NCBI GenBank assembly: GCA_903894155.1
Contig: CAITPF010000473.1
Coordinates: 1 to 35,963, forward strand
Reading direction: 5' to 3'
Source of the DNA: an uncultured beta proteobacterium
GTDB lineage: Bacteria > Pseudomonadota > Gammaproteobacteria > Burkholderiales > Burkholderiaceae_B
Length of the DNA: 35,963 nucleotides
Shown: positions 1-35,963 of the stretch, one piece after another
Numbering within the stretch: position 1 is the first letter of the stretch
How the letters are laid out: every line of letters begins with the position of its first letter
Notes under the pieces: model-generated
What the model was told of the DNA's origin: nothing
The model's database searches: none
The model's input: only the letters and a program-made list of their open reading frames with translations
Program-made: the position numbers and the translations under genes

Positions 1-112
1 ATGTCACATCGACAATGTCACATCGACAATGTCACATCGACAATGTCACATCGACAATGTCACATCGACAATGTCACATCGGCACGGTCACATCGGCACG
101 GTCACAACGGGG
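1..112. repeat. 14-bp tandem repeat array overlapping the 3' end of the rhodanese gene
   Basis: Five identical 14-bp units (ATGTCACATCGACA on the plus strand) fill 1-70. Two diverged units follow at 71-98 and a decaying copy at 99-112. The array is cut by the window edge, so its true length is unknown. On the minus strand each unit begins with TGA, and the first of these is the stop codon of the rhodanese gene, so its last codons are themselves repeat-derived. The most diverged units lie inside the gene and the identical ones outside, which suggests the array grew outward from the gene's tail. A plus-strand reading frame through the array gives a repetitive peptide that I regard as spurious. 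Confidence 0.95.
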
Positions 113-1062
113 CGATTTTCCAAGGTCCAGTAGTGCATCGAGCCGTCGTACAACTTCACATCCTTGTTGCCGACGATTTCATGGGCCATGAACCACGCGC
201 CCGAGGCGAGATGGCCGGTGTTGCAGTACGTGATGGCCGGTGCGGCCGGATCCACGCCAATTTGCTTGAGCAACGCCTCGTAGGTCGCCTTGCCCAGGAA
301 GTAAAGCGCGCCGTTGGAGGAGCGGGTCAGGATATCAGGGGCAAAATTCCTGGCACCGGCTACATGCCCGCCGGCCGTGATCGAGGCGCTTTTGACGATT
401 CCGAAATACTGAGGCGCCGGGCGCGCATCGATGAGCGCGGCTTTGCCTGACTTGGAGGCCTGGGCAACTTCATCGCCCGTTGCAACCAATGCGCTGTCAA
501 CGCCTTTGCCGACCCAGTTGCCTGCGGGTTTGGCCGCGGCTGCCGTGGTGACGGGCTTGCCGTCCGCAAGCCAGCCCGCGAGCCCGCCGTCGAGTACTGC
601 GATATTTTGCTCGCCATAGACTTTGAAGGACCACAGCACGCGCAGCGCCTCGTCGACATCCGATATGTCCTGGCCCAGCGGCACGAGCACGATCGGCTTG
701 CCGGCATTGACGCCGATGCCCTGCACGAGCTTTTCGAAATCGGCCATTTCCGGGATCAGGAATTTGACCTTGGCGGTGGCGATCGCCTTTTCAACGCGCG
801 CTTTCTTGAAATCAAAAAGCGAAGCGCCGGCCATGTGACCGCCGACCTCGGTGACGACCTTCTTGCCCGTCTTGGGATCGGTGGCGATTTCCGGTGCGCG
901 GGTAAAGACTGCGGTATCCCCGGTGACGACGACAACCTGAACGTCCGCGATATTCTGCGAGAGCCAATCGGCGCTGATGACCGGGCCCGGCAGATTGACG
1001 GCCTGGGCGATCGCGGCGAGCGCCGAGAACGCGATGGCGAGAAGGATACGGAAGTAGTTCAT
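88..1062 (-). CDS. Exported two-domain rhodanese (sulfurtransferase)
   Basis: A 324-residue thiosulfate/3-mercaptopyruvate-type sulfurtransferase, expected to move sulfane sulfur in the periplasm. Residues 1-21 form a Sec signal peptide ending in AIAQA. Two rhodanese domains follow (about 25-175 and 190-320). The C-terminal one carries the active-site loop CNTGHLA with the persulfide-forming Cys280. The equivalent loop of the N-terminal domain (about 125-140) has no cysteine, as is usual for the inactive half of tandem rhodaneses. The start overlaps the preceding gene by 4 bp (ATGA), so the two are translationally coupled. It is the last gene of the yeeE operon, which places it with sulfur-compound uptake. 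The natural acceptor cannot be told from sequence. The stop codon lies in the 14-bp repeat array. Confidence 0.9.
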   Translation of the reverse strand: MNYFRILLAIAFSALAAIAQAVNLPGPVISADWLSQNIADVQVVVVTGDTAVFTRAPEIATDPKTGKKVVTEVGGHMAGASLFDFKKARVEKAIATAKVKFLIPEMADFEKLVQGIGVNAGKPIVLVPLGQDISDVDEALRVLWSFKVYGEQNIAVLDGGLAGWLADGKPVTTAAAAKPAGNWVGKGVDSALVATGDEVAQASKSGKAALIDARPAPQYFGIVKSASITAGGHVAGARNFAPDILTRSSNGALYFLGKATYEALLKQIGVDPAAPAITYCNTGHLASGAWFMAHEIVGNKDVKLYDGSMHYWTLENRPVVTVPM

Positions 1063-1727
1063 GGGGCGACCTCTCTATCAGGTGAGCAGTGCTGGTTTAA
1101 CTTTTTTAACACGTTAATGCGACGCTGGCTGAGTACGCGCACGCGGCGATCTTGCTGCAGGATTTTCTTTGACTGGCCGGCGCTTGTGAGTTGGTCAAGC
1201 TTTTCGTCTCTCTGGCGCGCAAGCTCGGCGATTTCCATGCCGTAAAGCTGCATCAGCGCGGTCACCCAGCGCGCAATGGGCGCTGCACGGCCGTGCGCTT
1301 TAACGCTGAACTGCTGCGCAGCTTTCGCGACGGTGGCGGCCGGCGCCATGGCTTCTCCGGTCACCCAGGCGTTGGTGGTGAAGAGTTTGATCGGCAAACC
1401 CTTCGCATCAAGCGAGATTCCGATCACATGGAAGAACTTGTCGGCCTTGTTGGCATCCCGACGGAACACATGAAAGTGTCCGTGCTCGCCGGCGGACATC
1501 TCGTCGCGGGTATGCGCGTGGTAATAGAACTCGAAACCCGAATGTGCATCCGTGCAATCGTTCGCAGGGTAATGCGCCCATTCGACGAAATCTCGTGCGC
1601 CGCAGAGCGCGGCCTGACACAGGGGAGTGCCGCTGCTTGCATAGCTTGCCTGGACGGCCATTAACTGACGCGCGGCGGCGGTCATGGCCTGATCAGAGCG
1701 CGGCTTGGCGGGCAGCCGTGTGGGCAT
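1059..1727 (-). CDS. Conserved hypothetical protein with a His-rich core
   Basis: A 222-residue protein that I cannot assign to a named family with confidence. There is no signal peptide or membrane segment, so it is probably cytoplasmic. Its central part is unusually rich in histidine and aromatic residues: EWAHYP at 49-54, FYYHAH at 67-72 and EHGHFHVF at 81-88, with His100 further on. The spacing resembles a metal site or an all-beta cupin-like pocket, but that is inference. The C-terminal 50 residues are strongly basic and probably helical. It overlaps the rhodanese start by 4 bp and follows the NPC-repeat gene by 36 bp, so it belongs to the sulfur operon. No good ribosome-binding site precedes the chosen ATG. 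An internal ATG at 1685 is an alternative start. Confidence 0.8.
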   Translation of the reverse strand: MPTRLPAKPRSDQAMTAAARQLMAVQASYASSGTPLCQAALCGARDFVEWAHYPANDCTDAHSGFEFYYHAHTRDEMSAGEHGHFHVFRRDANKADKFFHVIGISLDAKGLPIKLFTTNAWVTGEAMAPAATVAKAAQQFSVKAHGRAAPIARWVTALMQLYGMEIAELARQRDEKLDQLTSAGQSKKILQQDRRVRVLSQRRINVLKKLNQHCSPDREVAP

Positions 1728-1763
1728 GAGCGTGCGCTGGTTCGCTGCGGCAACGGTGAATGA

Positions 1764-2045
1764 TCAATCGGCAGCCGGCTTTTTCTTCTTGGGGCCGCAA
1801 GGATTGCTCGGCCCGCAGGGGTTGGCGCCCTTGCGCTTGGCCGGTGCGCAGGGATTGGACGACTTGGCCTTGGTCGGCGCGCATGGATTGCTGCCTGCGT
1901 CCTTTTTCTGATCGCCAGCGGGTTGTTTTTGGTCCGCGCCTGCCTGGGTGCCGGGTGCGGCTGCATCAGCTGCGCGTGCCACGGGGGCTGCGACCAGACT
2001 GGCCATCGCGATAGCAAAGGAAGCGACTAGGGATTTCTTGGACAT
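1764..2045 (-). CDS. Small exported Cys-rich protein with four NPC(A/G)P motifs
   Basis: A 93-residue protein. Residues 1-25 are a clear signal peptide (KKS start, hydrophobic core, cleavage near ARA-AD). The mature part has an Ala/Gln/Asp-rich linker and then four NPC motifs at 53-55, 64-66, 75-77 and 81-83. Each is followed by Ala/Gly-Pro, and they are separated by Lys/Arg-rich spacers. The only cysteines are Cys55, 66, 77 and 83. GGAG six bases before the ATG supports the start. It lies 26 bp after the yeeE pair and 36 bp before the His-rich gene. A periplasmic metal- or sulfur-binding role fits the cysteines and the context, but no function is established here. I see no DUF692/MNIO-type modifying enzyme in the window that would make it a bufferin-like peptide. 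Confidence 0.82.
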   Translation of the reverse strand: MSKKSLVASFAIAMASLVAAPVARAADAAAPGTQAGADQKQPAGDQKKDAGSNPCAPTKAKSSNPCAPAKRKGANPCGPSNPCGPKKKKPAAD

Positions 2046-2071
2046 TCAAGTCTCCGGGATCAATGACGAAT

Positions 2072-2674
2072 TTACGATTGGCTGGCGGTGGAGCCGTTGA
2101 CGGCTTGCTCGGCCGTGACAGGGCCGCAGGCGGAGTGCCTTTCCATATAGCCGCCCAGGATGTAGATGGCGACAGCGGCGGCGACCATGATGGCATTGAT
2201 CACCAGATCCGTCACGTGAAAGGCATCCGGGAGCGTATCGGCGCCGAGGTACTCACCGAGCACGGTGAGCGGTTCGACGGATGGAAAGACCCAGGCGAAG
2301 GCCCACGTGCCCAGCAGCAGGCCGACCAGAAAAATCGCGGCATCGAGCCTGCCGGACATCAACCCGACGACCGAGGTGCCCGGGCAGTAACCCCCAATGG
2401 CAAAGCCGGCTCCCACGAGCGCGCCGCCAAGGGCTGCCGCACCGAGGAACGCGGGCGGAACAAAGAGCTCGTCGGCGGCGACCAGACCCACCTTTTCAAG
2501 CACCATGAGGCCGACGGCGGCGAACACGATCGCCGTGAACATCACCTTGAACACGGACCAGTCGGTGAGCCGGAATTGCGCCGTCAGCTTGCCGGGGCTG
2601 CCGAACCCGGCGCGCTCCAGCGCGAAGCCGAAGCCCGCACCAAGGATGAGCCCTGAAATGATCATGTTGTTCAT
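2072..2674 (-). CDS. YeeE/YedE family sulfur transporter, C-terminal half-protein
   Basis: A 200-residue integral membrane protein of the YeeE/YedE (Sulf_transp, SoxT/TsuA-like) family, which imports thiosulfate or related sulfur compounds. The signature GGYCPGTSVVG holds the conserved Cys97 thought to relay thiosulfate by transient hydrogen bonding in TsuA. It has roughly five hydrophobic segments. The start MNNMIISG is chosen because its ATGA overlaps the stop of the upstream half-protein by 4 bp. A longer in-frame extension to 3280 reads through the other half in the wrong frame. The two half-proteins together are the size of one full-length YeeE, so they probably work as a heterodimer. 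The NPC-repeat gene starts 26 bp downstream. Confidence 0.9.
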   Translation of the reverse strand: MNNMIISGLILGAGFGFALERAGFGSPGKLTAQFRLTDWSVFKVMFTAIVFAAVGLMVLEKVGLVAADELFVPPAFLGAAALGGALVGAGFAIGGYCPGTSVVGLMSGRLDAAIFLVGLLLGTWAFAWVFPSVEPLTVLGEYLGADTLPDAFHVTDLVINAIMVAAAVAIYILGGYMERHSACGPVTAEQAVNGSTASQS

Positions 2675-3204
2675 GCCGACTCCCTGGTCTTGTAAATGCG
2701 GCTGACGACAAGGCCAGTGGCAAAGAATGTGCAAAGGAACACGAAGCCGGCCAGGCTGAGCGTGGCTGCGCCAGAGAGCCCGAGTCCGCTCGTGCAACCA
2801 GCGGCGACGCGCGCGCCGAAGCCGGCAAACACCCCGCCGATGAGCGCGGTGAAAGGACGGCGCGCGCCGCCGAGGAATTTTCCGCCATCCATCTGAATGC
2901 GGATTCGCCCGGCCAGCCAGGCGGAGACCAGCGCACCAATTGCCACGCCGATGACCTGCCAGGTGATCCATGAGTTGAGTGGGTGGCCGTCTTCGACCAT
3001 CCCGCCGAGGTACTCGTTGGCTTTGGTGGCCGCGGGCACGACTTCCAGTCCGATCCAGGCGGTCAGGCGCGTGGTGAAACCCGTGGCACCCAGCCCGTGC
3101 CCGGTGAAGACGAAGGTGGCCAGGAGCACAATGCCGAGCAGAATGCCGGCGGGCAGGGGTTGCCAGAAGGGTTTGGGGTGTTGAGGCGCTGGCTGGGATG
3201 ACAT
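2671..3204 (-). CDS. YeeE/YedE family sulfur transporter, N-terminal half-protein
   Basis: A 177-residue membrane protein, first gene of the minus-strand sulfur operon. It carries the YeeE/YedE signature ARVAAGCTSGLGLSG with Cys137. That matches the conserved cysteine loop of the family and is close to the ASGCSIGQGLTGLS loop of the full-length paralogue at 12793. About five hydrophobic stretches are visible. A strong purine-rich ribosome-binding site (GGAGGGAGAG) lies just before the ATG. It overlaps the second half by 4 bp. Split YeeE pairs are common next to sox and rhodanese genes, which supports a role in bringing sulfur substrates or sulfur intermediates across the inner membrane. The precise substrate is not determined by sequence. 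Confidence 0.9.
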   Translation of the reverse strand: MSSQPAPQHPKPFWQPLPAGILLGIVLLATFVFTGHGLGATGFTTRLTAWIGLEVVPAATKANEYLGGMVEDGHPLNSWITWQVIGVAIGALVSAWLAGRIRIQMDGGKFLGGARRPFTALIGGVFAGFGARVAAGCTSGLGLSGAATLSLAGFVFLCTFFATGLVVSRIYKTRESA

Positions 3205-3523
3205 GGTCTCTCCCTCCGTAAAATGAAATACGATTAACTAATAGATATAATATAGTATTGCATAATAAAACGTCATGCAAGACAAATCAGTTGAAACGGG
3301 TGGCGGACATCGTTTGCGGATTCGAGCCACCACGTAAGTCAAAGCCGTGGTCGCGGCAGCTCGTCATTCGGTCCCTGCACGTCGTCCGACCGCGTCAGGA
3401 ATCGCAAGCGATCTCCCGGATCGTTACACTGCGATTTCCGTCGCTGACCACCCAGAAGGGGCGTGTGCCAAGGCACGCATCCGTGATGCGAAGTTTCGCG
3501 ATTAATCCGTGACGCGGTGAACC
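3205..3523. promoter_or_regulatory. Gene-free divergent region between the sulfur operon and fahA
   Basis: This 319-bp stretch has no convincing gene. Its left third (about 3220-3285) is strikingly AT-rich against GC-rich surroundings and is the likely promoter of the minus-strand yeeE operon. It holds the inverted repeat TTGCAT-N11-ATGCAA (3258-3263 and 3275-3280). Read on the minus strand, the right arm TTGCAT is followed 17 bp later by TACTAT, a possible -35/-10 pair. The element ATATAAT-AT-AGTATT-G-CA (3245-3262) has a close match upstream of soxY. The rest (3290-3523) must contain the fahA promoter, but no strong hexamers stand out. Confidence 0.5.
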
Positions 3524-4801
3524 ATGCTTGACTGGACCTTCGACGCTAAGCTTGAAAGCTGGGTTTCATCCGCCAACGAGCGCTCAACCGACTTCCCCAT
3601 TCAGAACCTGCCGTTTGGCCGCTTCAGATTGCCTGGCGACGCATCCTGGCGCGTTGGCGTGGCGATTGGCTCGCAGGTTCTGGATCTTGCCGCGACCGGG
3701 TTGATCGCGTCGAGTGACATCACTCAGGTCTTGCAGCTGACAAAGGCGCAGCGCGTGAGCCTTCGACAGGCCCTCGTGCGTGGGCTCGTGGCCGGCTCAA
3801 GCAGCGAATCCGCGTGGGCGCAGCATGTTCATGACCAGGGCGCCGTCGAGTTGGGCTTGCCCTGCGATATCCGCGACTACACGGATTTCTACATCGGCAT
3901 CCATCATGCAACCAATGCCGGGCGCCTTTTTCGGCCCGACAATCCGCTCCTGCCCAACTACAAGTACGTCCCGATCGGCTATCACGGGCGGGCGTCGACG
4001 ATCCTGGCCAGTGGCAAGCCGTTTCACAGGCCAAATGGGCAAACCAAGTCGTCCGCCCAGGATGCGCCCGTGTTCGGTCCGACACAGCGACTGGATTTCG
4101 AGCTGGAGATGGGGGTGGTGATCGGTATGCCGAATGAGATGGGGCAGCCGATTTCAATTGGCGATGCGGAAAGTCACATCTTTGGTCTGACGCTGTTTAA
4201 CGACTGGAGCGCCCGCGATATTCAAGCCTGGGAGTACCAGCCGCTTGGGCCGTTTCAATCGAAGAATTTTGCCAGCACGATATCGCCCTGGATCGTGACG
4301 ATCGAGGCGCTCGAGCCGTTTCGCAAGCCGCTCGAACGCCCGCAAGATGATCCTGAGCCACTGCCGTACCTTAAGAGCGCAGCGGATATGGCCGCGGGCG
4401 CCTTCGATGTAGACCTGGACGTTGTGATTTCGACGCCGCAGATGCGAGCGCAGGGGCAGCACCCCGAAAACATCAGTCATTCAAATTTCGCGCACGCCGC
4501 CTACTGGACGATCAGTCAACTGGTCGCCCATCACACGGTGGGGGGGTGCGCGCTATCCGCGGGCGATCTCTTCGGTACGGGGACCTTATCTGGAAAAGAT
4601 TCCGATCAATGCGGGTCACTGCTGGAGATGAGCAAGGGCGGCAGGCAGCCGACCATTCTTGCCAATGGCGAGCAACGCATATTCCTCGACGACGGCGACA
4701 CGATCACACTGCGGGGCCGCTGCCAACGGGCGGGATTCCGCACGATCGGATTTGGAGAATGCGCAGGCACCGTCCTGCCTGCGATTGCATCGCGTTCGTG
4801 A
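3524..4801 (+). CDS. fahA: Fumarylacetoacetase
   Basis: A 425-residue cytoplasmic fumarylacetoacetate hydrolase, the last step of tyrosine/homogentisate breakdown, giving fumarate and acetoacetate. The length fits the full-size eukaryote/proteobacterial FAH. Residues 1-115 are the N-terminal SH3-like domain. The catalytic domain follows with DFYIGIHHATNAG (Asp121, His127/His128) and the FRPDNPLLPNYKYVPIGYHGR segment at 136-156. It continues with metal-ligand glutamates in FELEMGVV (193, 195) and FNDWSARDIQ (Asp227). All expected metal and catalytic positions look intact. No homogentisate dioxygenase gene is beside it, which is unusual since hmgA and fahA are generally paired. It stands alone, divergent from the sulfur operon and convergent with lutB. 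Confidence 0.93.
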   Translation: MLDWTFDAKLESWVSSANERSTDFPIQNLPFGRFRLPGDASWRVGVAIGSQVLDLAATGLIASSDITQVLQLTKAQRVSLRQALVRGLVAGSSSESAWAQHVHDQGAVELGLPCDIRDYTDFYIGIHHATNAGRLFRPDNPLLPNYKYVPIGYHGRASTILASGKPFHRPNGQTKSSAQDAPVFGPTQRLDFELEMGVVIGMPNEMGQPISIGDAESHIFGLTLFNDWSARDIQAWEYQPLGPFQSKNFASTISPWIVTIEALEPFRKPLERPQDDPEPLPYLKSAADMAAGAFDVDLDVVISTPQMRAQGQHPENISHSNFAHAAYWTISQLVAHHTVGGCALSAGDLFGTGTLSGKDSDQCGSLLEMSKGGRQPTILANGEQRIFLDDGDTITLRGRCQRAGFRTIGFGECAGTVLPAIASRS

Positions 4802-4849
4802 CAAACATTGCCTGCAAGCGCCGGGCGGAGCTCGCTGCGGCTTGAGTGC

Positions 4850-4882
4850 GTCGTGCACGACCGCTCGATGCGCTAGCGGTCG
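4850..4882. terminator. Hairpin between convergent fahA and lutB, possible bidirectional terminator
   Basis: A perfect 8-bp stem, CGACCGCT (4858-4865) with AGCGGTCG (4875-4882), encloses a 9-base loop and overlaps the lutB stop codon. A 12-bp perfect palindrome GTCGTGCACGAC (4850-4861) partly overlaps it and could form an alternative structure. No T-tract follows on either strand, so intrinsic termination is uncertain. The position between converging genes is the main argument. Confidence 0.4.
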
Positions 4883-6324
4883 TTGAGTCGATCCCGCAGC
4901 CCCCGGCGGGCGAGCTTCAGCGGGCGGCGATAGGCAGTCCATCCGCCTTGCCAGCCTGGCGTCACGCTGCGCAAGCGTCGCGCCACGCCAATGAGCGTGC
5001 GGTAGATCGCGGGGTGCGCACTGACCCAGGCCCATGTCTTCCAGGCAACGGCTTCCTGCCAGCTTCGGGCGGTGCCCTGCCCGGCGAGGGGTGCGTGCCC
5101 GGGGAGCGGCTCGTGCTTGGCCGCGTGGCGCAATTGCATGAGCAGCTCAGGGATCGGAATGCCGACCGGGCATACCTCGGAGCAGGCGCCACACAGGCTG
5201 CTGGCCGTGGGCAGATCCTGGGTCGGCTCAAGCCCCAGCAAATGCGGGGAAATGATGGCGCCGATCGGGCCGGGGTAGGTCGTGCCGTAGGCCAGCCCGC
5301 CAATGCGCGCATAGACAGGGCAGTGGTTCATGCAGGCGCCACAGCGAATGCACTGCAACGTCGCGCGGAAATCCGGATCCTGGTAGGCCTGGCTTCGACC
5401 GTTGTCCAGCAGGATCAGATGCATGGACGCTGGCCCATCGAGCTCGCCCGGGCGACGCGGGCCGCTGATGACGTTCAGGTACGTCGTGACTGCCTGGCCG
5501 GTCGCGGATCGCGTGAGCAGGCTAAAGAGCGGCAGGACATGCTCGAACTTTTCAACGACCTTTTCGATCCCGGTGATCGCGATGTGCACATCCGGCACGG
5601 TGGTGCACATCCGGCCGTTGCCTTCATTCTCGACCAGGACCAGTGTGCCGGTTTCGGCCACCATGAAGTTCACCCCGGAGACGCCGATCTTCGCGTCACG
5701 GAACTCCTCGCGCAGTACGCGCCGGCCGATCGCGATGAGCTCATCCACGTCCTCGGTGTAGCTCGCCCCGGGCACTTCGCTTGCGAACAACTCGGCGATC
5801 TGTTGCTTGGTCTTGTGTATTGCCGGCATGATGATGTGGCTCGGGCGCTCGCCCGCGAGCTGCACGATGTACTCGCCCATGTCCGTTTCAAGGCAATCGA
5901 CGCCTTCCCGGGCCATGCAGTGGTTGAGCTCGATTTCCTCGCTCACCATCGACTTGCCCTTGATCATGCGGCTGGCGTCGTTGGCGCGCGCGATTTCGAG
6001 GAAGATCGCATTGGCCTGCTCCGGGGTAGAGGCCCAGTGCACCGTGACGCCGCGCCTGGTCAGGCTCTCGTCCAGCTGTTCGAGCAGATCGGGCAGGCGC
6101 GACAGGCTGTACTGGCGAATCGCCTCGCCCACATGGCGCAGTCGCTCGAATTCGGCCTGATCGCCAAAGTGGGCGGCGCGTTTGCCTTGCAGAAAATCCA
6201 TTGCGCTGCGAAAACTGCGCCGAAGGCTGGCATCGTCGACGGCGCTGCGGGTATTGGCCTTGAAATGCCGCGGATCGACAAAGCTCAGCGAGGCCTCGGT
6301 TTTCGCGTTGGTAGTCGTGCTCAT
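4873..6324 (-). CDS. lutB: Lactate utilization iron-sulfur protein LutB
   Basis: A 483-residue protein of the LutABC (LldEFG) L-lactate oxidation complex, a cytoplasmic iron-sulfur electron-transfer system. The N-terminal 300 residues are a LUD domain with the family segment SEEIELNHCMAREG at 128-141. Two ferredoxin-type clusters follow: C325-x2-C328-x2-C331-x3-C335-P, and a second group at Cys378, Cys381 and Cys385-P. The C-terminal 90 residues match the extension usually found in LutB. It is the third gene of lutA-lutC-lutB and overlaps lutC by 4 bp (ATGA). A role in oxidising another 2-hydroxyacid is possible, but the full lutABC set makes lactate the best guess. Confidence 0.92.
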   Translation of the reverse strand: MSTTTNAKTEASLSFVDPRHFKANTRSAVDDASLRRSFRSAMDFLQGKRAAHFGDQAEFERLRHVGEAIRQYSLSRLPDLLEQLDESLTRRGVTVHWASTPEQANAIFLEIARANDASRMIKGKSMVSEEIELNHCMAREGVDCLETDMGEYIVQLAGERPSHIIMPAIHKTKQQIAELFASEVPGASYTEDVDELIAIGRRVLREEFRDAKIGVSGVNFMVAETGTLVLVENEGNGRMCTTVPDVHIAITGIEKVVEKFEHVLPLFSLLTRSATGQAVTTYLNVISGPRRPGELDGPASMHLILLDNGRSQAYQDPDFRATLQCIRCGACMNHCPVYARIGGLAYGTTYPGPIGAIISPHLLGLEPTQDLPTASSLCGACSEVCPVGIPIPELLMQLRHAAKHEPLPGHAPLAGQGTARSWQEAVAWKTWAWVSAHPAIYRTLIGVARRLRSVTPGWQGGWTAYRRPLKLARRGLRDRLNDR

Positions 6325-7040
6325 GGCTGCTGCTCCGGTTGAGCCACCAGGTCATTGATCAGCACGATCACGAGTTCCTTGGGGCCGTGCGCACCATACG
6401 CAAGGGTTTGCTGGATATCTGCGGTCTTGGAGGGGCCGGTGACCAGCAACAGGTTGGTCGGCATGTTGGCTTGGGGCTCAAGCGCGGCCATGGCAGCCGG
6501 CAGGCTGGAGTAGAGCGTGCTGGCCCGCAGCAGAGCCACATGAACCGGCGGCACAAGCGACAACGACCTCGGCTCGTGCGGTCCCGGTATCAGCACCAGG
6601 CTTCCGGTGTCAGCGATCGCGGCGACTGCAACGGTGATGCTGGCGTCGATCTTGTCAAAAAGCGCAGTCTTCCACGCTTCGGTCGACGCATCAAACTGCA
6701 TCCATTGGAAACCGTCAAGGGTGGCGCGCCAGCCGGGCGGCGACCACTGGGGCGCGCCCGTGGCAATGGACGCACATTTCTTCCGCACAAGCACCTCGCG
6801 CACGACTTCCATGCAGTGCCCGGGCGTACTGCGATGGATCTCGGCACGCCAACTGAGCGCCGCGGCTTCGAAGGGCTCAAGTAGCCCGGCGGGATCCGGA
6901 CGGACCCCTGTGCTGCCACCACCAAACGGCCCGCGCAGATAGTCGCTCAGGTCGGGCTGGGGCAACGGTCGGTCGGGCATGCCGGCGCGCAATTTCTGCA
7001 AGATGGTCTCGCGCGCGCCTGAGGGTGAAGTCATATTCAT
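6321..7040 (-). CDS. lutC: Lactate utilization protein LutC
   Basis: A 239-residue LUD-domain protein, the third subunit type of the LutABC lactate-oxidising complex. It has no cysteine-cluster motif, as expected for LutC. The conserved core includes AIADTGSLVLIPGPHEPRS and the following PPVHVALLR segment, typical of the LUD fold around 160-190. It starts 18 bp after the lutA stop and overlaps lutB by 4 bp, so all three genes are one transcription unit. Two in-frame ATGs (MNM) lie next to each other and I use the first. It is slightly longer at the N-terminus than compact LutC proteins because of a proline-rich linker at 20-50. Confidence 0.9.
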   Translation of the reverse strand: MNMTSPSGARETILQKLRAGMPDRPLPQPDLSDYLRGPFGGGSTGVRPDPAGLLEPFEAAALSWRAEIHRSTPGHCMEVVREVLVRKKCASIATGAPQWSPPGWRATLDGFQWMQFDASTEAWKTALFDKIDASITVAVAAIADTGSLVLIPGPHEPRSLSLVPPVHVALLRASTLYSSLPAAMAALEPQANMPTNLLLVTGPSKTADIQQTLAYGAHGPKELVIVLINDLVAQPEQQP

Positions 7041-7058
7041 TTTCCGGAGCCTCCCGCT

Positions 7059-7856
7059 TCAGTCGGTAACCTGCTTGGCGGCATCGGTCGCGCCCATGCG
7101 TTCCCGCATGAAGCTCGCCAGGTGCACGACGCGCGGAAGTGTTTCGCCAGCCCCGCGACGCTTCTCGGCGGCAAGGTGCATGTTGAGCAAACAACCGCAA
7201 TCGCCGCTCACGAGCACCTCGGCGCCGCTGTCGCGCACGCTGTCGAGCTTGTCGTTGACCATTGCGCCCGAGATCGCCGGATGCCGGGCGGAGAACGTTC
7301 CACCAAAGCCGCAACATTCGGCCGCGCGGGCCTGTTCGACGACCTCGACGCCGGGCAGTGCCCGCAGTAGTGTCTCGCTCGGGATGTGGCAACCCATCTC
7401 TCGCCTCGCAGAGCACGAAGTGTGCAGGGCAACCTTCACGGGGTTCGCCAATGCATCCTGCACGGGTTGCGCAAGGCCCAGCACGTCACGGGCGAAATGC
7501 GTCCATTCGACCACGCGGCTCGCAATGTCCGAGGCCAGCTTCCCAAGCTGTGGATCGTCGCGAAAGAGCCGCGGCCAATGGAGCACCATCATGCCGGCGC
7601 ACGACCCGGAAGGCACGACGATCGGCCAGGGCTTGTCGAACAGCCGAAGCTGCGCCCGTGCCACCTGGCGGGCCTCGTCGTTGAACCCGCTCGTATAGGC
7701 GGGCTGGCCGCAGCAGCTTTGATCGGCGGGGAAGATGACCTCGATTCCGGCCTCACGGATCAGCGTGATCGCATCAAGACCGGCCCCGGGGGCCATCAGG
7801 TCAACGACGCACGTGGAGAAAAAGTACACCTGCGCTGGTTTGTCGATGGAGGACAT
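7059..7856 (-). CDS. lutA: Lactate utilization protein LutA, Cys-rich CCG protein
   Basis: A 265-residue (Fe-S)-binding protein with two CCG domains of the heterodisulfide-reductase/glycolate-oxidase type, first gene of lutACB. The first domain begins YFFSTCVVDLMAPGAGL and contains SCCGQPAY. The second ends with ECCGFGGTFS. These paired CCG motifs probably bind a [4Fe-4S] cluster. I chose the ATG at 7856 over the one at 7865 because GGGA lies nine bases before it but directly against the earlier ATG, and because the protein then begins close to the usual LutA start. The three Lut proteins carry electrons from lactate to the quinone pool. Confidence 0.92.
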   Translation of the reverse strand: MSSIDKPAQVYFFSTCVVDLMAPGAGLDAITLIREAGIEVIFPADQSCCGQPAYTSGFNDEARQVARAQLRLFDKPWPIVVPSGSCAGMMVLHWPRLFRDDPQLGKLASDIASRVVEWTHFARDVLGLAQPVQDALANPVKVALHTSCSARREMGCHIPSETLLRALPGVEVVEQARAAECCGFGGTFSARHPAISGAMVNDKLDSVRDSGAEVLVSGDCGCLLNMHLAAEKRRGAGETLPRVVHLASFMRERMGATDAAKQVTD

Positions 7857-7974
7857 GGCTGGCATTCCCGTGACGGTGACTGTCGTTAGTAGAGATTGTG
7901 CATCTTCGCATGCAAATGCGCCAAACCGAAAAGCGCTTCGATATTAGGCGAGGGATCTTTCATAGGGAAGCGGC
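7857..7974 (-). promoter_or_regulatory. Gap before lutA, possible lut promoter
   Basis: About 118 bp separate the MmgE/PrpD stop from the chosen lutA start, far more than the other gaps in this minus-strand run. A separate lut promoter may therefore lie here. A small hairpin CGCAT-GCAA-ATGCG spans 7907-7920. No clear -35/-10 pair or GntR-type operator could be named. Confidence 0.3.
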
Positions 7975-9399
7975 TCAAGCGTCGATGGAAAGACAGGAAC
8001 GATCGGGCCGGCGGATGTCGGACCAGGTCTTCAGATAGGTGCTGAGCGATTCGCTGCCCTGCGCCTGCAGGCCTTGCAGCCTTGAAAGCAATGCCTCGGC
8101 GGCGGGGTGCTCGGAGACGTCAACACATCCCAGGAATTTGGCGCGAATATCCTGATCAGTCAGCGCAAGCAGGGTGTGACCGCGCGCAAAACGGATCGGG
8201 CCGCTGTCCAGCACCGTGCCATCCTTCAGTTGCACGCAAACCTGATCGTGCAACGCAAAGCTGGGCTCCACCGGGCAACCCGGAGGCACCAGGTTCGCCT
8301 TCACCCGGTGCATCAGCGCCTGGACATCCGCGCGGTTGACCTGCGTGTCCGTGACCTCGGCCAGGCCGACAGCCCCCTCGCATGCCGCCATCGCGCAGGC
8401 GAACTCAAGACTGAATTTTGCCTGCAGGGCAGTGCGGGGTGCATGGTTGTGCAGGATGCGCGCATTGACGTCTGACAGTGTCGCGGTCATGCCTTCAATG
8501 TCTTCGGCCTTGAAGTCATGTTTGCCACGCAGATCGATGACGGCGTCGATGATGCGATGCCCCGCGTAGCACACGGGATATTTCTTGATCGAAAGTCCGT
8601 TCGTGCGCATGCGCAGCCCGGTCGGCATGACCCAGGGGCCGCGATCGGCGCGACCTGCGGGCGAGAACGCTGCCAGATAACCGGTCGGGCTTTCCAGCAC
8701 ATCGTCCGAGGCGGTGGCGCCAGCCTGCGCAAGGCGTACGGCCTCGATCCCGTGGCTTGCGGCCCAGCCGGCGTGCAGCGGTTTGGTCATCGAGCCGAAA
8801 TTGCCCATCAATCCCGATGCCATGCTTGCCGCGATCCCCAGCGCATGCGCGGCCTGCGTTGGCCCGAGCTTTTCAAGATGAGCGACCGAGGCGGCTGCGG
8901 CAAGCGTCCCGATCACGCTGGTGGGATGCCACCCTTTGTTGTGCATGGAATCGGGCTCGCGGCGATCCAGTTCGGCCCAGACTTCGTAGCCGACAAGGTA
9001 GGATCGCAGAAGCTCTGCGTCGGTCGCTCCCACGGCTTCGCAAGCGCTGAGCAGGGCGCAAACCAGCACGACGCTGGGATGCCCGTTGAGCGCCATGTCG
9101 TCGTAATCAAGCGCGTGCGCCGCCACCGCATTGACGAACGCCGCGTCCTGCGCGCATAGGCGCCGTGGCCCAAGCAGCACCGATGCTTCGGGCGCGCTTG
9201 CGCGGCGGGTCGCAACCTGGAGCGCCATCTGCGTAACCGCCTCATTGCGACCGGCCAACAGGCAGGCCAGCGTATCGATGATCCCGTTGCGAATCAGCGG
9301 CGCCAGATCGACTGGCACTTCAGAGAATCCGGGCGCCGCGACGAAGCGGCCCAACCCTTGCGTCAGCGATAGCGGTGTGTCGATGTTGCGGTCAACCAT
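7975..9399 (-). CDS. MmgE/PrpD family protein
   Basis: A 474-residue member of the MmgE/PrpD family, which includes 2-methylcitrate dehydratase, cis-aconitate decarboxylase and many catabolic dehydratases. The N-terminal all-helical domain has the family pattern IIDTLACLLAGR at 40-51, AFVNAVAAHALDYDD near 108-122 and the GHPSVVLVCALLSACEA segment. The C-terminal half has KKYPVCYAGHRIIDAVIDLR, another family hallmark. No prpB, prpC or acnD is nearby, so a methylcitrate-cycle role is unlikely. It sits 21 bp after the acyl-CoA dehydrogenase gene, which points to a dedicated acid or CoA-ester catabolic route of unknown substrate. MmgE/PrpD proteins with Bug receptors are frequent in Alcaligenaceae. 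Confidence 0.88.
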   Translation of the reverse strand: MVDRNIDTPLSLTQGLGRFVAAPGFSEVPVDLAPLIRNGIIDTLACLLAGRNEAVTQMALQVATRRASAPEASVLLGPRRLCAQDAAFVNAVAAHALDYDDMALNGHPSVVLVCALLSACEAVGATDAELLRSYLVGYEVWAELDRREPDSMHNKGWHPTSVIGTLAAAASVAHLEKLGPTQAAHALGIAASMASGLMGNFGSMTKPLHAGWAASHGIEAVRLAQAGATASDDVLESPTGYLAAFSPAGRADRGPWVMPTGLRMRTNGLSIKKYPVCYAGHRIIDAVIDLRGKHDFKAEDIEGMTATLSDVNARILHNHAPRTALQAKFSLEFACAMAACEGAVGLAEVTDTQVNRADVQALMHRVKANLVPPGCPVEPSFALHDQVCVQLKDGTVLDSGPIRFARGHTLLALTDQDIRAKFLGCVDVSEHPAAEALLSRLQGLQAQGSESLSTYLKTWSDIRRPDRSCLSIDA

Positions 9400-9420
9400 G
9401 GAAAATGCGCTCTGGTGGTT

Positions 9421-10626
9421 TCAATAGGAGCGGGGCAGGCCCAGGACATGTTCGGCGACGTAGGCGAGTATCAGGTTGGTGGAAATAGGCGCCACCTGCA
9501 TGACACGCACTTCGCGCCACTTGCGCTCGACGTCGTACTCGCTCGCAAAGCCGAACCCGCCGTGCGTCTGCAGGCAGGCTTCCGCCGCGTGCCAGGCGGC
9601 TTCGGTCGACAGCAGCTTGGCGATATTGGCGTCCTCGCCGCAAGGCTGCCCCGCCGCGAAAAGAGCCGTTGCCTTGCGCACCATCATCTCTGCAGCCGCC
9701 AACTCTGTGTAGGCGCGCGCAATCGGGAACTGAATGCCCTGGTTCTGGCCGATCGGGCGGCCAAACACGATGCGCTCGGTGGCATAGTTCGATGCCTTGC
9801 GGATGAACCAGCGTGTATCCCCGATGGCTTCCGAGGCCGCGATGATGCGTTCGGCGTTCATGCCGTCCAGGATGTAGCGAAAGCCTTTGCCTTCTTCGCC
9901 GATACGGTTGGCGGCGGGAACCAGCATGTTATCCATGAAGATTTCCGTCGTGTTGTGGTTGACCATGGCCTTGATGGGACGAATCTCCAGGCCGTTGCCG
10001 CGCGCGTCGCGCAGATCCACCAGCAGGACCGACAGTCCCTCGGTCTTGCGGGCGACCTGATCGGCGGCGGTCGTGCGCACGAGCAGCATCATGAGGTCGG
10101 AGTAGAGCGCGCGCGATGTCCAGACTTTCTGCCCGTTGACGACGTAATAGTCGCCGCCGGGATCCCGGACCAGGTCTGCACGGGTCTTGATTTGGGTGGT
10201 GTCTGATCCGGTGGTCGGTTCGGTGACGCCAAAGGCCTGCAGGCGCAGCTTTCCCGAGGCGATGTCCGGCAGGAAGCGTTGCTTTTGCTCCGCGCTGCCA
10301 TGGCGCAGGAGCGTTCCCATCGTGTACATCTGTGCGTGGCAGGCACCCGCGCTGCAGCCCGATGCGTGGATCTCTTCGAGAATGACGGACGCGGCGCGCA
10401 GGGGCAAGCCAGCGCCGCCATAGACCTCGGGGATCAGGACGGAAAGATAACCCGCATCGGTCAGCGCTTTGACGAAGGCGTCGGGGTAGGCGCTGCGCGC
10501 GTCAAGATCGCGCCAGTATTCACCAGGAAAATCCTTGCAGATGCGCCGTACGCTTTCGCGGATCTCGGGGTAATCCTCGCCGAGCGGAACGGATATCCCG
10601 GTGACGTCGACTTTTTCTTTGCTCAT
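9421..10626 (-). CDS. Acyl-CoA dehydrogenase family protein
   Basis: A 401-residue FAD-dependent acyl-CoA dehydrogenase. FAD/substrate signatures are FGVTEPTTGSDTTQIKT (132-148), VNGQKVWTS (163-171), FGRPIGQNQGIQFPIA (288-303) and QTHGGFGFASEYDVER (353-368). The catalytic base normally found in the YEG motif near the C-terminus is absent: that position reads VAPIST (378-383). Instead Glu259, in MNAERII on helix G, falls where isovaleryl-CoA and long-chain acyl-CoA dehydrogenases have their base. This suggests a branched or otherwise unusual acyl-CoA substrate. It overlaps the crotonase gene by one base (TAATG). Electrons would pass to ETF, which is not in the window. Confidence 0.92.
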   Translation of the reverse strand: MSKEKVDVTGISVPLGEDYPEIRESVRRICKDFPGEYWRDLDARSAYPDAFVKALTDAGYLSVLIPEVYGGAGLPLRAASVILEEIHASGCSAGACHAQMYTMGTLLRHGSAEQKQRFLPDIASGKLRLQAFGVTEPTTGSDTTQIKTRADLVRDPGGDYYVVNGQKVWTSRALYSDLMMLLVRTTAADQVARKTEGLSVLLVDLRDARGNGLEIRPIKAMVNHNTTEIFMDNMLVPAANRIGEEGKGFRYILDGMNAERIIAASEAIGDTRWFIRKASNYATERIVFGRPIGQNQGIQFPIARAYTELAAAEMMVRKATALFAAGQPCGEDANIAKLLSTEAAWHAAEACLQTHGGFGFASEYDVERKWREVRVMQVAPISTNLILAYVAEHVLGLPRSY

Positions 10627-11468
10627 TAACGGCCCTTGAATGCTGGTTTGCGCTTTTCATTGAAGGCCAGCACGCCTTCGATCCGGTCTTCGCTCTTGAC
10701 CATGCGCTGATAGGCTTCGATTTCGAACTGCATGGCCGTGTTGATATCCATCTGCAGGCCGTGATGGATCGAGTGCTTGGCCTGGCGCACGGCGAGCGGC
10801 GCAAACGATGCGATTCTGCCGGCGATCGCCAGGACCTGATCCATGAGGTCTCCCGGTTCGCACACCTGGTTGACGACACCCCAGGCCAGGGCCTCCTCAG
10901 CCGTGAAAGGTTTCGCGGCCAGGATGAGTTCCTTGGCGCGATTTTCGCCGACCAGTCGCGCCAGGGTCTGGGTACCGCCGCCGCCGGGCATGATGCCAAG
11001 CGACACTTCCGACAAGGCAAAGCGCGCGCTGCGGGATGCGTACGCAAAGTCGCATTGAAGCGCAAGCTCAAGTCCGCCGCCATAGGCCGCGCCATTGATG
11101 GCCGCGATGACGGGAATCGGACAATTGAGCACATGGCGGAAGGTCCGCTCGAAGAACTCGTGCTGCAGCACCCACTCGTGTTCGTCAAGCTGGCGACGCT
11201 CTTTAAGATCGCCGCCGGCGCAAAAGGCCTTGTCTCCGGTGCCCGTGATGATCACGCACCGGAATCGATTGCGATCGATCTCCAGGGGATGAAAGATCGA
11301 AAAAAGTTCGTGGCCGCACAGCGTGTTGAACGCGTTGGATGCATCAGGGCGGTTGAGCGTGATACGCAGAATCTGCGGCATCGGCTCGTCGACCAGCAGT
11401 GTCTCGAAATCCCGGGCGAGAAGTTCTTCGGCCCAGCCTTTCAGGCCATTTCCGATCCATTGCGACAT
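10626..11468 (-). CDS. Enoyl-CoA hydratase/isomerase (crotonase) family protein
   Basis: A 280-residue crotonase-fold protein. The CoA-binding and oxyanion-hole regions are intact: GDKAFCAGGDLKE and AAYGGGLELALQCD. Both glutamates used by true enoyl-CoA hydratases appear to be present, one in GGGLELAL and one in LSEVSLGIMPGGGGTQ, so hydratase activity is plausible. It follows the Bug receptor gene by 19 bp and overlaps the acyl-CoA dehydrogenase by one base, forming a dehydrogenation plus hydration pair on a CoA ester. No acyl-CoA ligase or CoA transferase is encoded next to it. The exact substrate is unknown. Confidence 0.92.
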   Translation of the reverse strand: MSQWIGNGLKGWAEELLARDFETLLVDEPMPQILRITLNRPDASNAFNTLCGHELFSIFHPLEIDRNRFRCVIITGTGDKAFCAGGDLKERRQLDEHEWVLQHEFFERTFRHVLNCPIPVIAAINGAAYGGGLELALQCDFAYASRSARFALSEVSLGIMPGGGGTQTLARLVGENRAKELILAAKPFTAEEALAWGVVNQVCEPGDLMDQVLAIAGRIASFAPLAVRQAKHSIHHGLQMDINTAMQFEIEAYQRMVKSEDRIEGVLAFNEKRKPAFKGR

Positions 11469-11487
11469 TGTCGTGGTTCCTGTGTTT

Positions 11488-12504
11488 TTAATCGGCTGAA
11501 ATATTCAGGTCTCGCGCCACTTTGGTCCATCGCGCCAGATCCTGGGCCAGAAACTCGGCGAACTGCGCGGGCGTGTTGGTGTCGGGGACATCAAGCCCGC
11601 CTGTCTTGAGTGGCTGGATCACGGACGGATCCTTGCCGATTTCAGACAGCACGGTCTGCATGCGGGAGACGATTGCCGCGGGCGTACCAACGGGGGCAAA
11701 CATGCCGATCCAGCCGAAAACGTTGTAGCCCTTGAGCGATGGAATGCCCGTTTCATTCAGGGTGATCACGTCGGGCACGAGCGAGTTGCGCTTGAGCGTC
11801 GTCACGGCGAGCGCCTTGACCGTTCCGGCGTTGATCTGGGTGGCCGACGACGCCGCCCCGTCGATCATGACGGTAATGTGCCCGCCGATGAGATCAGTCA
11901 GCGCCTGGGCGCTGCCCTTGTAGCTGATCTCCGTCAGGTTGGCGCCAGAGGCGGCCTTGAAGGCTTCGGTAGCCATCTGGCTGATGGTGCCGGGTCCCAG
12001 GGAACCGTAGGTGAACTTTTCCGGATTGGCGCGGGATTGCGTGATCAGGTCCTCGACCGAATTGATCGGGGAATCCTTGCGCACCAGAATGAACATGGGG
12101 CCAACGCCCAGAAGCGTGACCGGCATCAGGCCATGGATCGGATCGTAGGGAAGCTTGCGGTTAATCGCCGGAATGATCGTGATGGGCGAAAGCGACGACA
12201 CTGCAAACGTGTATCCATCGGGCGCAGCCTTGGTCATGGCTTCCATGCCGATCACGCCGCCCGCACCCCCGCGGTTTTCGATCACGACTGGCTGACCAAG
12301 GCGCTGGGAAAGCAGGTTCGAGAAGGTCCGGGCGACCAGATCGGCGCTGTTGCCCGGCGGAAAGGAGACGATCAGCCTGATGGGATGGGTGGGCCAATTC
12401 TGCGCGTGCGCGGGCCCGGCGCCAAGCACCGTCAATGTCAGCAGCCCTGCGGCCAGCAAACGACGCCACGGGGCGCTTGATGGCATGAATGTTGACTCGG
12501 TCAT
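11488..12504 (-). CDS. Tripartite tricarboxylate transporter receptor (TctC/Bug family)
   Basis: A 338-residue periplasmic solute receptor of the Bug/TctC family. Residues 1-35 contain a signal peptide ending GPAHAQ. The mature part begins NWPTHPIRLIVSFPPGNSADLVAR, the hallmark opening of this family, followed by VIENRGGAGGVIGMEAMTKAAPDGYT. Bug receptors bind carboxylates such as dicarboxylates, amino acids or aromatic acids. It is the first gene of the minus-strand catabolic run, suggesting it captures the substrate later handled by the crotonase, acyl-CoA dehydrogenase and MmgE/PrpD proteins. No TctA or TctB membrane subunits are present, which is usual for the many orphan Bug proteins. An internal ATG seven codons in is an alternative start. 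Confidence 0.93.
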   Translation of the reverse strand: MTESTFMPSSAPWRRLLAAGLLTLTVLGAGPAHAQNWPTHPIRLIVSFPPGNSADLVARTFSNLLSQRLGQPVVIENRGGAGGVIGMEAMTKAAPDGYTFAVSSLSPITIIPAINRKLPYDPIHGLMPVTLLGVGPMFILVRKDSPINSVEDLITQSRANPEKFTYGSLGPGTISQMATEAFKAASGANLTEISYKGSAQALTDLIGGHITVMIDGAASSATQINAGTVKALAVTTLKRNSLVPDVITLNETGIPSLKGYNVFGWIGMFAPVGTPAAIVSRMQTVLSEIGKDPSVIQPLKTGGLDVPDTNTPAQFAEFLAQDLARWTKVARDLNISAD

Positions 12505-12792
12505 GTTTTTAATCAGGTGGATAGGTTAACTAAGGAAATCAGCATAAGCCCGAAGGCCGACTGGCTGAACGATAGATGGCGGCACCTCCTGGCCGCAAGG
12601 CAAAAGATCAACAAAGTGGCCGATTGGCCGCGCGCGAGCCGGGAATTCATTCGGCATTAAGAACAACGCAGGCTGTCGGTCTATTCCCATCTCCTTTGTA
12701 TGGTCAATGATGGCTAAATGCCTGGGGTGCGATGGCATTCAAGTGCGGTAAGATCGCCCGTTCCGAATCTTGGGAATCCTGCGGCTTTCACC
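12505..12792. promoter_or_regulatory. Divergent intergenic region between the TctC receptor and yeeE genes
   Basis: This 288-bp region should hold promoters for both divergent genes. A near-palindrome around TTAAC (TAGGTTAACTA) lies close to the receptor gene, of the loosely LysR/TTAAC type, but no regulator is encoded next to it. Short reading frames here look non-coding. Confidence 0.35.
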
Positions 12793-13869
12793 ATGGACAC
12801 TGTCGAACGCGTTCTCTGGTGCGCTCTTGCGGTCGGCATGGCCTTCGGGGTCATCGGCCACATGACAGGCTTTTGCCTGAACCGCGCCCTGCGGGATTAT
12901 CACGTCTACCGCAGCGACAGCAAATTGCGGTCGTTCCTGCTTGCGATGGGTGTCGCCGTGCTCGGCACGCAATGCGCTTCAATCCTTGGCCTGGTTGATC
13001 TGCAAAAGTCTATCTACGCCGTGCCGACGATTTCCTGGCTGCTGCTGCCGGTCGGCGCCGTGGTGTTCGGCTACGGGATGATTCTTGCCAATGGCTGTGG
13101 CGCGCGGGCACTGGTCATGCTGGGGCAGGGAAACCTCCGGTCCCTGTGGGTGCTGCTGTGCATGGGCATTTCGGCTTTCGTGACGCTGACGGGCGTAATC
13201 GCGCCGCTGCGCATGACAGTGGCGTCGGCCACCCCGATGGTCAACCACAACCTTGCCAGCCTCTCGCCCTCGGCAAGGATCATGGCGGTGGCGATCGTCG
13301 GCGTGCTGCTGCTTGGTTTTGCCTTTTGGCGTGGCAGGTTGCTCAACAGCAAACGGGATCTTGCCGGCGGTTTGATCATTGGGTTGCTGATTGTTGCCGG
13401 CTGGCTGGCGACGGGCTGGATCGGGGACGACGAGTTTGATCCTGTCCCCGTGGCGTCGCTGAGCTTTGTCTCGCCGGTTGGCGAAACAATTCAGTACGCC
13501 ATGATCTCGACCGGGCTGACCTTGCGCTTCGGTATCGTCGCCGTCGTGGGCGTCTATTTCGGTTCACTCCTCATATCGGTGCTGCGCCGACAATTCCATT
13601 TGCACGGTTTCACGGCGGCGCCCGATATGCTGCGCTATATGACGGGCGGCGTCATGATGGGCGTGGGCGGTGCGCTTGCTTCGGGATGCTCGATCGGGCA
13701 GGGGCTCACGGGCCTGTCGACCCTTTCACTGGGTTCATTCATCGCGACGGTCGGAATCTTCTCCGGCGGCTGGCTTGCGCTTGTGCTGACAACGCCGTCT
13801 ATGGTCGCCGACTCCAGTGGCAATGCCGGCGATCCGACGAAAGACGCCACGCCCGCGGGGTGCGGTTAG
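12793..13869 (+). CDS. Full-length YeeE/YedE family transporter
   Basis: A 358-residue multi-spanning membrane protein with both YeeE/YedE repeats in one chain, unlike the split pair at 2072-3204. Conserved cysteine loops are GFCLNRALRD (Cys28), ANGCGARALV (Cys102) and ASGCSIGQGLTGLS (Cys299). They match the cysteine-relay arrangement described for the thiosulfate importer TsuA. I start at the ATG at 12793 because it begins directly with the first membrane segment. An earlier in-frame start at 12718 would add 25 non-conserved residues. The neighbouring genes are not obviously sulfur-related, so this may be a second transporter with a different substrate or import direction. No SirA/TusA-like partner gene follows. 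Confidence 0.9.
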   Translation: MDTVERVLWCALAVGMAFGVIGHMTGFCLNRALRDYHVYRSDSKLRSFLLAMGVAVLGTQCASILGLVDLQKSIYAVPTISWLLLPVGAVVFGYGMILANGCGARALVMLGQGNLRSLWVLLCMGISAFVTLTGVIAPLRMTVASATPMVNHNLASLSPSARIMAVAIVGVLLLGFAFWRGRLLNSKRDLAGGLIIGLLIVAGWLATGWIGDDEFDPVPVASLSFVSPVGETIQYAMISTGLTLRFGIVAVVGVYFGSLLISVLRRQFHLHGFTAAPDMLRYMTGGVMMGVGGALASGCSIGQGLTGLSTLSLGSFIATVGIFSGGWLALVLTTPSMVADSSGNAGDPTKDATPAGCG

Positions 13870-13972
13870 GATCCGGGCATCACGCTTGCCGATGGTCCAT
13901 GTCGCCGCCACGTCGTCGATTTTGCGCGCTGGGGCATGTTGATCCGGGATTGCAGCAACAAGGGGGAAGAGG

Positions 13973-14656
13973 GTGGAAGGCAACCGGTATCGCGTGCTTG
14001 CGCTGGCCGCGCCCGTGGCGATGGGATATATCCCGCTGGGCGCGGTATTCGGGTTCCTGTTCGTGCAGGCCGGTGGCCAGGCCTGGATGGCGGTCATGGC
14101 GAGCGTGGTCGTTTATGCAGGCGCTTCGCAGTTCATGATGATTCCCATGCTCGCGGCCGGCATGTCGGTCGGCACGATCGCACTGGCGACGCTGATCGTG
14201 AATCTGCGGCACGCTTTCTATGGCCTTTCGCTGCTTGACCGGTTCCCCAAGGGGACGTGGGTGCGCTGGATCCTGGTGTTTGGCCTGACGGACGAGACCT
14301 TTTCTGTCCTGACGACGATGCCCCAGGGCGTCGGTCATCGGCAGATGATGCTCGTGACCTTGCTCAACCAGGCGTGGTGGGTGCTGGGCACCATTCTGGG
14401 GGCGGTCATCGGCGCGCAGGCGCAGGTATCGCTTGCGGGCCTCGATTTCGTGCTGGCAGCCCTTTTTGCCGTGCTCGCCGTGGAGCAGTGGCGCACGCGC
14501 TATAGCGCGGCACCGCTCTGGATCGCGATCATCGCGTACGGCGTGGCCTATGCCGCCTCGGCGCGACATGCGCTCCTGATCTCGATCGCGCTGAGCCTGA
14601 CCGCCGGCGTCATCCTGACGGCGCGTTCCACGAAATCCTCCGAAGCGACGCCATGA
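13973..14656 (+). CDS. azlC: Branched-chain amino acid export protein AzlC
   Basis: A 227-residue integral membrane protein, the large subunit of the AzlCD exporter for branched-chain amino acids and related compounds. Family features include MGYIPLGAVFGFL near the start, YAGASQFMMIPML at about 49-61 and NLRHAFYGLSLLDR at about 77-90. The start is a GTG at 13973 with a purine-rich ribosome-binding site (AGGGGGAAGAG) just upstream. It overlaps azlD by 4 bp, the usual arrangement. No Lrp-type regulator lies next to it, although azlCD is often controlled by one. Confidence 0.92.
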   Translation: MEGNRYRVLALAAPVAMGYIPLGAVFGFLFVQAGGQAWMAVMASVVVYAGASQFMMIPMLAAGMSVGTIALATLIVNLRHAFYGLSLLDRFPKGTWVRWILVFGLTDETFSVLTTMPQGVGHRQMMLVTLLNQAWWVLGTILGAVIGAQAQVSLAGLDFVLAALFAVLAVEQWRTRYSAAPLWIAIIAYGVAYAASARHALLISIALSLTAGVILTARSTKSSEATP

Positions 14657-14976
14657 CCGATAGCGTCTATGTGATTGCCGTCATTGTCGCCATGGGGCTT
14701 GTCACGTTTGCGATTCGCGCGCTGCCATTCTTTGGCGCTCACTGGCTGCAACAGCATCCGATCGTGACACGGCTAGGGCGGTTCTCGCCACTGGCGATCA
14801 TGACACTGTTGCTGGTGCACTCGATGGTGGGCAGTGCGCAGGAGCATGCCGCAGGCCCGTGGCCCGAAGTGCTGGCCATCGTGGTGGTCATCCTGTTGCA
14901 ATGGTGGCACCGCAATCCTTTGCTAAGCATTCTGACGGGCACTGCGCTTTACGTCCTGATGCGGAATTTCCTGTAA
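14653..14976 (+). CDS. azlD: Branched-chain amino acid export protein AzlD
   Basis: A 107-residue membrane protein with four hydrophobic segments, the small subunit of the AzlCD exporter. VTFAIRALPFF near the N-terminus is typical of the family. It overlaps azlC by 4 bp (ATGA at 14653-14656), so the two subunits are translationally coupled. Length and hydropathy match the family, and no defect is visible. Confidence 0.9.
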   Translation: MTDSVYVIAVIVAMGLVTFAIRALPFFGAHWLQQHPIVTRLGRFSPLAIMTLLLVHSMVGSAQEHAAGPWPEVLAIVVVILLQWWHRNPLLSILTGTALYVLMRNFL

Positions 14977-15054
14977 GTGAAAGACGCATTTCGTTACAAC
15001 ACGTCAAGCGCGTTGAGATTTCGCAACGGAAGGAACAAAATACTCCGCGAGAGC

Positions 15055-15090
15055 CGGGCGATGGCCCGAAAGTGGCCTATCGTTATAGGC
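15055..15090 (+). other. Two adjacent tetraloop hairpins upstream of the small unknown gene
   Basis: CGGGC-GATG-GCCCG (15055-15068) and GCCTAT-CGTT-ATAGGC (15075-15090) are two perfect short hairpins separated by six bases. They lie after azlD and 35 bp before the ATG of the next gene. No T-tract follows the second, so they may be an RNA leader structure or a weak terminator. Function is not shown. Confidence 0.4.
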
Positions 15091-15124
15091 TGGGTTACGA
15101 GTGTCAGACAAGTCCGGTGAACAG

Positions 15125-15406
15125 ATGACTAACAAAGAGCGCCTTTCGAACATTTACGAGCAGTGGGTCGAATATTGTGACGGCATGACGAAGTACGCAA
15201 CGGTCGATGACTGGACGCGTTTCGTCAATGGCGTCTACGTGGCCTGGCGGCGCAAGATGTCGAATGTCGATCTGCGCTGCATCCACACCGATGGCATGGT
15301 TGCCATCCGCGACTATATCGAGCAGACCTACAGCTTTGCGCGGTTCATGACCCTGGCGCCTGAATTCAAAGAGCTCCAGCGGCTGGATCCGAATAAATTC
15401 GAGTAA
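15125..15406 (+). CDS. Small conserved-looking protein of unknown function
   Basis: A 93-residue soluble protein, charged and rich in aromatic residues (YEQWVEYCDGMTKY, DDWTRFVNGVYVAWRRK), probably mostly helical, with no signal peptide or membrane segment. I do not recognise the family. Codon use looks like that of real genes here, and GGTGA lies shortly before the ATG at 15125. A GTG at 15101 would add eight residues and cannot be excluded. It stands alone between azlD and the convergent DadA-like gene and is followed by a GC-rich hairpin, so it may be a single-gene unit. The sequence gives no functional clue. Confidence 0.65.
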   Translation: MTNKERLSNIYEQWVEYCDGMTKYATVDDWTRFVNGVYVAWRRKMSNVDLRCIHTDGMVAIRDYIEQTYSFARFMTLAPEFKELQRLDPNKFE

Positions 15407-15418
15407 TTGAACCAATTC

Positions 15419-15441
15419 GCCCGCGCGCTGCGCACGCGGGC
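15419..15441. terminator. GC-rich hairpin after the small unknown gene
   Basis: A perfect 7-bp stem GCCCGCG (15419-15425) and CGCGGGC (15435-15441) with a 9-base loop, starting 12 bp after the stop codon. It sits between converging genes. There is no T-tract, so it is only a candidate terminator. Confidence 0.45.
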
Positions 15442-15499
15442 TGAGGTGACGGCGTTGACATCGTCTTCGCCCTGGGGACGGCGTTTGCCGCGCCCCTGA

Positions 15500-16831
15500 T
15501 CAAAACAATTTCGGTGCCTCGCCACCGGTTCCGTCGAACAGGCGCGTGTATCGGTAAGGCGACGGATCCACGATCGGCGTGTCCCCGGTGACCAGTTGCG
15601 CGGTCAACTCCCCCGCAGCCGGGCCGATCCCAAAACCGTGTCCGCTGTAACCGGTGGAAATCACCAGCCCGGGCAATTTGCCGACTGCGGAAATCACCGG
15701 GATTGCATCGGGCATGCTGTCGATCGCTCCCGCCCAGGCTTGCGTGACCTGAAGGTCGCGCAGCGCAGGATAGGCCGCGCGCAGGGCTTCGATCCCTTCT
15801 TTCACGATGGCGGGATCAGGCCAGGGGTCAAGCACCCGGGTGCGCTCGAAAGGCGACACGGCGTCGTCGCTCCAGCGACCCAGCGCCTCGGGGCCCTCGA
15901 AAAACGATCGGCCGATCCTGAAGCGCAACCCCCTGAACCGTAACCGCAACAGCGGCAGAAAGTAACGCGTGTACTTGATCCCGCGCGGAGTGATCTCAAG
16001 CCGCCCGCGACCGTTGAGCGAGACCGTATAACTGCCATCCAGTCGAGGGCGAATCGTGAACTGCGGCGTGTAGAGCGGGGTCTTGATGATGCCGGGTGCT
16101 GCGCTTGTGCGAAATGCGGTACCGCGGACATTGGCCTGGGGCAAGTCAATCCCAAGGCGCGCGCAAAAGCGTGAGGTCCAGGCGCCGCCGGCGCAGACGA
16201 CGGCCTGGGTGCGGATGACACCGCGCTCCGTGACGACGCCGCTGACCCGTCCGCCGGAGGTTTCGATTCCGCGGGCGGCGCATTCCTGATGGATTGTTGC
16301 GCCGTGGCTTCTGGCAGCCTCGGCGATCAATGTCGTGGCCAGGCCTGGCTCGGCGGATCCGTCGGTCGTGCAGGTCGTGCCGCCCAGCCATTTTGTGTCA
16401 CAACCCGGGGTCATCGCTTGCGCTTCCCGGGCGCTGAGCGTGCGGCTGGGCACGCCGTATTGGCTGGCCATCCGGTTCCAGTCATCCCATAGCGCGATGT
16501 CGGCGGCGACGTCGCTGACGAAGGACAGGCCCGTCTTGCGAAAACCGGCATCCGCGCCGATTTCGGCCGCCAGGCGATCCCATGTCGCAAGGCTCTTGAT
16601 GACCAGCGGGATTTCCCGCTCATCGCGGTTTTGCTGCCGGCACCAGCCCCAGTTGCGACTTGATTGCTCCGCACCGACCTGGCCCTTGTCGAGCAACGCG
16701 ACTCGAAGCCCCTTGCGGGCGAGGTAGTAGGCCGTTGACGCGCCGACGATGCCGGCGCCGATCACGACGACGTCGGCCTGTGCCGGTAGCGTTGGATCGC
16801 TGTCTATTGGTTTCAGGTCACTGACGGGCAT
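15500..16831 (-). CDS. DadA-like FAD-dependent oxidoreductase
   Basis: A 443-residue FAD enzyme of the DAO/DadA fold, which oxidises D-amino acids, sarcosine/glycine-type amines or related compounds. The N-terminal Rossmann motif is VVVIGAGIVGASTAYYLARKG, followed by VALLDKGQVGAEQSSRNWGWCRQQ. The C-terminal FAD segment is GLVISTGYSGHGFGIGPAAGEL. I start at 16831, where AAGGTG lies just upstream. The in-frame extension to 17014 runs through the heptamer array and encodes a repetitive peptide, so it is not coding. It is divergent from hyuA, and together they may degrade a cyclic amide or amino acid derivative. No separate small subunit is present, so it may reduce oxygen or quinone directly. 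Confidence 0.88.
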   Translation of the reverse strand: MPVSDLKPIDSDPTLPAQADVVVIGAGIVGASTAYYLARKGLRVALLDKGQVGAEQSSRNWGWCRQQNRDEREIPLVIKSLATWDRLAAEIGADAGFRKTGLSFVSDVAADIALWDDWNRMASQYGVPSRTLSAREAQAMTPGCDTKWLGGTTCTTDGSAEPGLATTLIAEAARSHGATIHQECAARGIETSGGRVSGVVTERGVIRTQAVVCAGGAWTSRFCARLGIDLPQANVRGTAFRTSAAPGIIKTPLYTPQFTIRPRLDGSYTVSLNGRGRLEITPRGIKYTRYFLPLLRLRFRGLRFRIGRSFFEGPEALGRWSDDAVSPFERTRVLDPWPDPAIVKEGIEALRAAYPALRDLQVTQAWAGAIDSMPDAIPVISAVGKLPGLVISTGYSGHGFGIGPAAGELTAQLVTGDTPIVDPSPYRYTRLFDGTGGEAPKLF

Positions 16832-16909
16832 GACGTCACCTTGCAAATGCTTGCGCACCAAAACGAATCTTGCTAGTGTGTGCGAACAAAAGATATTACC
16901 GCATCGTCG

Positions 16910-16999
16910 TGCGGTATGCGGTATGCGGTACGCGGTACGCGGTACGCGGTATGCGGTATGCGGTATGCGGTATGCGATACGGTACGGTACGGTACGGAT
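16910..16999. repeat. 7-bp tandem array with a 5-bp tail between divergent promoters
   Basis: Ten heptamers of the type (T/C)GCGGTA fill 16910-16979: three with T, three with C, three with T and a tenth reading TGCGATA. Three 5-bp CGGTA units follow at 16980-16994 and then CGGAT. The array lies 78 bp before the DadA-like start and about 40-60 bp before the hyuA start, so it occupies the shared promoter space. The units contain no stop codon in any frame, which is why long spurious frames run across it. Copy-number change would alter promoter spacing. Confidence 0.93.
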
Positions 17000-17040
17000 C
17001 AGAAAAACAATCACTGCGCGGTTCCAGGGGGACTACATCG

Positions 17041-19098
17041 ATGCTGAGTGTTGGGGTCGACATTGGGGGCACGTTCACGGACGTTGTTTGCCGTGACGCG
17101 GATGGGCGCCTGAGCTACTTCAAGCTGCCGACGACACGCAAGGACGAAAGCCTTGCGGTTCTTGAGGCGGTCGAGCAGATCGTGCGCGAGCAGGGCCAGC
17201 CCGCCAGCGCCATCACGCGCTTTGGCCACGGCACGACGGTCGCGACCAACGCGGTGCTCGAGCGGCGTGGCGCCGTGATCGGGTTGTTGACGACCAAAGG
17301 GTTTCGCGACGTGCTGGAAATCGGCCGGCAGATGCGCCACCAGATGTACGACATCATTCTCAAACCCGAGACGCCCGGGTTTCTGGCGCCGGGTGAGCGG
17401 CGCATCGAGGTGCGCGAGCGGGTCGACGCCCAGGGCGAAGTGCTGGTGCCGTTGAATGAGGATGACGTGCGCGAGGCCGCGCGGCAACTCGTCGCACTGG
17501 GGGTGGAGGCGATCGCGATCTGTTTTCTGTTTTCCTTTCGCAATCCGGCACACGAGCGGCGCGCGCGCGAGATCATCGAGGCGGAATTCCCGCAGATCTT
17601 CGTCGGCGTCTCGCATGAGGTCGATCCGGCGTTCCGGGAGTACGAGCGCACGGTGGTCACGGCCTTCGACGCGTACGTCAAGCCGGTGATCGATCGCTAC
17701 CTGGGACGCCTGGAGCAAGGCCTGGCCAGGGCAGGTGTCGGGGCACCGCTGCAGGTCGTCCAGTCGCGCGGCGGGCTCATGGCTTCGCCGATCGCGCGTC
17801 GACGCCCCGTGCGCCTTTTTCTTTCTGGTCCGGCAGCAGGCGTCATCGGCGCGAAAATCGCGGGCGCGACTGCTGGCGTAACGGACCTGATTACGGTCGA
17901 TATTGGCGGGACAAGTTGCGACATCGCGCTGATCAGTCAGGGCAAGGCGCTGGTGCGTGCTGACGGCCTGGTCGACGGCTATCCGGTCCGCGTGCCCATG
18001 GTGGACGTGAACTCGATCGGCGCCGGCGGCGGCAGCATCGCGTGGCTCGATTCGGCGGGAGGCTTGCGGGTCGGCCCGAAGTCAGCCGGCAGCGAGCCGG
18101 GGCCGGCATGCTATGGCCGCGGGGGGGAGTTGCCCACGGTGACGGATGCCTCGATCGTGTTGGGCTATATAGACCCTGGCTACTTCGCCGGCGGCACGCT
18201 TTCGCTCAAGCCTGAACTGGCTGCGGATGCAATTCGCAAGCACATCGCCGATCCCCTCGGGTTGTCGGTGCATGAGGCCGCGCTTGGAATCCATCGCGTG
18301 CTGAACGCGCAGATGGCCGAAGGCATCCGTCTCGTGTCGATCCGCCAGGGCCTTGATCCCCGCCTGTTCGCGCTGCTGCCGCTTGGCGGGGGTGGCGGCG
18401 TGCATGCGACTGCGCTTGCCAGGGACCTGGCGATCGACCGCATCGTCGTGCCGCGATTTCCGGGCGTCCTGGCGGCAGCCGGCCTGTTGGCAGCGCCAGT
18501 CGAGCATGAAGTGTCCGCGGCGTTTGGCCGGGCGTTGACGGGATTGTCGGTTGGCGACGTACGGGCCGGGCTTGATGCGCTCGATGTCCAGGCACATGCC
18601 CTGATGGAACAAGAGGCGATCGGCGCGTCGCCGATCACGACGCATTATTACGCCGACGTCTGCTATATCGGTCAGGCCTATACGATCGAAGTGCCGGTGC
18701 GGCTCGATGAACGCGCGCCGCTTGAGCGGCTCTACGACGATTTCCTCGAACTGCATGCGCGCATCTACGGCCACAGTACCCGCACGCCCGCACGCGTGGT
18801 CAACCTGCGAACCGTGCATCAGGCGGGCGGTTTCGATCGCCTTGAGGAGCATGCCTACACGCCTGCCCACGGTGATCCGGTCAAGGGCGTGCGATCCATC
18901 CTGGTGGCAGGCCATCACGATTTCGTGCCTGCGGTGGTGCTCGATCGTGCCGCAATGCCGATAGGCTACACGCTGGCCGGGCCGGCCGTGATCGAACAGA
19001 CAGATACGACGACGTTAGTCGAGCCTGGATGGGAAGGGCGGGTCGATGGAGCCGGCAACGTGATCCTTGAACGCGTCCCGGAGGTGAATCATGGATAG
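17041..19098 (+). CDS. Hydantoinase/oxoprolinase family protein, HyuA-type subunit
   Basis: A 685-residue ASKHA-fold ATPase subunit of the hydantoinase A / N-methylhydantoinase / 5-oxoprolinase / acetone-carboxylase beta superfamily. The first phosphate-binding motif is VGVDIGGTFTDVV at the N-terminus and the second is TVDIGGTSCDIALI in the middle. LPLGGGGGVHATALARDL and the C-terminal GPAVIEQTDTTTLVEPGW are also typical. Such subunits activate a cyclic amide or ketone with ATP. The start at 17041 is preceded by AGGGGG nine bases upstream. The upstream frame through the repeat array is rejected. It overlaps the HyuB-type gene by 8 bp. Substrate could be 5-oxoproline, a hydantoin or a relative and cannot be resolved by reading. 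Confidence 0.92.
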   Translation: MLSVGVDIGGTFTDVVCRDADGRLSYFKLPTTRKDESLAVLEAVEQIVREQGQPASAITRFGHGTTVATNAVLERRGAVIGLLTTKGFRDVLEIGRQMRHQMYDIILKPETPGFLAPGERRIEVRERVDAQGEVLVPLNEDDVREAARQLVALGVEAIAICFLFSFRNPAHERRAREIIEAEFPQIFVGVSHEVDPAFREYERTVVTAFDAYVKPVIDRYLGRLEQGLARAGVGAPLQVVQSRGGLMASPIARRRPVRLFLSGPAAGVIGAKIAGATAGVTDLITVDIGGTSCDIALISQGKALVRADGLVDGYPVRVPMVDVNSIGAGGGSIAWLDSAGGLRVGPKSAGSEPGPACYGRGGELPTVTDASIVLGYIDPGYFAGGTLSLKPELAADAIRKHIADPLGLSVHEAALGIHRVLNAQMAEGIRLVSIRQGLDPRLFALLPLGGGGGVHATALARDLAIDRIVVPRFPGVLAAAGLLAAPVEHEVSAAFGRALTGLSVGDVRAGLDALDVQAHALMEQEAIGASPITTHYYADVCYIGQAYTIEVPVRLDERAPLERLYDDFLELHARIYGHSTRTPARVVNLRTVHQAGGFDRLEEHAYTPAHGDPVKGVRSILVAGHHDFVPAVVLDRAAMPIGYTLAGPAVIEQTDTTTLVEPGWEGRVDGAGNVILERVPEVNHG

Positions 19099-20779
19099 CA
19101 CGCAAGCAAAACCCCAGACGAGGCTCGACCCGATCACCGTCGAGGTGGTTCGTCACAAGCTCGAGGGCATCGCCAACGAGATGGAATCGACGCTGCTGCG
19201 CAGTTCGTTCTCGCCCATCGTCAAGGAGGGGCTTGACGCTTCGGCCAGCCTCTTCACGCGCCGCGGGGAAACGCTCGCGCAAGCCTGCGCGGTGCCGATC
19301 CACCTGGCCACGCTGATCCCTGTCGTGCAGACTTTCATCCGGGAGTTTCCGATCGACACGATGTGCGAGGGCGACGTGTACATCATGAACGATCCCTACC
19401 TCGGCGGGACGCACTTGCCAGACATCGCACTGGTGACGCCGATCTTCCATGAGGGCATGGTGCTGGCACTTTCAGCCGCGATGACGCACCACCAGGACGT
19501 CGGTGGGATGACGCCGGGGTCGATCCCGACCAATGCCACGGAAATTTTCCAGGAAGGCATTCGCATTCCGCCCCTGAAACTGCGCGATGCCGGCGTCATG
19601 AACGACACGCTGGTCAAGATGTTGCGGCTCAACGTGCGTATCCCGGATACGTTCATGGGTGACATCCATGCGCAGATTGCAAGTTGCCAGATCGGCGGGC
19701 GCAGGCTTTCCGAACTCGCCCAGGCGATCGGCGTGGAGTTGCTCGAGGACATTTTTGATGAACTCCTCACGCGCTCGGAGAAGATGACCCGTGAGGCGCT
19801 GCGCGCGATCCCCGAGGGCACCTATCACTACACGGACTACCTGGACAATGACGGCATTGATCTTGACCGCCATGTGCCGATCACGGTGGCCGTGACGGTG
19901 AAAGATGCCAGCATTCATATCGACTTCACGGGCACCGGCGCGCAACTCAAGGGGCCGTTCAACTGCGTGCCGTCGGGATCCCAGGCTGCGGCGTACTTTG
20001 CCGTGCGCGCGCTGACGGATCCGACGATTCCGACCAACGCCGGCTGTTTCCGGCCCGTGACGCTGCATCTGCCCAAGGGGTCGCTGGTGAACCCCGTGGC
20101 GCCGGCTCCGGTCGGTTCACGCACCGCGACGATCAAGCGAATTACCGGATGCATCCTGAGCGCGTTCAAGGAAGCGATGCCGGACAAGGTTCCGGCCGAT
20201 TCGGGTTGCGAATTGCTGGTGATCGCATTCGGCGGTCGTCTTCCCGATGGCAAATCCTTCGTGACGGGCGAACTCATCGCGGCGGGCGCGGGCGCGGGGC
20301 CGCATTCCGATGGCGTGGACGTCATCGAGACCGATGCGACCAACTGCATGAATCTTCCAGCCGAAGCGATGGAGATGGAGGCGCCCATCCGGGTGCATCA
20401 GGTGGCGCTTGCCCGCGATTCGGGCGGCGCGGGCCGCCAGCGGGGCGGTTTGGGGATCATCAAGGAATTCGAGTCGCTCGTCGACGGGGTCACGATGACG
20501 CATCGCGGGGAGCGCCATTACTACGCGGCACAGGGTTCGCAAGGCGGTCTGGCGGCTGCGAAGGCGGTGTCGGTCCTGCACCGCGCGTCAGGCAGCGAAG
20601 AGATCATTGCGTCCAAACTCGTCACAACGATGAATCGGGGCGATCGATTGATCGTCCAGACGGCAGGCGGGGGGGGCTTCGGCGATCCTCATGAACGCAG
20701 TCCGGAGGCAGTCGCCGAGGATGTGCGTAACGGCAAGATCAGCGAGCAGGCCGCGCGCGCGGTCTATTCGCGCGATTGA
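19091..20779 (+). CDS. Hydantoinase/oxoprolinase family protein, HyuB-type subunit
   Basis: A 562-residue hydantoinase B/oxoprolinase-family subunit, partner of the HyuA-type protein. Family segments include DPITVEVVRHKLEGIANEME at the start, NDPYLGGTHLPDIALVTPIF, DFTGTGAQLKGPFNCVPSG and a glycine-rich end QTAGGGGFGDPHERSPE. The 8-bp overlap with the upstream gene indicates coupled expression and a complex. A TRAP transporter operon follows after 55 bp, so the enzyme and its substrate importer are probably coexpressed. No acetone-carboxylase gamma subunit is present, which favours a hydantoin or oxoproline type of substrate over ketone carboxylation. Confidence 0.92.
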   Translation: MDSTQAKPQTRLDPITVEVVRHKLEGIANEMESTLLRSSFSPIVKEGLDASASLFTRRGETLAQACAVPIHLATLIPVVQTFIREFPIDTMCEGDVYIMNDPYLGGTHLPDIALVTPIFHEGMVLALSAAMTHHQDVGGMTPGSIPTNATEIFQEGIRIPPLKLRDAGVMNDTLVKMLRLNVRIPDTFMGDIHAQIASCQIGGRRLSELAQAIGVELLEDIFDELLTRSEKMTREALRAIPEGTYHYTDYLDNDGIDLDRHVPITVAVTVKDASIHIDFTGTGAQLKGPFNCVPSGSQAAAYFAVRALTDPTIPTNAGCFRPVTLHLPKGSLVNPVAPAPVGSRTATIKRITGCILSAFKEAMPDKVPADSGCELLVIAFGGRLPDGKSFVTGELIAAGAGAGPHSDGVDVIETDATNCMNLPAEAMEMEAPIRVHQVALARDSGGAGRQRGGLGIIKEFESLVDGVTMTHRGERHYYAAQGSQGGLAAAKAVSVLHRASGSEEIIASKLVTTMNRGDRLIVQTAGGGGFGDPHERSPEAVAEDVRNGKISEQAARAVYSRD

Positions 20780-20834
20780 ATTGATTTCACGGCGCAGGTT
20801 TCGGTTCACGCGCTCAATCACCAAGGAGATGATG

Positions 20835-21869
20835 ATGGAGAAATTGCGTTTTCGAGTGAGTGGCTGGCTGGTGGCCCTGATGGGGCTGATCCTGGGGTTC
20901 TGGGCGTTGCCTGCGCTTTCGCAACCCGTTGAATGGAAAATGCATATCGTCTGGGTTCCGGCCCGGGACGAAGCTAAGGCCTATCAGAAATTCGTCGACC
21001 TTGTGAACGAGCGCGCCAAGGGCAAACTCAACATCACGCTGCACTCGGGCGCCACGCTGGGGATCAAGGATGCCGACATGCTGCGCGTGCTGCCCCCGGG
21101 CAACGTGATCCAGATCGCCGGGCTTTACCCGGGCTATATGACGCGCGACTTGCCCGAATACGCGGTGACCGTGCCGCCCGGCGTGATCAAGGATGCCGAG
21201 ACGCTGGTCAAGATCCTGCCCACGCTGACGCAGATCTATCAGGAGACCTACGATAAGTGGGGCATCAAGCTGCTTGGCTACATCGCGCACCCTGTGCGCG
21301 ACACGCACATCTATTGCAAGGAGCCCATCAATACGCTGGCCGGGCTCAAGGGCAAGAAGTTGCGGGTTTGGGAAAAGTTCCACGTCCAGACGTTTGAGAC
21401 GCTGGGCATCGCAGCCCAGGTCGTCGGCCAAAACGACCTGTACCTGGCCATGCAGACAGGGGTGATCGACTGTGCGGTCTATCCGATTGGCTTTGCCAAC
21501 ACGATCGCGCTGCAGGAAGTCGCGCCCAATGCGGCCTATCTGTTCCCCTACGTGCTGCATCCGCTGAACCTGATCGCCTCCAGGAAGGCGTTTGACGCGC
21601 TTCCGGCCGATGTGCAGAAGATCGTGCAGGATACCGCCAAGGAAGTGGAGCAAATGACCGTCGCTGCCTATGTCAAGGGCGATCTGGACAAGGAAGCCGT
21701 CCTGGTGTTCCAGCAGAAAGGGGGCAAACTGCTGCCGCCGTTCTCGGCGCAAGACCAGGCTGCATTCCAGAAGGCCGCCCGCGATGTGTGGGATCGGGAG
21801 GCCAAGGCGATCAGCCCGCAGGCGCAACAAAACCATGATGCGGTGATCAAGGCGATCGGGAGCAATTAG
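20835..21869 (+). CDS. TRAP transporter solute receptor DctP
   Basis: A 344-residue periplasmic receptor of the DctP/TAXI-like TRAP family. Residues 1-28 are a signal peptide ending ALPALSQ. Family features include LHSGATLGIKDADMLRVL, GKKLRVWEKFHVQTFETLG and the ligand-contact segment MQTGVIDCAVYPIGFANTIALQE, though the usual arginine-rich binding pattern is only partly clear. Three consecutive ATGs occur. I chose the last because AAGGAG at 20823-20828 is then spaced six bases from the start. It lies between hyuB and the two TRAP membrane genes, suggesting it binds the hydantoinase-pathway substrate, probably a carboxylate. Confidence 0.9.
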   Translation: MEKLRFRVSGWLVALMGLILGFWALPALSQPVEWKMHIVWVPARDEAKAYQKFVDLVNERAKGKLNITLHSGATLGIKDADMLRVLPPGNVIQIAGLYPGYMTRDLPEYAVTVPPGVIKDAETLVKILPTLTQIYQETYDKWGIKLLGYIAHPVRDTHIYCKEPINTLAGLKGKKLRVWEKFHVQTFETLGIAAQVVGQNDLYLAMQTGVIDCAVYPIGFANTIALQEVAPNAAYLFPYVLHPLNLIASRKAFDALPADVQKIVQDTAKEVEQMTVAAYVKGDLDKEAVLVFQQKGGKLLPPFSAQDQAAFQKAARDVWDREAKAISPQAQQNHDAVIKAIGSN

Positions 21870-21960
21870 TGCCGCGCACCGGCGGATCGGACGGGACGCC
21901 GTTGCCCGCATGGGCGCGGCTGACGGCGTCGTCCCTGAGCCGGGCGCAACGGAGATGAGC

Positions 21961-22482
21961 ATGGACACGCTGGAACGCTTGCTGTTGCGGATATCCCGCG
22001 GCCTGACTTATCTTGCGACGATCTCGCTGCTGCTCATGACCGCGCTCGTGATCACTTCCTCGATCATGCGCTACTTCGTTGGCAGGCCGTTTCGCTTCAC
22101 CGAGGAACTCGTGGCGTTGCTCTATATGGCGATGGTTTACCTCGCCATTCCGCTGGTCACCGCGCGGCGCGCCCAGATCACGGTCTCGGTGCTGCCCGAG
22201 CGTCTGACAGAGCGGCTCGCCGGCTTGCTTCGCGTGGGCAGCGCACTGGTCATGGTCGGGTTCTGCACCTGGTTCATGATCGAGGCCTGGGATTTCTCGG
22301 AGTATTCACGTCGACTGAGCTCCAAGACCGAGCAGTTCGACATTCTGCTCTGGCCTTGGATGGCGCTGATCCCGGTCACTTTGGGATTCACGACACTCAT
22401 CGAGATCTTTTACCTGTTCCACAAGCCCAGCCCGTCCGCAGTTGAATCGGGCCAGGCGTTGCCGATCGGGGATGGTCTCTGA
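21961..22482 (+). CDS. TRAP transporter small permease DctQ
   Basis: A 173-residue membrane protein with four hydrophobic segments, the DctQ-type small subunit of a TRAP importer. SSIMRYFVGRPFRFTEELVALLYMAMVYLAIPL is characteristic. I start at 21961, since GGAG sits six bases before it. Earlier in-frame ATGs at 21910 and 21955 are less well placed. The stop codon overlaps the dctM start (TGATG). It would anchor DctM and couple sodium-driven uptake of the ligand captured by DctP. Confidence 0.88.
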   Translation: MDTLERLLLRISRGLTYLATISLLLMTALVITSSIMRYFVGRPFRFTEELVALLYMAMVYLAIPLVTARRAQITVSVLPERLTERLAGLLRVGSALVMVGFCTWFMIEAWDFSEYSRRLSSKTEQFDILLWPWMALIPVTLGFTTLIEIFYLFHKPSPSAVESGQALPIGDGL

Positions 22483-23780
22483 TGCTCTGGGTCGTACTCG
22501 GTTCTTCCCTGCTGGGTTTTGCCGCTTTTGGTGCGGCGCTTGGCGCCACCATGGGGCTCAGCGGATTCATCATCCTGCAGTTTTTCGCCAACGGCGCCAC
22601 GCACCTGGGCATCTCTGCGGCGTGGGATCTGATGAACAATTTCACCTTCAGCGCCATCCCGATGTTCCTGCTGCTGGGCGATCTTCTGGTGGCCAGCGGC
22701 CTGTCTAGCCGAATCTACGCAGGGATATCGCCGCTGTTCGAACGGGTGCCGGGGCAATTGCTGCATGCCAATATCGCCGTGTCGACTGTCTTTGGCGCGA
22801 TCAGCGGATCGAGCGCCGCGACTTCCGCCGCGGTCGGCTCGATCGCCTATCCCGAGTTGGCCAAGCGCGGCTATTACCTTCCGTCGGTTGCTGCGTCGCT
22901 TGCCGCTGGCGGCACGCTGGGGCTGCTGGTGCCGCCCAGCCTGTCGCTGCTGATTTATGGCGCGTGGCAGGATGTGTCGATCGGCCGGCTTTTCCTGGCC
23001 GGCGTCGTGCCAGGGCTCATGATGGCCGGGTTGTTCATGGTTTATATCTGGATCGATTCGCGCCGCCGTCCACAAAACCTGCCCCCGCCGGCCGAACCGC
23101 AGCCGCTGGGCAAAGTGTTGCGCGGTCTGCTCAGCCTCTGGCCGCTCGCCATCCTGCTGGGCAGCGTGCTCGGGACGATTTATGCGGGCTTGGCGACCGT
23201 CACTGAGGCCGCCGGCCTTGGCGTGCTGGCGACGGTGCTCATGGGGCTGTTTATCGGGGACCTGACGCCGCGCAAGCTCTTCAGGGCGACGGTCGAGTCG
23301 ACGGTCAGTTTTGCCGCGCTCGCGTTCATCCTCATCGGCGCGGCGGTCCTGAGCCAGTCGATCACGATTCTTGGCGTACCCGCCGAACTGGTGGCCTACG
23401 CCAACAAACTGGCGCTATCGAAATATGAAGTCCTTGCTGCGGTGATCTTCTTTTACCTGATCATGGGCATCTTCTTCGATGGCATTTCCCTCATGCTCAC
23501 GACGGTGCCGTTTATTTTCCCCGTCATGACGGCGGTGGGTTTTGACCCCGTCTGGCTCGGCGTATTCGTTGCGATCATGATCGAGATCGGCATGCTCACG
23601 CCCCCGGTCGGCGTAAACCTTTTCATCATGCTCGCCATCGCGCGCGGGCGGATCACGATGAAGGAGTTGGGCCGCGAGTGCCTGCCGTACTGGATCATGC
23701 TGCTGATCGGCACGGCGTTGATGACGGTATTTCCGATGATCTCGCTCTACTTGCCTAATCTGGTTTTTGGTGTGAAGTAG
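22482..23780 (+). CDS. TRAP transporter large permease DctM
   Basis: A 432-residue, roughly 12-segment membrane protein of the DctM/TRAP large-permease family. Typical motifs are FTFSAIPMFLLLGDLL, SGSSAATSAAVGSIAYPELAKRGY, GTLGLLVPPSLSLLIYG and the C-terminal EIGMLTPPVGVNLFIM. It provides the sodium-coupled translocation path of the DctPQM importer encoded with hyuAB. It overlaps dctQ by one base. The length is normal and no defect is visible. Confidence 0.93.
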   Translation: MLWVVLGSSLLGFAAFGAALGATMGLSGFIILQFFANGATHLGISAAWDLMNNFTFSAIPMFLLLGDLLVASGLSSRIYAGISPLFERVPGQLLHANIAVSTVFGAISGSSAATSAAVGSIAYPELAKRGYYLPSVAASLAAGGTLGLLVPPSLSLLIYGAWQDVSIGRLFLAGVVPGLMMAGLFMVYIWIDSRRRPQNLPPPAEPQPLGKVLRGLLSLWPLAILLGSVLGTIYAGLATVTEAAGLGVLATVLMGLFIGDLTPRKLFRATVESTVSFAALAFILIGAAVLSQSITILGVPAELVAYANKLALSKYEVLAAVIFFYLIMGIFFDGISLMLTTVPFIFPVMTAVGFDPVWLGVFVAIMIEIGMLTPPVGVNLFIMLAIARGRITMKELGRECLPYWIMLLIGTALMTVFPMISLYLPNLVFGVK

Positions 23781-23834
23781 AATCCGCCACCAACGCCGCA
23801 ACCGGTGCGACTGGCAGGCGATTCAAAGGGACGT

Positions 23835-25145
23835 ATGCAGGCCGAAAAGCAGGACGCGCCATCGGTGCACCAGACTCCAGGCGCGAACGCGCTGGGCGGG
23901 GCACCGGTGCTTGCGGGCTGGAGACTGATGTTCCGCTTGTTCCTCCCGCTTTCGCTCGGCTATTTCGTTTCGTATTTTTTTCGCACGATCAACGCGGTGA
24001 TTGTTCCGCAGTTGACAGCGGATTTCGGTTTGACCGCTTCGTCGATCGGGTTGCTGACCTCGGTCTATTTCCTGGCCTTCGCGGGAATGCAGATCCCCAT
24101 CGGCCTGTTGGTTGACCGCTTCGGGCCGCGCAGGGTGCAGTCGGCGCTGCTGCTGGTTGCTGCCACTGGCGCCCTGGGGTTCGCGTTTGGCCGGACGCTG
24201 CCTGAGCTGATCGTCGCACGCGGTTTGATCGGGGCAGGTGTTGCCGGCAGCCTGATGGTGAGCTTCACGGCATTTGTGCTGTGGTTGCCGCCCGCGCGCG
24301 TGCCGGGCACGGTCGGGTTGTTGATGGCCTTTGGCGGGATGGGTGCCTTCGCGGCCGGCGCGCCGACGGCGCAATTCATTGCGACGGGCGGCGCCTGGCG
24401 CGATCTTTTTATCGCGCTGGCTGTTGGGGCGCTCGCCATTTCAGCCGTCGTCTTCACCGTGCTGCCCGAAAAATCCAGAAACCGGGCCGAGCCGCTCGGT
24501 GTCCTTCTTTCCGGTTTGCGTCGTGTATATGCCGATGGTGTGTTCTGGCGCGTGGCGCCACTGACCGTGGCGGTGCTTGGGTCTGGCTTTGCGATCCAGG
24601 GCCTGTGGGCCGGGCCCTGGCTGATGCAGGTTGCGCATCTGGATGCGAGCGGCGTCGGCATTCACCTATCCGCGATGGCGGTTGCCCTGATCCTCGGCGC
24701 CATCGCGTGCGGCCCGATCCTTTCTGTCGCCCAGCGTTTAGGGTTCAGCCTGCTACAGGCGGTCGGCGCCATGTCGGTTGTCTTCATCCTCGCGGTGGCA
24801 GGTCTCGTTCTGCAACTGACTGACTTGAGCCTGCCGCTGCTTGCGGTCGTCGCATTTCTCATCAACCCGATTTCGATGTCCTACGTTGCGCTGACGACGC
24901 GCTTCGATACGACCATGGCAGCACGCGTCACCACCGCGATCAATGCACTGGTGCTGGTGGGAAGTTTTCTCTTGCAATGGATCATCGGCGCGATCATCGG
25001 GCTCTGGCCCCCGATCGCGCCAGGGGTGTATCCCGCCGTCGCCTATCAGGCGGGATTCGGATTCGTCCTTTGCTGCCTGGTCGTTTCCTGGATCTGGTAT
25101 GTCGCTTCGCTGGCAAGATCCAATCGACTCCCCATGAAAACGTAG
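23835..25145 (+). CDS. MFS transporter
   Basis: A 436-residue major facilitator with about 12 membrane segments. The loop after the second segment reads GLLVDRFGPRRV, a good match to the MFS motif A. The chain starts with a polar, proline-rich tail of about 25 residues. I start at 23835, preceded by AAAGGGA, rather than at the upstream GTG at 23805. The gene lies 54 bp after dctM on the same strand and may belong to the same transcript, perhaps as an exporter or alternative importer. The substrate is unknown. It is convergent with a second MFS gene. Confidence 0.88.
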   Translation: MQAEKQDAPSVHQTPGANALGGAPVLAGWRLMFRLFLPLSLGYFVSYFFRTINAVIVPQLTADFGLTASSIGLLTSVYFLAFAGMQIPIGLLVDRFGPRRVQSALLLVAATGALGFAFGRTLPELIVARGLIGAGVAGSLMVSFTAFVLWLPPARVPGTVGLLMAFGGMGAFAAGAPTAQFIATGGAWRDLFIALAVGALAISAVVFTVLPEKSRNRAEPLGVLLSGLRRVYADGVFWRVAPLTVAVLGSGFAIQGLWAGPWLMQVAHLDASGVGIHLSAMAVALILGAIACGPILSVAQRLGFSLLQAVGAMSVVFILAVAGLVLQLTDLSLPLLAVVAFLINPISMSYVALTTRFDTTMAARVTTAINALVLVGSFLLQWIIGAIIGLWPPIAPGVYPAVAYQAGFGFVLCCLVVSWIWYVASLARSNRLPMKT

Positions 25146-25154
25146 GGCAGGAAA

Positions 25155-25192
25155 CTGACCCGTCCTGGCGCCAAGGATTCGCGAAGGGTCAG
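25155..25192. terminator. Nested inverted repeats between two convergent MFS genes
   Basis: CTGACCC (25155-25161) pairs with GGGTCAG (25186-25192) around an inner imperfect palindrome TCCTGGCGCCAAGGA (25163-25177). It is placed between converging stop codons and reaches over the stop of the minus-strand gene. No T-tract is present, so this is a possible bidirectional terminator only. Confidence 0.4.
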
Positions 25193-26445
25193 GCGGAGGA
25201 TGGCAGGGCGTAGCCCTTCTCCGGGAGCTTGAGCGATATCGCGGTCGCGCCGAACAGCAGCGCCGCAGATAAACCAAAGGCAATCCAGTGCGTGCCGAAC
25301 GCCTCGTAGCCCCAGCCACCGAGCCATGAACTGAACGTCGCGCCGATCTGGTGTGAAAGGTAGGCCCACCCATAGAGAATGCCGACCAGCCTCACGCCAT
25401 ACAGATCGGCGAGGATCGCCGATGAAAGTGCGATGCTTCCCGCCCAGACCAGGCCGCCGATTGATGCGGCGATGTAAAGCTCGAAGTGTGTTCCGACGAC
25501 CAGCAGCGCGAGGAACCCGAGGCCGCGGATGAAATAGATCGCGGCGAGGATATTGCGTCGAGGCAGCCGATCGGCCAGTCTCCCCATGATCAGCGTGCCG
25601 AAGATGGCGACCAGCCCGATCAGCCCGATGCCGTAGGAACTCGTCATTGCATCGAAACCGTGATCCATCAGCATGGGCATCCCATGGGTGCCCAGCAGGT
25701 TCATGCTGAAGCCGCAGGCAAAGAGCCCTGCGCAAATTTTCCAGAACGGCGCCGTGCGGATCGCGTCGGTAAAGGTCAGGCTCGACATCGACACGGGCTT
25801 GCGCGCGACGCCACCGGGGTTCTGGTCGGGGAGCAAGTCAGACCCTGCCGGGGCCGCGTCGCGGATCACGAAGAGCGCCACAGGGATCGTGAGCGCGGCG
25901 AACACGACGGCGAACCCCACGAGGGTCAGACGCCATCCCACCGCTTCGATCGCGAGCGTCAGCACCGGGGTCATGACGGCGATGCCCGCCATCGATCCCG
26001 TGGAGAGGAAAAACAGCGCCATGCCGCGTTGTCGCGTGAACCAGCGGCTGATGACGGGCGTCAGCGCAACCGGGCTGGTGAACGCAAGCCCGGTGGACAA
26101 CAGCACGCCGAACGAGAGCAGGAAGGTGAGCGGGGAAGTTGCGAAAACAGACCAGATCGTCGATGCCACCACGATCGCCGTGCCAGTGAGCAGCACGAAC
26201 TTCGTTCCACGTCGCGCGACCAGATAGCCTGCAAGCGGCATGCCAAGCCCGTAGAACAGCATGCCCACGGCCACGATGGACGCAAGCAGGCTGCGGCTAA
26301 ACCCCAGGCCTGTGGCCATGGGGAGGAAGAAGGGACCGATCCCCATGCGCATCCCGACGGTCAGCATGGTCAGCAAGGTGGAGGCCGCGACGATGTTCCA
26401 GCCGAAGTACCAGCTGCCCGTGGAGGTCGATGTTGCGCGGCTCAT
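25189..26445 (-). CDS. MFS transporter
   Basis: A 418-residue major facilitator with 12 predicted membrane segments. The chain opens FGWNIVAASTLLTMLTVGMRMGIGPFFLP, resembling the oxalate/formate-antiporter and monocarboxylate-porter branch. MGRLADRLPRRNILA is the central MFS loop. I chose the ATG at 26445 because the in-frame extension to 26565 lacks a membrane segment and looks non-coding. It lies 141 bp downstream of the dienelactone hydrolase gene on the same strand and might share its transcript. A carboxylate substrate is plausible from the subfamily, but that is inference. Confidence 0.87.
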   Translation of the reverse strand: MSRATSTSTGSWYFGWNIVAASTLLTMLTVGMRMGIGPFFLPMATGLGFSRSLLASIVAVGMLFYGLGMPLAGYLVARRGTKFVLLTGTAIVVASTIWSVFATSPLTFLLSFGVLLSTGLAFTSPVALTPVISRWFTRQRGMALFFLSTGSMAGIAVMTPVLTLAIEAVGWRLTLVGFAVVFAALTIPVALFVIRDAAPAGSDLLPDQNPGGVARKPVSMSSLTFTDAIRTAPFWKICAGLFACGFSMNLLGTHGMPMLMDHGFDAMTSSYGIGLIGLVAIFGTLIMGRLADRLPRRNILAAIYFIRGLGFLALLVVGTHFELYIAASIGGLVWAGSIALSSAILADLYGVRLVGILYGWAYLSHQIGATFSSWLGGWGYEAFGTHWIAFGLSAALLFGATAISLKLPEKGYALPSSA

Positions 26446-26586
26446 GATCGCTGCGATCCGACGCCGGCCGGATGGGCTGGGGAAAGGGATGGGAGGTGAG
26501 TGAATTGCGAACTTGCAGACGGATGCATCATGGCGAAAATGGGTGAACCAGGCCCGCCACGACACACGTTGCCTGGGGGTGCGCCA

Positions 26587-27486
26587 TCATAGACTGTGTT
26601 GCCGGAACCAGTCCTGCAGCTTTTTCCATCCGTCGGTCGCGGGCCCGGCCTGATAGGAGGCACGATAGTCCGCGTGGAACGCATGCGGGGCATCCGGATA
26701 GACGTCGATGCGGCTTAGCTTTGCGCTGGCGCTTGCGCCCTGTGCGGTGAGCGCCGCGCGCATGGCGTCGACGGACTCAAGCGGGATTCCTGTGTCCTTG
26801 CCACCATACAAGCCGAGCACAGGCGCCTTGAGTTCGTGGGCGACGTCGAGCGGGTTGAGGGGGAAGTCTGCCGTATTGTCGCCTGTCAGCCTGCCGTACC
26901 AGGCCACGCCCGCCTTGAGTTCATCGATTTGCGCGCAGGCAAGCCAGGTGATTCGGCCGCCCCAGCAAAATCCGGTGATGCCGGCGCGCGCGGCGTCGCC
27001 GCCGTGCGCGAAAGCCCATGCAAGACATGACTTCAGGTCGGCGATGACTTGCCGATCCGGCGTCTTCATCACGACGTTGGTCATGATTTCGGCGATGGTG
27101 CCAAATTCGTTCGGGTCACCCGCGCGCGTAAACAGATCCGGTGCCATGGCGAGGTAGCCTAGCTTGGCCAGCCTTCGGCAGGTGTCGGCGATATATTCGT
27201 GCACGCCGAAGATTTCGCTGATCACCAGGATCGTGGGGAATTTTGTGCCGGTCCCGGCGGGTTTTGCGATGTAGGCCGGAATATCGGTACCATCCGACGC
27301 AACCATGACCTCCTCGCACGAGATGCCGTCGAAATCGGTCTTGATCGCCTGGCCCTGAACCGGGCCAGACGCGATCGCGAACCCTGCGCCCAGGCCTGCG
27401 GCAGCGGATCCGAGGATGAAGCCGCGACGCGAGGAGGTCATGGGCGTGGTGAGCGCCTTTCCGTCCTTCCAGTGGTCTTTGCTCAT
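26587..27486 (-). CDS. Tat-exported dienelactone hydrolase family protein
   Basis: A 299-residue alpha/beta hydrolase of the dienelactone hydrolase (carboxymethylenebutenolidase) family. A Tat signal is visible: SSRRGFIL at 18-25, then a glycine/alanine-rich stretch to about residue 47. The catalytic Cys174 is in GFCWGG, Asp231 in GGKDTGIP and His268 in PDAPHAF. Glu91 in SEIFG matches the glutamate that modulates the cysteine in true dienelactone hydrolases. Export by Tat suggests a periplasmic ester or lactone substrate rather than the cytoplasmic chlorocatechol pathway. It is divergent from soxC, and the FNR-type site ends 33 bp before its start codon, so it may be co-regulated with the sox genes. 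Confidence 0.88.
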   Translation of the reverse strand: MSKDHWKDGKALTTPMTSSRRGFILGSAAAGLGAGFAIASGPVQGQAIKTDFDGISCEEVMVASDGTDIPAYIAKPAGTGTKFPTILVISEIFGVHEYIADTCRRLAKLGYLAMAPDLFTRAGDPNEFGTIAEIMTNVVMKTPDRQVIADLKSCLAWAFAHGGDAARAGITGFCWGGRITWLACAQIDELKAGVAWYGRLTGDNTADFPLNPLDVAHELKAPVLGLYGGKDTGIPLESVDAMRAALTAQGASASAKLSRIDVYPDAPHAFHADYRASYQAGPATDGWKKLQDWFRQHSL

Positions 27487-27621
27487 AGGATCTGCTCCAT
27501 GGTAGGGGGTAACCCGCGTTGATAATTATCAAACAATATTATATTTTCTGGAAATAAGCATATATCTACAACTAATAACGATGCTGGCGCGGATCGCGAC
27601 AGCCCAGGAGTTTCACTCGGC
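27487..27621. promoter_or_regulatory. AT-rich divergent promoter region of soxC and the hydrolase gene
   Basis: A 135-bp intergenic region with a sharply AT-rich core (27519-27582). After the FNR-type palindrome, TATATT (27540-27545) and CATATA (27559-27564) are candidate -10 elements. The second would put a soxC transcription start near 27571, about 45 bp from the palindrome centre, compatible with activator positioning. CAGGAG about 11 bases before the soxC ATG is the ribosome-binding site. Confidence 0.6.
27519..27532. promoter_or_regulatory. Perfect FNR/ANR-type operator
   Basis: TTGATAATTATCAA is a perfect palindrome and an exact match to the Crp/Fnr-family FNR consensus TTGAT-N4-ATCAA. 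It lies 89 bp before the soxC ATG and 32 bp before the start codon of the divergent dienelactone hydrolase gene. It implies control of one or both by an oxygen- or NO-responsive FNR/ANR/DNR-type regulator. No such regulator is encoded in the window. Confidence 0.75.
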
Positions 27622-28983
27622 ATGACATCCAGGAATCGCCAACCGGGCCAGCTTGTTCGGGCACCCGAGAATTATGTGCCAGCAATGCTCGCACGGGAAA
27701 TCGACGCGGGCGGGATGAATGACGAGCGTCGTACCTTCTTGCGCAAGAGTTTTCTTGGCGCGCTGGGGGCATCGGCCGGACTGGCGCTGGCGCAGGCTGC
27801 GCGCGCGGCGCCGCCGTCCGGGGATCCTGCAATCCTCGAAAAGCAACCCTGGCAGACGAGCCTTGGGCACCCCGTGGCTGCGATCGGGTATGGGGTTCCG
27901 TCCAAGTACGAGGCGAACCTGCAGCGGCGCGAATCCCCGGGGCTCACGCGCGTATCGGCCGCCTCGGTAGCCTTTACGCCGCTGCAGGGATTGTTCGGGA
28001 TCATTACCCCGAGCGGGCTGCATTTCGAGCGCCACCACCAGGGTTGGGTGGATATCGATCCCAACAAGCACCGCCTCATGATCAACGGGCTCGTCGCCCA
28101 GCCGCGCGTCTACACGATGAACGACCTGATGCGCCTGCCTTCGGTTTCCCGGATTCATTTCATCGAGTGCGGCGCCAACACGGGGATCGAATGGGGCAAC
28201 GTTGCTGTGCCCACGGTGCAGTACACCCACGGCATGCTGTCGTGCTGCGAATTTACCGGGGTGCCGCTCGCGCTGTTGCTTGACGACTGCGGGGTCGATC
28301 TCAAGGCCGGCAAGTATGTGCTCGCCGAAGGCGGAGAAGGCTCTGGGATGACGCGCACGATCCCGATGGAAAACGCGCTGGACGACGCGCTTGTTGTCTG
28401 GGGCATGAACGGCGAAATGCTGCGCCCGGAGAACGGCTATCCCCTGCGGCTTGTGGTGCCAGGCGTGCAGGGCGTGAGTTCTGTGAAGTGGTTGCGCCGG
28501 CTTGAGGTCGGCGACGAACCGTACGCATCGAAGGACGAGGCCGTGCATTACATCGACCTCATGCCCGATGGCCAGCACCGGCAGTACACCTCGATCCAGG
28601 AGTGCAAATCCGTCATTACGACCCCCTCGGGCGGCCAGCAGCTGCTCGACAAAGGCTTTTATAACGTCAGTGGGATGGCGTGGTCGGGTCGCGGCAAGGT
28701 TGCGCGCGTGGATGTTTCGTTCGACGGCGGCAAGCGCTGGCGCGCAGCGAGGCTGGAGTCGCCTATCCTGTCCAAGGCCGTCACCCGCTTCAATATCGAT
28801 TGGGATTGGGACGGCGCCCCGGCGATCCTCCAGTCGCGTGCCGTGGACGAAACGGGCTATGTCCAGCCTTCGATCCGCGTCCTGCGCGAAGTGCGCGGCA
28901 CGCGTTCGATTTATCACAACAACGCAATCCAGTCGTGGAAGGTCGATGCCAACGGGGAGGTGAGCAATGTGCAGGTTGGCTAA
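27622..28983 (+). CDS. soxC: Sulfane dehydrogenase molybdoprotein SoxC
   Basis: A 453-residue molybdopterin subunit of the periplasmic Sox(CD)2 sulfane dehydrogenase, which oxidises the sulfane sulfur bound to SoxY. A Tat-type signal with ERRTFLRKS (35-43) sits after an unusually long 34-residue leader. The molybdenum-ligand Cys183 is in HFIECGANTGIEW. The oxidoreductase Mo-binding domain is followed by the Mo-co dimerisation domain (about 300-440). The ATG at 27622 is chosen because CAGGAG lies upstream. The ATG at 27718 would still keep the Tat motif. It overlaps soxD by 17 bp. Presence of soxCD predicts complete thiosulfate oxidation to sulfate without sulfur globules. Confidence 0.93.
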   Translation: MTSRNRQPGQLVRAPENYVPAMLAREIDAGGMNDERRTFLRKSFLGALGASAGLALAQAARAAPPSGDPAILEKQPWQTSLGHPVAAIGYGVPSKYEANLQRRESPGLTRVSAASVAFTPLQGLFGIITPSGLHFERHHQGWVDIDPNKHRLMINGLVAQPRVYTMNDLMRLPSVSRIHFIECGANTGIEWGNVAVPTVQYTHGMLSCCEFTGVPLALLLDDCGVDLKAGKYVLAEGGEGSGMTRTIPMENALDDALVVWGMNGEMLRPENGYPLRLVVPGVQGVSSVKWLRRLEVGDEPYASKDEAVHYIDLMPDGQHRQYTSIQECKSVITTPSGGQQLLDKGFYNVSGMAWSGRGKVARVDVSFDGGKRWRAARLESPILSKAVTRFNIDWDWDGAPAILQSRAVDETGYVQPSIRVLREVRGTRSIYHNNAIQSWKVDANGEVSNVQVG

Positions 28984-30112
28984 GCGACTCCGACGCTCGT
29001 TCGCTTTGGTCGGTCTGGCATTCTGGTCGTCAACCGCACCCGCGCAGACCCAACATCCTGGCGCCCTGGCGTTTGCCGGGGCTCCCGCGCAGCTTTCCAG
29101 TGTGACTTCAACCGTCCCTGGAAAGTTCGCCGGCATCGGGCGCGCCGCGACCGAGGAGGAGGTGAGGGCGTGGGATATCGACGTGCGGCCGGACTTCAAG
29201 GGATTGCCCAAGGGCTCAGGAACCGTGGCGCACGGCCAGGAAATCTGGGAGGCCAAATGCGCCAGCTGTCACGGAACGTTTGGCGAATCGAATGAGGTCT
29301 TCACGCCGATCGCGGGCGGCACGACCGCGGACGACATCAGGACGGGGCGCGTGGCTTCCCTGGTCGACACCAAGCAGCCGCAGCGCACGACCCTGATGAA
29401 GGTCGCCACGTTGTCATCCCTCTTTGATTACATCCAGCGCGCCATGCCCTGGAATTCGCCCAGATCCCTGACGCCCGACGAGACTTACGCAGTGCTGGCC
29501 TATATCCTGAGCCTGGCGGAAATCGTCGATGACGACTTCACGATGAGCGACCGGAACATCGCAGCTGTCCAGCAGCGGATGCCCAACCGCAATGGCATGA
29601 CGGTGGATCATGGTCTCTGGAATGCGCGGGGGAGCCCCGATGTCAAAGCCCTGGCGTGCATGGAGAATTGCGCTGATTCCATTGCAATCGTGTCGTTTTT
29701 GCCGGACTACGCGCGCAATGCGCACGGAAATCTCGCCGAGCAGAACCGGATTTTCGGCCCCTATCGCGGGTCGGACACGACAGCGCCTCGTCTGGCGGCG
29801 TTGCCGGGGCTGGAATACGGTTCGGCGAGCGCGATGGTCGCTGCACCCACTTCCGCGCAAGCACTTGCACTGGATTTGTTTAGGAAGAACAATTGCAACG
29901 CCTGCCATTCGCCCACGGGTAAACTCGTCGGTCCGGCGCTTGCGGAGATCGCCCGCAAATACAAAGGGCAGCCCGAGGCGATTGACAATCTGGTGAAGAA
30001 AGTACGGCAGGGCGGTTCGGGCGTTTGGGGCGTGATTCCAATGCCAACACACGATCATGTGCCAGAAGACGATGTGAAAACGATCGTCACCTGGGTTGTC
30101 ATGAGCCATTGA
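28967..30112 (+). CDS. soxD: Diheme cytochrome SoxD
   Basis: A 381-residue periplasmic c-type cytochrome, electron-accepting subunit of SoxCD. A signal peptide covers residues 1-27 (ends TAPAQ). Two heme-binding sites are visible: CASCH at 98-102 and CNACH at 310-314. The length and the two-heme layout match known SoxD. An additional pair, Cys231 and Cys235, lies between the hemes and could form a disulfide. The start overlaps the soxC end by 17 bp, so the two subunits are made together. Six electrons from sulfane sulfur oxidation would pass through it to a soluble cytochrome c. Confidence 0.93.
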   Translation: MCRLAKRLRRSFALVGLAFWSSTAPAQTQHPGALAFAGAPAQLSSVTSTVPGKFAGIGRAATEEEVRAWDIDVRPDFKGLPKGSGTVAHGQEIWEAKCASCHGTFGESNEVFTPIAGGTTADDIRTGRVASLVDTKQPQRTTLMKVATLSSLFDYIQRAMPWNSPRSLTPDETYAVLAYILSLAEIVDDDFTMSDRNIAAVQQRMPNRNGMTVDHGLWNARGSPDVKALACMENCADSIAIVSFLPDYARNAHGNLAEQNRIFGPYRGSDTTAPRLAALPGLEYGSASAMVAAPTSAQALALDLFRKNNCNACHSPTGKLVGPALAEIARKYKGQPEAIDNLVKKVRQGGSGVWGVIPMPTHDHVPEDDVKTIVTWVVMSH

Positions 30113-30169
30113 GCCCGGGCCGTTTGCCTGCTCAATATAATTTCAGTATTTCACGACAAGGGAGACACG
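30113..30169 (+). promoter_or_regulatory. soxD-soxY gap with an AT-rich element
   Basis: This 57-bp gap contains a consensus -10-like TATAAT at 30136-30141 and the element ATATAAT-TTC-AGTATT-T-CA (30135-30153), closely similar to 3245-3262 upstream of the other sulfur operon. No good -35 is placed 17 bp upstream, so an activator-dependent internal promoter or operator for soxYZAXB is only a possibility. AAGGGAG before the ATG is the soxY ribosome-binding site. Confidence 0.4.
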
Positions 30170-30622
30170 ATGAACTCGAAACGACGCAAGGTGCTGCAGT
30201 TCACGGCACTCGTCTCGTTCATGGCGGGTTCAGGCCTGCTGAGCGAGGCCGACGCTGCTGAATGGAACAAGGCCGCGTTCGCAGCCAAGTCCATGGACGA
30301 TGTGATGAAGGCACTGGGCGGCGGCGCGCCCGAAAAATCCGACGCGGTGACGCTCAAGGCACCGGATATCGCCGAAAACGGGGCCGTGGTCCCGGTGGGC
30401 ATTACCACCACGCTCAAGGCGACCAGCATGGCGATCCTGGTCGAAAAGAATCCGAACATGCTCGCAGGCTATTTCGACTTGCCCGCGGGGACGGAGCCCT
30501 TCGTCACGACGCGGGTGAAGATGGGGCAGACGTCCAATGTTTATGCGCTGGTGAAAGCCGACGGAAAGTGGTTCAGCGCCTTCAAGGAAATCAAGGTCAC
30601 GCTCGGCGGGTGTGGCGGCTGA
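30170..30622 (+). CDS. soxY: Sulfur carrier subunit SoxY
   Basis: A 150-residue protein whose C-terminus GGCGG carries Cys148, the residue that holds the sulfur intermediates as a cysteine-S-conjugate. Residues 1-30 are an export signal with a Tat-like KRRKVLQF start. The Tat route fits co-export of SoxYZ, since SoxZ has no signal. The C-terminal swinging arm and the length are normal. SoxY is loaded by SoxAX, hydrolysed by SoxB and oxidised by SoxCD, all encoded here. It is 58 bp upstream of soxZ. Confidence 0.95.
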   Translation: MNSKRRKVLQFTALVSFMAGSGLLSEADAAEWNKAAFAAKSMDDVMKALGGGAPEKSDAVTLKAPDIAENGAVVPVGITTTLKATSMAILVEKNPNMLAGYFDLPAGTEPFVTTRVKMGQTSNVYALVKADGKWFSAFKEIKVTLGGCGG

Positions 30623-30680
30623 TCGCCTTTAGCCAGCCCAACGGCGCTCCTTAACGACTCATACGACACGAGAGACACTC

Positions 30681-30992
30681 ATGGCAGATCCAATGCGCAT
30701 TCGCGCGACCGAAAAAGACGGCGAAATCGACGTCAAGGTGCTCATGAAGCACGACATGGAATCCGGGCAGCGCAAAGACGCGGCCGGTGCGATCATCCCC
30801 GCATGGCATATCACCAACCTGGTTGCCACAGTTAACGGCAAACAGGTCTTCGCGGCGCAGTTTGGCCCGGCGATTTCCAAGGACCCCTTCCTGAACTTCA
30901 AGTTCAAGGGCGCCGCCAAGGGCGACGAAGTCGTCGTGTCCTGGGAGGACAACAAGGGCGACAAGCGCACGGACAAGGGCAAGATCTCCTGA
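30681..30992 (+). CDS. soxZ: Sulfur carrier subunit SoxZ
   Basis: A 103-residue immunoglobulin-like protein with no signal peptide, partner of SoxY. It starts MADPMRIRATEKDGEIDVKVLMKHDMESG, the typical SoxZ opening, and contains the W-H-I-T-N segment (PAWHITNLVATVNGK) and SWEDNKGDK near the end. It would be exported as a SoxYZ complex on the SoxY signal. Neither size nor sequence shows a defect. soxA follows after 40 bp. Confidence 0.95.
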   Translation: MADPMRIRATEKDGEIDVKVLMKHDMESGQRKDAAGAIIPAWHITNLVATVNGKQVFAAQFGPAISKDPFLNFKFKGAAKGDEVVVSWEDNKGDKRTDKGKIS

Positions 30993-31032
30993 TCGCCCCG
31001 CTAAACGCTACGACAAGTCCGGGAGGGACAGC

Positions 31033-31833
31033 ATGAGTAATTCTTTGATCGCCTGGGCGGCGGCGGCCCTGGTGGCTGCCCCGGTATGGGTCGGCGCGCA
31101 GAGCGCGAGCGATGAGATCGCCAGGTATCGCGAGATGCTTGCCGAGGGCAATCCGTCGGAACTCTACGAGGCCGCAGGCGAAGAGCTCTGGGTCAAGCCT
31201 TCCGGGCCATTGCAGGCCACGCTTGAAAAATGCGACCTGGGCTTGGGGCCCGGCGTGGTGGACGGCGCTGCGGCGCAGTTGCCGCGCTATTTCGCCGACA
31301 CCGAGCGGGTGCAGGATCTGGAGTCGCGGTTGATGACCTGCATGGAAAAGCTGCAGGGCATCCCCTCGGCGCAGGTCGTCAAGGAGTCCTTCGGCAAGGG
31401 TGTGCGCAAGGACATCGAGGCGATCGTCGCCTACGTCGTCACGCATTCCAAGGGCATGAAGGTCAACGTACCTGCCACGCATCCCAGGGAAAAGGAGATG
31501 GTCGCGCTGGGCGAGAAGCTCTTTTATTTCGAGGGTGGCCCGATGGACTTCTCGTGCGCCTCGTGTCATTCCGAGGACAAGAAGCGTATCCGTCTGCAGG
31601 ATCTTCCCAACATTACAAAGCCACAGGGCGCGGCCGACGGTTGGGGTTCGTGGCCGGCGTATCGCGTGTCGAGCGGCGAGTTCTGGACCATGCAGCGCCG
31701 CCTCAACGACTGCCTGCGTCAGCAACGCATGCCGTTCCCGATCTATGCCTCGGATGTGACCATCGCACTGTCGATGTACATGGCGGCGAAAGCCAATGGC
31801 GGGGAAATCACGACCCCTGGCCTGAAACGATAG
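31033..31833 (+). CDS. soxA: Cytochrome SoxA, single-heme type
   Basis: A 266-residue periplasmic c-type cytochrome, catalytic subunit of SoxAX, which joins thiosulfate to SoxY Cys148 oxidatively. The signal peptide is residues 1-22 (ends GAQ). There is one heme motif, CASCH at 175-179. The region where diheme SoxA carries a second heme has instead Cys67 and Cys103, probably a disulfide. Cys227 in RLNDCLRQQRMP is the active-site cysteine that becomes the heme ligand or persulfide. A GGAGGGA ribosome-binding site precedes the ATG. It is the single-heme SoxA class, which pairs with SoxX proteins carrying an N-terminal extension. Confidence 0.94.
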   Translation: MSNSLIAWAAAALVAAPVWVGAQSASDEIARYREMLAEGNPSELYEAAGEELWVKPSGPLQATLEKCDLGLGPGVVDGAAAQLPRYFADTERVQDLESRLMTCMEKLQGIPSAQVVKESFGKGVRKDIEAIVAYVVTHSKGMKVNVPATHPREKEMVALGEKLFYFEGGPMDFSCASCHSEDKKRIRLQDLPNITKPQGAADGWGSWPAYRVSSGEFWTMQRRLNDCLRQQRMPFPIYASDVTIALSMYMAAKANGGEITTPGLKR

Positions 31834-31852
31834 CAGTGCGGAGCAGACCATC

Positions 31853-32476
31853 ATGACCATGACCAGAATTCTCGAGTCCGCCTTCTTATCCTGTGCGCTT
31901 TTGTGCGCTGGCCTCGCCACGGCCCAAACCCCGGATCCGGCGCTGCAGGCTGTGCTTTCGAGCAGCTTTCGCGCCGAAGGGATTGCGGGCCTTGACCGGA
32001 TCAACCAGGACCCGATCCAGGCGCTTTGCTCGGATCCGTCGATGAAATCCAGCCCGCAGGGGCAGGCAAAAATGGAGGCGTTGCAGAAGGCGAGCCTGGC
32101 GGAAATCAAGCCCCCGACGGATGGGAAGTACCTGGGCGACTGGAAGCGCGGCGAGGCGCTGGCGCAAAACGGACGCGGCGCGACCTGGTCCGACGCTGCG
32201 GGTTCAGCCAATGGAGGCAGCTGCTACAACTGCCACCAGATCGATCCGAAGGAAATCTCGTTTGGCAATATCGGGCCATCGCTCACGGGCTATGGCAAGA
32301 CGCGCGGGGCCGCGCAGCCGATGCTCGAGTACACGTGGAACCGTATCAGTAACTCGAAGGCCTTCAACGCGTGCAGCAACATGCCGCGCTTCGCGCACTT
32401 CGGATTGCTGACCGAGCAACAGATCAGGGACGTCATGGCGCTTTTGCTGGATCCCGCGTCGCCAGTCAATCAGTAG
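31853..32476 (+). CDS. soxX: Cytochrome SoxX
   Basis: A 207-residue monoheme c-type cytochrome, electron-accepting subunit of SoxAX. The signal peptide is residues 1-24. A helical N-terminal extension of about 65 residues precedes the cytochrome domain with CYNCH at 124-128. Met177 in CSNMPRF is the likely axial ligand. The extension matches the larger SoxX class found with single-heme SoxA. MTMT gives two possible starts, two codons apart. The stop codon lies in the first unit of a 7-bp tandem array, so the array appears to have been seeded at the end of this gene. Confidence 0.93.
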   Translation: MTMTRILESAFLSCALLCAGLATAQTPDPALQAVLSSSFRAEGIAGLDRINQDPIQALCSDPSMKSSPQGQAKMEALQKASLAEIKPPTDGKYLGDWKRGEALAQNGRGATWSDAAGSANGGSCYNCHQIDPKEISFGNIGPSLTGYGKTRGAAQPMLEYTWNRISNSKAFNACSNMPRFAHFGLLTEQQIRDVMALLLDPASPVNQ

Positions 32477-32568
32477 CCAGTAACGAGTAACGAGTAACCA
32501 GTAACCAGTAACGAGTAACGAGTAACACGTAACGAGTAACCAGTAGCCAGTAACCAGTAACCAGTAAC
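32471..32568. repeat. 7-bp tandem array between soxX and soxB
   Basis: Fourteen heptamers without interruption (98 bp). Most read CAGTAAC or GAGTAAC, two read CAGTAGC and one ACGTAAC. The first unit contains the soxX stop codon. Almost every unit has TAA or TAG, and because seven is not a multiple of three the stops fall in all three plus-strand frames in turn. On the minus strand it encodes a hydrophobic heptapeptide repeat (LLVTGYS type) that I consider spurious. It fills nearly all of the soxX-soxB gap, leaving only 12 bases before the soxB ATG. Confidence 0.95.
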
Positions 32569-32580
32569 CGCGTATTTTGG

Positions 32581-34323
32581 ATGCACCGCACTATGTCGAT
32601 CAGTCGCCGGGAGTTTCTGCAGGTATTGGCCATTGCTGCCGCGGGCGGCATGGCGCTTCGCGCCGATGGCGCATCGGCACAGGCCGCGGCTGACCGGTTC
32701 TACGATCTGCCGCGGTTTGGCAACGTTCACCTGCTGCACTTCACCGATTGCCATGCGCAGATCAAGCCGGTCTATTTCCGCGAACCCAGCGTAAATCTCG
32801 GTTTTGGCGGGCAGTTCGGCAAACCGCCACACCTGGTCGGCGAGCATCTGCTCAGGCATTTTGGCATTGCGCCCGGGTCTAGGGATGCGCACGCGTTCAC
32901 GTTTCTGGATTTCGAGAGCGCGGCGCGCCAGTACGGCAAGGTCGGCGGCTTCGCGCAGCTGGCGACGCTGATCAAGCGGCTCAAGGCTGACAGGCCGGGC
33001 GCCTTGCTGCTTGACGGCGGCGACACCTGGCAGGGGTCGGGCACAGCGCTCTGGACGCGTGGCCAGGACATGGTGGATGTTTGTCTTGCGCTTGGCGTGG
33101 ACGTCATGACCGCGCATTGGGAAATGACGCTCGGGCAGGATCGCGTCAAGGAGATCGTCGAGAAGGATTTCGACGGCAAGGTCGCGTTCCTTGCCCAGAA
33201 CATCAAGACAGCCGATTTCGGCGATCCGGTGTTCGAGGCCTATTCGATCCGGGAACTCAACGGCGTGCCGGTCGCAATCATCGGTCAGGCGTTTCCATAC
33301 ACGCCGATCGCCAACCCGCGGTACATGATTCCGGATTGGACGTTCGGCATCGACGAAGAGAACCTGCAGAAGGTGGTCGAGGAGGCGCGCGGCAAAGGCG
33401 CCCAGGCGGTGGTGCTGCTTTCGCACAACGGGATGGATGTGGATCTGAAGCTCGCGAGCCGCGTGCGTGGCATCGACGTCATCCTGGGCGGCCATACGCA
33501 CGATGGCGTGCCCGCACCGACCCGCGTGGAAAATGCGGGAGGCGTCACGCTGGTGACCAATGCGGGTTCCAACGGCAAATACCTGGCTGTGCTGGATCTG
33601 GATGTGCGCGCAGGCAAAGTTCAGGACGTGCGCTACAAACTGATGCCGGTGTTCTCGGATCTGTTGCCTGCGGATGCCGACATGGCCTCGCTGATCGCCA
33701 GAGTTCGCGCGCCGTACGAGGCCAGGCTTTCCGAGCCACTGGCGGTTACGCAAGGGCTGCTCTACCGCCGGGGCAACTTCAATGGCAGCTTCGATCAGCT
33801 GATCCTCGAGGGGCTCATGCACATGAAGGATGCGCCGATCGCGTTCTCGCCCGGTTTTCGCTGGGGCACGACGCTGCTGCCGGGCCAGACGGTCACGATG
33901 GAGCACTTGCTGGACCAGACCGCCATCACGTATCCCTACACGACCGTCACACCCATGACCGGGGAGACGATCAAGACGATTCTCGAGGATGTGGCGGACA
34001 ACCTTTTCAATCCCGATCCGTATTACCAGCAGGGTGGCGATATGGTCCGCGTCGGGGGCCTGCAGTACGCGATCGACCCGACGGCATCCGCAGGCAACCG
34101 GATTTCCGACATGCGGCTTGGCGGCAAGCCGATCGATGCGGTCGCGACCTACAAAGTCGCGGGCTGGGCGCCGGTCTCGCAAGAGGCCAAGGAGGCTGGC
34201 GGCGAACCGATCTGGGATTTGATGAGCCGCTACCTGAAGGAAATCAAGACGATTGCGCCGCGTGCGCCCAATCTTCCGCAGATCAAGGGTGCGTCCGGCA
34301 ATCCGGGCTATGCTTCCTCGTGA
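32581..34323 (+). CDS. soxB: Thiosulfohydrolase SoxB
   Basis: A 580-residue periplasmic dimanganese hydrolase of the 5'-nucleotidase superfamily that releases sulfate from SoxY-S-sulfonate. A Tat signal is clear: SISRREFLQV at 6-15, with cleavage near ASAQA. Metal-site motifs are DCHAQ (56-60), DGGDTWQG (145-152), SHNGMD (281-286) and GGHTHDG (303-309). The C-terminal 5'-nucleotidase domain includes FNGSFDQLILEG and PMTGETIKTILED. Length is normal. Neither the ATG at 32581 nor that at 32593 has a strong ribosome-binding site, and the upstream space is taken by the heptamer array, so soxB may be translated less efficiently than its neighbours. Confidence 0.95.
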   Translation: MHRTMSISRREFLQVLAIAAAGGMALRADGASAQAAADRFYDLPRFGNVHLLHFTDCHAQIKPVYFREPSVNLGFGGQFGKPPHLVGEHLLRHFGIAPGSRDAHAFTFLDFESAARQYGKVGGFAQLATLIKRLKADRPGALLLDGGDTWQGSGTALWTRGQDMVDVCLALGVDVMTAHWEMTLGQDRVKEIVEKDFDGKVAFLAQNIKTADFGDPVFEAYSIRELNGVPVAIIGQAFPYTPIANPRYMIPDWTFGIDEENLQKVVEEARGKGAQAVVLLSHNGMDVDLKLASRVRGIDVILGGHTHDGVPAPTRVENAGGVTLVTNAGSNGKYLAVLDLDVRAGKVQDVRYKLMPVFSDLLPADADMASLIARVRAPYEARLSEPLAVTQGLLYRRGNFNGSFDQLILEGLMHMKDAPIAFSPGFRWGTTLLPGQTVTMEHLLDQTAITYPYTTVTPMTGETIKTILEDVADNLFNPDPYYQQGGDMVRVGGLQYAIDPTASAGNRISDMRLGGKPIDAVATYKVAGWAPVSQEAKEAGGEPIWDLMSRYLKEIKTIAPRAPNLPQIKGASGNPGYASS

Positions 34324-34354
34324 CGATCACAGGCCCAATGCGACAGGAGCGACC

Positions 34355-34786
34355 ATGCCAACCTTCTCCCGACTTCTGACGACGATTGTTCTCGTCCTTG
34401 CATCCCTCGCGTGGGGGCAGTGCAGCGCCCAGGACAAGGTGGTCTATCACGTCGACAATGCCCAGGTGCAAGGTCTCAAGGGCTTGCGCAACATCCGAAA
34501 CCATCTGGATGTCGCGCCTGACACCAAGATCATCGTGGTCACGCACGCCGAAGGGATCGACCTGTTGATGGAAGGCGGCAAGGACGCGAAATCCGGCACG
34601 GAATACGCGCCGCTGATTGGCGCGCTCAAGTCCCGGGGCGTCCAGTTTGAAGTGTGCGAAATCACCATCAAGACGCGTGGCATCTCGAAAGATGCGTTCC
34701 TGCTCGACGCGGATTTCACACCCTCGGGCGTGGTGCGCATTGCGAACCTGCAATACAAAGATCATTTCGCCTATATCAAGCCATGA
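34355..34786 (+). CDS. Exported DsrE-like protein
   Basis: A 143-residue protein with a signal peptide (residues 1-25, ending CSAQ) and a DsrE/DsrF-fold core: KVVYHVDNAQVQGLKGLRNIRNHL, then KIIVVTHAEGIDLLMEG and FEVCEITIKTRG. Cys101 occupies the position of the reactive cysteine in DsrE-family sulfur carriers. GGAG six bases before the ATG at 34355 supports this start. It lies 31 bp after soxB and overlaps the next gene by 4 bp. Exported DsrE-like proteins occur near sox clusters, and a periplasmic persulfide-binding or sulfur-relay role is plausible but not proven. Confidence 0.85.
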   Translation: MPTFSRLLTTIVLVLASLAWGQCSAQDKVVYHVDNAQVQGLKGLRNIRNHLDVAPDTKIIVVTHAEGIDLLMEGGKDAKSGTEYAPLIGALKSRGVQFEVCEITIKTRGISKDAFLLDADFTPSGVVRIANLQYKDHFAYIKP

Positions 34787-35724
34787 GCTGCGTGCGCAGG
34801 TTCTGCGCGCTGCTGGGTCTTGCGGCGGTGCTTGCATGGCAGACTGCCATGGCCCAGCCTGCCATCACGCCCATCGAGGTGGCGCCCCAGACCTTCTTCG
34901 TGCAGGGGCTCCCGGAGACCGGTTCCCCGGCTAACCAGAACTTCATCTCGAACGCGGGCTTCGTGATCGGGTCTTCCGGCGTGATCGTGATCGACGCGCT
35001 GGGTTCGCCCGAGATCGCCAGGCGACTCATCGAACAGATCCGCCAACGCACCGACAAGCCGATCATTGCGGTCATTCTGACCCACTATCATGCGGATCAC
35101 ATCTACGGGTTGCAGAGTTTCGTCGATGCGGGCGCGAAGATCATTGCGCACGAGAGCGCGCGCGAGTATTTGAATTCCGATGCGGCGGCACAGCGGCTCG
35201 TGGCATCGCGCACCGAGCTGGCTCCATGGATCAACGAAAGCACGCGCCTGGTTCCGGCCGATTCATGGATTTCCAAAGACGAGGATCTGGATCTGGCCGG
35301 GTTGCGGATCCAGATTCGCCCGATGGGCCCGGCCCACACCGCACACGACCTGGCGATGTACATCCCCGAGCGGCGCGTGCTGTTTGCGGGCGACCTGGTG
35401 TTTCGCGGGCGCATTCCGTACGTGGGAAACGCCGACAGCCGGGGCTGGATCGCGGCGCTGGATCGGCTCCTGGCGTTCGACGCGGCTGTGGTGATCCCGG
35501 GCCATGGCGCCACCTCGACGCGACCGCGCGAGGATATCGTCTTCACGCGCGATTACCTGCGCTATCTGCGTGACAGCATGGGGCCTGCGGCCAGGGATCT
35601 TGAGGATTTCGATGCGGCCTACCAGGCGACTGACTGGTCGCGTTTTCAGGATGTGCCGTTGTTCAACGCAGCCAACCGCATGAACGCCTATAACGTGTAC
35701 CTGTCGATCCAGAACGAGCCTTAG
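34783..35724 (+). CDS. Exported metallo-beta-lactamase fold hydrolase (SoxH-like)
   Basis: A 313-residue MBL-fold enzyme with a signal peptide (1-24, ends TAMAQ). The zinc motif is THYHADH (100-106). Further metal ligands are the histidines in GPAHTAHD, the aspartate in FAGDLVF and the histidine in IPGHGA. This layout matches the SoxH/quinoprotein-relay-associated MBL proteins found after soxB. The start is the ATG whose ATGA overlaps the DsrE-like gene by 4 bp. An upstream in-frame extension to 34654 lacks a signal and is rejected. SoxH is not essential for thiosulfate oxidation in well-studied species. A glutathione or other thiol-ester substrate has been suggested for relatives, and this one is unknown. 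Confidence 0.87.
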   Translation: MSCVRRFCALLGLAAVLAWQTAMAQPAITPIEVAPQTFFVQGLPETGSPANQNFISNAGFVIGSSGVIVIDALGSPEIARRLIEQIRQRTDKPIIAVILTHYHADHIYGLQSFVDAGAKIIAHESAREYLNSDAAAQRLVASRTELAPWINESTRLVPADSWISKDEDLDLAGLRIQIRPMGPAHTAHDLAMYIPERRVLFAGDLVFRGRIPYVGNADSRGWIAALDRLLAFDAAVVIPGHGATSTRPREDIVFTRDYLRYLRDSMGPAARDLEDFDAAYQATDWSRFQDVPLFNAANRMNAYNVYLSIQNEP

Positions 35725-35789
35725 CAGCGACCGGGTGTCGCGGCCTGGCAACACTGGGTTCCGTGGAGTCGTGCCCAGGCAGCGCTTCG

Positions 35790-35963
35790 CTAAGGTTTGG
35801 GGGAGGGCGCGCTGTAGCGGATGAGCTCGGCGACGTCGGCCTCGACCATCTGGCCGTAATCCTTTTGTACGACGATGCCTGACGGATCCACGACGTAAAG
35901 TTCGGGGATGCCGCGGCGCTTGCCGATGCGAGACGCCATTTCCGGGGTCATCATGGCCACGGG
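35790..35963 (-). CDS. Thioredoxin-like protein, C-terminal part (cut by window edge)
   Basis: The last 57 codons of a minus-strand gene that continues beyond the window. The peptide contains RRGIPELYVVDPSGIVV, which resembles the cis-proline strand of thioredoxin/TlpA-fold proteins, and ends DVAELIRYSAPSPKP. The CxxC site would lie upstream, outside the window. Its place beside the sox cluster suggests a SoxW/SoxS-type thiol-disulfide protein that keeps SoxY reduced, but the visible part cannot confirm that. It is convergent with the SoxH-like gene, with 65 bp between the stop codons and no clear terminator. Confidence 0.7.
   Translation of the reverse strand, partial: PVAMMTPEMASRIGKRRGIPELYVVDPSGIVVQKDYGQMVEADVAELIRYSAPSPKP

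Follow-up and report, generated by a model that had tools for sequence, protein, structure and literature searches.

DUF6969 proteins are paired with exported cysteine-repeat peptides within and beyond a sulfur-transport-type operon

What might be the role of a small exported protein whose only cysteines lie in four short repeats? Such a peptide is encoded in the window analysed here, a 35,963-nucleotide stretch of DNA from an uncultured beta proteobacterium (contig CAITPF010000473.1). A sequence-only reading had described it as carrying just four cysteines, each within an NPC(A/G)P motif and spaced by lysine-rich linkers, and translation bears this out. The cysteines, exactly four in number, are at positions 55, 66, 77 and 83, in motifs that follow each other in the order NPCAP, NPCAP, NPCGP and NPCGP, and the linkers between them are rich in lysine. 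The amino-terminus is Sec-like, as judged by eye on the translation. Searches of Pfam, NCBIfam and PADLOC gave no match to a known family.

The peptide is under purifying selection, with a dN/dS of about 0.05. Homologues are present in six of 61 relatives, these being its own genome and five others of the same genus, and the peptide of one congener is 86% identical to that of the window. Comparison of the window gene with its nearest relative gives a pS of 0.66, a pN of 0.07 and a dN/dS of 0.05; in seven other gene pairs, dN/dS is 0.04–0.05 in four and 0.30 in one very close pair, and two are saturated at synonymous sites. The cysteines are conserved: the four columns contain cysteine in 19/20, 20/20, 20/20 and 20/20 aligned peptides, with codons varying between TGC and TGT, while in 23 diverse homologues two of the cysteines are invariant, two are conserved to at least 90% and the linkers are variable. 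A chance open reading frame or artefact is ruled out by the homologues, the cysteine conservation and the purifying selection.

Read leftwards, the genes around the peptide come in the order pmpA-like, pmpB-like, peptide, DUF6969 and rhodanese (Table 1), and the junctions calculated from their coordinates are a 4-nt overlap, 26 nt, 36 nt and a further 4-nt overlap. Since neighbouring genes overlap or are almost contiguous, the five appear to form a single operon read leftwards. The peptide had been placed between a split YeeE/YedE transporter and a rhodanese; the transporter side of this description holds, but on the rhodanese side the DUF6969 gene intervenes. Each YeeE half matches a different half of the Sulf_transp profile, and in this the pair resembles PmpA and PmpB, short YeeE halves that relate to opposite halves of full-length YeeE (PMC11582611); the available part of that article makes no mention of an NPC peptide or of DUF6969 as a partner of PmpA/PmpB. 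Pfam assignments reveal no copper genes among the five.

Table 1. Features of the window and NPC-repeat cytochromes at other loci.
Feature	Location	Strand	Basis and remarks
Rhodanese-domain protein, exported (signal peptide by eye)	window 88..1062	(-)	PF00581 64.4 bits; Cys in active-site loop CNTGHLAS
DUF6969 protein (PF22308)	window 1059..1727	(-)	Pfam 194.1 bits vs cut-off 27, profile 2-201 of 201
Exported 93-aa peptide, NPC(A/G)P motif present four times; candidate substrate of DUF6969	window 1764..2045	(-)	translation, homologue alignment, selection
YeeE/YedE half, PmpB-like	window 2072..2674	(-)	Sulf_transp PF04143 50.5 bits, profile 1-149 of 310 (N-terminal half)
YeeE/YedE half, PmpA-like	window 2671..3204	(-)	Sulf_transp PF04143 73.1 bits, profile 176-308 of 310 (C-terminal half)
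Sigma-70-like promoter candidate upstream of operon	window 3247..3276	(-)	consensus match only
sox thiosulfate-oxidation cluster, same contig (soxC, cytochrome, soxA, soxX, soxB)	window 27622..34323	(+)	NCBIfam SoxC, SoxA, SoxX, SoxB over cut-off
NPC-repeat cytochrome, SoxA/TsdA-type	L031 1395-2018		domain tested; thioredoxin-like gene near
NPC-repeat cytochrome, SoxA/TsdA-type	L032 6565-7311		domain tested
NPC-repeat cytochrome, SoxA/TsdA-type	L148 1803-2345		domain tested; thioredoxin-like gene near (by eye)
NPC-repeat cytochrome, SoxA/TsdA-type	L028 10408-11109		by eye
Cytochrome P460-like, long NPC repeats	L095 4222-4992	opposite strand near DUF6969	29.5 bits, cut-off 27
Cytochrome P460-like, long NPC repeats	L118 44-1186	opposite strand near DUF6969	28.5 bits, cut-off 27

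Named genomes were scanned with a DUF6969 alignment and the best 80 loci of 571 relatives were taken, a sample biased towards relatives of the window. All five genes occur together at 43 of these 80 loci, in agreement with the proposed linkage of the peptide to YeeE and rhodanese; 42 of the 43 were flagged by the search, and L070, whose peptide the motif rule had missed, was added by reading. Hosts of the operon among the best 80 loci of 571 include Polynucleobacter, Sheuella, Ramlibacter, Polaromonas, Tibeticola, Rhodocyclaceae, Gallionellaceae and Acidocella, the last having the rhodanese in first place. YeeE genes are absent from L069, at a contig end, and L084 and L107 consist of DUF6969 and a rhodanese piece only. 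Acidocella isolate RAIPT19 (L088, L107) has two DUF6969 genes, one of them in a five-gene operon and the other, without a peptide, adjoining the rhodanese piece at a contig end.

A link to the sox genes had been anticipated as well, and it is real without being strict. In a sample of 300 genomes of the order, SoxB scores over cut-off in all seven genomes with an NPC(A/G)P peptide (G000, G100, G112, G137, G143, G218 and G259) versus 140 of the 300 (Fisher p 0.004, a statistic that ignores kinship), and coordinates place it on the same contig, at most 31 kb from the peptide, in five of the seven. At G100, peptide and DUF6969 are present with no YeeE or rhodanese flagged nearby. Among 30 named genomes bearing the five-gene type of locus, SoxB is over cut-off in 24 and below it in six, including Sheuella amnicola. 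Together, the 24/30 and 7/7 counts make sox the usual setting of the operon and no requirement. In Polynucleobacter (L051), soxY is near the operon, which is adjoined by an ArsR-type regulator whose closest model is BigR (109 bits, cut-off 155).

The pairing of DUF6969 with a Cys-repeat peptide is a broader rule than the five-gene operon. In the order sample, 20 of the 300 genomes have DUF6969, with 21 loci in all; 20 of these loci encode an exported Cys-repeat peptide within 1.4 kb of the Pfam match, 17 of them within 300 bp. At one of the 20 paired loci, L047, DUF6969 is present only as a fragment, located at a contig end; the unpaired one, in G167, has Cys-repeat peptides on another contig. 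A sample of the phylum gave DUF6969 in 20 of 398 genomes, again at 21 loci, three of which were already in the order count; of the 18 further loci, 11 have a Cys-repeat peptide beside DUF6969 on the same strand and seven have none. The motifs of the adjacent peptides range over NPCGP, NPCAAK, KCAPK, PCVKTKAG(G), KC.. repeats, CGAAC and CCAAEGC, and ten other DUF6969-associated peptides gave nothing over cut-off in Pfam. At L186, L187 and L188, in three genomes of one family, the exported peptides beside DUF6969 are rich in alanine and glutamate (CAAC, CCAAEGC) and unlike the NPC repeats.

The association is also seen from the peptide side and with a fixed definition of the peptide. Two peptide profiles matched 19 of the 300 genomes, 14 of which have DUF6969, versus 20 of 300 overall (Fisher p 1e-15, again ignoring kinship). 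The five without DUF6969 are G073, G216, G123, G301 and G318, the last three being weak matches to profile A5, and no NPC peptide was found in the stretches of those weak matches (L170-L172). When the peptide was defined as an exported ORF with at least four cysteines in 60 amino acids, on the same strand and within 500 bp, one was found at 15 of 19 order loci versus 19 in 185 kb of more remote flanking sequence, and at 43 of the 80 named loci (best 80 of 571 relatives) versus 52 ORFs in 676 kb. Two of the latter 43, L084 and L107, are false hits to a larger protein; conversely, the definition missed L057, L064 and L097, which carry a motif peptide.

A tree of DUF6969 was calculated from 117 of 118 loci (L039 has a split match only, and the fragment L047 was not entered), reduced to 96 proteins by removal of near-copies. 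By reading, 68 of the 96 were labelled as accompanied by a peptide, 25 as orphans and three as having a peptide on the opposite strand. Peptide-linked DUF6969 proteins occur to either side of the midpoint root, distributed over several distinct groups, with the rooting uncertain and several branches long. Four groups contain orphans only, the Azospirillum group being the largest. The peptide label changes six times over the tree, versus 24.6 times when shuffled. The co-occurrence statistics all ignore phylogeny, but the recurrence of the pairing in different contexts and parts of the tree speaks against mere joint inheritance of a single operon.

DUF6969 is not always accompanied. At 34 of the 80 named loci (best 80 of 571 relatives) there is no YeeE or rhodanese gene with it; an NPC-type protein is encoded on the opposite strand at three of the 34, and none was flagged at the other 31. 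Profiles A5 (12 genomes) and A6 (19 genomes), which are of low complexity and may miss divergent peptides, detected no peptide at other places in genomes whose DUF6969 is an orphan. In Azospirillum brasilense (L096, 4458-8687), the orphan DUF6969 gene comes directly after genes for an ABC transporter, MlaD and a transport-auxiliary lipoprotein, and is convergent with a sigma-70-family gene. The reverse case is G216: both a peptide and a cytochrome of the NPC type are encoded there, but neither DUF6969 nor MNIO was found in the genome, suggesting that a maturase is not always needed or that another exists.

The DUF6969 protein of the window has no signal peptide that could be seen by eye. In 15 diverse members of the family, His52, Asp57, Asp60, His70, His72, His84, His86 and His100 are invariant. 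A 44-sequence alignment (the window protein and 43 others from the best 80 loci of 571 relatives; 47 were tried and four dropped) leaves Asp60, His70, His72, His84, His86 and His100 invariant, with His52 and Asp57 conserved to at least 90%. The AlphaFold2 model has a pLDDT of 88.8; in it, three successive predicted strands bear His70/His72, His84/His86 and His100, either within the strand or at its end, an arrangement in which the conserved histidines may form one metal site. With this model, Foldseek returned nothing at E <= 0.001 from the PDB or BFVD. A profile search for sequence relatives in the PDB gave a best E of 0.2, which is not credible, and a remote relationship to MNIO found no support (hhalign probability 0.2% against a single-sequence template; PF05114 unmatched). 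Our literature search found no paper on DUF6969 or PF22308, and no relevant one on repeat motifs of the NPC and CAPK types.

MNIO enzymes act mostly on cysteines of precursors, many of which have Sec signal peptides, according to the available text of PMC12452194. No MNIO (PF05114) was found in the genome of the window, with a search that matched two of 14 control genomes, nor in any of the six further genomes of the order sample that encode an NPC(A/G)P peptide. NPC proteins do occur beside MNIO elsewhere. In G073, which has no DUF6969, an NPCAAK peptide directly precedes DUF2282 (88.8 bits), MNIO (344.5 bits), DUF2063 (81 bits) and DoxX (67 bits). In G150 (L205, C16:135500-149000), DUF2282 (87.7 bits), MNIO, DUF2063 and DoxX are followed by a cytochrome that carries NPCAA and has a SoxA/TsdA-type domain; 5.7 kb beyond the cytochrome come DUF6969 and the NPCAA peptide paired with it, the bufferin-type cluster and this pair lying within about 10 kb. 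Of the 20 genomes with DUF6969 in the order sample, seven also encode MNIO somewhere, and it could act there too. Sigma-70-family (ECF-like) factors are near three DUF6969 or NPC loci (L044, L046 and L137). The NPC-repeat cytochromes of the SoxA/TsdA type are often located beside an NPCAA-type peptide.

Several known systems offer points of comparison. Metallothionein-like proteins are marked by CxC or CxxC clusters, of which the window peptide has none. SoxYZ, with its GGCGG arm, is a periplasmic cysteine carrier of sulfur intermediates; the carrier role that we propose below would be similar and belongs to the same sulfur metabolism, but the window peptide has no NCBIfam match and presents four cysteines in NPC(A/G)P. 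The closest resemblance in general plan is to the bufferins (Buf1/DUF2282 and Buf2, with MNIO and DUF2063), whose precursors have Sec signals and whose products chelate excess copper (PMC12452194, available text). Shared with them are a small cysteine-containing precursor and, encoded beside it, a dedicated partner that could bind metal; the start of the window peptide also looks, by eye, like a Sec signal. Unlike in bufferins, the partner here, DUF6969, shows no profile relationship to MNIO, the window genome is without MNIO, the peptide has no Pfam match to DUF2282 (PF10048, the Buf1 feature) and the operon is of the sulfur-transport type. Buf2 is marked by a Buf_6/12_Cys signature, and the cysteines of the window peptide number four. 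As both the MNIO and the DUF2282 features were looked for and are missing, the system may work like the bufferins but is no member of them; it is an exported Cys-peptide system resembling bufferins with an unrelated, uncharacterised partner. The EGKCG/captophorin precursors of metallophores (5-thiooxazole) are likewise built of short repeats with one cysteine each (PMC12668002, available text), differing in that the motif here is NPC(A/G)P and that MNIO is lacking from the window genome. In the main text of PMC12452194 and PMC12668002 no word begins with NPC.

Our preferred reading, held tentatively and rated somewhat below an even chance, is that the peptide is modified or loaded by DUF6969, exported, and acts with the rhodanese and PmpAB as a carrier or buffer of sulfane sulfur. 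The peptide would be made in the cytoplasm as a Sec precursor, where the DUF6969 protein encoded next to it, a multi-histidine and presumably metal-dependent protein, would modify or load its repeated cysteines before export. Sec would then deliver the modified peptide to the periplasm, and together with the exported rhodanese and the PmpAB importer it might form a flexible thiol carrier or buffer with several sites for sulfane sulfur, chiefly in organisms that oxidise thiosulfate. Four points of this reading are inferences: an enzymatic role for DUF6969, the cysteines as its target, its action ahead of export, and sulfane sulfur as the cargo. The peptide had been proposed as a binding scaffold for a thiophilic metal or sulfane sulfur, or as the substrate of a modifying enzyme. 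The last of these options is now the best supported, because DUF6969, which had gone unmentioned, is the most constant partner of the peptide across contexts. The peptide motifs vary and their DUF6969 partner stays the same, as expected if cysteine in a simple context is the target. Counting against this reading are the orphan DUF6969 genes of Azospirillum and others, G216 with its NPC proteins but neither enzyme, and the six of 30 genomes in which SoxB is below cut-off. Since NPC proteins are found near MNIO/bufferin clusters and MNIO is missing from the window genome, DUF6969 may be the counterpart of MNIO for these peptides. For the more general proposal, that DUF6969 is a second, MNIO-independent class of maturase with a new fold and a multi-histidine metal site, serving Cys-repeat peptides and NPC cytochromes across Pseudomonadota, one branch of which was recruited to the sulfane-sulfur import operon of thiosulfate oxidisers, we consider the arguments evenly balanced.

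The periplasmic cargo of the mature peptide would be sulfane sulfur or, alternatively, a soft metal; the partners in the operon favour sulfane sulfur, in line with the SoxB enrichment and the NPC repeats on SoxA/TsdA-type cytochromes elsewhere. The product of DUF6969 maturation might instead be a periplasmic buffer for copper or another soft metal, with the sulfur genes explained by thiophilic-metal stress of sulfur oxidisers or by co-handling of thiosulfate and metal. Such a function is that of the bufferins, themselves made as Sec-signal precursors; NPC proteins adjoin two bufferin-type clusters, and the sigma factors near L044, L046 and L137 are of a kind frequent in bufferin clusters (PMC12452194, available text). 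Against these parallels stand the absence of copper genes from the five-gene operon, its fixed partners, which are of the sulfur type, and the regulator at L051, nearest to BigR albeit at 109 bits for a cut-off of 155. We regard a metal buffer as the main rival, though a rather unlikely one.

The cysteines may also remain unmodified. DUF6969 would then bind the nascent peptide, or load it with metal, in the role of a cytoplasmic metallochaperone, holding factor or regulator, and the peptide would be a plain thiol scaffold. The six conserved histidines could merely bind metal, no enzyme fold is recognised in DUF6969, and the NPC proteins of G216 do without both DUF6969 and MNIO. However, the retention of DUF6969 across very different peptides and the presence of NPC proteins in MNIO neighbourhoods point to covalent modification of cysteine; we rate this explanation as rather unlikely. 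A much more improbable account treats the pairing as a by-product of the operon, with DUF6969 serving the transporter or another process, possibly as in Azospirillum, and the peptide acting as an independent periplasmic thiol protein. Orphan DUF6969 genes beside other genes fit such an account; it conflicts with a pairing that recurs in many distinct groups of the DUF6969 tree and in at least three gene contexts (with PmpAB and rhodanese, with an NPC cytochrome and, in the absence of both, with a KCAPK-type peptide).

These observations offer a testable role for the Pfam family DUF6969 and for unannotated small Cys-repeat proteins. If DUF6969 modifies cysteine, it would constitute a new class of maturase beside MNIO, probably with new chemistry. 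If the preferred reading, a carrier or buffer of sulfane sulfur, is correct for the sox-linked operon, the peptide would be an overlooked component of the movement or storage of periplasmic sulfane sulfur in sulfur oxidisers.

The window contains some further features outside this argument. A second YeeE/YedE-like protein, full-length with 383 amino acids (12718-13869, Sulf_transp 187 bits), is encoded separately from the split pair. A 14-bp tandem unit (ATGTCACATCGACA, 7.6 copies) occupies positions 1-106, at the end of the window and contig, and reaches the last rhodanese codons. Two arrays with 7-bp units are also present, one of TGCGGTA at 16910-16976 and the other of CCAGTAA, in 15 copies at 32462-32569, between soxX and soxB.
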